Part shown: one piece after another, positions 1 to 64,000 of the stretch
Numbering within the stretch: the stretch's first letter is position 1
Layout of the letters: each line of letters starts with the position of its first letter
Assembly (NCBI RefSeq): GCF_041080865.1
Contig: NZ_CP160906.1
Location: forward strand, 2,294,001 to 2,358,000
Source: Psychromonas sp. MME1
GTDB lineage: Bacteria > Pseudomonadota > Gammaproteobacteria > Enterobacterales > Psychromonadaceae
DNA length: 64,000 nucleotides
Direction of reading: 5' to 3'
Translations under genes and position numbers: made by a program
Notes under the pieces: generated by a model
What the model was told of the DNA's origin: nothing
Seen by the model: only the letters and a program-made list of their open reading frames with translations
Databases searched by the model: none

Positions 1-124
1 GTTTTTGGGTCGTAGCGGCATTATCGAGATAGATCAAAGGGTGATCATTAATGGTTTGCTGTAGGGCAGGAAACTGCAAACGCAATTGTTCAATAGAAAA
101 TGTAGATTCAACCAAGGTAAACAC
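1..124 (-). CDS. Cysteine desulfurase, SufS/CsdA type (N-terminal fragment, cut by window edge)
   Basis: Only the first 41 codons lie in the window. The translation contains FSIEQLRLQFPAL and then LIYLDNAATTQK, the N-terminal pattern of group II PLP-dependent cysteine desulfurases, in which this loop precedes the PLP domain. The family removes sulfur from cysteine for Fe-S cluster assembly. A stop codon lies directly before a GTG at 122-124, so GTG or the TTG at 113-115 must be the start; neither has a strong ribosome site. It follows pdxJ on the same strand after a 63-bp gap. SufS and CsdA cannot be separated from this fragment because the active-site cysteine and the neighbouring genes are outside. 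Confidence 0.8.
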   Translation of the reverse strand, partial: MFTLVESTFSIEQLRLQFPALQQTINDHPLIYLDNAATTQK

Positions 125-187
125 TCACTTACAATCTAAGAAGGCTATCAGCAGTTAGAAATCACAACCGATAGCCAACAACAGCCT

Positions 188-922
188 TTAGCCATTTCGC
201 CCTTCAACCATTAGACGTTTCATTTCACTCACTGCGTTAGCAAAGCCATCAACTAGCGCACGAGCAACAATCGCATGACCAATATTCAGTTCGATGATTT
301 CTGGCAATGCCGCAATAGGTTTCACATTATGATAGTTTAAACCATGCCCTGCATTCACTTTTAAACCAACTTGGTGTGCGTAGGTAGCCGCTTTAGCAAC
401 ACGCTCTAATTCCGATTCTTGAATCGCTTCGCTGGTTGCATCGGCATATTGACCCGTATGTAATTCGATATAGGCAGCGCCCGTTTTAAACGCTGCATCT
501 ATCTGCGCATTTTCAGGGTCAATAAACAAAGAGACCTGAATACCAGCCGCATTTAAACGGGCGACGGCACTGGCGATATTAGTAAAAGAGCCAATCACAT
601 CTAACCCCCCTTCAGTGGTTAACTCTTCACGTTTTTCTGGTACTAAACAGACAAAGGCTGGTTTGGTTTTAATGGCAATATCAACCATTTCATCGGTTAC
701 CGCCATCTCTAAATTCATTCGTGTTTGTAATGTCTGTGCTAACACTTCAACATCACGGTCGATAATATGGCGGCGATCTTCACGTAAATGGATCGTGATA
801 CCATCGGCACCCGCACATTCGGCTACAGCAGCTAAATGGGCAGGCTCTGGATAGCAAGTCCCACGCGCGTTGCGCAATGTGGCGATATGATCAATGTTTA
901 CACCTAATAAAATCTTACTCAT
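188..922 (-). CDS. pdxJ: Pyridoxine 5'-phosphate synthase PdxJ
   Basis: PdxJ condenses 1-deoxy-D-xylulose 5-phosphate with 3-amino-2-oxopropyl phosphate to give pyridoxine 5'-phosphate, the last ring-closing step of DXP-dependent vitamin B6 synthesis in the cytoplasm. The 244-residue length is typical. The N-terminal [13 protein letters not shown] block, His45 in [11 protein letters not shown], Glu72 in [10 protein letters not shown] and the later [11 protein letters not shown] loop correspond to the conserved TIM-barrel active-site segments. It lies downstream of recO with a 15-bp gap, the common recO-pdxJ order of gammaproteobacteria, and is probably co-transcribed with era and recO. Confidence 0.96.
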
Positions 923-937
923 TGCTACGTTGTCCTT

Positions 938-1639
938 TTATTTCGCCGCAAATAAACTGCGGCTATGTAATGGTTTGCCACCCAATAGGTGGGCTAATGC
1001 TTGACGACAAAAACGTTTTGCCGTGTGTAAAATAGTCGGGCTAGAAAAATCTCGATTAGCCAATGCGAGTATCTCTTCACCTTTATAGACTTGATCTTTT
1101 TTATGAATCGCTTGTTTAGCGAAAAAACCTGCCTGTTGCTGATATTGATATTCATAACCCGCTTCGATTAATTCACCACTGTAAATATCTTCATGAAAAT
1201 TAACACCATAACCTAAATTTTCTAATAGGCTAAATTCAAAACGACGTAATGTAATTTGTGGGTTACCTGCCGCAGCGATTTCTAGCAATGTCTGCTGATA
1301 AGCTGTAAATAAACCATCACAGGAAGTTTCAGCCTCTAGAAGGCGGTATAATAATTCATTAATATACATTGCTAAATAGAGGCGATCACCACTTAATGGC
1401 ACGACCTGAGTAATGGCCTCAATGGACTTAACCGTTTTTAAACTGCCACGTCCAAAATAACTCACTTGTAGCAGGGTAAAAGGTTGCGCCATACCGCGTT
1501 TCATACGCGAACTACTACGCGCCCCCTTATACACTAAACTCACTTTCCCTACATCTTGGCAGAACAGATCAATTAATTGACTGGTTTCACCGTAGGGGCG
1601 TCGATGTAGAATAAAAGCTTGATGAGACTCAATTGACAT
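938..1639 (-). CDS. recO: DNA repair protein RecO
   Basis: RecO works with RecR and RecF to load RecA on SSB-coated single-stranded DNA during gap repair. The 233-residue protein begins with the OB-fold segment typical of the family (HRRPYGETSQLIDLF, then GKVSLVYKGAR) and continues into the helical C-terminal domain. The family is poorly conserved in sequence, so the call rests on the N-terminal pattern, the length and its place between era and pdxJ. The gap to era is only 9 bp, which suggests co-transcription. Confidence 0.93.
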   Translation of the reverse strand: MSIESHQAFILHRRPYGETSQLIDLFCQDVGKVSLVYKGARSSSRMKRGMAQPFTLLQVSYFGRGSLKTVKSIEAITQVVPLSGDRLYLAMYINELLYRLLEAETSCDGLFTAYQQTLLEIAAAGNPQITLRRFEFSLLENLGYGVNFHEDIYSGELIEAGYEYQYQQQAGFFAKQAIHKKDQVYKGEEILALANRDFSSPTILHTAKRFCRQALAHLLGGKPLHSRSLFAAK

Positions 1640-1648
1640 AGTAAATGC

Positions 1649-2551
1649 TTACTTACTGTAATCATCACCATAGCCAAGGCTGTGTAACGCACGCATGTCA
1701 TCAGCCCAGCCAGATTTAACTTTCACCCAAACTTCTAAAAAGACTTTCGCATCAAAAAGTTCTTCCATATCAAGGCGAGATTGTTTACTAATCTCTTTAA
1801 TTTTGTCACCTTTATTGCCGATAACCATCCGTTTTTGACCGTCTCGCTCAACTAAAATCAATGCATTAATATGCAACACACCATTTGCTTGCTGTTTAAA
1901 TTGCTCAATTTCAACGGTGACTGAATAGGGAAGCTCATCACCTAGAAAACGCATTAGCTTCTCACGGACTATTTCTGACGCCATAAAGCGTGACGAACGA
2001 TCAGTGATATAATCTTCAGGAAAATAGTGCTCAGATTCAGGCAAAGCCTGTTGCGCCCATTGACGGATTTTTTCCACATTATCGCCTTTTTTAGCAGACA
2101 TTGGCAGAATGTGAGCAAAATTATAACGTTTAGCTAATGTTTCTAAGTGCGGTAATAAAAGCTCTTTATCTTCAACATTATCAATTTTGTTAACGGCTAA
2201 CACTACCGGGCATTTTAAGTACTGTAATTTACTCAGTACCATTTCATCATCTTCGTTCCAGTGTGTCCCTTCAACGACAAAAATCACCATTTCAACATCA
2301 TTAATTGAGCTCGCTGCAGAGCGATTCATCAAACGATTAATCGCACGTTTTTCTTCTACATGTAGCCCCGGAGTATCGACAAAAATAGTTTGATACTCGC
2401 CGACGGTATCTATACCTAAAATGCGATGACGAGTCGTTTGCGCTTTGCGTGAAGTGATACTCACTTTTTGACCTAATAAGGCATTAATCAATGTTGATTT
2501 ACCCACATTTGGACGACCAACAATTGCCACTAATCCACATTTTGTACTCAT
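1649..2551 (-). CDS. era: GTPase Era
   Basis: Era is an essential GTPase that binds the 3' end of 16S rRNA and assists maturation of the 30S subunit. The sequence shows the P-loop GRPNVGKS at residues 12-19, the switch region around [17 protein letters not shown] near residue 122, and a C-terminal KH domain containing [12 protein letters not shown]. The length of 300 residues matches the family. Its start codon lies immediately after the rnc stop (rnc ends at 2552), the classical rnc-era coupling, so translation is probably linked. Confidence 0.97.
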
Positions 2552-3238
2552 TTATTGTGCTCCCAGTAAAAATGCTAACATTTTTTCGGCGGCCACTTGC
2601 TCCGCTTTGCGTCGACTTGTCCCCTGCCCCATCACCGAGGGTAAACCTTCAATAGTGCAGCTCATTGTAAAACGCTGGTTATGCGCTTCACCTTTGATTT
2701 CAATCACTTCATAGACGGGTAGTGCTTTTTTACGTGACTGCAAACGTTCCTGTAAACGCGTTTTCGGATCTTTTTGGCTAATTCCCGGTTTAATCGTCTT
2801 TAAACGACTATCAAACCAGCCTAAAATCAAACCCTTAACAGTATCAATATCCGAGTCAAGGAAAGCCGCACCAATAATCGCTTCAACGCTATCAGCGATA
2901 ATGGAGTCGCGGCGAAAACCACCACTTTTCAACTCTCCCGGCCCTAAAATCAAGCAATCACTTAGAACAAATTCACGCCCTATTTCAGCTAACATTTTTC
3001 CGCACACTAAGGTCGCACGCATGCGACTTAAATCACCTTCATCCACATTAGGAAAACGGGTGTAAAGATCCGTCGAAATTGCAAAACTTAAGATTGAATC
3101 CCCTAAAAACTCCAATCGTTCGTTATGATTTCCCAAGGCACTGCGATGAGTGAGCGCTTGTTTGAGTAAATTAAAATCTTTAAAGGTATAACCGATGCGT
3201 CTTTCTAAACGTTTTAATTCGTCATTCTTAATACTCAT
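2552..3238 (-). CDS. rnc: Ribonuclease III
   Basis: RNase III cuts double-stranded RNA and processes the rRNA precursor and some mRNAs. The catalytic signature [12 protein letters not shown] is at residues 39-50, with the acidic cluster expected for Mg2+ binding. A double-stranded RNA-binding domain occupies roughly residues 155-225, with the [18 protein letters not shown] end typical of it. The 228-residue length is standard. The ATG shares one base with the end of lepB, giving a tightly packed lepB-rnc-era arrangement. In Escherichia coli rnc autoregulates this operon by cutting its own leader; this was not tested here. Confidence 0.97.
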
Positions 3239-4158
3239 TACTTAACACCACCGATACGATCAAATCGAATACCACTGGGTACCCAAGTAGGAAGAAAATC
3301 ATCGCGGTGACGGTAGAACTCAAAACTTACCCAAATTGCAACGGCTTTACCCACTAAATTCTGCTCCGGAACAAATCCCCAATAACGGCTATCTTTACTG
3401 TTATCTCGGTTATCCCCCATGACAAAGTAATTACCTTCAGGCACAATCCATTCATAGGCGTAGGTATCTGCTTGCTGATAATAATAAGCGACATGGTCGC
3501 TACGCAGCGGATTGATTAATACTTTATGGGCCACTTCACCTAATATTTCGCTATAAACTTGCATCATACTCTCTTCATCGGCAAAATCTTGCTCACCGAT
3601 ATACTGCGTATCAACGGCTTTATAGTTACCACATTTTTCTTTTTCACATGCAGGAACAAGATAAAGGCGCTTATCTTTATAAACAATTTTATCCCCCGGT
3701 AAACCAACAACACGCTTGATGTAATCAACACGAATATCTTCTGGGTATTTAAATACCGCGATATCACCGCGTTTAGGCTCGCCAACTGGGATCAGTGTAT
3801 TTTGCCAAACAGGCTCTTTGACACCATAGGAAAATTTTTCAACTAAAATAAAATCACCAACTAATAGGGTGGGCATCATTGAACCCGATGGAATTTGAAA
3901 AGGCTCATATAAAAAAGAGCGCAAGACAAAAACAATCGCAATGACGGGAAACAGTGATCGCGCATTTTCGATGATCACATTTTCAGGATAGATACCTGCC
4001 AATGTTTGTTCATCTAATACCCCTTCCACTTTATCCTGTGCTGCTTGTCTAGCAGCAACTCGTTTAGGCCCCCATATAAATTTATCAAGCAGCCAGACAA
4101 TACCGGTAACAAAGGTTAATATAACCAAAATAAGTGCAAACGTATTTGCCATTTTCAT
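3238..4158 (-). CDS. lepB: Signal peptidase I
   Basis: LepB cleaves signal peptides from exported proteins at the outer face of the inner membrane. Two hydrophobic segments are visible (residues about 6-24 and 70-84), followed by the catalytic serine Ser93 in PSGSMMPTL. The general-base lysine lies in [12 protein letters not shown], and the family motif [14 protein letters not shown] appears near the C-terminus. At 306 residues it is slightly shorter than the E. coli enzyme. It begins the lepB-rnc-era-recO-pdxJ run. A strong hairpin between lepA and lepB at 4297-4330 suggests lepB may depend partly on its own promoter. Confidence 0.96.
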
Positions 4159-4296
4159 TCCTATTATTTAGATTTTCTTTTATTCAATCAGATTATTTAA
4201 GCTGACATGTAGGCACATATCCGTTTAACTAATATGACTACCAATTATGCGTAAACAACTTGAATACGCAGATTTTTGACCTGTTTATATAAAGCG

Positions 4297-4330
4297 AAAA
4301 ATGCGCTGTTTAAAAAAACAGCGCATTTTT
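4297..4330 (-). terminator. Intrinsic terminator after lepA
   Basis: A 15-bp perfect stem (arms 4297-4311 and 4316-4330, AAAAATGCGCTGTTT and its complement) encloses a 4-base loop and carries A/T runs on both outer flanks. It is 27 bp past the lepA stop. Because the arms end in T runs on either strand it could work in both directions, but the only gene pointing into it is lepA. It separates lepA from lepB, which share an operon in many relatives. Confidence 0.8.
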
Positions 4331-4356
4331 GCCATTTACTCTATGGGTTGGGACAG

Positions 4357-6153
4357 CTATTTATCTTTGCCAATATGCAACACCGCAAGGAATGCTTCCT
4401 GAGGAATATCAACATTACCGACAGACTTCATTCGCTTTTTACCCTCTTTTTGTTTCTTCAATAGTTTTTTCTTACGGCTAATATCGCCGCCATAACATTT
4501 TGCAAGTACATTTTTAGTAAGCTGTTTTACCGTGGAACGGGCAATAATTTTCCCGCCTATCGCCGCTTGTATTGCAATATTAAACATTTGGCGAGGAATA
4601 AGCTCTTTCATTTTTTCAACGAGATCTCGACCATAGTTTTCGGAGTTACTACGATGCGTAATGAGCGCGAGCGCATCTACACGATCACCATTTATTAACA
4701 CATCCACGCGCACCATATCCGCCAATTCAAAACGAATAAAATTATATTCCAGTGAAGCATAACCACGGCTGGTTGATTTCAAGCGGTCAAAGAAATCCAT
4801 CACCACCTCTCCCATCGGGATATCATAGGTTAGCGCAACCTGATTACCATGATAGGCCATTTTCTTTTGCACACCGCGTTTATTGATACAGAGCGTAATA
4901 ACATTACCTAAATATTCCTGCGGTACTAAAATATTACACTCCGCAATTGGTTCACGAATCTCTTTAATGCTATTTATCGCGGGTAGTTTAGCAGGACTAT
5001 CAACATGTTGAACTTTGCCATCGTTCGTTTCTACTTCATAAATAACCGTTGGTGCAGTAGTAATTAAATCAAGATCATATTCACGCTCTAAACGCTCTTG
5101 AATAATCTCCATATGCAGTAAACCCAAGAATCCACAGCGGAAACCAAAACCGAGTGCCGATGAATTTTCTGGTTCATAAAATAGTGATGCATCATTAATA
5201 CTCAACTTACCCAAGGCATCGCGAAAACTTTCGTAATCATCGGAGCTCACGGGGAACAAGCCAGCATAAACCTGTGGTTGCACGCGCTTAAATCCAGCCA
5301 AAGGTGCACTTGCTTCGTTGTTAGCAAGTGTTAATGTATCACCAACTGGCGCACCAAGAATATCTTTAATGGCTGAAATAACGTAGCCCACCTCACCCGC
5401 TTTTAAGATCCCCGTTTCTTTCTGTTTAGGCGTGAAATAGCCCACTTTGTTAACTAAGTGAACCTGACCAGTAGACATCACCTTCATGCGGTCACCAACT
5501 TTAATTTGGCCGTTTTTAATACGCACTAAGGAAACAACACCTTGATAGTTGTCAAACCATGAATCAATAATTAAGGCTTGTAATGGCGCATCAAGATCCC
5601 CCACTGGTGGCGGAATAGCACGCACAATTTCTTCTAACACCAAATCGACACCAAGCCCGGTTTTAGCAGAACAATGGACAGCTTCCGTCGCATCAATACC
5701 GATAATATCTTCTATCTCTTCAGCAACACGAATAGGATCGGCCGCAGGCAAATCTATTTTGTTCAGAATAGGTACAACTTCTAGGTCCATCTCCATTGCG
5801 GTATAACAGTTAGCAAGTGTTTGTGCTTCAACGCCTTGCCCTGCATCGACCACTAACAATGCCCCTTCACAGGCTGCTAATGAACGCGATACTTCATAGG
5901 AAAAGTCGACGTGTCCCGGCGTATCGATAAAATTAAGCTGGTAAGTTTGACCATCTTTGGCTTTATAATCGAGCGTCACACTTTGTGCTTTAATGGTAAT
6001 TCCGCGTTCACGTTCAATCTCCATTGAATCGAGTACTTGCGCTTCCATTTCTCGAACCGTTAAGCCACCACAAATGCTGATTAAACGATCCGACAACGTT
6101 GATTTGCCATGATCGATATGGGCGATTATTGAAAAGTTACGAATATTTTTCAT
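4357..6153 (-). CDS. lepA: Elongation factor 4 (LepA), back-translocating GTPase
   Basis: LepA is a ribosome-bound translational GTPase linked to translation under ionic or cold stress and to 30S assembly. The P-loop [13 protein letters not shown] starts near residue 9. [22 protein letters not shown] and the family-specific C-terminal domain ending [15 protein letters not shown] are all present. The chosen ATG at 6151-6153 gives 598 residues and the usual [16 protein letters not shown] beginning; an in-frame ATG 12 codons upstream would add residues unlike the family. Neither start has an ideal ribosome site, with the nearest AGG about 14 bases before the chosen ATG. Confidence 0.95.
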
Positions 6154-6453
6154 GAATACATTAAATACCTGTGTTATTGCATGCTGCATGCGCTGTAATA
6201 TGGGCTTTCATAGCGACGCTTTCTAGACTTTAAAATGGAGCAAGAAGCTTCGATATATAAATGCTACGCATTCTAACGAATTAATCAATCCACCGCTATC
6301 TTTATGACACAATCCCCTTTTCAATAAAGATAGCAAACAAAGATATCGCCAATAGAATAGAAAATAATCACTTTTAATTTTTCACCAATCCTTTTTAAGC
6401 GTGTGCTATTTCACAAAACCAACCTACTTATGTTCAATAAGCACCTATTATTG

Positions 6454-6483
6454 TTAACAGAATTGATCGTTTTAGCTTACAAT
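6454..6483 (+). promoter_or_regulatory. Candidate sigma-70 promoter for the RRM gene
   Basis: TTAACA (6454-6459) and TACAAT (6478-6483) are separated by 18 bases and resemble a -35/-10 pair. Transcription from here would give an untranslated leader of about 140 bases before the ATG at 6634. Long leaders are common on cold-induced RNA-binding protein genes, but no cold-box was verified. The rest of the 6154-6633 gap is A/T-rich and shows no ORF that I can support. Confidence 0.4.
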
Positions 6484-6633
6484 ATGTTTGCTTTTTTTAG
6501 GGAACAGTAACGGCAAGGAGCAAATTAATTTGTGCAGCCAACAACCGAAAAAAGAGATTCTTAATCATTATTCAATCCATATCGCATCTATCGATGTCGA
6601 TGTTTTTCTATCTATCTTTGAGGTTATTTAATT

Positions 6634-7103
6634 ATGAAATCAAACACATCTGTGTTGCTTTCTGTCGCAGTGGCGATATTAGGATTTATCGTTATTTCTG
6701 TATCAGGCATTAATATACCTGGTCAATATTTATTTGTTATTGGCGCTTTAGCAACGGGGCTTGCCATTCAATTTATTCCAACAACTAAATCAACGAACAC
6801 AAGTGAAGAAGCAAACACTGCAGATTTTACAACTGCGACACTTTATGTTGGAAACTTACCTTATCGCGCAAATGAGATGGCTATCCGTACACTGTTTTCA
6901 GAGCATGGCAAAGTTATTTCAGTACGTTTAATGAAAGATAAGCACACGGTAAACGTCGTGGCTTTGGTTTTGTAGAAATGCCCGAGGAAGATGCTAAAAA
7001 TGCTATCGCTGCATTAAATGAGTATGAATTTCAAGATCGCTCATTAAAAGTGCGTGAAGCGAATGAAAGAGCACCACGCAATGATGATAATAGCGAAAAT
7101 TAG
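6634..7103 (+). pseudogene. Membrane-anchored RRM RNA-binding protein, interrupted by a 1-base deletion
   Basis: The first frame encodes two hydrophobic segments (about residues 6-24 and 30-48), a short linker, then the start of an RNA recognition motif with the RNP2 strand TLYVGNLPY and KVISVRLMKDKHT. It then runs into a stop at 6973-6975. The next frame continues the same domain exactly: RGFGFVEM (RNP1), EDAKNAIAALNEYEFQDRSLKVREANER, ending at 7101-7103. Adding one G in the ACGGT near 6956-6960 restores a 156-residue protein with the expected HTGKRRGFGFVEM. The family consists of single-RRM proteins with two N-terminal membrane helices, seen in marine gammaproteobacteria. The lesion is either a sequence error or a recent mutation, as nothing else is decayed. 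Confidence 0.8.
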
Positions 7104-7127
7104 TCAATATTTATTGCTATCTGCATA

Positions 7128-7149
7128 AACGCCCTTTGGGCGTTTTTTT
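7128..7149 (+). terminator. Intrinsic terminator after the RRM gene
   Basis: AACGCCC-TTT-GGGCGTT followed by a run of T on the plus strand, 25 bp after the RRM stop codon. Its T-run reaches the stop codon of the convergent ptrB gene. Confidence 0.85.
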
Positions 7150-9223
7150 ATGCCTGCTCGATATTATCATTGCAGGCGAGGTTAATTAAAAAAGCGAATT
7201 CCCTCGCCGTATCATGAAAAGGCTTAAATCGACCAGACTTACCACCATGACCCGCTTCCATATCCGTATACAACAGTAATTGATTGTTATCAGTTTTTAA
7301 TGCCCGCAACTTGGCAACCCACTTCGCGGGCTCCCAATATTGGACGTTCGAATCATGTAAGCCTGTGGTGACTAACATGTTTGGATAATCCTGCCTTTTT
7401 ACTTGATCATATGGACTATATGAGAGCATATAATGATAATAGTGTTCAATATTAGGATTTCCCCACTCATCATACTCTCCCGTTGTTAAAGGTATAGATT
7501 CATCGAGCATAGTCGACACAATATCAACAAAGGGGACTGCAGCAACAATACCGCAATATAGCTCGGCCGCATCATTGATAACCACCCCCATCAATAATCC
7601 TCCAGCACTGCCTCCCATGGCAAAAACCTTACTAGGATCTGCATAATTTTGTGTAATTAATCCTTTGGTCACATCTATAAAATCATTAAATGTATTTTTC
7701 TTTTTTAGCAGCCTTGCATCTTCATACCAAGCACGCCCAAGCTCCTCACCTCCTCTGACATGGGCCACCGCATATACAAAACCACGGTCTAATAGACTGA
7801 GATTAGCAGCACTAAAGGTAATATCTAAACTGTGTCCATAGGAACCATAGCCATAGATTAAAATAGGATTATGGTTATTGAAAAGTGCACGTCGGTAGAC
7901 CAAAGTGACGGGAATATTGGTACCATCGCGGGCTACTATGGTAATTCGTTCACTTTTGTAATCACCACTTTCAAAACCACCCATCACAATGCGCTGTTTT
8001 AATATCTCAGTAACACCACTATTTAAGTCAAGCTCATAAACGGTTGTAGGCGTGGTAAAAGAGGTATATTGGTAACGAAATTTACTGCTATTAGGATCGG
8101 GATTGTAATGACTAAACACACTATAGGCAGGATCATTAAATGTAATGAGTTTAGATTCGCCGCTATTATAGTGAATTTGGCGTAGCTGAGGTAATCCTGC
8201 AGACCGTTCTTCAACAACTAACCAATCAGACATTAATTCAAAGTCTTCAAGTAATACCGCTTCTCGAGCTGAAATTAACGTTTTCCAATGTGCACTATCA
8301 CTATTAACCGATACACGGGAAGTTTGTAAAGCAAAGTTTTTACCGGATAAATTCGTGCGTATGTAAAATAGGCCTTGGAAATGGTCAATCCGATATTCAT
8401 GCCCTTCTGATCGCGGCAAAAATATCTGCGGCGGCTGTAGCGGATAATTAGCATCTAACAGCAAGCATTCCGACGTTGTACTGCTTTCAATATAAATAAC
8501 GACATATTGTTCACAACGCGTTTTATATATATCAACATAAAAGCTTTCATCACTTTCTTGGTAAACTAATTGGTCATTTTCTATCGCATCCCCGAGCGTA
8601 TGCCGATAAACTTGATAGGGCAATAAAGTCTTAGGATGTTGCTTAACATAAAAAACCGTTTTATTGTCATTTGCCCAAACGACGGCAGAAACATCTTCAA
8701 TGATGTCATCAAGTACCTCGTTCGTTTGCAAGTTTTTAAAATAGAGCCGATATTGCCGACGACTAATAACATCCTCAGAAAAAGCCAATAGCATGGCGTT
8801 GCTTGATAGTGTTAAATCACCTAATTCATAATACTCATGCCCTATTGCGCGCTGATTGCAATCCAGATAAATCTCATCTGCAGCATCCATTGTTCCTTCA
8901 TGTCGACTATAAATAGGGTAATCTTTGCCTTCATCAAATCGCGATAAATAGTAAAAGCCATTTTTAAAATAAGGAACCGTACTTAGCGCAGGCTCTTGTC
9001 GCGCGACCATCTCTTTATATAAGGTATTTTGTAATGTCGCTAATGGTGCCATTTCATGCTCTGTATAGGCATTTTCTTGTTTAAGATAATTTAACACGTC
9101 AGCGGATTCGCGTTTATCATCTCGTAGCCAAAAATAATCATCACAGCGTTGATGACCATGCATCTCGTGAATATACCGTTTTTTCGGTGCGTAAGGGGCA
9201 TAACGTTTATTAGCAGTTTGCAT
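7148..9223 (-). CDS. ptrB: Oligopeptidase B (protease II), S9 family
   Basis: Oligopeptidase B is a cytoplasmic serine peptidase that cuts short peptides after Arg or Lys. The 691-residue protein has the N-terminal beta-propeller region, with early motifs such as YFWLRDDKR and then ENAYTEHEMA. The C-terminal alpha/beta-hydrolase domain contains the nucleophile in MGGSAGGLLMG near residue 538, an Asp in GLHDSNVQYWEP and the catalytic His in EAGHGGKSGR. VRGGEELGRAWYEDA is also diagnostic of the S9A family. Length and motifs fit PtrB better than prolyl oligopeptidase. It is a lone gene, convergent with the RRM gene. Confidence 0.93.
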   Translation of the reverse strand: MQTANKRYAPYAPKKRYIHEMHGHQRCDDYFWLRDDKRESADVLNYLKQENAYTEHEMAPLATLQNTLYKEMVARQEPALSTVPYFKNGFYYLSRFDEGKDYPIYSRHEGTMDAADEIYLDCNQRAIGHEYYELGDLTLSSNAMLLAFSEDVISRRQYRLYFKNLQTNEVLDDIIEDVSAVVWANDNKTVFYVKQHPKTLLPYQVYRHTLGDAIENDQLVYQESDESFYVDIYKTRCEQYVVIYIESSTTSECLLLDANYPLQPPQIFLPRSEGHEYRIDHFQGLFYIRTNLSGKNFALQTSRVSVNSDSAHWKTLISAREAVLLEDFELMSDWLVVEERSAGLPQLRQIHYNSGESKLITFNDPAYSVFSHYNPDPNSSKFRYQYTSFTTPTTVYELDLNSGVTEILKQRIVMGGFESGDYKSERITIVARDGTNIPVTLVYRRALFNNHNPILIYGYGSYGHSLDITFSAANLSLLDRGFVYAVAHVRGGEELGRAWYEDARLLKKKNTFNDFIDVTKGLITQNYADPSKVFAMGGSAGGLLMGVVINDAAELYCGIVAAVPFVDIVSTMLDESIPLTTGEYDEWGNPNIEHYYHYMLSYSPYDQVKRQDYPNMLVTTGLHDSNVQYWEPAKWVAKLRALKTDNNQLLLYTDMEAGHGGKSGRFKPFHDTAREFAFLINLACNDNIEQA

Positions 9224-9342
9224 GGCTTGCTCAATGATGATTTAAAGAGGGGAAATATTAACACTCGCTAATAGATTGGCAAAGCATGCCTTGAAATAGA
9301 GTAGTGAAAGGAAGCATTAATTCAAGAAGAGTAAATGGATAT

Positions 9343-9370
9343 AAAAAAACAGCTCCCAAGGGAGCTGTTT
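9343..9370 (-). terminator. Intrinsic terminator after malG
   Basis: An 11-bp stem (9347-9357 with 9360-9370, AAACAGCTCCC and its complement) followed on the minus strand by a T run. It lies 11 bp beyond the malG stop and ends the malEFG transcript. Confidence 0.88.
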
Positions 9371-9381
9371 GATGTATTGAT

Positions 9382-10278
9382 TTAACCTTTATTACCACCT
9401 GCGGTTAAACCACCTACTAACCATTTTTGTGCGAGCATGAACACAACGGTAATCGGTATTGCCGATAGAACCGCTGCGGCTGCGAAATCGCCCCATAAAT
9501 AGTTTTGTGGGTGCAGATACTGTTGCATACCAACCGCTAAGGTATAGTTCTCAACAGGGACGTCAACTAACAATAATGAAGCAACTGGCACTTCAGTAAC
9601 TGCAGCCACAAATGACAGGATAAATACCACGGCTAGAATAGGCACAGAAAGCGGTAATAACACCAACCTAAATGCCTGCCAAGGTGTCGCACCATCTAAC
9701 GATGCAGCCTCTTCTAGAGAAACATCAATCGTTTCAAAATAACCTTTGATAGTCCAAACATGTAATGCAATACCGCCTAAATAAGCAAAGATTAAGCCCC
9801 CGTGAGTATTTAAACCAAGGAATGGGATATAGTCACCAACTTTATCGAATAATGCATATAACGCCACTAACGCAAGCACAGCTGGGAACATTTGAAATAT
9901 TAACATCCCTTCTAACAATACTTTTTTACCCGCAAATTTCATTCGAGCAAATGCGTAAGCAGATGTTGTTGATAATACAACAACTAATATTGACGTAATA
10001 CCTGCTACTTTCACCGAGTTCCATAGCCAGCTCAAAACCGGAAATGGAGGCGCTGAAATAGTTCCATCGGCATTAGTGACACTTAAACCTAATGCAAGTC
10101 GCCAGTGATCTAGCGTTGGGTTATCAGGAATTAACGATCCCGCTGCGAAGTTACCTTCTCGAAACGAGATGGCAATAATCATCAATAGTGGAAATAAAAT
10201 CGTTGCACAAAAGATTAATAAAAATGCATGGGCAAACCAGACGCGTTTTTGTTCATTTTTAGATTTAACAATAGCCAT
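9382..10278 (-). CDS. malG: Maltose/maltodextrin ABC transporter permease MalG
   Basis: MalG is one of the two inner-membrane permeases of the maltose importer. The 298-residue protein shows several hydrophobic segments and the cytoplasmic EAA loop ([20 protein letters not shown] near residues 188-207) that docks with MalK. The C-terminus [12 protein letters not shown] matches the MalG tail that reaches toward the binding protein and ATPase interface. It follows malF by 12 bp, so the two are co-translated. Confidence 0.96.
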
Positions 10279-10290
10279 TAGATTGTTCCT

Positions 10291-11877
10291 TTAAGAAGCT
10301 TGTTGTTTTTTCGAAGCACGTAGGTTAATAAATGCTAACACAGCAACCATCAAGAAGATTATTGTTGCAATCGCACTTGCCAAGCCAAAGTCTTGACCAC
10401 CACCACCTTCAAAGGCGATACGGTATGTATAACTAACCAATAAGTCTGTATGACCAGCTGGAGTCGAAGAACCGATAATATCCGGCGTACCGTTGGTTAA
10501 TAGTTGAATCAATACAAAGTTATTAAAGTTAAAGGCAAAACTTGCAATCAGTAGTGGCGTTAACGGTTTAATGATTAATGGGAAAGTTATTTTAAAGAAA
10601 TTATCTAACGGTCCCGCACCATCAATTGCAGAGGCTTCATATAAATCACTCGGAATTGATTTTAATAGACCCATACATAGGATCATTACATAGGGGTAAC
10701 CTAACCATGTATTAACAATTAAGAGCATTGCTTTTGCTAAATAAGGTTCAGTAAACCACTTTAATTGAACACCGAAAATTGCATTTAGAAGTCCATTTAT
10801 CTCACCAAAGCTTTGGTTAAATAAACCTTTAAATATCAAAATAGATATAAAAGCGGGTACCGCATATGGCAGTATTAACAGCATACGGTAAATTGCTTTA
10901 CCTTTTAACTCATCCCACTGCACAACCGTTGCTAGTACAAGGCCCACAGCCAGAGTAAAGAATACTGAGCCACCAGCAAAAATAATTGTCCAGATAAAAA
11001 TTTGTAAGAATGGTCCTTGAATACCTTTATCGAGGAAAATACGAGCAAAATTATCCCAACCGTTATTAACCACAAATCCAGGTGTCAATAACTGACCTGA
11101 GAAATTACCATTTGCATCAACACCCTGATAATTACCGACTTCAAAATTCGGTTTAATAGTCGTGCCATCAACTTGATTAATTAATGTACCTTGATCATCA
11201 GCAGCAGCATACAGAGGTACAACTTCAGAAAACTTACGTAATCCCTGCATAGAGAGAACTTTTTCATCAATGGTATACAGTTTTAATTTACTTAAATTAC
11301 TACGGTTTTGAACAAGGAATCGAACTTTAGCAAGCTCACCAACTCTCTCATCACCAGCGACTTTTAAGTTAACATTTTCCTCAACTGAACTTAATGTTAA
11401 CGGGGCTGTAACAAAAACGTCCTCACCTTTACTTAAGTAAAGCTGAATCTTTTCGTCATCTAAAATATAGACATCAAATTTATAACTTGTTCCTGGCTTT
11501 TCATAGGTTTGTGCTAGAAATTGTGATTCAACACGTTCAAATGTTAATTGATTCGCACCACTATAGTTAGTAAAGGCGATACCGACCGTATACATAAGTG
11601 GGAATATGATGAATAAGAACATTGCCGCTATGCCAGGATATACATAACGATGAGCGTATGTATCTTGACGTGCAAAAACAACCACACCCGAGGAGACCAA
11701 AACAAGGGTTACTAACGCAAACACAATTTCGTCTTGTGCATACATCAAAACAACTGCATAACCCGCTATTAATGAAATAAGTGTTAATAATCCCCACTTA
11801 ATCCAATTCGCACTAGAAGACGGTGCATTTTCCGATTTAATAGATAGTTCCATAAATTCCTCAGAGGTAAAACTCAA
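10291..11877 (-). CDS. malF: Maltose/maltodextrin ABC transporter permease MalF
   Basis: MalF pairs with MalG to form the membrane channel. At 528 residues it is the long form of the family: N-terminal membrane helices, a large periplasmic loop (about residues 110-275) and the C-terminal permease core. The EAA motif is YEASAIDGAGPLDNFFKITF near residue 415. It sits between malE and malG on the same strand. A hairpin in the malE-malF gap may lower its expression relative to the binding protein. Confidence 0.96.
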   Translation of the reverse strand: MSFTSEEFMELSIKSENAPSSSANWIKWGLLTLISLIAGYAVVLMYAQDEIVFALVTLVLVSSGVVVFARQDTYAHRYVYPGIAAMFLFIIFPLMYTVGIAFTNYSGANQLTFERVESQFLAQTYEKPGTSYKFDVYILDDEKIQLYLSKGEDVFVTAPLTLSSVEENVNLKVAGDERVGELAKVRFLVQNRSNLSKLKLYTIDEKVLSMQGLRKFSEVVPLYAAADDQGTLINQVDGTTIKPNFEVGNYQGVDANGNFSGQLLTPGFVVNNGWDNFARIFLDKGIQGPFLQIFIWTIIFAGGSVFFTLAVGLVLATVVQWDELKGKAIYRMLLILPYAVPAFISILIFKGLFNQSFGEINGLLNAIFGVQLKWFTEPYLAKAMLLIVNTWLGYPYVMILCMGLLKSIPSDLYEASAIDGAGPLDNFFKITFPLIIKPLTPLLIASFAFNFNNFVLIQLLTNGTPDIIGSSTPAGHTDLLVSYTYRIAFEGGGGQDFGLASAIATIIFLMVAVLAFINLRASKKQQAS

Positions 11878-11887
11878 TCAATAAAGA

Positions 11888-11911
11888 CTCTTAGAGTGAC
11901 TACCCTAAGAG
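11888..11911 (-). terminator. Intercistronic hairpin between malE and malF
   Basis: CTCTTAG and CTAAGAG (11888-11894 and 11905-11911) form a 7-bp stem with a 10-base loop. On the minus strand it is followed by TCTTTATT. It lies within the 54-bp gap and is weaker than the terminators elsewhere in the window. A partial attenuator or mRNA-stability element fits the usual excess of MalE over MalF and MalG. Confidence 0.5.
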
Positions 11912-11931
11912 CCTCTTTTTACTTACTATTG

Positions 11932-13116
11932 TTATTTAACAATACGTGCAGCTGCAGCATCTAGCGCAGCTGATACAGTCTGACGACCTTGTACAGCATT
12001 GTTGATTGCAGCACCTTCTGCATACCAGAATTTTGACATTTCAGGTATATTAGGCATTAACTCACCAGTTTGAGCATTTTGCATTGTTGCAGCAATACGA
12101 GGATCTGCTTCAAGCTTAGCTTGGAAAGAGTTCAATGCCACAGCACCAAGTGGTTTATCATTATTTACTAACTCAAGACCAGCATCAGTCAATAGATAGT
12201 TTTCGATAAACTCTTTTGCAAGCTCTCGGTTAGGGCTCGCAATATTAATACCTGCAGTTAATACACCTACGAATGGTTTCGCTGCTTTACCTTTAAATGT
12301 AGGTAAAATTGTTACGCCATAGTTAACGCCACTTTTATCAATATTGCCCCAAGACCAAGGACCATTGATAGTCATCGCTGTTTCACCTGCGTTAAATGCA
12401 GATTCAGCAACTGAGTAATCAACATCTGCACTGATCTGTTTGCTAGAAATCATATCAAGTAGGAATTGTAGTGCCGCTTTTGCACCAGGCTCATTTACAC
12501 CTGTATTTTTAACGTCATAACCACCGTTAGCAAATTTGAATGCGTAACCACCGTCAGCAGCTAGTAAAGGCCATGTGAAGAACGGTTCTTTTAAGTTCCA
12601 CATGATTGCTGATTTACCATCTTTTTTAAGTTTCGCATCAAGGGCAGCCATCTCTTCCCATGATTTAGGAGGATTAGGTACTAAATCTTTGTTGTAAATC
12701 AAAGATAGAGATTCAACAGCGATTGGGTAACCGATATATTTACCGTCATACATTACCGCATCCCAAGTAAAGTCAGCCATTTTACCTTTTAACTCTTTAC
12801 TTGGTTTAATTTCAGCTAGTAAACCAGCTTTAGCCCAACCACCGAAACGGTCATGAGCCCAGAATACGATATCTGGACCAGCACCAGTCGCTGCTACTTG
12901 ACCATATTTTTCTTCTAATTTGTCAGGATGTGCAACAATGACTTCTATACCAGTGTCCGACTCGAATTTTTTACCAACTTCAGCTAAGCCGTCATAGCCT
13001 TTATCACCATTAATCCAAATAGTGATTTTGCCACCGTCCATTTTTGCATGAGCAACATTTACACTGCCTAGTGCAACCAATACTGAAACAGCTAATGTAC
13101 CTAATACTTTTTTCAT
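11932..13116 (-). CDS. malE: Maltose/maltodextrin periplasmic binding protein MalE
   Basis: MalE captures maltose and maltodextrins in the periplasm and delivers them to MalFGK2. A signal peptide is clear: two lysines, a hydrophobic core, then NVAHA-K around residues 20-25. The mature part begins with [22 protein letters not shown], closely matching the E. coli protein, and ends with a helix rich in alanine. The 394-residue length is normal. It is the first gene of malEFG and faces malT across a 546-bp control region. Confidence 0.97.
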
Positions 13117-13220
13117 AAAAATTCCTTTAAAATATAAATGGTAGTTTTTAGTTTTGTATCATTCTTCAACTTCGTTTTTCATCTGGTTTATCTAATAACC
13201 TTAAAAACGAGGGAGACAAT

Positions 13221-13269
13221 AGCCCCCCCCCAAAAAAATCGTCACCCCCCCTCCCTCTACGCCCCCCCT
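13221..13269 (-). promoter_or_regulatory. G-run array upstream of malE, candidate MalT-binding region
   Basis: On the minus strand three long G tracts occur about 105-155 bases before malE: seven G, then GGGAG plus seven G, then nine G. One contains the AGGGGG-CGTAG core, which is seen again twice before malK. MalT in enterobacteria binds GGGGAKGAGG-type boxes, and these sites match 7 or 8 of 10 positions. The G tracts could also form a quadruplex. The role is inferred from position and motif sharing. Confidence 0.5.
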
Positions 13270-13379
13270 AAACAATGCCATGTTAATGTAAATAATGTTA
13301 CCTAACGCACTAAATTAGGGTTAAAAGCCGCACGAGTTAGTTGCAATGGATATCGTTTTATTGCATTTTAAACGCCGCT

Positions 13380-13388
13380 GGGAGGAGG
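13380..13388 (+). promoter_or_regulatory. Candidate MalT box between malE and malT
   Basis: TGGGAGGAGG, ending at 13388, matches the enterobacterial MalT box GGGGAKGAGG at nine of ten positions. It is 275 bases from the malT start and 264 from the malE start, so it could serve either promoter. No clear CRP half-sites were found beside it. Confidence 0.45.
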
Positions 13389-13662
13389 TTATTTATAGAA
13401 GGGCGTAGCTTATTTAACTGCACATCTATATTCTTCATCCATAAAACGTTAACATATATTAACTAACTATCATTACGCCTAACATTTTACTGTAAAATCA
13501 AACAATAATGTTTGCTATTTACGACGATAGGATTGATGTAAAGCTGTATTAAAGCGCGAATGAAAGCGATAGCAGCATCAAATAGTCGAATCAAGGAAGA
13601 AATTAAGTATCTAACGAAGCTACTTAACTAGTATTAGATGCTGCTTTAATTAAAGGTTTAGT

Positions 13663-16353
13663 ATGATTATCAAATCAAAATTATCACTCCCCACTCCACT
13701 TAAAAGAAGCATAGTCCGCAAGCGACTGATGCACAACCTAGGGAATTGCAAATTAGGGTTAATTTGCGCACCTGCAGGTTATGGAAAAACCACTGCAATG
13801 ACAGATTGGGCACAAAGTAAAAAACATTTAGCTTGGTTTAGCATTGATCGATTTGATGATAACATCAGCCGCTTCAGTAATTATTTTATCCACTCCATTA
13901 ATGAAATAAATGCCATTAATTGCCCTGCTTCACTAGAAGCTGTCAAACAGAGTCAATACCCTGACCTGATCAATCTCTTCACTCTCTTTATTAGTGAAAT
14001 ATCTGAATATAACGTGCCAATTTGTATTGTTCTGGATAACTACCACCACATAAAAAACCCAGTTATTCACCAAGGTATCAGCTTTTTTATTAAAAACATG
14101 CCTAATACTTGGCAAATGGTTATTGCCAGTCGCACACACCCAAATTTACCAGTTTCCAATTTACGCCTTAAGCAGCAGCTTTTTGAGATATCCGAAGCTG
14201 AATTAGCATTTACCGATTTAGAAACTGATTCTTTTTTTGCACTTTGCACTGATTTTTACCGCGACCCTGAAAAACAACAGGCATTACGCAAAAGTGTAGA
14301 TGGTTGGCCAGCCGCCTTACAACTGGTTTCAATTCTAAGTAAAGATAGCGATACATTTAATGAATGTGCTGAACAAATAGGTAAAAGTAATCATGCCTAT
14401 CTCTGGGATTATCTTGATGAGGAAGTTTTTTCTCTACTTAATCCAAAATTGCAGACCTTGCTATTAACGATTGCACCACTTAACAAAGTTGATGCGGATA
14501 TTGTTAATAGCCTCTGTCAAATTGATAATGGTCAAGAACAGTTAGAGCGCCTACAAGAACAAGGTGCTTTTATCGTAGCTAACAACAATCAAAAAGAGTG
14601 GTTCACATTTCATTCATTCTTTAAAACCTTCCTCTTGCATAAATGCAAAAACACTCCGGGGATTAAGAGCGACCATACAAAGATTGCACGACTTTGGTTA
14701 TCTAAACAGAATATCGAAGAAGCATTACCCCATGCCCTAAAAAGCCAAGACCAACAATTAATTATTGATTTACTTAAAGGGGCTGGTTGGCAACTACTCG
14801 ACGATGGCCACTTAAGTAGTCTCGATGAATGTTTTGACATTATTAAAGATGCAATATGGGAATATCCAGAGCTTGTACTACTAGAATTATGGATGCTACG
14901 CAGTCGCCATCAAGGTTACAAAGTCGAGCCCCTTATCAAGAAAGCAGAAGCAATTTTTGCAGAGAAAAATATTTCCCTCTCTGAACAAGTAAAAAATGAG
15001 CTACCCGTGATTCATGCACAAATAGCAATAAATCACGGAAAAATTGAAGATGCCTTGAGTCAGGCTCAAAAAACATTATTAACCATGGAAACAAATAGCA
15101 TACGGGTTAATATTGTTGCACAGGCAATCATGGGGGAAGCATACCACTGCCTTGGTAATCTACCGCTCGCATATCAATATTTTCAAGAAGTGAAAATGCT
15201 CGCCAATGGACAGCACATGCACCAAAGTGTGATTTGGGCTTTTTACCAACAGGGTGAAATACTTCATGCACAGAGTAATCATGTCGAAGCTGAAAGACAT
15301 ATCGATGCAGCGATCAGCTTGATCAACAAGTATCATTTGCAGAAATTACCCCTATATGCTTTTCCACTACATTTTAAAGCACAAAAGGCCTATCAAGAGG
15401 GCGACTTTGAACTTGCAGAACACCTTTGTAAAAGTGCTTTAAAAGTGGTTTCTCCCTATGGAGAACAGTGGCGTTTATATACTTATACGTTACAAGCAAA
15501 GATAGCGCTGGAGAAAAAAGATCGTGACCAAACCGCGCCCTTAATTGAAGAGATTGAAAGACTAATACGAAAACAACATTTTCATAGTGATTGGATAGCA
15601 TCTGCAAACTATGTTCGCATAAAATACTGGCGTACTTGCAACGATATCACCGCGATTGAACGTTGGCTAGAAAATGCACCTATTCCTGAGCATGCTCGCA
15701 ATCACTTTGATCAATGCCACAATCGCAATCGCATTCGTGCTTATATACAGCTAGGGGATTTAGACAAAGCAGAGACGTTATTAGAAAGTAATATTGCCGA
15801 TGCCCAAGCGTGCGAACTATTACAGGAAGTCAATCGTAATTTAATCTTATTAACAACTGTCGACTGCCGCTTAAAGAAATTAGAATCAGCTAAGAAACAT
15901 TTATTACAAGCTTTAGAGTTATCCCTATTAACGGGATTAACAACTTGCTTTGTCCGAGAATCAGGTAATTTAAAATCAGTTTACCTAGAATTAGCGGATG
16001 ATGATTCACTACTTCATTCCGTAAAAGAACGATTAGCTTATTTGCTCTCCCTATCTGGCATTAACGTAAACGAGCCACAGAAAATCCCTTTTACGCCTGA
16101 AAGTGTAAAAAAAATTCAAGCGCATCCTCGCGTTCCTATGTTAGTAAAAAATATTCAGCTAACGCCTAGGGAGTGGGAAGTATTGGGGATGATCTATGCA
16201 GGTTACCGAAATCATCAAATAGCAAAAATGATGGGCGTTGCACCAACAACTATAAAATCTCACATTCGTAACGTTTACCAAAAACTAGGCTTAGGTGATC
16301 GTAATGAGGCAATGGTTTTAAGTGAAGAGTTGGTCACACTTATTGATGAATAG
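13663..16353 (+). CDS. malT: Maltose regulon transcriptional activator MalT (LuxR/LAL family)
   Basis: MalT is an ATP- and maltotriose-dependent activator of the maltose genes. The 896-residue protein has an N-terminal STAND ATPase domain with Walker A APAGYGKTT (residues 37-45) and the acidic pair of Walker B in IVLDNYH. A long TPR-like helical middle region follows. The C-terminal LuxR-type helix-turn-helix contains LTPREWEVL and HQIAKMMGVAPTTIKSHIRN. The ATG is preceded by AAAGG at good spacing. It lies between divergent malE and downstream malK, so regulator and transporter genes are clustered. Confidence 0.95.
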   Translation: MIIKSKLSLPTPLKRSIVRKRLMHNLGNCKLGLICAPAGYGKTTAMTDWAQSKKHLAWFSIDRFDDNISRFSNYFIHSINEINAINCPASLEAVKQSQYPDLINLFTLFISEISEYNVPICIVLDNYHHIKNPVIHQGISFFIKNMPNTWQMVIASRTHPNLPVSNLRLKQQLFEISEAELAFTDLETDSFFALCTDFYRDPEKQQALRKSVDGWPAALQLVSILSKDSDTFNECAEQIGKSNHAYLWDYLDEEVFSLLNPKLQTLLLTIAPLNKVDADIVNSLCQIDNGQEQLERLQEQGAFIVANNNQKEWFTFHSFFKTFLLHKCKNTPGIKSDHTKIARLWLSKQNIEEALPHALKSQDQQLIIDLLKGAGWQLLDDGHLSSLDECFDIIKDAIWEYPELVLLELWMLRSRHQGYKVEPLIKKAEAIFAEKNISLSEQVKNELPVIHAQIAINHGKIEDALSQAQKTLLTMETNSIRVNIVAQAIMGEAYHCLGNLPLAYQYFQEVKMLANGQHMHQSVIWAFYQQGEILHAQSNHVEAERHIDAAISLINKYHLQKLPLYAFPLHFKAQKAYQEGDFELAEHLCKSALKVVSPYGEQWRLYTYTLQAKIALEKKDRDQTAPLIEEIERLIRKQHFHSDWIASANYVRIKYWRTCNDITAIERWLENAPIPEHARNHFDQCHNRNRIRAYIQLGDLDKAETLLESNIADAQACELLQEVNRNLILLTTVDCRLKKLESAKKHLLQALELSLLTGLTTCFVRESGNLKSVYLELADDDSLLHSVKERLAYLLSLSGINVNEPQKIPFTPESVKKIQAHPRVPMLVKNIQLTPREWEVLGMIYAGYRNHQIAKMMGVAPTTIKSHIRNVYQKLGLGDRNEAMVLSEELVTLIDE

Positions 16354-16441
16354 CCATTCACAGTAAAAAAAATAGTCCATAATAGGAATGTAAAATGAGA
16401 TAGATAATCAAAAATAACGAGATCTGCTTCTCAAAAGCCAA

Positions 16442-16486
16442 CTCTACGCCCCCTCAAATAAGGCCTACGCCCCCTTGAGGAGGATG
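16442..16486 (+). promoter_or_regulatory. Repeated CTACGCCCCCT motifs before malK
   Basis: CTCTACGCCCCCT (16442-16454) and CCTACGCCCCCT (16464-16475) are direct repeats 21 bases apart, two helical turns. The second is directly followed by TTGAGGAGG, which matches the 3' seven positions of the MalT box on the other strand. The same CTACGC plus C-run occurs upstream of malE. This supports shared control, most probably by MalT. Confidence 0.5.
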
Positions 16487-16624
16487 CTTATGAAGCGACC
16501 ATAGCTCAGAATATTTATCTAGAATATTTTGGTTTATATTATCTCCTATGCATTTGATTAGATTCCTAATACATAAGAAATAAACTAAATCCTATAAACA
16601 TCAATAATAGAGAAGGTAAAGTTA

Positions 16625-17758
16625 ATGGCAGGCGTTGTATTAAAAAAAATAACAAAAGCATTTGGTAATGTTGTTGTTCAAAAAGATATTGACTTAGAAA
16701 TTGTTGATGGTGAATTTATAGCCTTTGTTGGCCCATCTGGCTGTGGTAAAACAACACTACTACGTATGATTGCTGGATTAGAAGATATTACATCCGGTGA
16801 CCTCTATATCGATGGCGAACGTGTTAATGACACACCTCCATCAAAACGCTCTATCAGCATGGTATTTCAATCCTATGCACTTTATCCTCACTTAAACCTT
16901 AAGGACAACATGACCTTTGGTTTACGTTTAGCGAAAACACCAGAAGCTGAAATTCAAGAGCGTGTTGACTATGCCTCTTCAATTTTACAACTTGGTTCTC
17001 AGCTACATAAAAAACCAAAAGAGTTATCAGGTGGTCAACAACAACGTGTGGCAATTGGTCGTACGCTAGTAAACCGTCCAAAAGTATTGCTATTTGATGA
17101 GCCACTATCAAATCTTGATGCATCACTACGTGTACAAATGCGTATTGAAATTACCAAACTGCACAAACGTCTAAATTCAACTATGGTTTATGTTACACAT
17201 GATCAGGTTGAAGCGATGACAATGGCTGACCGTATCGTAGTACTAGAAGGTGGTCGAGTGGCACAACTTGGTACACCTCTTGAGTTATACCATAATCCTG
17301 AAAATCGTTTTGTAGCAGGCTTTATCGGTTCACCAAAAATGAACTTTGTAAATGCACGAGTTCAAGAGTTAAATGATGAAGGCGTTGTAGTTCAATTAGC
17401 TGATAAATCACTAATCACGGTACAAGTTGAGCACGATACATTAAAAATTGGTGATCCCGTTTCAGTTGGTATTCGCCCTGAGCATATTGATACATCATGC
17501 TCTGTTCAATGTGGTGATGGAAGCAAAAAAGATTGTCTCGTTGGTGAAATCCAAGTACTTGAGCAATTAGGCCATGAAACACAAATTTATGTAGAAGCTA
17601 AAGGCATTGAAAGTGACTTAATCATTCGTTACTTTGATGTTGCTAAAGTGGCTCTAGGCGAAGAGATTGCGTTTAAATTCCCAGCTCATCGTTGCCACCT
17701 ATTTAAAGAAGATGGCACAGCATGCCGTCGTACCTTTAAAGAAATCGGTAGCCTTTAA
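16625..17758 (+). CDS. malK: Maltose/maltodextrin import ATP-binding protein MalK
   Basis: MalK is the ATPase of the MalFGK2 importer. Walker [10 protein letters not shown] is near residues 36-44, the signature LSGGQQQR near 135, Walker [12 protein letters not shown] near 155 and the switch histidine in [12 protein letters not shown]-terminal regulatory (TOBE/MOP-like) domain fills residues 235-377; in E. coli this part binds MalT and EIIA-Glc. The ATG follows AGAAGG with 8-base spacing. Its separate transcription unit, with motifs like those of malE, fits coordinate control. Confidence 0.96.
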
Positions 17759-17778
17759 ATAGTAATGATGCTTTAACC

Positions 17779-17810
17779 ACCAAAAAGGAGCCTTAAGGCT
17801 CCTTTTTGGT
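17779..17810. terminator. Bidirectional terminator between malK and murI
   Basis: A 14-bp stem (ACCAAAAAGGAGCC with its complement, loop TTAA) sits between the convergent malK and murI genes, with A and T runs in the arms. It overlaps the first base of the murI stop codon, so one hairpin can end both transcripts. Confidence 0.85.
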
Positions 17811-18628
17811 TATAGCAATTCATTTAAATAACAAAGCTCAACAAAACCATAGTCAAAAAAATTCTGCTTTAATGCAGCCAAATTCTCTTTTTCAGTTTCA
17901 CTATATTCCTTTGTATAATAAGCACGATACCCAGTCACGGAGTTACTCTCCGTTTGCTTGCCCAATAATTGATTAACACGATTTGCCACCGCAACACCAG
18001 GATCGACCAACTGAACCTGCCGTTCAAAACAACCTGCAATTTCCTCTTTTAACAATGGAAAATGAGTGCAACCGAGTACAATTACATCTGGTTTTTCACA
18101 CAGCGTTAGCCACGGCTCAAATATTTTTTGTAAGTTGGCTTGATCAACCACTATGCCACGCAACTTTTGCTCTGCCATTTTGACCAAAGCGGTTGAGCCT
18201 ATTTTCAATACAGTTAAATTGGGGGCAAATTCATCGATCAGTAATTTGGTATATTCTCGATTGATAGTTGCAGGTGTTGCAAGTAAACCGATCACCCCAT
18301 TTTTTGTTAACTGTGCTGCAGGTTTAATGGCAGGGACAACACCAACAATAGGAATAGTAAAATGCGCTCTTAATACTTGTAATGCGACAGTACTAGCAGA
18401 ATTGCAAGCGATAACGATTAAATCAATAGCATGCTTTTCAACAACCGCTAATAACAGTTCAGTTAAGCGCTTAATGAGAAAATCATCCTCTAACTCACCA
18501 TAGGGGAAGTAAGCATTGTCAAATAAGTAGAGGCAATCGACTTGGCTATTAAGACGTGTTATTTGTTCAAATATGGATAAACCACCAACACCTGAATCGA
18601 AAATTAAAATCTGTTTTGCTTGCTTCAT
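17810..18628 (-). CDS. murI: Glutamate racemase
   Basis: MurI makes D-glutamate for peptidoglycan. The 272-residue protein carries the two catalytic cysteine motifs of the family, IACNSASTVAL near residue 75 and VLGCTHFPLL near residue 187, and the N-terminal DSGVGGLSIFEQI block. It stands alone, divergent from trmA with a 107-bp gap, the same murI-trmA pairing seen in several gammaproteobacteria. Confidence 0.96.
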   Translation of the reverse strand: MKQAKQILIFDSGVGGLSIFEQITRLNSQVDCLYLFDNAYFPYGELEDDFLIKRLTELLLAVVEKHAIDLIVIACNSASTVALQVLRAHFTIPIVGVVPAIKPAAQLTKNGVIGLLATPATINREYTKLLIDEFAPNLTVLKIGSTALVKMAEQKLRGIVVDQANLQKIFEPWLTLCEKPDVIVLGCTHFPLLKEEIAGCFERQVQLVDPGVAVANRVNQLLGKQTESNSVTGYRAYYTKEYSETEKENLAALKQNFFDYGFVELCYLNELL

Positions 18629-18735
18629 GAAATTGCCACTATTTTACCCTGTGAAATAAATTATCTGAATTTATCTGGTCAACTTAGTATCGCTACTTTA
18701 AAATTCGCACATTATACAATAATTAAGAGGTTTAA

Positions 18736-19833
18736 ATGAATCTGCAATTTGTCGATCCAGATAATTATGAACAGCAGTTAGCTGCCAAAGAAACACAATT
18801 TAACCATCAATTTGCAACATTCAAACTGCCTCCTCTAGAGTCGTTCCCCTCTCCAGTCATCAATTACCGTATGCGTTCAGAATTTCGTGTCTGGCATGAA
18901 GGAGATGACCTTTTTTATATTATGTTCGACCAAGCAACTAAAGCGAAGATTAGAGTTGATCAATTCCCCCCAGCCAGCGCGCTAATAAATCAACTTATGC
19001 CACAATTAATTGCGGCACTAAAAAGCAATACGATATTACGCTACAAACTATTTCAAGTGGATTTTATCTCTAGCTTAAGTGGCCAAATCGTGATTAGCCT
19101 GCTATATCATAAACCGTTAGATGAACAGTGGGTAGCACAAGCAACACAACTTAAAACATCACTATCAGCGCATTTCGACATTAACGTTATTGGACGTGCT
19201 AAAAAGCAAAAAATTGTATTAGATCAAGACTATGTATTAGAAGAGTTAGAGGTTGATGGAGAAAAATTATGCTATCAACAAATCGAAAATAGCTTTACTC
19301 AACCGAATGCTCAAGTCGCGATAAAAATGCTGGAGTGGGCGATTGATTGCACCCGGAATAGTGAAGGTGATCTACTTGAACTATACTGCGGTAATGGCAA
19401 TTTCTCACTTGCACTGGCAAAAAACTTTAACAAAGTGCTAGCAACCGAAATAGCTAAACCCTCTGTTCATTCTGCACAGTTCAATATTGCCAAAAATAAC
19501 ATTGATAATGTCACTATTATTCGCATGTCTGCTGAAGAGTTTACACAGGCTATTAATGGAGAGCGTGAGTTTAATCGTTTACAGGGTATTAATTTACAAG
19601 ATTATCAATGCAATACCATTTTTGTCGATCCTCCTAGATCGGGTCTTGATGATGAAACGGTAAAAATGGTACAAAAGTATGACAATATTTTATATATCAG
19701 CTGCAACCCTGATACCTTATATAATAATTTGCTCGTATTTAATGAAACCCATGAAATTAAGCGTTTTGCGCTCTTTGATCAATTTCCATATACACACCAT
19801 AGCGAAGCGGGTGTCTATCTAGTAAGACGCTAG
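18736..19833 (+). CDS. trmA: tRNA (uracil-5-)-methyltransferase TrmA
   Basis: TrmA uses S-adenosylmethionine to make 5-methyluridine at position 54 of tRNA. The 365-residue protein has the SAM-binding [14 protein letters not shown] motif near residue 215 and the VDPPRSGLD motif near residue 298. The nucleophilic cysteine is in ISCNPDTL near residue 323 and the general-base glutamate lies in the C-terminal [10 protein letters not shown]. There is no Fe-S cluster motif, which separates it from RlmD and RlmC. Confidence 0.96.
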
Positions 19834-19836
19834 CCT

Positions 19837-20663
19837 TTATTGGACTTTGATATAGGAGCCAATAATTGTCAGCGAATATTGCTTACTGATTATATCAAAG
19901 GCGTGGGCGACATTATCGTCGAGTTGATGGCCGTCCACATCAATAAAAAAGTGGTATTTTCCAAATTGGGACTTGGTCGGACGTGACATGATCGATGTTA
20001 AGTTTACTTTTTGCTGAGAAAATGCATTGACGATATTGCCCAATACACCCGGACAATCCTTATCATTTTTCACAACAACGGTGGTTTTATAATTGGCATC
20101 GAAAACACGTGCCTGCGCTTGATGGCTAATCACTAAAAAGCGTGTCTGATTATTCTCATAATTAGTCACATTTTCCTTCATCAAACAGTTACTATCAGCA
20201 AGTTCTAATGCATGCTTAGGAATAATAGCTCCAGCTCCTTGACCTTGCTGCTTAGCGCGCATTAACGACTCTATATTACTCTGTGTATTATGGATTTTAA
20301 TATTTGCTAACTTATTAATAAACTCAGAGCACTGTCCATGCGCAACAAACTGTACATAAAATCTGTTAATTGCGAAAAATCTTTGCAATAACCAACAAAG
20401 GAGAATTGAATCGGTAATAGTAATTCAGCAATAACAATTAAATGCGTATCGATGAGGCGTTCTAAAACAACTTGTACATACCCTTCAGATAAGTTCTCAA
20501 TCGGCAATACCCCACACTCACACTCTTTGCCAATGGCATCAAAGGTCTCACTTAGCGTCGGATAATATTGAATATCATAATGTTTATCTTGGCTACGCAA
20601 GTATTGCTGTGTGGCTAAATCTGAAAATGTTTCTTTAGGGCCAAGCGTTGCTATTTTAGGCAT
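19837..20663 (-). pseudogene. pheA: Prephenate dehydratase (monofunctional), interrupted by a 1-base deletion
   Basis: Frame one begins MPKIATLGPKETFSDLA, as in monofunctional prephenate dehydratases, and runs to FVGYCKDFSQL. The matching continuation NRFYVQFVAHGQCSEFINKL lies in another frame. Restoring one A in the TTAAC run near 20366 joins them into a 275-residue protein. Downstream are the catalytic TRF motif (NQTRFLVI) and a complete ACT domain with PGVLGNIVNAF and MSRP for phenylalanine feedback. The enzyme converts prephenate to phenylpyruvate. It lacks a chorismate mutase domain. Flanking sequence is intact, so a sequencing slip is as likely as real inactivation. Confidence 0.85.
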
Positions 20664-20693
20664 GAGCCACCGAACTATGGATAAGTAGGGAAA

Positions 20694-20721
20694 ATAAAAA
20701 GGTGAGCTTATTGCTCACCTT
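20694..20721 (-). terminator. Intrinsic terminator after rpoH
   Basis: GGTGAGC and GCTCACC (20701-20707 and 20713-20719) form a stem with a 5-base loop. On the minus strand it is followed by TTTTTATTTT. It is 12 bp past the rpoH stop. Confidence 0.85.
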
Positions 20722-20732
20722 AATTATATTAG

Positions 20733-21578
20733 TTAAATCATATGCGATTGTAATTTTTTAAGTGCATTTGCTTCAAGTTGACGCACACGCTCCGCGGATA
20801 TTTCATAACGTGCAGCAAGATCATGTAGTGTTGCTTTAGAATCATCTAACCAACGGCTATTAATTATATCTTGGCTGCGCTCATCCAACATAGATAACGC
20901 GGCATAAAGCTTATTTTTTTGCGACTTTTCAGTGTACTCTTTCTCAACAACAACCGCGACATCAGCACTCTTATCTTCAAGGTATTGGACAGGAGAAAAA
21001 TTACCGTCTTCATCATCGCTAGCACTTAAATCAAAGGATTGATCCTGTGCATTCAAACGAGATTCCATTTCTAATACATCTTTGGTACTAACATTCAAAT
21101 TTTCTGCAACTGTTTCAACTTCATCTTGGCTTAACCAACCCAAACGTTTCTTTGCTTTGCGAAGATTAAAGAAGAGTTTACGTTGTGCTTTAGTGGTTGC
21201 TACTTTAACCACGCGCCAATTACGAATAACATATTCATGAATTTCAGCTTTTATCCAGTGCACAGCAAAGGAGACGAGACGAACGCCAATAGATGGGTCA
21301 AAACGTCTTACAGCTTTCATTAAGCCAATATTACCTTCTTGAATTAAATCAGCTTGAGGTAAGCCATACCCAGCATAACTTTTAGCAATATAAGCAACGA
21401 AGCGTAAATGAGACATGACTAATTTTTTAGCCGCATCCAAGTCCCCCTCATTAAATAAGCGTTCAGCCAACTCTTTTTCCTCTTCTGCACTAAGCATTGG
21501 AAACTGGTTAACCGATTGAACATAGGCGCCAATACTTCCCTGAGGAACTAAACTCATTGAATTTATTGTATTACTCAT
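20733..21578 (-). CDS. rpoH: RNA polymerase sigma-32 (heat shock) factor RpoH
   Basis: RpoH directs RNA polymerase to heat-shock promoters. The 281-residue protein has sigma region 2 ([20 protein letters not shown]), the RpoH box QRKLFFNLR near residue 131 that distinguishes sigma-32 from other sigma-70 members, and region 4 with the helix-turn-helix [16 protein letters not shown]. It is downstream of ftsY-ftsE-ftsX, as in E. coli, but a small hypothetical gene and a repeat element separate it from ftsX. In E. coli translation is controlled by mRNA folding near the start; this was not assessed here. Confidence 0.96.
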
Positions 21579-21712
21579 GTGTTTCCTTATTGATATATAT
21601 AGCTAATATAACGATACCATTGCCGTGATAGAGCGTTAACGCAGTGATTATATAACCTCAATTTAGGATAAGCAAATCTATACCCATCTTAGGTCTGAAG
21701 CTTTATCAGGCG

Positions 21713-22030
21713 CTAACTAGCAAGCCTGACATTATGATACGTATTATTACGTAAAAAGCGCTTTAAATGACGAGAGAGCCAATATTCAGCTAATGTCTGA
21801 TCTTTAATAATACTGCGGATATAGATATTGTTAATTTCTATATCGAGGTTGTCTACCACAGTAAATGTCGTATAGCCAATTACCACGCCATCTAAACGAA
21901 TAATTAATAATTCACTGGCAATACCAATGTTGATTAATTCACAACGTTGCTCAATGGAGGTTTCATTGATTAGGGTCTGGCATAATGGCGAAAAAAGAGA
22001 GGTAGCGGTAATATCGATAATTTTGTTCAT
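21713..22030 (-). CDS. Hypothetical protein, possibly a reduced GNAT-like domain
   Basis: A 105-residue protein I do not recognise with confidence. The middle, ELLIIRLDGVVIGYTTFTVVD followed by a strand and the helix AEYWLSRHLKRFLRN, has the strand-strand-helix rhythm of acetyltransferase folds. The acetyl-CoA loop motif (R/Q-x-x-G-x-G/A) is absent. In E. coli the GNAT protein PanZ is encoded near rpoH, which makes a diverged relative conceivable, but the sequence does not prove it. The gene lies between rpoH and a repeat-element copy, on the same strand as rpoH. Confidence 0.5.
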   Translation of the reverse strand: MNKIIDITATSLFSPLCQTLINETSIEQRCELINIGIASELLIIRLDGVVIGYTTFTVVDNLDIEINNIYIRSIIKDQTLAEYWLSRHLKRFLRNNTYHNVRLAS

Positions 22031-22127
22031 AAGAAGCCCAATACCAAATCCTATAGTTATCTACTCATTAATGCTGGTGAAAATGAATACTCGCTTGTAG
22101 TGAAACCCCGTTTCACTCTTGTTATTT

Positions 22128-22289
22128 ATACCAAGAGGAGTAAATAGCTGATCTATTTTGCTGGTTAAAATAACTTACTTTTTTGTTGTAAGTTTCGTAA
22201 AGGGAGCACCATTTACGTCAACTCACGCCTCAAATTAAGCCATTTTTCCTGCGCAAAATTTAGATCACATATTTAATCCGATTGCTATT
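22128..22289 (+). repeat. MITE-like inverted-repeat element, copy 1
   Basis: About 162 bp, nearly identical to 26265-26427 and, in reverse orientation, to 62719-62882. The ends are inverted repeats; here they have drifted (TACCAAGAGGAG at the left, CCGATTGCTA at the right). The interior shares TGATCTATTTT, GTTGTAAGTTTCG and TTTTTCCTGCGCAAAATTTA with the other copies. No ORF spans it. It occupies the gap between the hypothetical gene and ftsX together with the ftsX terminator. Confidence 0.85.
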
Positions 22290-22347
22290 ATTTTGCAATT
22301 AGAAGAATTAATTAGTGAAATCAATGTTCGCTCACATATTACAGGCA

Positions 22348-22380
22348 ATAAAAAAGAGATCAAGCTTGATCTCTTTTTAT
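22348..22380 (-). terminator. Intrinsic terminator after ftsX
   Basis: AAAAAGAGATCAAG and its complement form a 14-bp arm palindrome (22351-22378) rich in A/T at the ends. It is 32 bp past the ftsX stop and ends in a T run on the minus strand. Confidence 0.85.
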
Positions 22381-22411
22381 TATTTACCAAAACTACGTTA
22401 GCAACAATCGC

Positions 22412-23401
22412 TTACTTAGGCTCTATTTTTACCAAATATTGTTTCACAGAAATAAAGGAAGCAATAAAGCCAAGGAAGGTAGAGACACCGATTAAAATAG
22501 CCACTTCTTCTATATTCATTGCTAAGATCTGGAAATCTACCTTATATAGGCCCATCAAGCTTCCAGCACTAGATTGTAACCATTGCACTAAGCCAAATGT
22601 TAATAACCAGGCAATGACGCCACCTAGGCAACCAAACCAAGCGCCAACATACAAAAATGGACGTTGGATAAAGCTGTTTGTCGCCCCCACTAACTTCAAT
22701 ACTTCGATTTCAGCACGCTGATTTAAAATATTTAAACGAATCGTATTACTGATAATTAATAGAACCGATAGCAACAGCAACAATGCAATTGCAATGACAA
22801 TATCCACGATAACAGATAAGATCGCTTGTAACTTTTCTATCCAATCTATATCCACACGCACAAGGTCGATATCAGGCTCTCGTTGCAATTTGGCTACCAG
22901 TAATTTACTTGAAGCGATATTCATTGCATCGGGTGTAGGTACGATCACCAATACATCGGGTAATGGATTATCCTCTAAGTAATCAAGCGCCTTGGAAAAG
23001 CCAGACATCTCTTTGAACTCTTCTAATGCTTGATTAGAAGTGATATGAGTGACCGTTTCAATATCGCTATATAAACTTAACTTATTAATCAATACCTGAA
23101 CACGCTGTTCTGATATATCTTTCTTTAAAAATAGACTAATTTCAGACGCTTTATCCCACTGATTCGTTACACGTTCTGTGTTTTTATAGATCACCTGAAA
23201 TACACTAGGTAATGATAAGGCTACACCGAGCACTAAAATGGTCATTACCGTCGCAAAGGGGGTTTTCCATAACTCAGAAAAACTACTAAAAATTTGTTTA
23301 AAATTTTGCTGAAATCCAGATATCACACGTCCAAATAGTGACACCTTGTTGATACGAGGTGTTCCGGATAATGCATTGCTGTTTTCTTTTTGCTTAGCCA
23401 T
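22412..23401 (-). CDS. ftsX: Cell division protein FtsX
   Basis: FtsX is the membrane partner of FtsE; the complex links Z-ring constriction to peptidoglycan hydrolase activation. The 329-residue protein has a cytoplasmic N-terminal tail, a first membrane helix near residues 50-70, an extracytoplasmic domain, then three more helices (about 190-220, 245-270, 295-320). Its start overlaps the ftsE stop by 8 bp, so translation is coupled. The order ftsY-ftsE-ftsX is the standard one. Confidence 0.95.
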   Translation of the reverse strand: MAKQKENSNALSGTPRINKVSLFGRVISGFQQNFKQIFSSFSELWKTPFATVMTILVLGVALSLPSVFQVIYKNTERVTNQWDKASEISLFLKKDISEQRVQVLINKLSLYSDIETVTHITSNQALEEFKEMSGFSKALDYLEDNPLPDVLVIVPTPDAMNIASSKLLVAKLQREPDIDLVRVDIDWIEKLQAILSVIVDIVIAIALLLLLSVLLIISNTIRLNILNQRAEIEVLKLVGATNSFIQRPFLYVGAWFGCLGGVIAWLLTFGLVQWLQSSAGSLMGLYKVDFQILAMNIEEVAILIGVSTFLGFIASFISVKQYLVKIEPK

Positions 23402-24074
23402 GACGTTCTCTCATTAATCCATCATTAATCATTTCCCCATCCTTTAGGGTCAATGTGCGATAACGCATTTTTGCGATCAAACCTAAGTCATGAGTGGCAA
23501 TTAACACCGACATACCAAACTCATTCAAAGATTCAAATAAGCTTAAAATTTCTAAAGATAATTTAGGATCGAGATTACCTGTCGGTTCATCGGCAAGTAA
23601 TAATGGCGGCTGATTGATTATCGCACGGGCGATACCAACACGTTGCTGCTCACCACCTGAAAGATGAATAGGTAAATAGTCCTCTTTCCCTAACAACCCC
23701 ACTTTATCCAAAGCAACTAAACTACGGCGCTTTATTTCATAGGGGTTATACCCCTCAATTAACAGTGGCAAACCTACGTTTTCTAATACAGTTCGATTCA
23801 TTAATAAACGGTGATCTTGAAAGATCATACCGATATGTCGGCGCATATAAGGGATGTCACTTCCTTTAATCGCACTAATATCATTACCATTTAAAAGAAT
23901 ACGCCCTGTACTTTGACGCTCCATCAAACTAATTAATCGTAACAGCGTACTTTTACCAGATCCTGAGTGCCCAGTTAAAAATGCCATTTCCCCCTTTTTT
24001 AGATGAAAATTGACATCTGACAGCGCGCTAAAATTCCCAGCGTAAACTTTGCTGACGTTTTCAAATACAATCAT
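23394..24074 (-). CDS. ftsE: Cell division ATP-binding protein FtsE
   Basis: FtsE is the ATPase of the FtsEX divisome complex. The 226-residue ABC domain has Walker A TGHSGSGKSTLL near residue 35, signature HLSGGEQQRVGIARA near 137, and Walker B LLLADEPTGNLD near 160. It starts 14 bp after ftsY and overlaps ftsX. Confidence 0.96.
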   Translation of the reverse strand: MIVFENVSKVYAGNFSALSDVNFHLKKGEMAFLTGHSGSGKSTLLRLISLMERQSTGRILLNGNDISAIKGSDIPYMRRHIGMIFQDHRLLMNRTVLENVGLPLLIEGYNPYEIKRRSLVALDKVGLLGKEDYLPIHLSGGEQQRVGIARAIINQPPLLLADEPTGNLDPKLSLEILSLFESLNEFGMSVLIATHDLGLIAKMRYRTLTLKDGEMINDGLMRERHG

Positions 24075-24088
24075 TATTTATTGTCACC

Positions 24089-25573
24089 TTATTCTGAATG
24101 TTCCTCATTCGAGAAAAGTGCATCGATAAACTCTTTGGCATTAAACTCCCTCAAATCATCAATCCCTTCACCAGTCCCGATGTAACGAATGGGTAAGTTA
24201 AATTTATCAGCAATCGAAAATATAATTCCCCCCTTTGCAGTACCATCTAGCTTTGTTAATGTAATTCCTGTTAAACCAACGGCTTGGTTAAATAATTGTA
24301 CTTGGCTAACGGCGTTTTGCCCAGTACTAGCGTCAATCGTAAGCATAATTTCGTGAGGTGCACTGGAATCTTTCTTACGCATAATGCGAACAACTTTACT
24401 TAATTCATCCATTAAGTGGTTTTTATTCTGTAAACGACCCGCTGTATCCGCTATTAATATATCGACACCTCGAGCTTTAGCGGCATCCATCGCATCAAAT
24501 AAAACGGAGGCACTATCAGCACCAGTTTGTTGAGCAATGACAGGAATATCATTACGCTCTCCCCACACTTGAAGTTGCTCAACCGCGGCAGCGCGGAAAG
24601 TATCCCCGGCTGCTAACATCACAGACTTGCCCTGCTGCTGATATTTTTTAGCCAATTTACCTATAGTGGTTGTTTTACCCACACCGTTTACACCCACCAT
24701 CAAAATAACATAGGGAGACTTACTTTCATCAATGCATAATGGCTGTTCAACTTTTTGTAGAATATCGGATAGATCCTCTTTTAAGAGCGCATATAATGCT
24801 TCAGCATCTTTCAATTGCTTACGATTAGCATGTGAGGTTAAGTTATTAATAATTTTTAAGGTAGTATCAACGCCAATATCAGCAACAATTAGCTGCTCCT
24901 CTAGCTCTTCAAACAACTCATCATCTATTTTCTTACCTTTAAAAAGCGAAAAAAGCCCACTACCAATAGATAAACGCGTTTTCGTTAAGCTAGCTTTAAA
25001 TCGAGCGAAGAAACCCAATGGCTTTTTCTCTTCTTTTACAACTTCTAACTTTTCAGCTTCTAACTTTTCAGCTTCTAACTTTTCAGCAGCTAACTTTTCA
25101 GCTTCTAACTTTTCAGCTTCTAACTTTTCAGCGGCTAACTTTTCAGCTTCTAACTTTTCAGCTTCTAACTTTTCAGCTTCTAACTGTTCAGCTTCTAACT
25201 TTTCAGCTTCTAACTTTTCAGCAGCTAACTGTTCAGCGGCTAACTTTTCAGCTTCTAACTTTTCAGCTTCTAACTTTTCAGCTTCTAACTTTTCAGCTTC
25301 TAACTTTTCAGCTTCTAACTTTTCAGCGGCTAACTGTTCAGCTTCTAACTTTTCAGCAGCAACTTTATCCGCTTGTCGCTTTTCGTTTTCTAAATCAACC
25401 GTTACATCTTCATCATCAAAAAGCGTTATTTCTATATTTTCATCTCTATTCTGTAATGCTTCTTGCTTCAATAATTCAAGTAACGCTTCTTTTTCACTTT
25501 GATCTTTCTTTTGCGTCTCTTCTTGCGGAGTTTTTTTTCCAAACCAGGAAAACATACCTTTCTTCTTAGTCAT
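24089..25573 (-). CDS. ftsY: Signal recognition particle receptor FtsY with repetitive acidic A domain
   Basis: FtsY docks the SRP-ribosome complex at the membrane. The NG domain starts near residue 195 and has GTPase motifs [29 protein letters not shown] and [10 protein letters not shown]. The N-terminal A domain is unusual: residues about 73-177 are 21 copies of a five-residue unit AEKLE (variants [10 protein letters not shown]), encoded by perfect-length 15-bp repeats. This would form a long charged helix or coiled coil. The A domain is variable across species, so function is probably retained. An amphipathic start MFSWFGKK follows the first residues. Confidence 0.95.
25043..25357 (-). repeat. 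21 tandem 15-bp repeats within ftsY
   Basis: The unit on the plus strand is TTCTAACTTTTCAGC, encoding AEKLE on the minus strand. Twenty-one units run without interruption; variation is limited to Lys/Gln at position 3 and Glu/Ala at position 5. Nucleotide identity between units is very high, pointing to recent expansion by slippage or unequal recombination, with the frame kept because the unit is a multiple of three. Confidence 0.97.
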
Positions 25574-25663
25574 TAATTAAAAACCTTACTAACATGCAAT
25601 ATGTGCTGCTAAAATAGCAACGATAAGCGTATCTTACCATTATATCCTTGGACTAAAAATTAT

Positions 25664-26284
25664 ATGGTTAACAATCGACACAATAAATTACATGAAAAAA
25701 GTAAAAAACTGATCAAAAGTGGATTTATTCGCATCATTGCGGGGAAATGGCGAGGTAAAAAATTACCGGTATTAGATAAAGAAGGGCTGCGTCCAACCAC
25801 AGATCGCAATAAAGAGACACTCTTTAATTGGCTAATGCATGATATTCGAGATACAAACTGTTTAGATTGTTTCAGCGGTAGTGGCAGCTTAGCTTTCGAA
25901 GCATTATCTCGCTCTGCTCAACATGTCACACTGCTCGAACGCGATACACAGGCGGCATCACAATTACAGGTTAACTTACAAACATTACAAGCCAATAATG
26001 CACAGGTCATTGCAACGGATTCCCTGCATTTTTTAAATGCACAAGCACAGCACCCCTTCGATATTGTGTTTATTGACCCGCCATTTATGCAAGGTTTAGT
26101 AAAACCATGCTGTGAACTATTAACAAAAAACGGCTACTTATCAGATAACGCATTGATATATATAGAAACAGAGTCTAATTTATCAAGCGATCAATTACCT
26201 AGCCATTGGCAGTTAATCAAAGAGAAAAGTGCAGGGCAAGTGAGGTTCCAACTTTATCGAGCTTATACCAATCGGAATAAATAG
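25664..26284 (+). CDS. rsmD: 16S rRNA (guanine966-N2)-methyltransferase RsmD
   Basis: RsmD methylates G966 of 16S rRNA using S-adenosylmethionine. The 206-residue protein contains GKWRGKKLPVLDKEGLRPTTDR, the SAM motif LDCFSGSGSLAFEALSR near residue 65, and the catalytic IDPPFMQG near residue 142. It is divergent from ftsY, the conserved neighbourhood. The last codons (TNRNK and the stop) are read from the terminal inverted repeat of a MITE-like element, so the original C-terminus has been replaced or slightly altered. Confidence 0.94.
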   Translation: MVNNRHNKLHEKSKKLIKSGFIRIIAGKWRGKKLPVLDKEGLRPTTDRNKETLFNWLMHDIRDTNCLDCFSGSGSLAFEALSRSAQHVTLLERDTQAASQLQVNLQTLQANNAQVIATDSLHFLNAQAQHPFDIVFIDPPFMQGLVKPCCELLTKNGYLSDNALIYIETESNLSSDQLPSHWQLIKEKSAGQVRFQLYRAYTNRNK

Positions 26285-26427
26285 CTGATCTATTTTACGG
26301 GTTAAAATAACTTACTTTTTTGTTGTAAGTTTCGCAAAGGGAACAACCATTTGCGTCAACTTACGCCTCAAATTAAGCCATTTTTCCTGCGCAAAATTTA
26401 GATCACATACTTAATCCGATTGGTATT
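26265..26427 (+). repeat. MITE-like inverted-repeat element, copy 2
   Basis: The best preserved copy. Terminal inverted repeats begin TACCAATCGGA at the left and end TCCGATTGGTA at the right, and extend imperfectly for about 24 bp through TGATCTA. It is flanked by TA-containing sequence, as for TA-targeting transposons. It overlaps the last codons of rsmD. No transposase is encoded. Confidence 0.9.
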
Positions 26428-26486
26428 AAAGCCTCACTATCCTAGTAGAACAAGGGAGGAGAACAATTGCTATTGTGGTCCTCGCC

Positions 26487-26720
26487 TTAACAAGACCCCG
26501 TCACAGCGATAAATCCCGCTTCTGTTTCAATGAATTTTCCTTTGCTAACGAGAAAATTAATAAGATCCTCAGCCGTAAGATTACTATCCATGCAGGTGTG
26601 AAACAGGCTATCGTCACCAAACTGCTCGGCAACGGCTATTTTTAAGGTCGATGTGGTGAAAAGTATTTCACTGTTCGAAACCAGATCAATGACCTGATGC
26701 CCATGAATTGATTGACTCAT
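26487..26720 (-). CDS. YecH-family small metal-binding protein (DUF2492)
   Basis: A 77-residue protein beginning MSQSIHGHQVIDLV and containing FHTCMDSNLTAEDLINFLVSKGKF, which matches the YecH family of E. coli closely in order and spacing. The conserved histidines and cysteine are suggestive of metal binding. Its biological role is not established. It stands alone between rsmD and nagE. Confidence 0.85.
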   Translation of the reverse strand: MSQSIHGHQVIDLVSNSEILFTTSTLKIAVAEQFGDDSLFHTCMDSNLTAEDLINFLVSKGKFIETEAGFIAVTGSC

Positions 26721-26822
26721 TGATTACTCCAATTAGATTAGATTGCCCCTAGAGTATAATCACAGTAATTAAGTCAAGTATTGATATTAAACAAAAAGCG
26801 AACGGTTTTCATATTCTAACAA

Positions 26823-26844
26823 AAAGCACTCCGAAGAGTGCTTT
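26823..26844 (-). terminator. Intrinsic terminator after nagE
   Basis: AAAGCACTC-CGAA-GAGTGCTTT, a 9-bp stem with a tetraloop, followed on the minus strand by T residues. It lies 24 bp past the nagE stop. Confidence 0.85.
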
Positions 26845-26868
26845 GATATTCATTAACTAGTTAATCAC

Positions 26869-28326
26869 TTATGCATTTTTCATCCGGTTAGCAATACTTT
26901 CTGCCTGTGGACCAATAATAACTTGTAAATTATTTTCACCTAATTTGACAACGCCCATCGCACCTAAATTTTTCAATTCAGCTTCATTAATCAAGCTACA
27001 ATCTTTTAGTGTTAGACGTAAACGAGTGATACAAGCATCAATAACAGTTAGGTTATCTAAACCGCCTAACGCTGCTACATAAGCTGTCGCAAGTTCACCA
27101 GCATCTTGACTTTTAGTTGTCGTTACTGCGTCAGCATCTGCGTCTTCACGACCGGGTGTTTTAAGGTTTAATCCTTTGATTAGCGCTACGAAAGTGAAGT
27201 AGTAAAGTGCAAAGAAAACAACACCTTGAACAAGTAGCATGTACCATTTAACAGCTAATGGATTTTGTGAAGATAGTACCATATCCACTAAACCTGCTGA
27301 GAAACCGAAACCTGCCATCCACTGCATTGATGCTGCGAAAAATACAGAGATCCCCGTTAAAAATGCATGTACAACATATAGCAGTGGCGCAACAAACATG
27401 AATGAAAATTCAAGAGGCTCAGTAACACCAGTGAAGAAAGAAGCTAAAGCCGCAGCGATCATAATTGATGCAACTTTTTCTTTGTTTTCTGGCTTTGCCG
27501 TCATGTAGATAGCAAGTGCAGCACCAGGAAGACCAAACATCATAATTGGGAAGAAACCAGCTTGGTACATACCGACAACACCAACCGCTTCTTTACCTTG
27601 CGCAGTAAATGCATCAATCGTTGTTTGACCGCCTAGGAAGTTCGGAATATCGTTAATACCCGCCACGTCAAACCAGAACACAGAGTTAAGTGCATGGTGT
27701 AGACCAACTGGAATTAATAAACGGTTAAAGAATGCGTAGATACCAGCACCGACATCACCTAAACCAGAGATAGTTTCACCAAAGTGTTGTAGACCTTCGA
27801 AGATCACAGGCCAGATAGCCATTAATACAAAAGATACACCGATCATAACCACAGATACCACGATAGGTACGAGACGACGACCAGAGAAGAATGCTAAGGC
27901 TTTGTGCAGCTCAACACTTGAAAAGCGGTTATACAACTCAGCAGAGATAATACCCACAAGGATACCCACAAACTGGTTATTGATTTTGCCAAATGATGCA
28001 TGTGCATCCATGCCTGTAATTTGTTGAACCGCGCCAGGAGAGAGTAGTGTTGTAACAACTAACCAGCCCACTAAACCAGAAAGCGCAGCAGCACCATCTT
28101 TATCTTTAGACATACCATAAGCAACACCAACAGCAAATAGTAATGCCATGTTCTCAATAACAGCAGCACCAGCTTTAATCAAAAAGGCAGCAAGAGCAGA
28201 ATCCCCCCCCCAACCATTTGGATCAATCCAGTAACCAATACCCATTAAAATTGCCGCAGCTGGCAGTACAGCAACTGGCACCATTAACGCACGACCTACC
28301 TTTTGGAAGTAACCTAGAATATTCAC
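26869..28326 (-). CDS. nagE: PTS N-acetylglucosamine transporter, EIICB (NagE)
   Basis: NagE imports and phosphorylates N-acetylglucosamine. The 485-residue protein has the EIIC membrane domain (about 1-385), with MVPVAVLPAAAILMGIGYWI and FGLPGAALAIYMTAKPENK, and an EIIB domain whose phosphorylated cysteine lies in DACITRLRL near residue 430. It lacks the EIIA domain found in the E. coli three-domain NagE, so phosphate must come from a separate EIIA-Glc type protein. It is divergent from nagB and shares a control region with it. Confidence 0.93.
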   Translation of the reverse strand: MNILGYFQKVGRALMVPVAVLPAAAILMGIGYWIDPNGWGGDSALAAFLIKAGAAVIENMALLFAVGVAYGMSKDKDGAAALSGLVGWLVVTTLLSPGAVQQITGMDAHASFGKINNQFVGILVGIISAELYNRFSSVELHKALAFFSGRRLVPIVVSVVMIGVSFVLMAIWPVIFEGLQHFGETISGLGDVGAGIYAFFNRLLIPVGLHHALNSVFWFDVAGINDIPNFLGGQTTIDAFTAQGKEAVGVVGMYQAGFFPIMMFGLPGAALAIYMTAKPENKEKVASIMIAAALASFFTGVTEPLEFSFMFVAPLLYVVHAFLTGISVFFAASMQWMAGFGFSAGLVDMVLSSQNPLAVKWYMLLVQGVVFFALYYFTFVALIKGLNLKTPGREDADADAVTTTKSQDAGELATAYVAALGGLDNLTVIDACITRLRLTLKDCSLINEAELKNLGAMGVVKLGENNLQVIIGPQAESIANRMKNA

Positions 28327-28364
28327 AACGAACTCTCCTTATTGATTAAACGTAAAGTGCTTAG

Positions 28365-28477
28365 AATTATTTCGCACTAATTATTAACAGTCAACTTTAC
28401 GCTTGCAAATTAAGCTACAGTTGTAAAAATGACAAATCTTGCAACTAAGATTAAAGTTTTAATGGCATTTCGCAAAT
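28365..28477. promoter_or_regulatory. Candidate NagC operators in the nagE-nagB control region
   Basis: Two A/T-rich near-palindromes share TTTCGCA: one at 28365-28385, close to nagE, and ATTTCGCAAAT at 28467-28477. NagC of enterobacteria binds paired A/T-rich operators between nagE and nagB and loops the DNA; the spacing here of about 97 bases between centres would allow that. The rest of the 303-bp gap (28327-28629) shows no gene. This is inferred from position; the species consensus is not known to me. Confidence 0.35.
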
Positions 28478-28629
28478 ACAAAACGACTAAAACGCGATCG
28501 AAATCACTAAAAACTCGACTTTTTGATTTTTTTACTGGTAAAAAACACAAACTTATTTTACATTAAGAATTAAGTTATATTGGAAACATAATATATAATC
28601 TAACTTCGACAATAAATTAGGAGAATAGA

Positions 28630-29430
28630 ATGCGCTTAATCCCTCTAAAAAAAAGTACTGATGTTGGTCTTTGGTCTGCTCGCCACATTGTAAATGCCAT
28701 TAATAAATTTGCCCCGACGGCAGAAAAGCCATTCGTATTAGGCTTACCAACAGGGGGAACTCCGTTAGCTACCTATAAACGTCTAATTGAGATGCATAAA
28801 GCAGGTGAAGTTAGTTTTGCTAATGTCGTAACATTTAATATGGATGAATATGTCGGCATCGAACCATCACACCCAGAAAGCTACTATAGCTTTATGCATA
28901 ACAACTTCTTTAATCATATTGATATCAAGCCAGAGAACATTAATCTATTAAATGGCCTCGCAGAAGATTTAGAGGCTGAATGTTTACGTTACGAAGAAAA
29001 AATAAAAAGCTACGGCAAAATAAATCTATTCATGGGTGGCATTGGTGAAGATGGTCACATCGCATTCAATGAACCAGGTTCATCATTAGCATCGCGTACC
29101 CGCATTAAAACCTTAACGCCACACACCAGACAAGTTAACTCTCGATTTTTCGACAATGACATTGATCAAGTGCCTAAATTAGCATTGACCATTGGTGTTG
29201 CAACGCTATTAGATGCCGCAGAGGTGCTTATTCTGGTATGTGGATTCAATAAAGCACAGGCCGTTGCCGCGGCCGTTGAAGGAAGTGTTAATCATCTTTG
29301 GACTGTTTCTGCTTTACAACTCCATGCTAAGGCGATTATTGCCTGTGATCAAGACGCCACCATGGAGCTAAAAGTCAAAACGCTTAAATACTTCAGTGAA
29401 TTAGAAGTTGAGAATGTTAATAAATTATAA
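28630..29430 (+). CDS. nagB: Glucosamine-6-phosphate deaminase
   Basis: NagB converts glucosamine 6-phosphate to fructose 6-phosphate and ammonia. The 266-residue protein has [24 protein letters not shown] with the catalytic aspartate, and [18 protein letters not shown] with the catalytic histidine near residue 143, all classical for the hexameric enzyme. A ribosome site (AGGAG) precedes the ATG. It is followed by nagA after 39 bp and then nagC. Confidence 0.97.
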
Positions 29431-29469
29431 TTTAAATTTTAATTAAAAAAGATTGAGGGAGATTTTACT

Positions 29470-30612
29470 ATGTATGCATTAACCAACTGCACCATCTATA
29501 CCACACAGGACGTGTTACATGACCACGCTATTGTTATAAATGGTGAGAAAATTGAAAAAATTATCCCCCTCTCTGAACTTAATAGCGATTATATAACCAA
29601 AGTTGACCTTAAAGGGGCAAATGTCAGCCCCGGATTCATTGACTTACAACTAAATGGCTGTGGTGGTGTCATGCTCAATGATCAAATAACTGAGCAAACT
29701 CTAGTAACAATGCAAGCGGCTAACTTAAAATCTGGTTGCACCAGTTATTTACCAACATTAATTACCTCATCCGATGAAGATATTAAAACAGCATTACAAG
29801 TTGCCCGCAGCTTTATGGATAAAACAAAAAATGAAGTGTTAGGTTTGCATCTTGAAGGACCATTTCTTAGCCTAGAAAAAAAAGGCATTCATCGTCCAGA
29901 ATATATCCGTAAACCAGCTCAGGAGATGATAGATTTAATCTGTGCGAATGCCGATATCGTTGCCAAAGTCACCCTGGCACCAGAAAATACACCAGCAGAA
30001 ATTGTTAAACAACTCACTGATGCTGGCATAGTCGTCTCTATCGGCCACAGTAACGCAACCTATCAAGAAGCAAAAATGGCGATTGATAATGGTGCCAGCT
30101 GTGCAACCCATTTATTCAATGCGATGAGTGCCATGAGTGGGCGAGAAGCGGGTATCGTTGGCGCGATTTATGATACAGCTATCTACGCGGGTATCATTGT
30201 CGATGGTTTCCATGTTGCCTATGAAAATGTACGTATTTCTAAAAAAATTCTGGGTGAAAAATTATTCTTAGTGACCGATGCCACCGCACCTGCTGGGGCG
30301 AACATTAGCGAATTCGATTTTGTCGGTACCACCGTTTACTATAAAGATGGCAAATGTTTCTCTAAAGATGGAACACTAGGCGGTTCAGCGGTAACCATGA
30401 TAGAATCGATTGAGCAGTGTGTGAAACATGTCGGAATCTCATTGGAAGAAGCGATCCGCATGGCTACCCTATATCCAGCGAAGGCCATTTCTGCCGAACA
30501 AACCCTTGGTAGCATCGATGTAAATAAAGTTGCTAATTTAGCGATTTTTAACAATAACTATCAAGTGCTCGCAACTATCGTTAATGGTCATTTCGCAAGG
30601 AATGAATTGTAA
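29470..30612 (+). CDS. nagA: N-acetylglucosamine-6-phosphate deacetylase
   Basis: NagA removes the acetyl group from N-acetylglucosamine 6-phosphate, feeding NagB. The 380-residue amidohydrolase contains [12 protein letters not shown], the metal-binding glutamate in [23 protein letters not shown] and VDGFHV, and the catalytic aspartate in [16 protein letters not shown] ribosome site is present. Together with nagE and nagB it forms a full route from external GlcNAc to fructose 6-phosphate. Confidence 0.97.
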
Positions 30613-30676
30613 ATTTTTATCCTAGCCATTACATAACGTTGTGTAGTGGCTATCTAATCAATTGAAGTGAATATTA

Positions 30677-31906
30677 ATGGAAGAATACACATCTAGCAAT
30701 GAGTCCGTTATTGCTAACATTGATCATATAAAGCAAGTCAATTACGCTGCTATTTATAAGGTCATTGAAAAAAATGCCCCTATTTCACGTGTCGACGTCG
30801 CTAAAGTGAGCAAGCTTGCTCCTGCCAGTGTCACCAAAATAACACGCCAGCTGCTAGAGAATGGCTTACTGACCGAGACGGCTCGACAAGCTTCAACCGG
30901 CGGTCGACGCGCAATATCTTTAGAGCTAAATGCATCAGCGATTAATGTACTCGCAATTAAAATCGGTCGTAAACAGCTTTCCATTGGCCGTTATAACTTA
31001 GCCGGTGTGCAGCTGTTTAAAAAACAAGTACCTGTCATGGCAGAAAATGCCGAGCAACTGCTTGCCCAGCTTTTGTCTGAAATTGAATTGGTCATTGTCG
31101 ATTGCACGCAACGAGATGAAAAAATATCCGCTATCACCCTAACACATGCAGGTCTGATAGACCCGATCAAAGGAGTAATACTCTACTCATCGCGCTATTC
31201 CCTAGAAAATATCTGTTTAGTCGAGCTCATTCAAACACGCTTTAATATTCCAGCTTATTTAGGTAATCACACGCGTTGCTTAGCCCTAGCGGAGCACTAC
31301 TTTGGTGCCTCTCAGGATTGTAAAGACTCTATCTTAATTAGCATTCACCATGGTGTCGGTTCTGGCATTATTATGCAGGGTAAGCGGCTGCTGGGTGAAA
31401 AATATAACATCGGTGAAATTGGTCACATTCAGGTAAATCCCGCCGGGAAACAGTGTCACTGTGGTAACTTTGGTTGCCTAGAAACAGAAGTCAGTGATGA
31501 TACTATTATAGAAAAAGTACAAGAGGCACTTAATCGAGGCGCCATCTCATCATTAAGCGTAGAGGAATTGAGTAGCGAGAATATATACCAAGCAGCTGCC
31601 GATGGCGATCCGCTCTGCCAAAAAATCGTCACCGATATGGTCAACTACCTCGGTAAAACCGTTGCTATTTTGATTAATATCCTTAATCCTGAAAAAATTA
31701 TTATCTCAGGGAAAATTACCCTCTGTGGTAATTTACTCTTTTCAACCTTGCGCCAATCAATCAGTCAGCAAACCTTGCATGCTTTCCGTGAAAAACTGCA
31801 AATACTACCGACAGCATTAGCTGAGAATCCAACCATTGCCGCCTTTGCATTGGCAAAACAAGCCATTTATGAAGGGGATTTACTGCAGAAAATAAATAAT
31901 AAATAA
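30677..31906 (+). CDS. nagC: N-acetylglucosamine repressor NagC (ROK family)
   Basis: NagC represses the nag genes and releases DNA on binding GlcNAc 6-phosphate. The 409-residue protein has an N-terminal winged-helix domain (ISRVDVAKVSKLAPASVTKITRQLL near residues 35-60) and a ROK domain with the zinc motif CHCGNFGCLE near residue 260. The position behind nagBA is as in E. coli. A weak hairpin (31933-31955, CCCGACT and AGTCGGG) lies after the stop without a clear T run. Confidence 0.93.
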   Translation: MEEYTSSNESVIANIDHIKQVNYAAIYKVIEKNAPISRVDVAKVSKLAPASVTKITRQLLENGLLTETARQASTGGRRAISLELNASAINVLAIKIGRKQLSIGRYNLAGVQLFKKQVPVMAENAEQLLAQLLSEIELVIVDCTQRDEKISAITLTHAGLIDPIKGVILYSSRYSLENICLVELIQTRFNIPAYLGNHTRCLALAEHYFGASQDCKDSILISIHHGVGSGIIMQGKRLLGEKYNIGEIGHIQVNPAGKQCHCGNFGCLETEVSDDTIIEKVQEALNRGAISSLSVEELSSENIYQAAADGDPLCQKIVTDMVNYLGKTVAILINILNPEKIIISGKITLCGNLLFSTLRQSISQQTLHAFREKLQILPTALAENPTIAAFALAKQAIYEGDLLQKINNK

Positions 31907-31970
31907 TAAATAATAACGAGTAACATCAGATACCCGACTACAAATAGCAGTCGGGCATCAACGGAAAATA

Positions 31971-33203
31971 TTAACCAATAACACTACCCAATTGGAAGAT
32001 AGGCAGATACATCGCCACAATCAAACCACCAACGACCACACCTAACACCACCATGATCATCGGCTCTAATAGGCTTGTTAAAGCGTCAACGGCGTCATCA
32101 ACTTGCTGCTCATAGATATCCGCCACTTTACTTAGCATGCCGTCAAGGTCACCGGATTCCTCACCAATCATCACCATTTGTGCAACCATATCAGGAAAAA
32201 CAGTGGTCGTTTTCATCGCCACATTCATCTGCATCCCCGCCATTACCTCGGTACGAATATTGGTAATCGCACTACGATAAACATAGTTACCCGATGCCCC
32301 TGCGGCAGAAATTAAGGCATCCACTAACGGGATACCGGCAGAAAAGGTGGTCGATAGCGTGCGCGCAAAGCGGGCCACGGCGGCTTTATCTAAAATGGTG
32401 CTAATGACGGGAATTTTAAGCACGAATTTATCGGTATTATCGCGTACATTCTGCGAGGCGGCATGGGCGCGTTTAAATATAAAAATGGCCGCTATCACCG
32501 CCGCAGCGATAATGTACCAATAAGATTGTACTAAATCGGAGATGCCCAATACAAACAGGGTAAAGGCTGGGAGTTCGGCACCAAAACCGGTAAAAATATC
32601 TTGGAACTGCGGAATAACAAATAGTAGTAGCAACATCGTCACCACCCCTGCAACAGCCAATACCGCAGCAGGATAAAACATCGCCTTTTTAATTTTCGAC
32701 TTCAGCGCTTCAGACTTCTCTTTATAGGTGGCAATACGATCATAAATCGCCTCTAAGGCACCCGACTCTTCACCAGCATCCACCAAATCGCAGTAGAGAT
32801 CATCAAAATACTTAGGATGCGTACGCAGGGTTTTAGAGAGCGGTGTACCCGTCGCTACTTCCGTGGCAATGGAGGTCATCAGTTCCCGTAAGGACGCTTT
32901 TTCATTACTTTTAGCAATTAACTGTAGGCTCTGTACTAAGGGCACACCAGCACCTAGCATGGTCGCTATTTGTCGTGAAACAATGGCGATATCCATTGGC
33001 GATATTTTATTGCCAAAGGAGAAGAGATCTTTTGGTTTTTTGGTGATGCGGGTAACATTTACCCCCTGTTGACGCAGTTCCGCCTTGGCTTCCACTAACG
33101 AAGCACTTTGTATCTCGCCAGAGACTTTTCCGCCCTTGCGGTTAAACCCCTTCCATTTAAAGCTATGAATAACAACAGCTTGAGGTTTTTTAGGTGCAGC
33201 CAT
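31971..33203 (-). CDS. pilC: Type IV pilus inner-membrane platform protein PilC
   Basis: PilC is the platform of the type IV pilus machine on which pilins are assembled. The 410-residue protein contains two repeated T2SF domains (GAGVPLVQSLQLIAKSNEKA near residue 88 and SAGIPLVDALISAAGASG near 290) and three hydrophobic segments (about 185-205, 235-255, 385-405). It follows pilB by 118 bp. The prepilin peptidase gene pilD, normally next, is not here: the convergent nagC gene is. Confidence 0.94.
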   Translation of the reverse strand: MAAPKKPQAVVIHSFKWKGFNRKGGKVSGEIQSASLVEAKAELRQQGVNVTRITKKPKDLFSFGNKISPMDIAIVSRQIATMLGAGVPLVQSLQLIAKSNEKASLRELMTSIATEVATGTPLSKTLRTHPKYFDDLYCDLVDAGEESGALEAIYDRIATYKEKSEALKSKIKKAMFYPAAVLAVAGVVTMLLLLFVIPQFQDIFTGFGAELPAFTLFVLGISDLVQSYWYIIAAAVIAAIFIFKRAHAASQNVRDNTDKFVLKIPVISTILDKAAVARFARTLSTTFSAGIPLVDALISAAGASGNYVYRSAITNIRTEVMAGMQMNVAMKTTTVFPDMVAQMVMIGEESGDLDGMLSKVADIYEQQVDDAVDALTSLLEPMIMVVLGVVVGGLIVAMYLPIFQLGSVIG

Positions 33204-33321
33204 AATTCTTCCTTAAATTATAATTATTATGAACCTCCAACTGGGTCGGTGTTAAACGACGATGAGAGGAGCTGCCATCTTTTAAACAACAGCTTTTATT
33301 AACTGATTTAAAATGGCAATA

Positions 33322-35010
33322 TTAGGTAACGCGGGTCACCTCTTTTAAACTGGTAATGCCTCTGATCGCCTGTTGCAGTGCCGATTGACGTAATGTATCC
33401 ATCCCTTCAGCCTCGGCGACATTGGCGATTTGCATCGCATTACCTTCATTGAGGATGATGTGACTAATATTGTCGGACATCTGCATTACTTCATAAATAC
33501 CCACACGTCCTTTATACCCATCTGTACATTTAGCGCAACCGACAGGTTTATAAAGTGTTATCCCTGCTGCAATTTGCTCATGATTAAAGCCGATCGTCTG
33601 TAACTCTTTGTCACTGTACTCATCTACCGCTTTACACTCAGGGCAGAGTCGACGCGCTAAACGTTGTGCGATAATCAGGGATACCGAAGAGGCGATGTTA
33701 AAGGCGGGAACGCCCATGTTTAACAAACGCGTTAAGGTTTCTGCTGCCGAGTTGGTATGCAATGTGGATAACACTAAATGGCCCGTTTGTGCGGCTTTAA
33801 TGCCGATTTCGGCGGTCTCTAAATCTCGAATCTCACCGACCATCACGATATCAGGATCTTGACGTAAAAAAGAGCGCAGTGCTGAAGCAAAGGTCAGCCC
33901 TGCTTTATTATTGATCTGTACTTGGTTAATACCAGCAAGGTTGATCTCCACGGGATCTTCCGCTGTTGAGATATTACGCTCCACGGTATTGAGAATATTC
34001 AGTCCCGTATAGAGAGAAACGGTTTTACCACTGCCCGTTGGCCCAGTAATGAGGATCATCCCCTGCGGTTTTGACAGGGCATGTAAATATTTCGCCTTTT
34101 GTTCATCGCTGTAACCTAAACGGTCGATATCAAGGCTTGCAGCCGAGGAGTCTAAAATACGCATTACGATTTTTTCGCCCCACATGGTAGGTAGCGTACT
34201 AACACGCAGGTCAACATTACGTTTGCTCGATATTTTCAGCTTAATACGACCATCCTGGGGCAGACGGCGCTCGGCAATATCCAAACGCGACATCACCTTA
34301 AGGCGCGCCGAAAAACGGTTCGCTAAATTAACCGGTGGCGTAGCAACCTCATGTAAAATACCATCAACACGAAAACGGACGCGGTATTTTTTTTCATAGG
34401 GCTCAAAGTGTAAATCCGAGGCGCCCTTGCGCACCGCATCGAGCAGAATGCCATTAATATATTTAACGATCGGGGCATCATCTTCACTGTCGCCCTGCGC
34501 CTCGTCAAGGCGTGATTCACCTTCGTCAATTTCGATATCGTCGATATCGCCCATATCACCAAGGGAGGAGACATCATCCTCTAAGAGCTTTTCAATGGCT
34601 TTATTAAGGTAACTCTCTTCCACCAATAAGGCTTCGGTATGGATGGCAAAACTAAAGCCAAAATCTTCCAGAGCCGCGACGTTAGTCGGGTCGGACATGG
34701 CGATATAGAGGGTTTTCTGCTGCACATAGACGGGCAGCGCATGATGTTTCTCTATGAGTTTCTGATTAATAAACTTTTCTGGAATCTCATCGAGGTCCAG
34801 AGAGGCAGCGTCTAATAGAGGAATACCATATTCAGCTTCGCAGAACTGAGCCAGCTCAACACTAGAGATAAAATTATTTTCCACCAAATAGCTAACCAGT
34901 GCTTTTTTTTGACTAGCGGCAGCGGAGGTTATCTGTTGGAGTTTCGCAAAGGGGAGTAGACCGCGAGCGGCGAGGCTAGACGCCAAGCCGCTAATATGAT
35001 GGGTTGCCAT
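33322..35010 (-). CDS. pilB: Type IV pilus assembly ATPase PilB
   Basis: PilB powers pilus extension. The 562-residue protein has the N-terminal GSPII_E domain, Walker [15 protein letters not shown] near residue 325, the Asp box and Walker [20 protein letters not shown], the His box STLHTNSA, and a zinc-binding CPEC...CAKC pair near residues 458-502. It is 6 bp after pilA, so the pilin and motor genes form one unit. Confidence 0.95.
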
Positions 35011-35016
35011 TAGGAA

Positions 35017-35427
35017 TTAGCAGAAAGCACTATTACTACACACAAAACCCCAAGTAACCTGCCCTGAAGCTTGGCGAGTAGGTGTCCCTGTATAAGTAGC
35101 ACTACCAAGTCCTTCACCAGCAACAGCTGTTGCTGTAATTACACCGTTTGTAGTTGTTACAGAAGTTACATAACCATATGCACCAAGTGCTGCAATATTG
35201 TACGTAGAACCAGATGCACCATCAGTACAGCCTGTAACAGTACTAAGCTCCATAGCGCACAGCTCTACTTGTGTTTTCAGACCAGTAACAGACTGCACTA
35301 CTTCCGCAAATTTTGCTTTAGCTGTATAACTATTATAAGCAGGCAGTGCCACTGCTGCTAGAATACCGATAATCGCGATTACAATGAGTAGCTCGATTAA
35401 TGTAAAACCTTGTTGTACTTTTTTCAT
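35017..35427 (-). CDS. pilA: Type IV major pilin PilA
   Basis: The ATG at 35425-35427 is preceded by AAGGA at proper spacing and gives the short leader MKKVQQG before [20 protein letters not shown], the type IV-a prepilin signature cut after glycine by PilD. Glu5 of the mature protein is present. The mature pilin has a C-terminal cysteine pair (CSNSAFC) and another ([11 protein letters not shown]), suitable for D-region disulfides. The protein is 136 residues; an upstream ATG would add ten residues before the leader and is unlikely. No downstream terminator separates it from pilB. Confidence 0.94.
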
Positions 35428-36078
35428 TTTGTCATCCTTAATGTAATGTATTTTCATTTAACGTATTGCTTAAAATGTTAACTCTTTCCCTAGAGAAGTG
35501 GAGTAAATCGTTAAGCGATCTTGCGTTATTATGCTGTTTAACTATTTGTTAGTAGGTCTTGCAACCTAATTTGTAAAACAGCGCCTAGTTTACCTTAATG
35601 TTATAAACTTAACATATAAAAAAGTGTTTAAAATCTTTAATTTATATCAAGTTATGTGGGAAAAGTTAAGTAGCGCACAATTTACTGCTAATAAACGGTT
35701 AGCCACTTCACTTTGCGTTTTTCTATTCTCTCAGAACTATAGTCGTGGAACAAGCCCATAAACGGCAACTCTATGAGCAAGATCTAATAAAAATTTAGTT
35801 GAACGCCGCTTTTTTAAGCGAACTTTTCAATAGCACTACTTTGCACAAAAAAACAGAGCGGCTATAAATCGCCATAATAGCATAGCGAATTCAAACGCTT
35901 GCCCATTGAGAGAGCTCACCTTGCACAATTAACAAGCAAAAGGGAACGGATTAAAGGCGAAAATAGAGCGGCGATTAGCGACAGCAAAAGGGGGCAATAA
36001 CGCACATAATGTTGCGACAAACACGCAACGATTGCGCGCACTTGTCGGCAATTCACCGACAAGTATAATATCGACCAT
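35428..36078. other. 651-bp gap upstream of pilA with no supported gene
   Basis: The part next to pilA is A/T-rich and presumably carries its promoter and leader; I did not find a convincing sigma-54 site (a TTGCA occurs near 35570 on the minus strand but without the GG element). The distal part is richer in short inverted repeats: GTTGCG/CGCAAC at 36011-36029 and CGCTT/AAGCG near 35816-35830. No ORF or similarity to the other repeats of the window was seen. Confidence 0.5.
36040..36064 (-). terminator. Hairpin after nhaD
   Basis: ACTTGTCGG and CCGACAAGT form a 9-bp stem with a 7-base loop, 14 bp past the nhaD stop. On the minus strand the stem is followed by GCGCGC rather than T residues, so it may be an mRNA-stabilising 3' end or a Rho-dependent site rather than an intrinsic terminator. 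Confidence 0.5.
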
Positions 36079-37530
36079 TTAAAAAAGTGCTGAATTGATC
36101 CATAAGTGAGTAAAGATACTGGCGATATATCCTAAAGCAACAACGGGCGCCCATTTTAGGTGCACGGCAAAGGTATAGATACCACGCGCTTGCCCCATTA
36201 ATGCGACACCAGCCGCGGAGCCAATAGAAAGCATACTGCCGCCCACACCTGCGGTTAATGTTACCAACAACCATTGTCCCGTGCTCATGTCTGGTTGCAT
36301 ACTTAACACCGCAAACATCACCGGAATATTATCCACGATTGCCGATAAAACCCCCACGGTAACGTTGGCATAGGTTGCATCCCAGTTGCTATACATAGCT
36401 TCGGAAATCATATGTAGATAACCAATAAATCCTAATCCACCAACACAAAGTACCACCCCGTAGAAAAATAGTAAGGTATCCCATTCCGCTCGGGCGACTT
36501 TATTAAAGATATCAAAGGGCGCACCATTACCTAAATCACGTAAACGTTCATGCTCCACCGTATCATCGGTTTTATGTATTGCACTTTTATAATAAGAGCT
36601 TTGTGTTTTACGTAAAAAGAAAGCAAAGAACTGTAACAGACCAAGACCTGTCATCATACCAAGCACGGGAGGCATACCAAGGAATGAATGGCCTAACACG
36701 GCAAAGGAGATGGTCACTAAAAATAGCGCCACGATACGCAGTGCACCGCGTTTGGTCTGTACCTGAATGCCATCACCTTGCGCAACATCCTTAGAGATAA
36801 AAAAGCTCATAATAATAGCGGGTACTAAAAAGTTAACCGCGGAAGGAATAAATAGTAAGAAGAAAGTACCGAATTGGACCATACCTTTTTGCCAAACCAT
36901 TAATGTGGTGATATCACCAAAGGGGCTAAAGGCACCACCCGCATTCGCAGCAACAACAATGTTAATACAAGCAATGGCAATAAATTTTTTGTTTTCACCA
37001 CCTACTTTCATGACAATAGCACACATCAGTAGTGCCGTTGTTAAATTATCGGCGATAGGCGAAATAAAGAATGCCAAGATACCCGTTAACCAAAAAATAA
37101 GGCGGAGCGTAAAGCCCTTATTAACCATCCAAGCGCGCAGGGCATCAAAAAGTTGACGTTCTTCCATGGCGTTAATATAGGTCATCGCCACTAATAAAAA
37201 GAAAAATAGCTCTGCGTATTCTAATAAATTATGACGAAAAGCGAGCTCGGCATCGTGGCTCATACCGTGTTGCGTATAATAATAACCAATCATTGCCCAA
37301 ATGATACCCGCAGCAACTAGCACGGGTTTCGATTTACGCAGGTGGATCACATCTTCGAGCATCACTAAAACGTAGGCAATCGCAAAAAACAGTAATGCGG
37401 CATAACCAATGCTGTGTGACGTTAAGTCCATGGACTCTCCACTACTAGCCAACAGGCTCGGTGAAAAGAAAAGGCTAATAAGTGTCAGAAAAACACTTAA
37501 AGACTTAGTTTTAGATAACATTTCATTCAT
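36079..37530 (-). CDS. nhaD: Na+/H+ antiporter, NhaD family
   Basis: NhaD expels sodium in exchange for protons in halophilic and marine bacteria. The 483-residue protein begins with a signal-like hydrophobic stretch ending SLLASSGE and then has about 11-13 membrane segments. Family signatures include FISPIADNLTTALLM near residue 155 and NAGGAFSPFGDITTLMVWQ near 197, in which the polar residues are thought to carry the ions. It is a lone gene. Confidence 0.92.
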   Translation of the reverse strand: MNEMLSKTKSLSVFLTLISLFFSPSLLASSGESMDLTSHSIGYAALLFFAIAYVLVMLEDVIHLRKSKPVLVAAGIIWAMIGYYYTQHGMSHDAELAFRHNLLEYAELFFFLLVAMTYINAMEERQLFDALRAWMVNKGFTLRLIFWLTGILAFFISPIADNLTTALLMCAIVMKVGGENKKFIAIACINIVVAANAGGAFSPFGDITTLMVWQKGMVQFGTFFLLFIPSAVNFLVPAIIMSFFISKDVAQGDGIQVQTKRGALRIVALFLVTISFAVLGHSFLGMPPVLGMMTGLGLLQFFAFFLRKTQSSYYKSAIHKTDDTVEHERLRDLGNGAPFDIFNKVARAEWDTLLFFYGVVLCVGGLGFIGYLHMISEAMYSNWDATYANVTVGVLSAIVDNIPVMFAVLSMQPDMSTGQWLLVTLTAGVGGSMLSIGSAAGVALMGQARGIYTFAVHLKWAPVVALGYIASIFTHLWINSALF

Positions 37531-37639
37531 CCTTAAAGAAAGTAAAACAGTGCGAGTTAAAATTTTTTCGATATTAACATAGAAGATTGATTTTCAATAC
37601 AATAAAAGAGGTTTTATCTATATGTGTTAATTGGTGCTG

Positions 37640-38002
37640 TTATTTCTCTCGCTTAACACTGAGATACGCAATGAGTTGCGCGAGTATAAAGCCACAAAGT
37701 AGACCAAGACAATTAGCCGCTAAATCTAACCACTCGCCATAACGATTGACATAGGGCTGGATTAATTCAATGGTGCCACTCGCTAGGATAAACAGCAGGG
37801 CTATCCAGCGCCAATATTTGGGCTTTCGTAGCGCCACCGGAAACATTAATGCCCCATAGGCGATAAAATGGTGTAGCTTATCCGTACCGGGCACATCGGG
37901 AAGCTGGCTGACGGGATACAGTGACAAAGTAATAATCACCGCTAATATCGACAATGAAATATATAACCAATAATCCCGCATTTTAGTGATTAATCTATTC
38001 AT
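37640..38002 (-). CDS. VanZ-like family membrane protein
   Basis: From the ATG at 38000-38002 the protein is 120 residues with four hydrophobic segments. The motif GTDKLHHFIAYGALMFPVAL near residues 37-56 and the later GEWLDLAANCLGLLCGF are characteristic of VanZ-like proteins, a family of unclear function in Gram-negative bacteria. A longer reading frame continues upstream but overlaps the S4-domain gene and adds only basic residues without family likeness, so it was not used. It follows the S4 gene by 10 bp. Confidence 0.75.
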   Translation of the reverse strand: MNRLITKMRDYWLYISLSILAVIITLSLYPVSQLPDVPGTDKLHHFIAYGALMFPVALRKPKYWRWIALLFILASGTIELIQPYVNRYGEWLDLAANCLGLLCGFILAQLIAYLSVKREK

Positions 38003-38012
38003 CAGTGATGCA

Positions 38013-38372
38013 CTAAAAACTAATTGGTTTACGGGCTTTTTTACCCTCAACTTTTGTCGATTCGGTTTGCTCAACTGGCGCTTGTTGCCTTTGGCTTTCA
38101 ACAGGTGCTTGTGTACCCATTTCATACTGTTCAATTTGCCCAACTAGCGCAATTTGAAAATATTGCTCATTAAAATAGATAACATCCCCTGCATACACTT
38201 TTTTACGTTTACGCGTTTCCACTTCACCATTTAAGTACACATAGCCGTCACTAATGACCTGTTTCGCTTCCCCTCCTCCAGAGACTAAATTCTCAAATTT
38301 CAATATTTTATAGAGTTCCGTTGGCTCCGCTTTTATCTCAATTAATGTCGCATAAATATCTTGCTCTGACAT
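38013..38372 (-). CDS. RNA-binding S4-domain protein, YbcJ-like
   Basis: A 119-residue protein whose first 75 residues match the small S4-like RNA-binding fold: LYKILKFENLVSGGGEAKQVI, GYVYLNGEVETRKRKKVYAGD, as in E. coli YbcJ. The C-terminal 40 residues are a low-complexity extension rich in Gln, Pro, Glu and Lys not found in YbcJ. The target RNA is not known. It lies between thiH and the VanZ-like gene on the same strand, 18 bp after thiH, and could be at the end of the thiamine transcript. Confidence 0.82.
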   Translation of the reverse strand: MSEQDIYATLIEIKAEPTELYKILKFENLVSGGGEAKQVISDGYVYLNGEVETRKRKKVYAGDVIYFNEQYFQIALVGQIEQYEMGTQAPVESQRQQAPVEQTESTKVEGKKARKPISF

Positions 38373-38390
38373 GTTACTCTCTTATCTCTG

Positions 38391-39512
38391 TTAACTCTGT
38401 TCGGTTAAACTATGATCCCAATCTTTCCAAACCACTTCATAGCCCTGCGCTTTGACTAATTCTGCCATAGTTTGCGCAGAACGCTCATCACTAATTGCGA
38501 ATTGCTCTAACGCTTTTTCCGATTGCTCGGCATACCCCCCCGGTTGTGTGCTTGAACCTGCGCTTAAGGAGGTGATCCCGAGCGGCAAGACGTGATTTCT
38601 AAAGTGTTGCGATTCCCGTGTCGATAAGGATAACTCGACTTCGGGATTAAACAAACGATAGGCACAAATAAGTTGTACTAACTGTTTATCACTCATCACC
38701 GATTTAATTTCCATGCCGCCCGTGCACGGACGCAAGCGAGGAAAAGAGATGGTATAACGGGATTGCCAATATTGTTTCTCAAGATAGCTTAAATGGGCAG
38801 CCACATAAAAACAGTCGGTACGCCACTCTTCCAAACCAATTAGGCTACCTAACCCCATTTTATGAACGCCCGCTTTACCTAAACGATCATGGGTATCTAA
38901 ACGATAATTAAAATCGGCTTTTTTCCCCTTTAGATGGTGCTCAGCATAGGTCACAGGATTATAGGTTTCTTGGTAGACTAACACTGAATCGACTCCATAT
39001 TGAATCAACTCACTGTACTCCTCTTGCTGCAATGGCTGTACTTCAATGGTGATATGTGAAAAATATCGCTTGATGATAGGCAATGCCTGTTTGAAATAAT
39101 CAATGCCTACCTTACGCTCCGACTCCCCCGTCACCAATAGAATATGCGCAAAGCCCATTTTTTTAATTGCGATGCATTCGCGTTCAATTTCCTCCATATC
39201 AAGCGTTTTGCGACGAATTGCATTATGCATGGAAAAGCCGCAATAGGTGCAGATGTTGCTGCACATATTAGAGAGATATAAAGGAATATAGAACTGCTGC
39301 GTTTTACCAAAGCGCTGTTGGGTTAATTGCTGTGATTTTTGCGCCATCTGCTCCAAATAGGGTTCAGCAGCGGGGCTTATCAAGGCTTTAAAATCCTCTA
39401 AATCTAAACGCGCTTTACTTAATGCACGCTGCACATCGGCAGCGTTTTTTGCATAAATAGAGAGGCGCACATCATCCCATTGATACGCTTTTATTTTTTC
39501 ACTAAAGGTCAC
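38391..39512 (-). CDS. thiH: 2-iminoacetate synthase ThiH (tyrosine lyase)
   Basis: ThiH is a radical SAM enzyme that cleaves tyrosine to dehydroglycine for the thiazole ring. The 373-residue protein has the [14 protein letters not shown] cluster motif (CxxxCxxC) near residue 84 and [15 protein letters not shown] near 216. It overlaps thiG by 4 bp. The organism thus uses the anaerobic-type ThiH rather than the oxygen-dependent glycine oxidase ThiO. Confidence 0.96.
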
Positions 39513-40309
39513 AGGCTTGCCTCAAGAAACGCAGTTAATGGACTCGAAGCTTGCGCATAGTGGCTCTGCCCCCCTAATCCCGCAAGATAAGCTTGACGCC
39601 CTGCTTGCACCGCTTTAGCAAAGGCTTCGCTCATGGCAACCGGATCATGCGCAACGGCAATGGCGGTGTTAACTAATACGGCATCAGCGCCCATTTCCAT
39701 CGCCAAAGAGGCGTGTGAAGGGCTACCTAACCCTGCATCAACAATCACTGGAATAGTTGCCTGCTCGATAATAATCTGCAAAAAATCTGCGGTTTTAATC
39801 CCTTTATTAGAGCCAATCGGTGCGCCCAACGGCATCACGGCGGCACAACCGACCGCCTCTAAATGTTTACACAACACGGGGTCAGCATGCACATAGGGTA
39901 GCACTACAAAACCATCTAGCGCCAAGGCTTCCGCCGCTTTTAATGTCTCGATGGGATCGGGTAATAAATATTTAGGATCGGGATGAATCTCTAACTTCAC
40001 CCAATTGGTTTGCAGTGCTTGGCGTGCCAGTTGCGCGGCAAAGACAGCCTCTTTGGCATTACGCGCCCCCGATGTGTTGGGTAGTAGCTGCATACCATTT
40101 TTAATCAATGGCGCGAGAATATCATCATCTTTGTGCTGCATATCCACACGTTTCAATGCCATAGTAACCAGTTGTGATTGTGATGCCCGTAAGGCATTGA
40201 TCATGGTTTGCTGGTCATTAAATTTCCCCGTTCCAGTGAATAAGCGCGAGGTAAATGTTTTATCGCCAATGGTTAATTGGTCATTAACCAACATCTCTTT
40301 AAATAACAT
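39509..40309 (-). CDS. thiG: Thiazole synthase ThiG
   Basis: ThiG builds the thiazole phosphate ring from DXP, dehydroglycine and ThiS thiocarboxylate. The ATG at 40307-40309, 4 bp after the thiS stop and preceded by AGGGGG inside thiS, gives 266 residues and [15 protein letters not shown] near the start. The active-site lysine is in [11 protein letters not shown], and the phosphate-binding end is [24 protein letters not shown] longer frame reaching into thiS was rejected. Confidence 0.95.
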
Positions 40310-40313
40310 GCGA

Positions 40314-40514
40314 TTAGCCCCCTGCGATTGCTTGAAAGAGAGAGATTTGATCACCTTCATTTAAACCGAATTGTGACCATGAACCGCGACTGATAACGCG
40401 CTGATTAACCGCCACTGCACTGCCATTGAGCGGTTTTTCTAATAATGTTAATAACGCATTGATATTACAATTTTCAGCAACTTCAATTGGTTGCTCATTG
40501 ACAAATATTTTCAT
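40314..40514 (-). CDS. thiS: Sulfur carrier protein ThiS
   Basis: A 66-residue ubiquitin-like protein ending in the required Gly-Gly (AIAGG). ThiF adenylates this end and it becomes the thiocarboxylate sulfur donor for Thi[23 protein letters not shown] is a typical start. It abuts thiF without a gap and is followed by thiG after 4 bp. Confidence 0.95.
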
Positions 40515-41276
40515 CTAACTTTTCCCACAGACGCGACATTGAGGATCTTTATTGATCACAAAGGTTTGCCAATCGAGGCTTTTCGCATCAAATAATTTCA
40601 ATTTATTTTTAATACCAGAAGGCAAACCAAGGAAATGTTTAATCGCTTCCAGCGCTTGCAAGGTGCCAATAGTGCCAACAACGGGGCCTAACACACCAGA
40701 ATTACTACAGTTGAGTTGCGCTTCTTCACTAGAGGGAAAAAGACAATGGTAACAAGCAGCGTCATCGTGGCGATGGTCAAAAAACATTAACTGTCCTTCA
40801 AGGCGGATCGCAGCCCCGACGATTAACGGTACTTTCGCCTCTACACAGGCAGCGTTGATGATCTGCCTTGTCGCCATGTTATCGCTACAATCGAGCACCA
40901 GATCCACCATCATTAACTCCATCGCTAATTGCTCTGCGGTCATTTTTTGCTTAATGGTGCGCACTCGAATTTGTGAATTTAAGTGCTGCAATCGCTGTTT
41001 AGTAACAACCACTTTTTCAGCATTAATATCACTCTCTTGATAGCTTATTTGCCGTTGCAAATTACTCATTTCGATATGATCAAAATCATTTAACACTAAA
41101 TGACCAATCCCAGCAGCAGCGAGATAGAGTGCAGCGGGTGTCCCTAGTCCACCCAGACCAATAATCAACACCTTAGCGTTTTTTAGCTTCTGCTGACCAA
41201 CGTCTCCCACTTCCTGTAACAATAAATGGCGGCTATAACGGATCGTTTCTGCATCAGATAACATATTCTGCTCCAA
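40515..41276 (-). CDS. thiF: Sulfur carrier adenylyltransferase ThiF
   Basis: ThiF activates ThiS by C-terminal adenylation. The 253-residue E1-like protein has the nucleotide motif VLIIGLGGLGTPAALYLAAAG near residue 35, LNDFDHIEMSNLQRQ near 63, and the zinc cysteines in CYHCLFPS and CRVCG at the C-terminus. It lies between thiDE and thiS, 5 bp from thiDE, and is more similar in context to ThiF than to MoeB. Confidence 0.94.
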   Translation of the reverse strand: MEQNMLSDAETIRYSRHLLLQEVGDVGQQKLKNAKVLIIGLGGLGTPAALYLAAAGIGHLVLNDFDHIEMSNLQRQISYQESDINAEKVVVTKQRLQHLNSQIRVRTIKQKMTAEQLAMELMMVDLVLDCSDNMATRQIINAACVEAKVPLIVGAAIRLEGQLMFFDHRHDDAACYHCLFPSSEEAQLNCSNSGVLGPVVGTIGTLQALEAIKHFLGLPSGIKNKLKLFDAKSLDWQTFVINKDPQCRVCGKS

Positions 41277-41281
41277 TCAAA

Positions 41282-42790
41282 TTATTGCATAATTTCATTA
41301 AATTCCCTGACCACTCGCTCGGGATCATCACTTAACGTAATGGCAGTCACTACCGCGATACTGCCAACGCCACACTGCCAGACCGCGCTCGCTCGCTCCA
41401 GATTAATGCCACCAATGGCAACGGTAGGCGTATCTGCAAGCAAATGGGCATAGTTCGCTAACCGAGTTAGTCCCTGTGGATTAGAGGGCATCTCTTTGGT
41501 TTGTGTGGGAAAGATATGGCCGAGCGCAATATAACTTGGCTTTAATTGCTGCGCTCGCAACAACTCATAATATCCATGCGTACTCAGCCCTAAACGCAAA
41601 CCTGCATCGGCTATTTGCACTAAATCAGCAACGTCGATATCTTCCTGACCAAGGTGTACCCCATAGGCACCATGCTTAATGGCGAGTTGCCAATAATCAT
41701 TAATAAATAGGCGGGCATTATATTTTTTCCCCAGCGCAATGGCGGCAATCACCTGCGCCTCAACCTGCTCTGGCTGTTTATCTTTGATACGCAGTTGTAG
41801 TGTTTTTACGCCCATTTTTAAGACGCGCTCGATCCACTCGATGCAATCTAAGACGGGATACAAGCCAAGCTTTAAGGTCTGACAAGAGGCAAAACCGTGG
41901 CCCGCTTCTAGCGTACCGGGTAAATCTAACTCATAACCTATCTTCGACTCAGGCAAAACCACGTCAGGGAAATCGGCGCGTTCCCTTGGCCAACCTAAAT
42001 GCGCGACGCTCCCCTCCCCTTTGCCAAGCGCCTTAGCTCCTTTCAGCCCTTGATTAAGATAGGCTTTGGCAATCACTAAGGCATCTTCGATAACATAATC
42101 TAAGGCGATAGATGCAGCAATGGCACTGGATAACGTACAACCACTACCATGTGTGTGAGCCGCCTGTATACGCGGACTGGTTAAGGCAATTTCCCGTTCA
42201 CCATCACACCAATAATCGAGCGCGATAGCATCAAAGAGCGGAAAATGGCCGCCCTTAATAAGCACACTTGCACAGCCCATCGAGATTAATTTATTGGCAG
42301 CCGGTTTTAAGGACTCTCCAGAAATCAAAGCATGCCCCGATAGCGCTAATAACTCGTGACCATTAGGGGTTAGCAGATCCACTTGCGCTAATAAGTGCGC
42401 TTTAATATAGGCGTTAATCCCCTCTTCCACCATATTATCCCCCGTCGAGGCAACAGCAACGGGATCGTAGATAACAAAGGGCTTGTTAGACCATGTCTGT
42501 TTATAAAAAGCGAGTTTTTCCGCTAAAATTTTGACCTGTTCGATGGTTGCGATTAATCCGATTTTAATCACTTTAGCGGGCATATCTTCCGCCAAGCAAT
42601 CTAACTGTTCAGTGAACATCTTATCGGAAACCGCTTCAACTAAACTCACCATAGTCGAGTTTTGTGCAGTAACAGCACTGATCACCGAACAACCAACAAC
42701 CCCTAAATCGTGAAAGGTACAAAGATCCGCTTGGAGCCCTGCACCTGCGCTGCTATCGGAGCCAGCAATAGTCCAAACAATGTTATTCAT
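41282..42790 (-). CDS. thiDE: Bifunctional HMP(-P) kinase / thiamine-phosphate synthase ThiD-ThiE
   Basis: A 502-residue fusion. Residues about 1-265 are Thi[23 protein letters not shown] and [18 protein letters not shown], phosphorylating hydroxymethylpyrimidine twice. Residues about 305-502 are Thi[37 protein letters not shown] and AIGGI, joining the pyrimidine and thiazole to thiamine phosphate. A linker of roughly 40 residues joins them. No separate thiD or thiE occurs in the window. It lies between thiC and thiF. Confidence 0.95.
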
Positions 42791-42798
42791 AATAGGCC

Positions 42799-44868
<2,070 letters not shown>

Positions 44869-44877
44869 TTATGCTTG

Positions 44878-45018
44878 TTCCCTTCGTAGGTACTAACCTA
44901 ATCAGGTTCCACGGATTCCACGTTAATGATAATTAAAACTAACTATCAAGATATACCCTACATAAGATGACGAGTATAGTGGTCTCAGCCCAAGGGCGCT
45001 CCGACAAGAGCCCCTAGT
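44878..45018 (-). promoter_or_regulatory. TPP riboswitch (THI element) controlling the thi operon
   Basis: On the minus strand the leader contains TAGGGGC at its 5' side (45011-45018), CTGAGA (44983-44988), GTGGAACCTGATTAGG (ending near 44900), and GAAGGGAA at its 3' end (44878-44885), the hallmark order of the thiamine pyrophosphate aptamer. About 75 bases separate CTGAGA from ACCTGAT, longer than usual, which implies an enlarged P3 arm. It lies about 100 bases before thiC. No strong terminator follows, so control may act on translation initiation. Confidence 0.93.
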
Positions 45019-45068
45019 ATAGAAGAAAATTTATAGCAGTGGAACCGTATTAGTTAATTGTATGTAAA

Positions 45069-45488
45069 TTAAAATTTATTATTAATACGCGTTAATAAAT
45101 TCATCAACTGCGCTATCTCTTCTTCCGTAAAATCAGCTGTTAACTCTTCAGTAAGTTTCTGATGTAACTGATCATGTTGCAAAAATAGATTATGCCCCTG
45201 ATCACTAAGTTCGACTAGGATCGAGCGGCGATCGCTCTCATGGGCAACGCGTCGCACTAAATCAGCAGCGACGAGCTTATCCACTTGCACCGTTAATGTT
45301 CCCGTCGTCACCCCTACTTTACTCGCCAAAGTTTTCATTGGCATGGCACCGAAGATCCCTAATATTTCCACGGCATGTACCAAGGTTAAAGTGAGACCAT
45401 TATCTTTTACCGTATTCGCCTCCCAAGCAGAGAGCTTTTCATAAAACTCGATAAAAGCGTGATTCAATTTTTCGGTTATTGTTTTCAT
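45069..45488 (-). CDS. MarR-family transcriptional regulator
   Basis: A 139-residue protein with a winged helix-turn-helix: MKTLASKVGVTTGTLTVQVDKLVAADLVRRV, then the wing ESDRRSILVELSDQG near residue 90, standard for MarR dimers. It begins directly after the dmeF stop, so the two are likely co-transcribed and it may control the efflux pump. The ligand is not known. No promoter operator was identified. Confidence 0.88.
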   Translation of the reverse strand: MKTITEKLNHAFIEFYEKLSAWEANTVKDNGLTLTLVHAVEILGIFGAMPMKTLASKVGVTTGTLTVQVDKLVAADLVRRVAHESDRRSILVELSDQGHNLFLQHDQLHQKLTEELTADFTEEEIAQLMNLLTRINNKF

Positions 45489-46466
45489 CTATTTCATCTC
45501 TTGTAAACATTCATCTTGAGTACATTGGTTCACTTCAATTGTGAGATGACTCAAGCGCTCAAATTGATTGAGTAGTTCTTGATAATATTGTGTAGTAAAT
45601 GGTCGGTGCGATACGATGGATATAACCGCAGCATAGTGGTCAGCACTCACAGACCAAATATGAATATCAGCAACTTCATGGTCATGATGCTCTTCTATTA
45701 CCTTAATAATGGCACGTTGATACTCAGGTTCAATGCTTTTATCCAATAGTATCGGCGCTGTCTGCTTTAAAAGTCCCCATGACCAACGGGTAATAATTAA
45801 TGCGCCAACGATTCCCATCAGTGGATCTAAACTATTTAAAGCAAAGTATTTACCCATCAATAATGCAGCAATCGCTAATACAGAGGTTAACGCATCCGCC
45901 ATGACATGAAAATAAGCCGCGCGTAAATTATGATCCTGTCCATGATGGTGATGAGCATGATGGCTATCTGCATGTGAATGGTGCGTGTGAGTATGACCAT
46001 GTGCATGATCATCCTTTAATAAAAACACACTAACGACATTGACTATCAAGCCAATAACAGCGACCCAAATAGCTTCTTGGAAATGTATTTGTTCGGGGTT
46101 AAAAAGTCGTACAGCCGATTCAACCGCCATAATCAAAGCAACTAAACCTAATGCAATCGCACTGGTAAACCCACCAAGTACACTCACCTTACCCGTACCA
46201 AAGGAGAATTGTGGGTTATTATTATGATTACGCGCATAGGCATAGGCAAACAAAGTAATTAAAAATGCAGCGGCATGCGTGCCCATATGCCAACCATCGG
46301 CCAACAGAGCCATTGAACCGTAAATGCTCCCAGCGATAATTTCTGCCACCATCGTAATAACGGTCAAGTAGAACACATACCAGGTGTTACGTTCCCCTCT
46401 ATTATTGCTCGCTGAAAAATTATGTTGCTGCTGCCATTTACGGTGAGCCGCTGTTAGCTTCGTCAT
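45489..46466 (-). CDS. Cation diffusion facilitator, DmeF-like Co/Ni efflux protein
   Basis: A CDF-family metal exporter. The ATG at 46464-46466 gives 325 residues; a frame start nine codons upstream is possible. Six membrane segments are visible, with the metal site HMGTHAAAFLI and DGWHMG near residue 68, and a histidine-rich loop HGHTHTHHSHADSHHAHHHH between helices IV and V. HVMADALTSVLAI is the second site. The starting KWQQQHNF block and long His loop are typical of DmeF proteins, which export cobalt and nickel. It is followed by a MarR regulator. Confidence 0.85.
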   Translation of the reverse strand: MTKLTAAHRKWQQQHNFSASNNRGERNTWYVFYLTVITMVAEIIAGSIYGSMALLADGWHMGTHAAAFLITLFAYAYARNHNNNPQFSFGTGKVSVLGGFTSAIALGLVALIMAVESAVRLFNPEQIHFQEAIWVAVIGLIVNVVSVFLLKDDHAHGHTHTHHSHADSHHAHHHHGQDHNLRAAYFHVMADALTSVLAIAALLMGKYFALNSLDPLMGIVGALIITRWSWGLLKQTAPILLDKSIEPEYQRAIIKVIEEHHDHEVADIHIWSVSADHYAAVISIVSHRPFTTQYYQELLNQFERLSHLTIEVNQCTQDECLQEMK

Positions 46467-46661
46467 CTGCTTTCTCTTTAGTTTGATTTGCATGTAATTT
46501 GATTTTCAAACTATATTAAAAGCGAACTATTATTACAACCATTTATTATCAATCGCAAATCATAAAATTAACCGTAATGACTCTTCAGCGCTTGCTCACG
46601 GGAGAGCTTTGCTATTGAATAGAGACATCACTATTTTATCTAAAATTATCAAGGAGATTTC

Positions 46662-46952
46662 ATGGGTCGTCATAAGATCCCACGCAATATTTGTGGAACC
46701 CCAGCCGATAGTTGTTTTAAACCAAACGGCATCCCGATAAGTCAATTACAGCAGCTACACCTAGCACTAGATGAATTTGAGGCATTACGCTTAGTTGATT
46801 TAGAGGGATTACAACAACAAGAAGCCGCCATTGTGATGGGTATATCACGACAAACTCTCGCTAATTTAGTGAAAAAAGCACGAGCTAAAGTAGTCGACTG
46901 TTTAGTCAATGGCAAAGCATTAATCATGCATCCCCATGATGACAAAGAATAA
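46662..46952 (+). CDS. DUF134 (UPF0251) helix-turn-helix protein
   Basis: The 96-residue protein starts MGRHKIPRNI, carries CGTPADSCFKPNG and a sigma-like helix-turn-helix QEAAIVMGISRQTLANLVKKARAKV, the pattern of DUF134 proteins. Function is unproven; the fold suggests DNA binding. AAGGAG lies at ideal distance before the ATG. Relatives are frequent in anaerobes and archaea next to NifX/NifB-like small proteins, as here. Copies of the palindrome GCATATGC sit just downstream, which makes it a candidate regulator of the cluster. Confidence 0.85.
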   Translation: MGRHKIPRNICGTPADSCFKPNGIPISQLQQLHLALDEFEALRLVDLEGLQQQEAAIVMGISRQTLANLVKKARAKVVDCLVNGKALIMHPHDDKE

Positions 46953-46975
46953 CTGATCTTAACCATTTATTTATT

Positions 46976-47012
46976 GCATATGCTATATTTGAGTGCTATA
47001 TATAGCATATGC
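46976..47012. promoter_or_regulatory. Inverted pair of GCATATGC palindromes before the NifX-like gene
   Basis: GCATATGC occurs at 46976-46983 and at 47005-47012, inside a longer inverted repeat (TTGCATATGCTATAT and ATATAGCATATGCCAA). A third copy is at 47780-47787. The copies are 29 bases apart centre to centre, close to three helical turns. The position is 24 bp after the DUF134 stop and about 70 bp before the NifX-like start. Confidence 0.5.
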
Positions 47013-47080
47013 CAATTAAATAAATCTGTTTATTTATAATATTGGCTATTTTCAACCACCTATTACAAGGAATAAATTCA

Positions 47081-47548
47081 ATGAAAACAGCCATTCCAAT
47101 GAAAGATGATCGTATTGCTAGCCATTTTACCAAAGCTGACCATTTTATTTTCTTAGACAAAAATGGTTCAATCCAAACAACCAAGAAAAATCCAGCCTTC
47201 GGCGCAGATTGCTGCGGTAAAAGTGCGCTACACAAACTACTTACAACAGAGCAAACGCAACGCGTCATCGTTCGCAACATTGGCCAACGCAGTTTGGCTA
47301 AACTGTTACAAGCGGGAATACAAGTATTACAAGCTGAAAGTGGCCATTTTGATAGCGATATATTCAATACAAACGGCTTAATAGAACTGATCGATGCACA
47401 ACAGGGAAGAGAGCCCCTCACACACAGAGCTAAAAAAACCAATTGTTGCGGCGATTCACAAGAGCCTAAGCATCATCACGGAAAGTGTTGCCATAGAAAG
47501 CATAAAAATGGCCCTAAATCGGCCATCAAAAATAGCTGCTGCCATTAA
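47081..47548 (+). CDS. NifX/NifB-like (dinitrogenase Fe-Mo cofactor domain) protein with Cys/His-rich tail
   Basis: From the ATG at 47081, preceded by CAAGG, the protein is 155 residues. The first 110 form a domain like the NifB/NifX cofactor-binding family: MKTAIPMKDDRIASHFTKADHFIF, then CCGKSALHKLL, and VLQAESGHFDS. The tail, about residues 118-155, is rich in Cys and His (NCCGD, HHHGKCCH, SCCH) and suited to bind metal. No nif genes occur in the window, so a role in nitrogenase is unlikely; handling of iron or another metal is a guess. It follows the DUF134 gene in the same direction. Confidence 0.8.
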   Translation: MKTAIPMKDDRIASHFTKADHFIFLDKNGSIQTTKKNPAFGADCCGKSALHKLLTTEQTQRVIVRNIGQRSLAKLLQAGIQVLQAESGHFDSDIFNTNGLIELIDAQQGREPLTHRAKKTNCCGDSQEPKHHHGKCCHRKHKNGPKSAIKNSCCH

Positions 47549-47733
47549 TTAGGTTCTTGGATTTGATATAAGCGATGTTGTTCACAGCTAGTTTCACAAT
47601 CACAACTTCGCTCTATTTGTAAAGTAGCTAATCCACCACAACTCCCTTGTAACTGCTGACGGTTAAATATAACACCAATGGCCATGGCTAAAATAACCAA
47701 TAAAAAAATAACGAATGTAATAATTAATTCCAT
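47545..47733 (-). CDS. NqrM-like small cysteine protein (DUF539)
   Basis: From the ATG at 47731-47733, behind a perfect GGAG ribosome site, the protein is 62 residues: one N-terminal membrane helix (about residues 2-22), then GSCGGLATLQIERSCDCETSC with four cysteines. This is the pattern of NqrM, the small protein needed to mature the sodium-pumping NADH:quinone reductase, probably by iron delivery. NqrM normally sits next to the nqr genes with apbE; here it stands opposite the end of the NifX-like gene (4-bp overlap). It could be the only copy or a paralogue. Confidence 0.8.
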   Translation of the reverse strand: MELIITFVIFLLVILAMAIGVIFNRQQLQGSCGGLATLQIERSCDCETSCEQHRLYQIQEPN

Positions 47734-47779
47734 AATTTCTCCTAACGTTGACATTTTATACTACTTCTTACAATTAATA

Positions 47780-47787
47780 GCATATGC
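47780..47787. promoter_or_regulatory. Third GCATATGC palindrome, in the NqrM-like / thioesterase divergent promoter region
   Basis: The 12-base perfect palindrome TAGCATATGCTA surrounds 47780-47787, between the two divergent genes (starts 47733 and 47808). A related TATGC occurs just after at 47807-47811. See the other pair at 46976-47012. Confidence 0.5.
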
Positions 47788-47807
47788 TAAATATTATTCT
47801 ATAACGT

Positions 47808-48320
47808 ATGCAAAAGGAGAGCAAAGTGAGTAAATCAAAAAATAGATTATTGAAAATGCTCCAATCACATTATCCGAATTTAAAAAACGATGATTTAATG
47901 CCTATTAATAAAAACGCAAGCCATAAACATTGTATGTTGTGTGGTTTACAGAACCCGCTCGGTCTTAAGCTAGCGTTTTTCTACACCGCAGATCAAAAGG
48001 TATGGTCACATGCAATGGGTGAGTTTCACCACCAAGGTTACACCGGTATATTGCATGGGGGATTTCTAGCCGCATTGCTTGATGCCGCTATGTGCCAAGC
48101 TATTTTCAATCAAGGTATAGAAGCAGTCACCGCAGAGATAAAGATTCGATATTTACATGAAGTACCTGCCAATAGTCAGGTTTTAATTAGCGCTAAAGTA
48201 TTACCATCACGCCACCCCCTCTATAATGTTGAGGCACAACTTTATGTTCAAAACAAATTAATGGTCAAAAGTAGTGCACGTTTTATGGACAAATTATTTG
48301 CGAAGCCTAAACATGAGTAA
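47808..48320 (+). CDS. PaaI-type hotdog-fold thioesterase
   Basis: A 170-residue protein. The CMLCGLQNPLGLKL motif near residue 42 and HGGFLAALLDAAMCQAIF near residue 82 are the features of PaaI/YigI-like acyl-CoA thioesterases with hotdog fold. The substrate is not predictable. The start at 47808 (ATG) is used; an ATG-like alternative is not evident and a GTG at 47826 is preceded by AGGAG, so a shorter protein is possible. It overlaps the next gene by 8 bp. Confidence 0.75.
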   Translation: MQKESKVSKSKNRLLKMLQSHYPNLKNDDLMPINKNASHKHCMLCGLQNPLGLKLAFFYTADQKVWSHAMGEFHHQGYTGILHGGFLAALLDAAMCQAIFNQGIEAVTAEIKIRYLHEVPANSQVLISAKVLPSRHPLYNVEAQLYVQNKLMVKSSARFMDKLFAKPKHE

Positions 48321-49155
48321 AGCAGACATTAGACTAACCATCTTAGCGGATAATATCGCGCAGTCAGGATTTATAGCCGAACATGGCTTTGCACTCTTAA
48401 TTGAAAGTAACAAGCAGCGTTTTCTGTTTGATACTGGGCAAGGAGAAGCTCTTTTTGAAAACGCTAATAGATTAAATATTGTATTAACGGATCTCGATGG
48501 CATTATTCTCAGCCACGGTCATTTTGATCATGGTGGTAATATTAAAAAATTATTACATGACAATCCCAATACCACCTTATATTTACACCCTGATTGTTTA
48601 CAAATACGCTATTCGATACATCCTAACAAAGCAGTTCGCGTCATTTCATTAACAGAGGAAACTCTCGCAGCTATCGAGCAATTTCCCGCTGAGCAAAAAG
48701 TCTTTAATAAATCCATTACACAAATAACTGAGCAACTTTTTATTAGTGGTGAAATACCGCGTATCCATAATGAGAATGGAAAAAAGACGCCATTTTATTT
48801 AGATCCATTTAAACAGACGCTGGATAAACTGCTTGATGATCAAAGCCTATGGATTGAGACTACAACAGAAGTCATTGTCATATCTGGCTGCTGCCATGCA
48901 GGTGTGATTAATACCTTAACGCATATACAACAGAATAATCATCAGAAAAAAACGACAACGCTATTGGGTGGATTACACCTACACAATGCGGACAAAAACA
49001 AACTAGATAACACCATTAATTACTTGCACGAAACAAACATATCTAAACTTTATCTCGCACATTGCACAGGAGTAGAGTCTAGCCAATATTTAAAAAGTCA
49101 ATTTAATGGTACGGTGAAAAGTTGTTATGCAGGTTTAACATTATCTATTCAATAA
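48313..49155 (+). CDS. Metallo-beta-lactamase fold hydrolase, COG1237 type
   Basis: From the ATG at 48313, overlapping the thioesterase stop by 8 bp, the protein is 280 residues. The metal-binding motif ILSHGHFDHGGN is near residue 69; FDTGQGEALFENA and the later VISGCCHAGVINTL and LLGGLHLHNAD correspond to further conserved blocks of this group. COG1237 members include enzymes of methanopterin synthesis in archaea, and in bacteria they often neighbour DUF134 and NifX-like genes. The substrate is unknown. Confidence 0.8.
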   Translation: MSKADIRLTILADNIAQSGFIAEHGFALLIESNKQRFLFDTGQGEALFENANRLNIVLTDLDGIILSHGHFDHGGNIKKLLHDNPNTTLYLHPDCLQIRYSIHPNKAVRVISLTEETLAAIEQFPAEQKVFNKSITQITEQLFISGEIPRIHNENGKKTPFYLDPFKQTLDKLLDDQSLWIETTTEVIVISGCCHAGVINTLTHIQQNNHQKKTTTLLGGLHLHNADKNKLDNTINYLHETNISKLYLAHCTGVESSQYLKSQFNGTVKSCYAGLTLSIQ

Positions 49156-49163
49156 AAATAAAA

Positions 49164-49193
49164 AAGCCCCTGCTATTTTCATAGCAGGGGCTT
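49164..49193 (-). terminator. Intrinsic terminator after the EF-G2 gene
   Basis: AAGCCCCTGCTAT and its complement form a 13-bp stem with a 4-base loop (TTTC). On the minus strand it is followed by TTTTATTTTTATT. It is 27 bp past the EF-G2 stop and 9 bp after the convergent hydrolase gene, which it may also end. Confidence 0.9.
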
Positions 49194-49219
49194 ACAGATA
49201 ACAACTTAGTTAAGAAAAA

Positions 49220-51319
49220 TTATTTCTTAGCTGCAGCCGCTTTCTCTGCTTTAACTTTTTCAATTACGCCTTCAGCAACGCTGTTAGGACAAGGCATGTA
49301 GTGTTTGAACTCCATAGAGAACTGACCACGGCCTGAAGTCATCGTACGTAGTGACCCAATGTAACCAAACATTTCTGAAAGTGGCACGTCTGCTTTAATA
49401 CGCACACCTGTTGCACCCGCTTCTTGACCAGAGATCATACCACGACGACGGTTAAGGTCACCGATAACGTCACCAACGTGATCATCAGGCGTAAATACGT
49501 CTACCGCCATGATTGGCTCTAGAAGTTGTGCACCCGCTTTAGGGATAGACTGACGGAATGCGCCACGTGCAGCTAATTCAAACGCAACTGCAGATGAATC
49601 CACGGCGTGGAAACCACCATCGTAAAGTTCAATTTCAACATCTAATACAGGGAAACCAGCTAGTACACCCGTTGCCATCATGCCTTCGAAACCTTTCTCG
49701 ATCGCAGGGAAGAACTCTTTTGGTACGTTACCGCCAACAACTGTTGATTTGAATACAAAACCAGAACCAGGCTCTCCAGGTCTAATACGGTAATCGATTT
49801 TACCGAATTGACCAGAACCACCAGATTGTTTCTTGTGCGTGTATGAGTCTTCAACAGCTTGTGTGATAGTTTCACGGTAAGCAACCTGAGGCTCACCTAC
49901 GATTAAATCAACACCGTAAGTACGTTTTAAGATATCTACTTTGATATCTAAGTGAAGCTCACCCATACCAGAAAGAATCGTTTCGCCTGAATCAATATCA
50001 GTTTCAACACGGAATGTTGGATCTTCAGCAACCATTTTACCGATAGCAATACCCATTTTCTCAGTTGAACCTTTATCTTTAGGTTTAACAGAAATTGAGA
50101 TAACTGGCTCAGGGAATACCATTGCTTCTAGAATGATTGGATCTTTTGGATCACATAGTGTGTGACCTGTTTGAACATTTGTCTTCATACCAACGATAGC
50201 GATAATGTCGCCCGCTTGTGCTGAAGTTAATTCTTTACGATCATCCGCTTGCATTTCAACCATACGACCAACACGCTCAGTTTTACCTGTTGCTGCGTTC
50301 ATGATGGTATCGCCTTTCTTCAGTTTACCTGAGTAGATACGTACGAAAGTCAATGCGCCAAAACGGTCATCCATGATTTTGAATGCTAGAGCTTTCAGTG
50401 TTTCGTCAGCAGATACTGTTGCAACACGACCTGTTGGTGCACCTTCTTCATCGGTAAGCGGTTGTGGATCAACTTCCATTGGGTTTGGTAAGTAATCAAC
50501 AACAGCATCAAGAACAAGTTGAATACCTTTGTTTTTAAACGCAGAACCACAGTAAGTTGGGAAGAATTCCATTGTACGTGTACCTTTACGGATACAACGT
50601 TTGATCTCTTCTAGAGAAGGCTCAACACCCTCTTCTAGGTACGCTTCCATTAGGTCATCGTCTTGCTCTACGGCAGTTTCGATTAGTTTTTCACGGTATT
50701 CTTCAACCATGTCAACCATATCAGCAGGCACATCTTTAATTTCAAAGTTTTCAGGAAGACCTGTCTCATCCCAGATGTGTGCTTTACGCGTAAGTAGGTC
50801 AACAACACCACAGAATTCATCTTCGATACCGATTGGTAACACCATTACTAATGGGTTAGCAGCAAGCACTGTTTCAGTTTGCTTAACAACACGGAAGAAA
50901 TCAGCACCCATACGGTCTAATTTATTTACGAAGATAATACGTGCTACTTCTGAGTCATTCGCATAACGCCAGTTAGTCTCTGATTGAGGTTCAACACCAC
51001 CGCTACCACAGAATACACCGATACCACCATCTAATACTTTAAGTGAACGGTAAACTTCTACTGTAAAGTCAACGTGTCCAGGAGTATCGATAACGTTTAA
51101 ACGGTGGTTGTTCCAGAAACAACTTACCGCTGCCGATTGGATAGTAATACCGCGCTCAGCTTCTTGTTCCATGAAGTCAGTAGTAGATTCGCCATCATGA
51201 ACTTCACCAGTTTTATGGATAGTACCAGTAAGTTTTAGGATACGCTCTGTTGTAGTGGTTTTACCCGCATCAACGTGCGCGAAAATACCAATATTTCTGT
51301 ATTTTGTTAAATCTGTCAT
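49220..51319 (-). CDS. fusA2: Elongation factor G, second-type (EF-G2)
   Basis: A 699-residue translocase GTPase with P-loop [15 protein letters not shown] near residue 14, [12 protein letters not shown] and [10 protein letters not shown], then the usual domains II-V. Details such as [37 protein letters not shown] and [21 protein letters not shown] match the second EF-G carried by Vibrio, Shewanella and relatives rather than the str-operon copy. The lack of rpsL, rpsG or tuf neighbours supports this. In other bacteria such paralogues may specialise in translocation or ribosome recycling; the job here is inferred only. Confidence 0.88.
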
Positions 51320-51549
51320 TTTTTATACTCTGTTTAGTAAAAAATCGAAACCAATATTCCCGGCGCATTATACAATTTTTAAAGTTAAACAGAACACAGA
51401 ATTAAGAATAAATATAAAATTTGTCTCTTTTTTCACCATTATTTTGATTGATTTTTAAAAAAAGGCCTTTTTTTAGCAAATTTGCGGCTATTTTTCCGTT
51501 GTCTTACCGATAAATGACAAACGGACTAAACAACGCAGCGATTAAAAAT

Positions 51550-52473
51550 TTAAGAAACTGGGATTAAGAGCAATGCAAACAGCAGTGCAAAGACAAAACT
51601 GCTAATCGCTGTGTTTTTTAATTCTTGATTAAAAATATCGCCATCTCGACAATCTCCATTAATTGCAACAGATAACCGTAAACAACTTTTACTAAATGGG
51701 ATCAATGTTAATAAAAAAAGATATTGCCATGCAGCGACATCAATTAAGGTACATAGATATAGGCATGCCAATAACTGGCCGGTAAAAAGTAAAAAAAGAT
51801 GGTATATGTATGCCTTTCGTCTCCCCCACAATACAACCAGAGTTATTTTATTGGCCGCCTTATCATTAAAGACATCGCGCATATTATTAATATTAAGCAC
51901 TGCCGCTGAGAGCATACCGATACTGCATGCGGGTAGCAGTAAGCCATAATGAAAGGTATGTGCGTAAAGGTAATAACTACCAATCACACCTAACAGACCA
52001 AAAAAAATAAAAACAGATAGATCCCCTAATGCACGATATCCGTAGGGTAACTTCCCCATGGTGTAGGTAATTGCCGCAGCTAACGCTAATACCCCTAATG
52101 CAAGAAACAACAGCCAACTGGTTAAGTCGTTACCTAAGGCAATAAATAAGAGACTCACACCGCTGCAAATAGTCACAACAACGGTAATCAATATTGCCCG
52201 TTTCATGCTCTTTTTACTAATAACCCCCGTTTGCATTGCCCGAGTAGGGCCAACACGAAAGTCATTATCCGCACCGCTAATTGCATCACCATAATCGTTA
52301 GCAAGATTCGATAAAATTTGTAATAACAAGGCGGTGATCAATGTAAAAGTAAAAATAACGGGATCAAAGATGTGCGCTTGGGCAGCAAGGCCTGCCGATA
52401 AAATAATAGAAGCCGCTGCCAGTGGCAAGGTACGTAACCGTAGTGCGCTTATCCAAATTACAAGCTTGTTCAT
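51550..52473 (-). CDS. menA: 1,4-dihydroxy-2-naphthoate polyprenyltransferase MenA
   Basis: MenA attaches the isoprenoid chain to DHNA to form demethylmenaquinone in the inner membrane. The 307-residue protein has eight to nine hydrophobic segments, the prenyl-diphosphate motif NLANDYGDAISGADND near residues 58-73, and NNMRDVFNDKAANKITL near 195. It begins with ALRLRTLPLAAAS, the family start. It is divergent from menF-menD-menH-menB. Confidence 0.94.
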   Translation of the reverse strand: MNKLVIWISALRLRTLPLAAASIILSAGLAAQAHIFDPVIFTFTLITALLLQILSNLANDYGDAISGADNDFRVGPTRAMQTGVISKKSMKRAILITVVVTICSGVSLLFIALGNDLTSWLLFLALGVLALAAAITYTMGKLPYGYRALGDLSVFIFFGLLGVIGSYYLYAHTFHYGLLLPACSIGMLSAAVLNINNMRDVFNDKAANKITLVVLWGRRKAYIYHLFLLFTGQLLACLYLCTLIDVAAWQYLFLLTLIPFSKSCLRLSVAINGDCRDGDIFNQELKNTAISSFVFALLFALLLIPVS

Positions 52474-52595
52474 TAACTTTTTCCTAATTTCTAACTATGC
52501 AGAAGCATTTAATCGCGCTACATTAACAAACCTGAATCTACAATAGCAAACTGTTATCATCAACGCATCTTGTCACGGAACACAACCTAACAAAC

Positions 52596-53873
52596 ATGAT
52601 TAGTTTTATTAAACAGCAATTACACCTTTTCGCTAAGCAACATGGAGAGACACCCTGTGACAATTTAGTGATTTCATTACCTCTGTTCGATTTACTCGCA
52701 TTTTTAAAAGGTCAAACATTAGCCCCATCACCCATTTACCCGAGTATCTATTGGCAAGATAGAAATCAACAACAAACGATTGTCTGTTTAGGACAAATCG
52801 AAGAGCATTATTGCGTGCCCAACGTAACAGATCCACAAGCTTGCTATTTTGGCGGTTTAGCCTTTCAACAACAAGGGGAACAGTGGCCTGATTTTCCAGC
52901 GGTTCGTTTCATTCGCCCGGCATTGGAATTTAAACAATACGCAGATAAAGTAACATTAACCTGTCACTTTAATGGGCAGAATGGCATTCACAGCACCGAT
53001 GCATTAGTTACACAATTACAGACTATCGCCCCCTTAAGTAAAAATCACAGCACCATATTGTCTCGTACGGAGCGGCCCAATCAACAACAATGGGCTGATT
53101 TAGTCGAACTGGCTATTGAATACAAAGCATTACTCCCCAAGGTAGTGCTATCGCGGCAGACGGAAATAATCTGTGCAAAAAAAATTAACCATGTTGATTT
53201 ATTAGCTGAATGGCAAAAGGCCAATAAAGCGAGTTTTCATTTTTCTTTTCAATTTTCACAAAAACATGCCTTTATTGGCTGCTCACCGGAACGGCTTTTT
53301 TGCCGTAATGGTAATCAACTTAATACGGAAGCGTTAGCAGGTACTATCAACCGTGGTCGTAATGAAAAAGAAGATCAATTTTTATTACAAAGCCTGTTAA
53401 CGGATAAAAAAATCGACCGTGAAAACTATTTGGTACAAGAATTTATAATTGCCAATCTCAAACAACTTAAAGCGACGGTCTGCTGTGATGATGCTCGGGT
53501 GATGCAACTACAGAATGTACAGCATTTGTGTGTCCCTATTAAGGCAACCCTCGCAGCTAACACCAATGATGCAAGTCTACTCCATAAGTTGCACCCCACC
53601 CCCGCGGTTGGCGGTTCACCAAAACATCCCGCCCTACAATTCATTAACGACAATGAACCCTATATACGTGGTTGGTATGCAGGGGCCGTCGGTTATTTGA
53701 GCGCACAGAAAAGTGATTTTAGTGTCGCAATTCGTAGTGCCTTAGTAAAAGATAACAAAATTAAACTCTTTGCAGGTGCGGGGATTGTCACGGGCTCTAT
53801 CGCACAACAAGAATGGCAGGAGCTCGATAATAAAATTCATACTATATTAACTATTTTATCGTCACAACAATAA
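52596..53873 (+). CDS. menF: Isochorismate synthase MenF
   Basis: MenF converts chorismate to isochorismate, the entry to menaquinone. The 425-residue protein has a chorismate-binding domain: LPKVVLSRQTEI near residue 178, GCSPERLF near 228, EALAGTINRGRNEKED near 247, and PTPAVGGSPKHPA near 333. The N-terminal region is divergent, as usual. It lies 10 bp before menD, and menC and menE are not in the window. Confidence 0.93.
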   Translation: MISFIKQQLHLFAKQHGETPCDNLVISLPLFDLLAFLKGQTLAPSPIYPSIYWQDRNQQQTIVCLGQIEEHYCVPNVTDPQACYFGGLAFQQQGEQWPDFPAVRFIRPALEFKQYADKVTLTCHFNGQNGIHSTDALVTQLQTIAPLSKNHSTILSRTERPNQQQWADLVELAIEYKALLPKVVLSRQTEIICAKKINHVDLLAEWQKANKASFHFSFQFSQKHAFIGCSPERLFCRNGNQLNTEALAGTINRGRNEKEDQFLLQSLLTDKKIDRENYLVQEFIIANLKQLKATVCCDDARVMQLQNVQHLCVPIKATLAANTNDASLLHKLHPTPAVGGSPKHPALQFINDNEPYIRGWYAGAVGYLSAQKSDFSVAIRSALVKDNKIKLFAGAGIVTGSIAQQEWQELDNKIHTILTILSSQQ

Positions 53874-53883
53874 GTAGAACGCG

Positions 53884-55626
53884 ATGCAGACTCCTTGTCA
53901 CCAAAACAATTCATTTCCAACGCACTTTGCCAATATTAATCAACTATGGGCAACTCTTTTTATTGAGGAGTTGGTCCGTAATGGTATTCGTGATTTTTGT
54001 ATTGCACCCGGCTCTCGTTCAACACCACTTACTCTTGCCGTTGCGACCCGTAGCGATGTCAACACACATCTCCATTTTGATGAGCGAGGACTCGGCTTCC
54101 TCGCATTAGGGATCAGTCAAGCCACTAACAAACCAGTTGTAATTATCACGACATCAGGTACTGCCGTTGCCAACCTCTATCCGGCGGTGATTGAAGCGAG
54201 ACAAAGTCAGCACCCTTTAATCATTCTTTCCGCTGACAGGCCGCCACATTTGCTCGATTGCGGCGCAAATCAAGCCATTGACCAGTATGCTATTTTTGCC
54301 AATTACCCGATATTTTTTAAACAACTGCCCATGGCGACATTAGAGATAACGCCCTGTTACCTATTAACAACCATTAATCAAGGCCTCGCCAAACAACAGA
54401 GTAGCCCAGCCCCCATTCACTTTAATATTGCATTTTCAGAGCCCCTTTATCCGCGCGAAGAGCTGATTAATTATCAAGATTATTTAGCCCCTTTACAACG
54501 TTGGTTAACAAACTCAATCCCCTTTACCTCTTATATGCAAGATAACGTTAGCGATAGGCTCGACACGAGAGAACACCGTTCAGGCAAAAAAGTACTGATT
54601 ATTACAGGACGTTTGACCAATAAAGAACAAGCATTACAAATTGCTCAGTTTGCCAAGCTTAATCATTACCCCTTGTTTGCCGACATTCAATCGTCACTTG
54701 CAAAGCATAATCAACAGATTACCTATTATGACCTACTCTTGCTCAATCCAAGCTTTACAACAAAGTTAGCAGAAGCTGATATCATCATTCAATTTGGCGA
54801 TCAAATAGTCAGCAAACGATTAGGGGAGTTTATTACACAATTCACGGGCGAATATTGGCTAATTCAAGAGGGTAACCAGTGCATCGATCCTCATCATCAA
54901 CTGCAACAACGATTTAACTGCACAAGCAGCGAATGGATTAATCAGCAGAGCGCGTTAACTGCAAGTAACGTCAACTGGCTGACTAATTTAATAGAATATG
55001 ATCTACAAATAACAGAAAACCATATATCACCATTGCTTAACTCCTCTGTTTTTTGCGAAATAAATATTACCCATCAACTCGGTAAACTGATCGGCAAAAA
55101 TAATTCGCTCTTTATTGGTAATAGCCTGCCAATCCGTATTGCCGATATGTTTATGAGCCACGATGAAATTGATATATTCACTAATCGCGGAGCAAGCGGT
55201 ATCGATGGTTTAGTCGCAACAGCTGTCGGTGTTGCGAAAAATCATGGGTGTACAACCACACTATTACTGGGTGATACTTCGTTTCTCTATGATTTGAATT
55301 CATTAGCACTGTTAAAACAGTTACACTCGCCTTTTATCATTGTTGTTATCAATAATGATGGCGGTGCTATATTTAATCTTTTACCCGTACCCGAACAACA
55401 TAAACAAAGGTTTTATCAACTTCCCCATGGTTTAACCTTTGCAGACACCTGTAAACAATTCTCTATCGATTATTATCAACCAGCACATTTGCAAGAATTC
55501 CAACTCTGTTATCAAAAAGCAGTAAAGAATAGAGCATCTTTAATTGAGATTTGTGTAAAAAACGAGCAAACTAGCAAACAACTTGAACAACTCAAAGAGC
55601 AGCTTAAATATGCCACTTTTTTATAG
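53884..55626 (+). CDS. menD: 2-succinyl-5-enolpyruvyl-6-hydroxy-3-cyclohexene-1-carboxylate synthase MenD
   Basis: MenD is a thiamine-diphosphate enzyme joining isochorismate and 2-oxoglutarate. The 580-residue protein has the N-terminal FCIAPGSRSTPLTLA and FDERGLGFLALG blocks, SADRPPHLLDCGANQ, and the C-terminal ThDP motif GDTSFLYDLNSL followed by VINNDGGAIFNLLP. It overlaps menH by 17 bp, suggesting translational coupling. Confidence 0.95.
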   Translation: MQTPCHQNNSFPTHFANINQLWATLFIEELVRNGIRDFCIAPGSRSTPLTLAVATRSDVNTHLHFDERGLGFLALGISQATNKPVVIITTSGTAVANLYPAVIEARQSQHPLIILSADRPPHLLDCGANQAIDQYAIFANYPIFFKQLPMATLEITPCYLLTTINQGLAKQQSSPAPIHFNIAFSEPLYPREELINYQDYLAPLQRWLTNSIPFTSYMQDNVSDRLDTREHRSGKKVLIITGRLTNKEQALQIAQFAKLNHYPLFADIQSSLAKHNQQITYYDLLLLNPSFTTKLAEADIIIQFGDQIVSKRLGEFITQFTGEYWLIQEGNQCIDPHHQLQQRFNCTSSEWINQQSALTASNVNWLTNLIEYDLQITENHISPLLNSSVFCEINITHQLGKLIGKNNSLFIGNSLPIRIADMFMSHDEIDIFTNRGASGIDGLVATAVGVAKNHGCTTTLLLGDTSFLYDLNSLALLKQLHSPFIIVVINNDGGAIFNLLPVPEQHKQRFYQLPHGLTFADTCKQFSIDYYQPAHLQEFQLCYQKAVKNRASLIEICVKNEQTSKQLEQLKEQLKYATFL

Positions 55627-56407
55627 AGTAGATGGTCAACGAAGTAACCCTACCTTGGTTTTCTTACATGGTTTTTTAGGTAATAGTGATGATTGGAATG
55701 AAACCATTACTCAGCTTAAGGAGCGATTTTATTGCATTTGCATAGACTTACCTGGTCATGGCCACTCTATCGCCACAAATGCCCCCATCGAAAATGGTTT
55801 TGCACATTGCCATCGTTTAATCAAAAAATGTTTACAAGAATTACAAGTGACGACATTTACTCTCGTCGGCTACTCCCTTGGTGGACGTATTGCACTAGAT
55901 TACGCGCGCACTCAAAAAGATGCTAACTTACAGCGCCTTATTTTGGAATCCTCGCATATAGGCTTACACTCTGAAGCTGAAAAAAAAGTCCGCTATCAAC
56001 ACGATAAAAGTTGGGCAAAGCGCTTTGCCACGCAGCATATAGAGCAAAGTTTATATGAGTGGTATGAACAGAGTCTATTCGATAACCTATCTCCGCAGCA
56101 AAAAGACGACATCATAAATAAACGGAGCCAAAACTATGGCGTCTGTTTAGCGGGCATGCTGCTTTCGACAAGCTTAGCAAAGCAAGACCATAGCTGGGAT
56201 TACCTGCAAAACAATAGTCAAACTACATCGCCATTACCTATCGACTATTGCGTGGGTAGTGAAGATAAAAAATTCATCGCACTTGCGAAACAATTAACTT
56301 CCTTTAACTGTGTTAATATTATTGAGTTCAACGGTGTCGGTCATAATATTCATCAACAGCAACCGCGACAATACGCCCAATTTATAATAGATAATATACA
56401 TAAATAA
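55610..56407 (+). CDS. menH: SHCHC synthase MenH (alpha/beta hydrolase)
   Basis: MenH eliminates pyruvate to give 2-succinyl-6-hydroxy-2,4-cyclohexadiene-1-carboxylate. The ATG at 55610, inside the end of menD, gives 265 residues; an upstream frame start adds unrelated residues. The oxyanion segment LVFLHGFLGNSDDWN, nucleophile VGYSLGGRIALDYA near residue 89, and the late histidine in GVGHNIHQQQP are visible. Confidence 0.93.
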   Translation: MPLFYRVDGQRSNPTLVFLHGFLGNSDDWNETITQLKERFYCICIDLPGHGHSIATNAPIENGFAHCHRLIKKCLQELQVTTFTLVGYSLGGRIALDYARTQKDANLQRLILESSHIGLHSEAEKKVRYQHDKSWAKRFATQHIEQSLYEWYEQSLFDNLSPQQKDDIINKRSQNYGVCLAGMLLSTSLAKQDHSWDYLQNNSQTTSPLPIDYCVGSEDKKFIALAKQLTSFNCVNIIEFNGVGHNIHQQQPRQYAQFIIDNIHK

Positions 56408-56463
56408 CTAATAACGAATAATATTCACCCTTACTTTCCACAGCTAACAGATAATAAGAGAAA

Positions 56464-57309
56464 ATGATGCCTGAACAAGATTTTTATGCACCGATAACCT
56501 GGCAAGATAGTGGCTTAAACTTTACCGATATTCTTTACCATAAAGCCGAGGGGATTGCTAAAATCACCATTAATCGCCCACAGGTCCGTAATGCTTTTCG
56601 TCCACAAACAGTCAATGAAATGATGCAAGCGCTCAGCGATGCTCGCTACGATGAAAAAATTGGCGTGATTATATTAACAGGACAGGGCGACCTTGCCTTT
56701 TGCTCCGGTGGCGATCAAAGCGTGCGCGGTGACTCAGGTTATCGCGATGAGACTGGTGGGCATCATCTAAATGTACTTGATTTCCAACGTCAAATCCGCA
56801 CTTGTCCAAAACCAGTTATTGCCATGGTAGCAGGGTATGCCGTCGGTGGTGGCCATGTTTTACATATGATGTGTGATTTAACTATCGCAGCGGATAACGC
56901 AAAATTTGGGCAAACTGGCCCCAAAGTTGGTTCTTTTGACGGTGGCTGGGGCGCTAGCTATATGGCACGTATCGTCGGACAGAAAAAAGCACGCGAAATT
57001 TGGTTTTTATGTCGTATGTATGATGCCAAAGAGGCTCTTGATATGGGCTTAGTCAATACCGTCGTGACACTCGCCGATTTAGAAAAAGAGACGATAAAAT
57101 GGTGCCGCGAAATCTTGCAAAATAGCCCAATGGCATTACGCTGTTTAAAGGCAGCACTCAATGCAGATTGTGATGGGCAAGCTGGACTACAAGAACTTGC
57201 AGGTAATGCAACTATGCTATTCTATATGAGTGAAGAAGGGCAAGAAGGTCGAAATGCCTTTAATGAAAAGCGTAAACCTGACTTTACCAAGTTCCAACGT
57301 AATCCATAA
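56464..57309 (+). CDS. menB: 1,4-dihydroxy-2-naphthoyl-CoA synthase MenB
   Basis: MenB closes the second ring of the naphthoquinone. The 281-residue crotonase-fold enzyme has [32 protein letters not shown], the oxyanion region [18 protein letters not shown] and [21 protein letters not shown] with the aspartate that substitutes for the usual glutamate. The C-terminus [16 protein letters not shown] is typical. It starts 56 bp after menH. Confidence 0.97.
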
Positions 57310-57453
57310 GCATTAAAAGAAAGTGGCTAATTTAATCAAATTTCAATAGCCTTAAGCTATCAATTTAATTGAAATAAACGATTCGATTATTAGTGATTTT
57401 TCACGCATGCTATAAAACATAAACATATTACTTAATCAACAGAGGGAAATATC

Positions 57454-58056
57454 ATGGTATTAGTAGGCAAATCAGCTCCTGATTTTACAGCGGCAGCAGT
57501 ATTAGGTAACGGCGAAATTGTAGATAGCTTTAACTTAAAAGCTTTCGCACAGGGTAAAGAAGTTGTTATATTCTTCTATCCTCTTGATTTTACATTTGTA
57601 TGTCCTTCAGAGCTAATCGCTTTCGATAAACGTTTTGGTGAATTTCAAGCACGTGGCGTTGAAGTTATCGGTATCTCAATTGATTCTCAATTTACACATA
57701 ATGCATGGCGTAACACGGCTATCAATGATGGCGGTATTGGTGCTGTTCAGTACCCACTCGTTGCAGATGTTAAACATGAAATATGCCAAGCATACGATGT
57801 TGAATTAGCCGATGCAGGCGTTGCACTACGTGGTTCTTTCTTAATCGATAAAAACGGTATTGTTCGTCATCAGGTGGTTAATGATCTACCACTTGGACGT
57901 AATATTGATGAAATGTTACGTATGGTTGATGCATTACAATTCCACGAAGAGCATGGCGAAGTTTGCCCGGCACAATGGGCAAAAGACAAAGCTGGTATGG
58001 AAGCTTCTCCAGAAGGTGTGGCTAAATACTTAGCGGATCATAACGACGACCTATAA
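57454..58056 (+). CDS. Typical 2-Cys peroxiredoxin (AhpC/Prx family)
   Basis: Reduces hydrogen peroxide and organic peroxides. The peroxidatic Cys50 lies in DFTFVCPSEL and the resolving cysteine in HGEVCPAQW near residue 171. The 200-residue length and C-terminal helix fit typical 2-Cys enzymes. No ahpF reductase follows, so reduction by thioredoxin is likely. An AGAGGG ribosome site precedes the ATG and a strong terminator follows. Confidence 0.93.
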   Translation: MVLVGKSAPDFTAAAVLGNGEIVDSFNLKAFAQGKEVVIFFYPLDFTFVCPSELIAFDKRFGEFQARGVEVIGISIDSQFTHNAWRNTAINDGGIGAVQYPLVADVKHEICQAYDVELADAGVALRGSFLIDKNGIVRHQVVNDLPLGRNIDEMLRMVDALQFHEEHGEVCPAQWAKDKAGMEASPEGVAKYLADHNDDL

Positions 58057-58081
58057 TGGTTATCTATTGTTTTATTTAGCT

Positions 58082-58112
58082 AAAAAAGGCCTCATGCTAT
58101 GAGGCCTTTTTT
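58082..58112. terminator. Bidirectional terminator between peroxiredoxin and cytochrome c
   Basis: AAAAAAGGCCTCAT and its complement form a 14-bp stem with loop GCT, with A and T runs on both outer sides. It serves the peroxiredoxin gene and the convergent cytochrome gene. Confidence 0.88.
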
Positions 58113-58137
58113 GTATGCTGCGAATCATTGCCCAGCT

Positions 58138-58442
58138 TTACTTTAATGATGAATAATAAGCCGCTATATTTGCCATATCTTCATCTGAGAGCATATCAGC
58201 TTGTGGTTTCATAATCGCAGACATCCCCCCTGACGTTGACCCGATTTATAGGCCTTTAAAGCAGATACAAGATAAGCCTCTTGTTGCCCCTTTAAATTAG
58301 GATAAATCGGCACCGCAGAGATGCCATCAGCACCATGACAAGCAGCACAAATAGCTGATTTCGCTTTCCCCAACTCAGCGTCAGCAGCAACGCAAAGCAT
58401 GGGTGAAAGCAACATTATTGATGCAAGTAATCGTTTTTTCAT
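58138..58442 (-). pseudogene. Class I monoheme cytochrome c (c5/c4-like), interrupted by a homopolymer deletion
   Basis: The ATG at 58440-58442 has a perfect AAGGAG ribosome site. A signal peptide ([12 protein letters not shown] to CVAADA) leads to the heme motif ICAACHG near residue 34. The reading frame is lost in a run of six G: QRQGG is followed by an early stop at 58209. With seven G the protein continues [28 protein letters not shown], including the methionine ligand region and ending at 58138, 101 residues in all. A sequencing error in a homopolymer is the most likely explanation. It probably carries electrons in the periplasm. Confidence 0.83.
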
Positions 58443-58472
58443 TCGAGCTCCTTTCTCTATTTTTAACAAAAA

Positions 58473-59102
58473 TTAACGAATGTGGTACAACGCGTTAATT
58501 TTATCCAGATTGTCAAAGTTCATTTCAAGATCCTTTAAACGGCCATCTTTCACGGAATAAACTAGACCATGCACAACTAATTCCTGCCCCCTTGCCCAAG
58601 CTTCTTGCACACAGGTGGTATGACAGACATTTTTTGCCTGTTCGATAACATTCAGCTCGGTCAATAAATCCAACCGTTGTTCATCACTCATTTCAGCCGA
58701 TAACTGATCACTATGTTTAACATAAATATCTTTAATATTACGTAACCAGCCATCGATTAAATCATAGGACTGCTTTTGCATTGCGGCTTTGATCCCACCA
58801 CAATCGTAATGGCCCGTAACAATAATATGTTTTACTTTTAATACATCAACGGCATATTGAATCACTGACATACAACTTAAATCAGTATGTATCACTAAGT
58901 TGGCAATATTACGGTGGACAAAAATATCGCCCGGCATCAAATCTAATAGTTGATTCGCGGGAACTCGACTATCCGAGCAACCGATCCATAAATAATCTGG
59001 GGATTGTTGATTCGCTAACTGTGAAAAAAACGTTGGGTCTTCTTCATTTATTTTTGCAGCCCATTCTTCATTTTGCTTTAATAGATCACTTAATAAGCTC
59101 AT
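58473..59102 (-). CDS. can: Beta-class carbonic anhydrase
   Basis: Hydrates CO2 to bicarbonate. The 209-residue protein has the zinc ligands Cys42 and Asp44 (IGCSDSRVP) and His98 and Cys101 (TGHYDCGG), the same numbering as E. coli Can. The C-terminus is VYSVKDGRLKDLEMNF. It lies upstream of the cytochrome c gene, 30 bp apart and in the same direction. Confidence 0.95.
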   Translation of the reverse strand: MSLLSDLLKQNEEWAAKINEEDPTFFSQLANQQSPDYLWIGCSDSRVPANQLLDLMPGDIFVHRNIANLVIHTDLSCMSVIQYAVDVLKVKHIIVTGHYDCGGIKAAMQKQSYDLIDGWLRNIKDIYVKHSDQLSAEMSDEQRLDLLTELNVIEQAKNVCHTTCVQEAWARGQELVVHGLVYSVKDGRLKDLEMNFDNLDKINALYHIR

Positions 59103-59148
59103 AATTCTTCTCTATATAATTTAATTATAATAAGTTAGCAGGATATTT

Positions 59149-59373
59149 ATGCTTATACCATATCAAGAACTAAGTTCAGAGGCATTAGATAATTTAATTG
59201 AATCTTTTATTTTACGAGAAGGGACAGACTATGGTGAGTTCGAAATTTCTCTCATCGAAAAGAAGCATTCAATCTTGCAACAGCTAAAACAAGGTTGTAT
59301 TGTAATACTCTATTCGCAATTGTCGAATAGTGTCACCTTAATCGATAAGGATGATTTAAAAAAACAACAATGA
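59149..59373 (+). CDS. YheU-family (UPF0270) protein
   Basis: A 74-residue protein beginning MLIPYQELSSEALDNLIESFILREGTDYG with characteristic family wording through QLKQGCIVILYS. The function is unknown. In relatives yheU is also close to crp, which fits the gene order here. Confidence 0.88.
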   Translation: MLIPYQELSSEALDNLIESFILREGTDYGEFEISLIEKKHSILQQLKQGCIVILYSQLSNSVTLIDKDDLKKQQ

Positions 59374-59618
59374 TTAATATTAAAAAATAACGGATTATAT
59401 TCACAAGCTTTTTTCACTAAATCTATTAGTTCATTTTCAAGAAAAGCCTTTGTAAAAAGATAAGTTTGTTGATGAAGATCTAATTTCTGCAGTGACAAAA
59501 GCCGATAAGTGTTATCGGACGCATCTAAAAAGAGATACAATCTCTTGGTTAGTGCCACGTCATAAATAATAACAAGAGATAGCTCATTAGCTAGTCAATA
59601 CCTAATTAAAGGAATATT

Positions 59619-60257
59619 ATGATCATTACCAAACCTCAAGCAGACCCAACATTAGAGTGGTTTTTATCACACTGCCACACACATAAATATTCAGCAAAAA
59701 GTATGCTTATACATGCTGGAGAAAAAGCAGACACTCTTTATTTTATTGTAAAGGGTTCGGTAGCCGTTGTGATCAAGGATGAAGACGGTAAAGAGATGAT
59801 TTTATCATATCTAAACCAAGGTGATTTCATTGGCGAATTAGGCTTATTTGATAAAGAAGAAAACCCGATTCGTAGTGCTTCTGTAAAAGCGAAAACATCT
59901 TGTGAAGTTGCAGAGATATCCTACAAAAAATTCACTCAGCTGATCACCGTAAACCCAGAAATTTTAATGCGTTTATCTCGTCAAATGGCTAATCGTCTAC
60001 AGATCACGAGCCAAAAAGTTGGCAACCTCGCTTTCTTAGATGTAACTGGACGTATCGCGAATACTTTACTTGACCTTGCTAAACAACCCGATGCCATGAC
60101 TCACCCTGATGGCATGCAAATTAAAATCACACGCCAAGAAATTGGTCAAATTGTTGGTTGCTCGCGTGAAACGGTTGGTCGAATCTTAAAAATGCTCGAA
60201 GACCAAGGCTTAATTTCAGCCCACGGTAAAACCATTGTGGTATTTGGCACCCGCTAA
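59619..60257 (+). CDS. crp: cAMP receptor protein CRP
   Basis: Global activator responding to cAMP. The 212-residue protein has the cyclic-nucleotide pocket [21 protein letters not shown] near residue 70-92 and the helix-turn-helix [24 protein letters not shown] near residues 168-191, with the recognition helix SRETVGR. A maltose regulon, nag genes and PTS transporter in this window are classical targets. A strong terminator follows. Confidence 0.96.
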
Positions 60258-60281
60258 TTAAAAGTGCGCAGACCAAGCAAC

Positions 60282-60309
60282 AAAAACCGCTTAATATAGC
60301 GGTTTTTTT
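60282..60309 (+). terminator. Intrinsic terminator after crp
   Basis: AAAAACCGCT-TAATAT-AGCGGTTTTT with further T residues, 25 bp after the crp stop. Confidence 0.9.
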
Positions 60310-60476
60310 ATATCCTTTAATAACAATCCGCATAAGTTATGAGTGATTATTTACTTTCACAGCACAAAACTAACGCTTTCATAAAGATAAAGTACTAACA
60401 ATATTTATCTAAACTGCCACAACCGTTATAATTTAATATAATCAACAAACACGACCATACTTATTTAGGCTTACTC

Positions 60477-61154
60477 ATGAGAAAAATAATAAAACCTATT
60501 TCTAGGGAAGATAATTTCTATTACATGCTAATCAGCCTGATACTTTTACTTTTCTCTAATGCCTGCATTGAACAATTTTTTCTTGATTCTCTATTTATTC
60601 ATGAATTATTTACCCTATTAACCATCACCTCTATGTCCATATCCATTTTCGGTTTACGTTCCAGCGGCATCGCGTTTAAATCGGCAATCGGGTTAATTAT
60701 CACGATTATCGTAATGACAACGCTAATCACAAACTTTAGGGAAGCCGACCTCGCTATTACACAACTTGTTTTAATGTTAATATTTTTTTCCATGCAGATA
60801 AAATTAGCTATACAACAAGTACTGTTTTCCAGCGATAAAATAACAGGGAATAGTTTAGCGGGCTCAATTTGTATTTTTTTATTGTTAGGCATTATTTGGC
60901 TGCTACTCTACTCAATCACCATTGAATTAATGCCTAACTCATTCTCCGGTCTACCGCAAGATACATGGCCAGGTAATTTCTCAGGGATCATCTATTATAG
61001 CTTTGTTACCTTAACCACATTAGGCTTCGGCGATATATTACCGCTCTCTCCCACTGCACGTTTCTTAACCTATATGGAAGCCATTGTGGGTGTCTTTTAC
61101 ATGGCAATCTTCGTTTCTAGTTTAGTGGGTGCAGCAATGCAGCGTAAAAGCTAG
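60477..61154 (+). CDS. Potassium channel family protein (two-helix pore domain)
   Basis: The 225-residue membrane protein has about six hydrophobic segments. The last two flank the pore helix and selectivity filter: YYSFVTLTTLGFGDILPLSPTARFL near residues 178-202, where TLGFGD replaces the usual TVGYGD. The N-terminal segments (about 16-90) are not a recognisable voltage sensor. No cytoplasmic RCK domain follows. The following gene starts 5 bp after the stop, suggesting an operon. Confidence 0.85.
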   Translation: MRKIIKPISREDNFYYMLISLILLLFSNACIEQFFLDSLFIHELFTLLTITSMSISIFGLRSSGIAFKSAIGLIITIIVMTTLITNFREADLAITQLVLMLIFFSMQIKLAIQQVLFSSDKITGNSLAGSICIFLLLGIIWLLLYSITIELMPNSFSGLPQDTWPGNFSGIIYYSFVTLTTLGFGDILPLSPTARFLTYMEAIVGVFYMAIFVSSLVGAAMQRKS

Positions 61155-61159
61155 ACCGT

Positions 61160-61975
61160 ATGTTTTATGAAGGGAGAGAAAAACGTTTAGAAATAATTAT
61201 AACTGGGCATAACCTACTAGAATATTCAGAGTCATTTTGGATAGAGATGGTCAGTGAAGCGAATACCAATATCCTTTCACAAATTAAAAATAAACATATT
61301 AGTGCCTATTTATTATCAGAATCGAGCCTATTTGTTTGGCATAATAAAATTTTGCTCATCACCTGCGGTAACACGCATTTAGTGAAAGCGGCACAATATT
61401 TCCAAAAAAAAATCCCCAAAAAGAATATTATTTCATTACTATTTCACCGCCACCAAGCGATACAGCCAAATCGACAAAAAAGTAGTTTTGAACAAGATAG
61501 TCAACTTTTAACGGCAGATCTTAATGGTATCACTCAGCACTGGCGAGGCGATTATCGAGGCGATCTATTCTATTTTACAAATAAAGAGCCTAACTCCGAT
61601 TACAAACAAATCTTAATGTGTCATAACTTAACAGGTGAGTTAACGGAAAAGGCGCAATCCGGTTTACTTTCAACGGCAGAGATGGAGAGTTATCTCTCCA
61701 TTAATTGCTTTTTCGACGACCTTATCATTGATCAATTTACCTTTGAACCTAAGGGCTATTCATTAAATGCGGTCTGCGCAAATGACTACTTAACTATTCA
61801 CCTTACTCCTGAAAAGTTAAGTAGCTATCTAAGTGTGGAAACCAGTTTTAACAACGCTAACAGCAAGGCACTGATGGCGCATATTGTAAAACTATTCAAA
61901 CCACAACAGAGTCATTTAATGTGTTTTAACTCAACAGAGCAAAGTGCGTTACAGATAAGTTTACATCCCCACTAA
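61160..61975 (+). CDS. Eukaryotic-type S-adenosylmethionine decarboxylase homologue
   Basis: The 271-residue protein resembles eukaryotic AdoMetDC, not bacterial SpeD. It starts FYEGREKRLEI as human FFEGTEKLLEV. SESSLFVW around residue 54 matches SESSMFVS, where the chain cuts before serine (here Ser55) to form the pyruvoyl group. TCGNT gives Cys69, equal to human Cys82 at the same 14-residue spacing. GYSLN and TIHLTPE (Ser201, His214, Glu218) correspond to human Ser229, His243, Glu247, and SYLSVET to SYVSFET. It would decarboxylate SAM to supply aminopropyl groups for spermidine. It lies 5 bp after the K+ channel. Activity is inferred. Confidence 0.85.
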   Translation: MFYEGREKRLEIIITGHNLLEYSESFWIEMVSEANTNILSQIKNKHISAYLLSESSLFVWHNKILLITCGNTHLVKAAQYFQKKIPKKNIISLLFHRHQAIQPNRQKSSFEQDSQLLTADLNGITQHWRGDYRGDLFYFTNKEPNSDYKQILMCHNLTGELTEKAQSGLLSTAEMESYLSINCFFDDLIIDQFTFEPKGYSLNAVCANDYLTIHLTPEKLSSYLSVETSFNNANSKALMAHIVKLFKPQQSHLMCFNSTEQSALQISLHPH

Positions 61976-62000
61976 CCCCTTCCCTGGTGTGAAGAAATAG

Positions 62001-62693
62001 TTAAGGATTCAATAAAAATACCGCCTGTACCCTGTCCGTTAAGGTCATTTTTTTCGACTGGTAAGTTGCTTCAGCTTGCTCATCTTGCATACTTTTCATC
62101 ATCATCATCGGCTGCACATAATTATTCTGATAATTAATCGAATAGATCTGACCCAATTTAGCTCCGTAGGCGGTAGCTAACACCTCCGCTTTCATCAATG
62201 AATCCTCTATGGCCATTTGTCTAATCTTTGCTCGCCATTGCTCCGGTGAAGCTAAACTATATTCCAATGCATTGATTGACTCTATTTGAGACGATAAAAC
62301 CGTATCTAAAAAGCGATTTAACCCATCGATGTTCGTTAACAGATAACTTAAATCACGTATTGCGCGTATTCCGACTAAGGTACGTTTCCTATCGTCATAT
62401 TGATACTCTTCACCACTATATAGATCAGCCCTTTGTAAAAGCGCCGTATCAAATCCAGCTGCTTTTAAATTAGCCAACAAAGCCTCAACTTGTGAATCAA
62501 CCTTCATTTTTGCTTCTTTGGCATCTTTTTCTAGCGCTTGGGCGCGAAACTTAATAGTCACTTGATCAGGCATAACAGCCAAGGAAGCAATACCAGTCAC
62601 TGATATAGAAGGCTGATTAGGCAATGCCTCAGCGGAAGTTGAAGTGGATACAATAAAGGTTAACAAAACAATACAGTAATTAATCACTCGCAT
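62001..62693 (-). CDS. SIMPL-domain (DUF541) exported protein
   Basis: A 230-residue protein with a signal peptide (about residues 1-23, ending TSTSAEA), then the SIMPL pattern: PSISVTGIASLAVMPDQVTIKFRAQA, followed by helix KMKVDSQVEALLANLKAAG and YDDRKRTLVGIRAIRDLSYLL. The family is periplasmic and often linked to oxidative stress (YggE), but the role is unsettled. It is convergent with the AdoMetDC gene, 25 bp apart. Confidence 0.88.
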   Translation of the reverse strand: MRVINYCIVLLTFIVSTSTSAEALPNQPSISVTGIASLAVMPDQVTIKFRAQALEKDAKEAKMKVDSQVEALLANLKAAGFDTALLQRADLYSGEEYQYDDRKRTLVGIRAIRDLSYLLTNIDGLNRFLDTVLSSQIESINALEYSLASPEQWRAKIRQMAIEDSLMKAEVLATAYGAKLGQIYSINYQNNYVQPMMMMKSMQDEQAEATYQSKKMTLTDRVQAVFLLNP

Positions 62694-62718
62694 AATAAGC
62701 CTCTCATTTTCTCATGGT

Positions 62719-62882
62719 AATACCAATTCCGGTGAGTATGTGATCTAGATTTTGCGCAGGAAAAACAGCTTAATTCAAGGCGTAATTTGACGTAAATGGT
62801 TATTCCCTTTGCGAAAATTACAACGCAGCAGTAAGTTGTTTTAACCAGTAAAATAGATCCGCTATTTATCGGAATTGGTATA
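62719..62882 (-). repeat. MITE-like inverted-repeat element, copy 3 (reverse orientation)
   Basis: The reverse complement of copies 1 and 2: ATACCAATTCCGG at the left and CGGAATTGGTAT at the right, with TGATCTAGATTTTGCGCAGGAAAAA and AACAAC-type interior matching. About 164 bp and lacking an ORF. It lies between the SIMPL gene start and the fbaA terminator. Confidence 0.88.
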
Positions 62883-62890
62883 AAACGTAA

Positions 62891-62926
62891 CAAAAAAAGC
62901 CAGCAACTAGATAAACTAGGCTGGCT
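62891..62926 (-). terminator. Intrinsic terminator after fbaA
   Basis: AGCCAGC...GCTGGCT with an inner CTAG pairing forms a hairpin (62898-62926), and a seven-base T run follows on the minus strand. It is 56 bp past the fbaA stop. Confidence 0.85.
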
Positions 62927-62981
62927 CTATTAATAGTCTGTTATATTTTAATAAAGCCAACGATAATGTCGGCTCGTTAAA

Positions 62982-64000
62982 TTATAAAACGTCGATAGCG
63001 TTAAGGTCTGCAAACGCTTTTTCAAGACGCGCAACCATAGACTCTTGACCTGCACGTAACCATACACGTGGATCATAGTATTTTTTATTCGGTGCATCTT
63101 CACCCGTTGGGTTACCGATTTGACCTTGTAAGAAATCGTGGTTTTTAGCTTCGTAACCACGGATACCATCCCAACATGCCCACTGTGTATCTGTATCGAT
63201 GTTCATTTTGATAACACCGTAACCGATAGACTCTTGGATTTCAGCTTCAGATGAACCAGAACCACCGTGGAATACGAAGTTTAATGTATTCGCTGGAAGA
63301 CCGTGTTTTTCAGAAACATAAGCTTGAGAATCACGTAGAATAGTTGGTGTTAACTTAACGTTACCAGGCTTGTATACACCGTGTACGTTACCGAAAGAAG
63401 CTGCGATTGTGAAGTTAGGGCTAACTTTAGAAAGTTCAGTGTACGCGTAATCAACTTCAGAAGGTTGAGTATAAAGTAGAGACTCATCCATACCTGAGTT
63501 ATCAACACCGTCTTCTTCACCACCAGTACAACCTAATTCGATCTCTAATGTCATACCCATTTTAGCCATACGTGCTAGGTATTTAGAACAGATTTCGATG
63601 TTCTCTTCTAAAGACTCTTCAGAAAGATGATCATGTGTGAAGAGAAAAGAGGTTTACCAGTTGCAGCAAAGTGCTCTTCAGATGCAGTTAGTAGCCCGTC
63701 AATCCAAGGAAGCAATTTTTTAGCTGCGTGGTCAGTATGAAGAATAACAGGTACACCATAAGCTTCAGCCATTGCGTGAACGTGCTTAGCACCTGAAACA
63801 GCACCAAGAATTGCCGCTTCTTGACCTTCAAGTTTAAGACCTTTACCTGCGTTAAATGCAGCACCGCCGTTAGAGAATTGAACAACAACAGGCGCTTTAA
63901 CTTTAGCTGCTGCTTCAAGTACTGCGTTGATTGAATCAGAACCAACAACGTTTACCGCTGGAAGTGCAAATTTGTTTTCTTTTGCAACTGCAAATACTTT
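62982..64000 (-). pseudogene. fbaA: Class II fructose-bisphosphate aldolase, frameshifted and cut by window edge
   Basis: The C-terminal frame (62982 to about 63630) carries MTLEIELGCTGGEEDGVDNS, FHGGSGSS and IKMNIDTDTQWACWDGIRGY, the class II aldolase motifs with zinc ligands. Upstream the other frame carries ALPAVNVVGSDSINAVLEAA, FSNGGAAF, HTDHAAKKLLPW and ATGKPLFSSHMI. They join if one G is restored in ATCATC at 63628-63629, giving SHMIDLSEESLEENIEICSKYL. This glycolytic/gluconeogenic enzyme is normally essential, so a sequence error is strongly favoured. The N-terminus is beyond position 64000. Confidence 0.9.

What the first reader, a model, noticed from the sequence alone, without database searches (positions are those of the whole stretch)
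61160..61975. Eukaryotic-type S-adenosylmethionine decarboxylase in a bacterium
The sequence aligns by eye with the human enzyme rather than with bacterial SpeD. The self-cleavage Glu-Ser-Ser, the catalytic Cys at the same 14-residue spacing, and the Ser and His that carry out processing are all present. The protein is shorter (271 versus about 334 residues). It suggests ancient transfer or an overlooked bacterial branch of the family.
Basis: partly seen in the sequence, partly recalled or inferred. Interest (0 to 1): 0.82.

Follow-up and report, generated by a model that had tools for sequence, protein, structure and literature searches.

The report
Eukaryotic-type SAM decarboxylase in Psychromonas
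A marine bacterium carries the type of polyamine enzyme otherwise typical of animals and plants; bacterial copies of this kind were already known, but this one has lost its usual partner gene and probably feeds an unusual membrane-bound enzyme instead.

The parts
61160..61975 (+). class 2 (eukaryotic-type) S-adenosylmethionine decarboxylase proenzyme, 271 aa
   Evidence: PF01536 154.8 bits; AF2 model matches human AdoMetDC
61319..61324 (+). codons of Glu54-Ser55, predicted self-cleavage site giving the pyruvoyl group on Ser55
   Evidence: aligned to human E67-S68; invariant in 70 rows
61364..61366 (+). codon of Cys69, predicted catalytic acid (human C82)
61760..61762 (+). codon of Ser201, processing serine (human S229)
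61799..61801 (+). codon of His214, processing histidine (human H243)
60477..61154 (+). Ion_trans_2 potassium-channel-like membrane protein directly upstream, 5-bp gap, probably co-transcribed; the linkage is seen in only part of the genus
   Evidence: PF07885 51.8 bits; recognised directly upstream of the gene in 6 of 16 named Psychromonas loci, some of which begin too close to the gene to tell; a PLD-family protein upstream in two others tested
62001..62693 (-). convergent SIMPL (DUF541) gene, conserved downstream neighbour in the genus; no functional link claimed
   Evidence: PF04402 127 bits; found downstream in 15 of 16 named Psychromonas loci (L132 ends before it)

Best explanation
The gene encodes a working class 2 AdoMetDC. 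The proenzyme cuts itself between Glu54 and Ser55, Ser55 becomes a pyruvoyl group, and the enzyme decarboxylates SAM to dcAdoMet. In this genus it no longer serves a soluble spermidine synthase. Its dcAdoMet goes to the only aminopropyltransferase found in the genome, a 566-aa protein with about seven transmembrane segments encoded elsewhere next to DUF350 and a lipoprotein-like gene, which transfers the aminopropyl group to an acceptor other than putrescine, probably at the membrane. Triamines can come from the AdoMetDC-independent dat-ddc-CANSDH-CANSDC operon. The enzyme is predicted to be largely insensitive to putrescine. Shown here: family, predicted fold, catalytic residues, no SpeE or SpeD found, co-occurrence with the 7TM enzyme. 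Inferred: activity, dcAdoMet flow, acceptor, putrescine insensitivity.
For: Family, fold and residues. Own genome: a single PF01564 match, inside the 566-aa fusion (NF002956 621.7 bits, cut-off 472); hydropathy gives 7 hydrophobic segments in its N-terminal half; GGGDG and DLPDP motifs kept. No class 1 SpeD over the cut-off. SpeA, CANSDC (nspC 493.1, cut-off 409), CANSDH (837.1, cut-off 800) and a dat-family aminotransferase (TIGR00709 536.1, cut-off 401.6) pass their cut-offs; the ddc-like ORF has L-2,4-diaminobutyrate decarboxylase as its best hit but below the cut-off (375 of 900). Among 99 genomes, 40 of 41 with the fusion have some AdoMetDC, against 13 of 58 without it; outside Psychromonas 18 of 18 against 13 of 57 (Fisher 2e-9, not corrected for relatedness). 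The one fusion genome without AdoMetDC is 79% complete. Class 2 genomes: 30 of 35 fusion only, 4 SpeE only, 1 both, 0 neither. Human putrescine-site D174/E178: kept in 37/37 and 36/37 SpeE-adjacent bacterial rows, absent in 8 of 8 other Psychromonas rows; the window keeps an Asp but has Gln at 178. Recalled from the abstract of Li et al. 2019 (not held): some class 2 and many class 1b AdoMetDCs go with such fusions, the AdoMetDCs are active, and the fusion does not complement an E. coli spermidine synthase deletion.
Against: No direct link between the two genes: they lie 1.9 Mb apart on the contig (about 1.7 Mb the other way if it is circular), and co-occurrence is partly shared ancestry. P. 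marina reportedly accumulates spermine/thermospermine (PMC11999265), so the acceptor could be a plain polyamine. Putrescine-site loss is not strict for fusion-only genomes: two of the three g6 genomes (probably Shewanella, by tree position) in the 99-genome set keep D174 and E178, and G098 keeps E178. E256 is kept in Psychromonas, so the site is not wholly gone, and the alignment of the shortened loop is uncertain. TIGR00535, NCBI's equivalog model, is matched only below its cut-off (99.3 of 233 bits). The ordinary family name of the fusion in NCBIfam is polyamine aminopropyltransferase. No activity was measured.
Confidence: 0.6

Rival explanations
1. The AdoMetDC and 7TM aminopropyltransferase together make a tetraamine (spermine, thermospermine or norspermine) from triamines supplied by the carboxy(nor)spermidine route.
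For: PMC11999265 (passages and section 5): P. marina was reported to accumulate Spm/Tspm, but its CASDH/CASDC pair gave only a trace in E. coli, about 200-fold less than the P. denitrificans pair. In the passages I read, that paper mentions no AdoMetDC or APT for P. marina. P. marina carries both: class 2 AdoMetDC on NZ_BSPQ01000001.1 and, on the same contig (G010:C1; identical over the 7780 bases compared), the 7TM-APT. The APT domain scores best against 7xif and 1uir, both named polyamine aminopropyltransferase, and in the longer query scores thermospermine synthase 6bq2 (86.5 bits) above several spermidine synthases.
Against: Motifs fit neither class cleanly: GGGDGL with DLD, against GGGD(G/C)G for SpmSyn and GGGEGA for TspmSyn (PMC11107197, passages). 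A membrane part, DUF350 and a lipoprotein-like gene are not expected for a soluble polyamine route. With the shorter query spermidine synthase 3o4f (79 bits) outscores 6bq2 (69.3).
Confidence: 0.18
2. Ordinary spermidine synthesis: the 7TM fusion is simply a membrane-tethered spermidine synthase, and AdoMetDC is its normal partner.
For: NCBIfam names the fusion a polyamine aminopropyltransferase; SpeA is present, so putrescine is plausible; AdoMetDC and fusion co-occur.
Against: The recalled abstract of Li et al. 2019 says the fusion does not complement an E. coli spermidine synthase deletion; a second triamine route exists in the genome; most putrescine-activation residues are lost.
Confidence: 0.12
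3. The protein has changed substrate and is now an ornithine or arginine decarboxylase, as some class 1b SpeD homologues are.
For: Such shifts are documented for class 1b (PMC10407285), and here SpeE is missing.
Against: Human positions F7 (Tyr here), F223 and E247, which I recall as SAM-binding, are aromatic or identical in the window; SpeA and an AAT-fold decarboxylase already exist; the 7TM enzyme would then have no dcAdoMet source that I found.
Confidence: 0.05
4. A decaying remnant without function.
For: Shortened C-terminus and lost regulatory residues; frames of two other genes in this assembly look broken.
Against: Gene intact here and found in 22 of 24 Psychromonas genomes, the two misses being 79% and 51% complete; catalytic residues invariant in 70 rows.
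Confidence: 0.03

Closest known systems
Human AdoMetDC (AMD1; class 2; PDB 1jl0, 1msv)
   Different: 271 versus 334 aa, 26% identity; F7 is Tyr, K80 is Ile, E178 is Gln; putrescine activation predicted weak or absent
Bacterial class 2 AdoMetDC (Li et al. 2019, recalled; cited in PMC10407285)
   Same: Same family and same bacterial side of the tree
   Different: Of the 64 other named loci read, 40 have spermidine synthase directly behind; the 61 that entered the site count mostly keep D174/E178, and the other rows whose tail was printed are longer. Psychromonas has none of these. Whether the 2019 paper described this clade could not be checked
Potato AdoMetDC (PDB 1mhm)
   Different: Plant sequence, 21-22% identity over the aligned part, longer
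7TM-spermidine-synthase/DUF350 operon with PspA (PMC11237479, passages; example AAN56744.1, recalled as Shewanella oneidensis)
   Same: A lipoprotein-like gene, DUF350 and 7TM-APT cassette is in the own genome and in the 9 other Psychromonas fusion loci read
   Different: In the own genome no pspA or DUF2170 gene was seen beside it; in the one g6 locus tested, they follow it
Class 1b SpeD (Thermotoga maritima 1tlu, 1vr7)
   Different: A chain of about 120 residues; PF02675 scores only 22.8 bits on the window protein, under its cut-off of 25

Membership tests
Class 2 AdoMetDC (Pfam PF01536) | Profile match over the curated cut-off along most of the protein | tested here: met
   154.8 bits, cut-off 22.2, residues 2-263
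Class 2 AdoMetDC (Pfam PF01536) | Glu-Ser cleavage site, catalytic Cys, processing Ser and His | tested here: met
   E54-S55, C69, S201, H214, invariant in 70 rows
Class 2 AdoMetDC (Pfam PF01536) | Two-domain alpha-beta-beta-alpha fold in one chain | tested here: met
Class 2 AdoMetDC (Pfam PF01536) | Self-processing and SAM decarboxylation | not testable with these tools
   needs purified protein
NCBIfam TIGR00535 (adenosylmethionine decarboxylase equivalog) | Score over the equivalog cut-off of 233.15 bits | tested here: not met
   99.3 bits; so not filed under this equivalog
Human-type putrescine-activated AdoMetDC | Acidic putrescine site D174, E178, E256 | tested here: not met
   Window D147 aligned to 174, Gln150 at 178, Glu227 at 256; 0 of 8 other Psychromonas rows keep an acid at 174 or 178, 8 of 8 keep E256; loop alignment is uncertain
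Class 1 SpeD (PF02675) | Profile match over the cut-off | tested here: not met
   22.8 bits, cut-off 25, C-terminal half only
7TM aminopropyltransferase partner (NF002956) | Full-length match and intact aminopropyltransferase motifs | tested here: met
   621.7 bits, cut-off 472; GGGDG and DLPDP
PspA-linked 7TM-APT operon | pspA and DUF2170/DUF4178 genes beside the cassette | tested here: not met
   own genome: neighbours in L033 read as lpxK-, kdsB- and transporter-like ORFs, and the 155-aa ORF behind the fusion has no Pfam match; present in L084 of another genus (DUF4178 there only below its cut-off)

The most novel reading that the evidence does not exclude
Class 2 AdoMetDC is not a eukaryotic invention lent to a few bacteria but an old enzyme with a deep bacterial history, centred on Bdellovibrionota and usually encoded there in front of spermidine synthase; eukaryotes would have received it from bacteria. 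The Psychromonas copies would then be a late bacterial offshoot that lost the spermidine partner and was rewired to the 7TM aminopropyltransferase.
Probability: 0.2. Interest if true: 0.75.

Novelty: new member of a known kind. Interest (0 to 1): 0.4.

Why it matters
It ties an already described but unexplained pair (AdoMetDC plus a membrane-fused aminopropyltransferase) to a genus in which no canonical SpeD or SpeE was found, so the function of that pair can be tested there without background. It also offers a concrete lead for the spermine/thermospermine reported in P. marina, whose CASDH/CASDC pair makes only a trace. And it shows that bacterial class 2 genes are numerous and, in the loci read, mostly in front of speE, which makes the published eukaryote-to-bacteria direction worth re-testing with wider sampling.

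Tried and rejected
PF02675 similarity as a sign that bacterial class 2 keeps an ancestral link to class 1b: rejected. It appears in the window and in some Psychromonas-like copies but in 0 of 27 other bacterial rows and 0 of 27 eukaryotic or eukaryote-grouped rows at E up to 0.01.

Potassium channel as a dedicated partner: rejected as a general claim. It was recognised upstream of the gene in 6 of 16 named Psychromonas loci; two others tested have a PLD-family gene there.

Strict rule that genomes with only the 7TM-APT lose the putrescine site: rejected; two of three g6 genomes in the 99-genome set keep D174 and E178.

Direction of transfer from the tree: not resolved. The careful tree has 87 rows: from the 120-row set I dropped 8 long-branched or odd rows (L082, L078, L195, L141, L184, P0270, P0271, P0297) and 25 near-duplicates; 3 truncated loci (L140, L177, L188) never entered; 8 of 16 named Psychromonas loci were used. 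Of the 21 eukaryotic rows 10 have an organism or eukaryotic source; nine rows without a usable organism name and two unnamed AdoMetDC-ODC fusions were counted as eukaryotic because of where they fell or what they resemble, so that grouping is partly circular. Eight of the bacterial-side rows are also unnamed. No land plants were sampled. My minimal-ancestor-deviation script puts the root on the eukaryote/bacteria branch (0.238; next 0.255, inside the eukaryotes beside Trypanosoma), which is weak evidence. P0271 sat just outside the eukaryotes.

The first genome-contig scan with the single protein found nothing; the alignment query found 355 loci, of which 80 were returned. Literature: searches. 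Li et al. 2019 and Bale et al. 2008 are not held, so what the 2019 abstract says is recalled. I found no paper joining P. marina's tetraamine to AdoMetDC in these ten searches, which is not proof that none exists.

Full report

WHERE IT IS FOUND. The host is a Psychromonas (named relatives; tree); its species was not determined. PF01536 occurs in 35 of 99 genomes of the relatives set, in 22 of 24 of this genus counting the window's own; the two misses are 79% and 51% complete. In a draw from the phylum it is in 10 of 398, own genome included. A pattern scan of species genomes gave 402 candidates, 355 confirmed, of which the best 80 were returned and read: 16 Psychromonas and 64 others, mainly Bdellovibrionota (26), Colwelliaceae, Ferrimonas, Kangiella and Endozoicomonas, with single loci such as Shewanella, Grimontia and Kordiimonas. 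These 80 are ranked by similarity to the query, so they are not a fair sample of the 355.

PARTNERS. In the 64 non-Psychromonas loci, a canonical spermidine synthase gene directly follows in 40 (25 of 26 Bdellovibrionota); in Psychromonas, 0 of 16. One of the 40 (L190) is a 69-aa fragment; a few loci end soon after the gene and could not show it. In the window's genome the only spermidine-synthase match is the C-terminal part of a 566-aa protein with seven hydrophobic segments, next to DUF350 and a lipoprotein-like gene. The same cassette is in the 9 other Psychromonas fusion loci I read and in three further genera. PMC11237479 (passages) describes such an operon with PspA. Over 99 genomes, 40 of 41 with the fusion have an AdoMetDC of class 1 or 2, against 13 of 58 without it; class 1 over its cut-off and class 2 never occur together in them; and no Psychromonas has a canonical SpeE or a class 1 SpeD over its cut-off (0 of 24 each, tallied). 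The classes used there (fusion: frame of at least 500 aa and 100 bits; SpeE: at least 150 bits) are my own cut-offs. Some Psychromonas genomes have a second, weak PF01564 match (under 35 bits, frames of about 256-286 aa, one of 900), which I did not count as SpeE.

OTHER POLYAMINE GENES. The genome has SpeA (879.9 bits) and an operon of a dat-family aminotransferase (TIGR00709 536.1, cut-off 401.6), a ddc-like decarboxylase (best model L-2,4-diaminobutyrate decarboxylase, 375 bits, below its cut-off of 900), CANSDH (NF043000 837.1, cut-off 800) and CANSDC (nspC 493.1, cut-off 409). PMC11999265 (passages) reports the aminotransferase and decarboxylase in P. marina and infers norspermidine. So norspermidine, and perhaps spermidine, need no AdoMetDC here; P. 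marina CASDH/CASDC made spermidine in E. coli in that paper.

WHAT HAS CHANGED IN THE PROTEIN. Human D174 (a listed putrescine contact in PMC3686867, passage) and E178 (titles of mutant structures) are kept in 37 of 37 and 36 of 37 speE-adjacent bacterial rows, in 19 and 21 of 24 non-adjacent rows, and in 0 of 8 Psychromonas rows chosen from the 16; the window has Asp and Gln. The four g12 rows lack E178 too. After the column of human residue 269, 32 residues remain in the window, 29-46 in those 8 Psychromonas rows, 14-27 in g12, and 59-77 in the other rows printed (24 non-adjacent and 11 unnamed; the speE-adjacent ones were not printed). Psychromonas and three g12 rows form one clade (99/91; the fourth, L082, was left out as long-branched) that shares both changes.

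MECHANISM. Self-cleavage, pyruvoyl formation and SAM decarboxylation follow from the family. The step that needs explaining is what uses the dcAdoMet. The 7TM aminopropyltransferase is the only candidate found in the genome. GGGDG and DLPDP are intact in 17 of 17 loci looked at, and 16 share the core DLPDPSHPDLNK (the other, L086, is a different 509-aa protein). It goes with AdoMetDC across the order. The recalled 2019 abstract says such a fusion does not replace spermidine synthase in E. coli. I therefore favour a non-putrescine acceptor at the membrane. The main rival is a tetraamine synthase: P. marina is reported to hold spermine/thermospermine that its CASDH/CASDC pair makes only in trace (PMC11999265), and P. 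marina carries both genes. The aminopropyltransferase motifs fit neither the spermine nor the thermospermine pattern of PMC11107197 (passages), so this stays open.

ORIGIN. In the careful tree of 87 rows, 21 eukaryotic (or eukaryote-grouped) rows lie on one side of a 100/99 branch and 66 bacterial (or bacteria-grouped) rows on the other; the root by minimal ancestor deviation falls on that branch, with a place inside the eukaryotes second. Bdellovibrionota rows spread over the deep part of the bacterial side, with the gammaproteobacterial groups inside. PMC10407285 states a eukaryotic source; this sample neither shows bacteria nested in a eukaryotic group nor rules it out, because plants and many protists are missing and nested alternatives were not tested by AU.

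NOVELTY. Bacterial class 2 AdoMetDC and the 7TM fusion are both in print. New here, as far as I could check, are the genus-wide absence of canonical SpeD and SpeE with class 2 retained, the joint loss of putrescine-site acids and C-terminal tail, the class 2-speE pairs in Bdellovibrionota, and the P. marina link. I could not read the 2019 paper, so some of this may be in it.

Noticed in passing
   Followed up: partly
P0271: A 770-aa protein carries PF01536 with PF13614 (AAA_31); it sits just outside the eukaryotes in the quick tree.
   Followed up: no
L033:7230-7453 (own genome, between DUF350 and the 7TM-APT gene): Tandem array of a 39-bp unit, 5.8 copies, 98% matches, in front of the aminopropyltransferase gene.
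   Followed up: no
window 62982-64000 (-) and L203:2812-4094: The reading frames of a fructose-bisphosphate-aldolase-like gene (window) and a lysA-like gene (L203) look interrupted in this assembly; sequencing error or real, not tested.
   Followed up: no
L124:3224-4837, L128:3313-4863: In part of the genus a phospholipase-D-family gene, not the potassium channel, lies upstream of the AdoMetDC gene.
   Followed up: partly
P0278, P0280, P0281, P0298, P0300, P0301, P0305, P0307: Proteins of 753-1036 aa join class 2 AdoMetDC to an ornithine/arginine decarboxylase (PF02784, PF00278); one is named as the red alga Pyropia vietnamensis.
   Followed up: no
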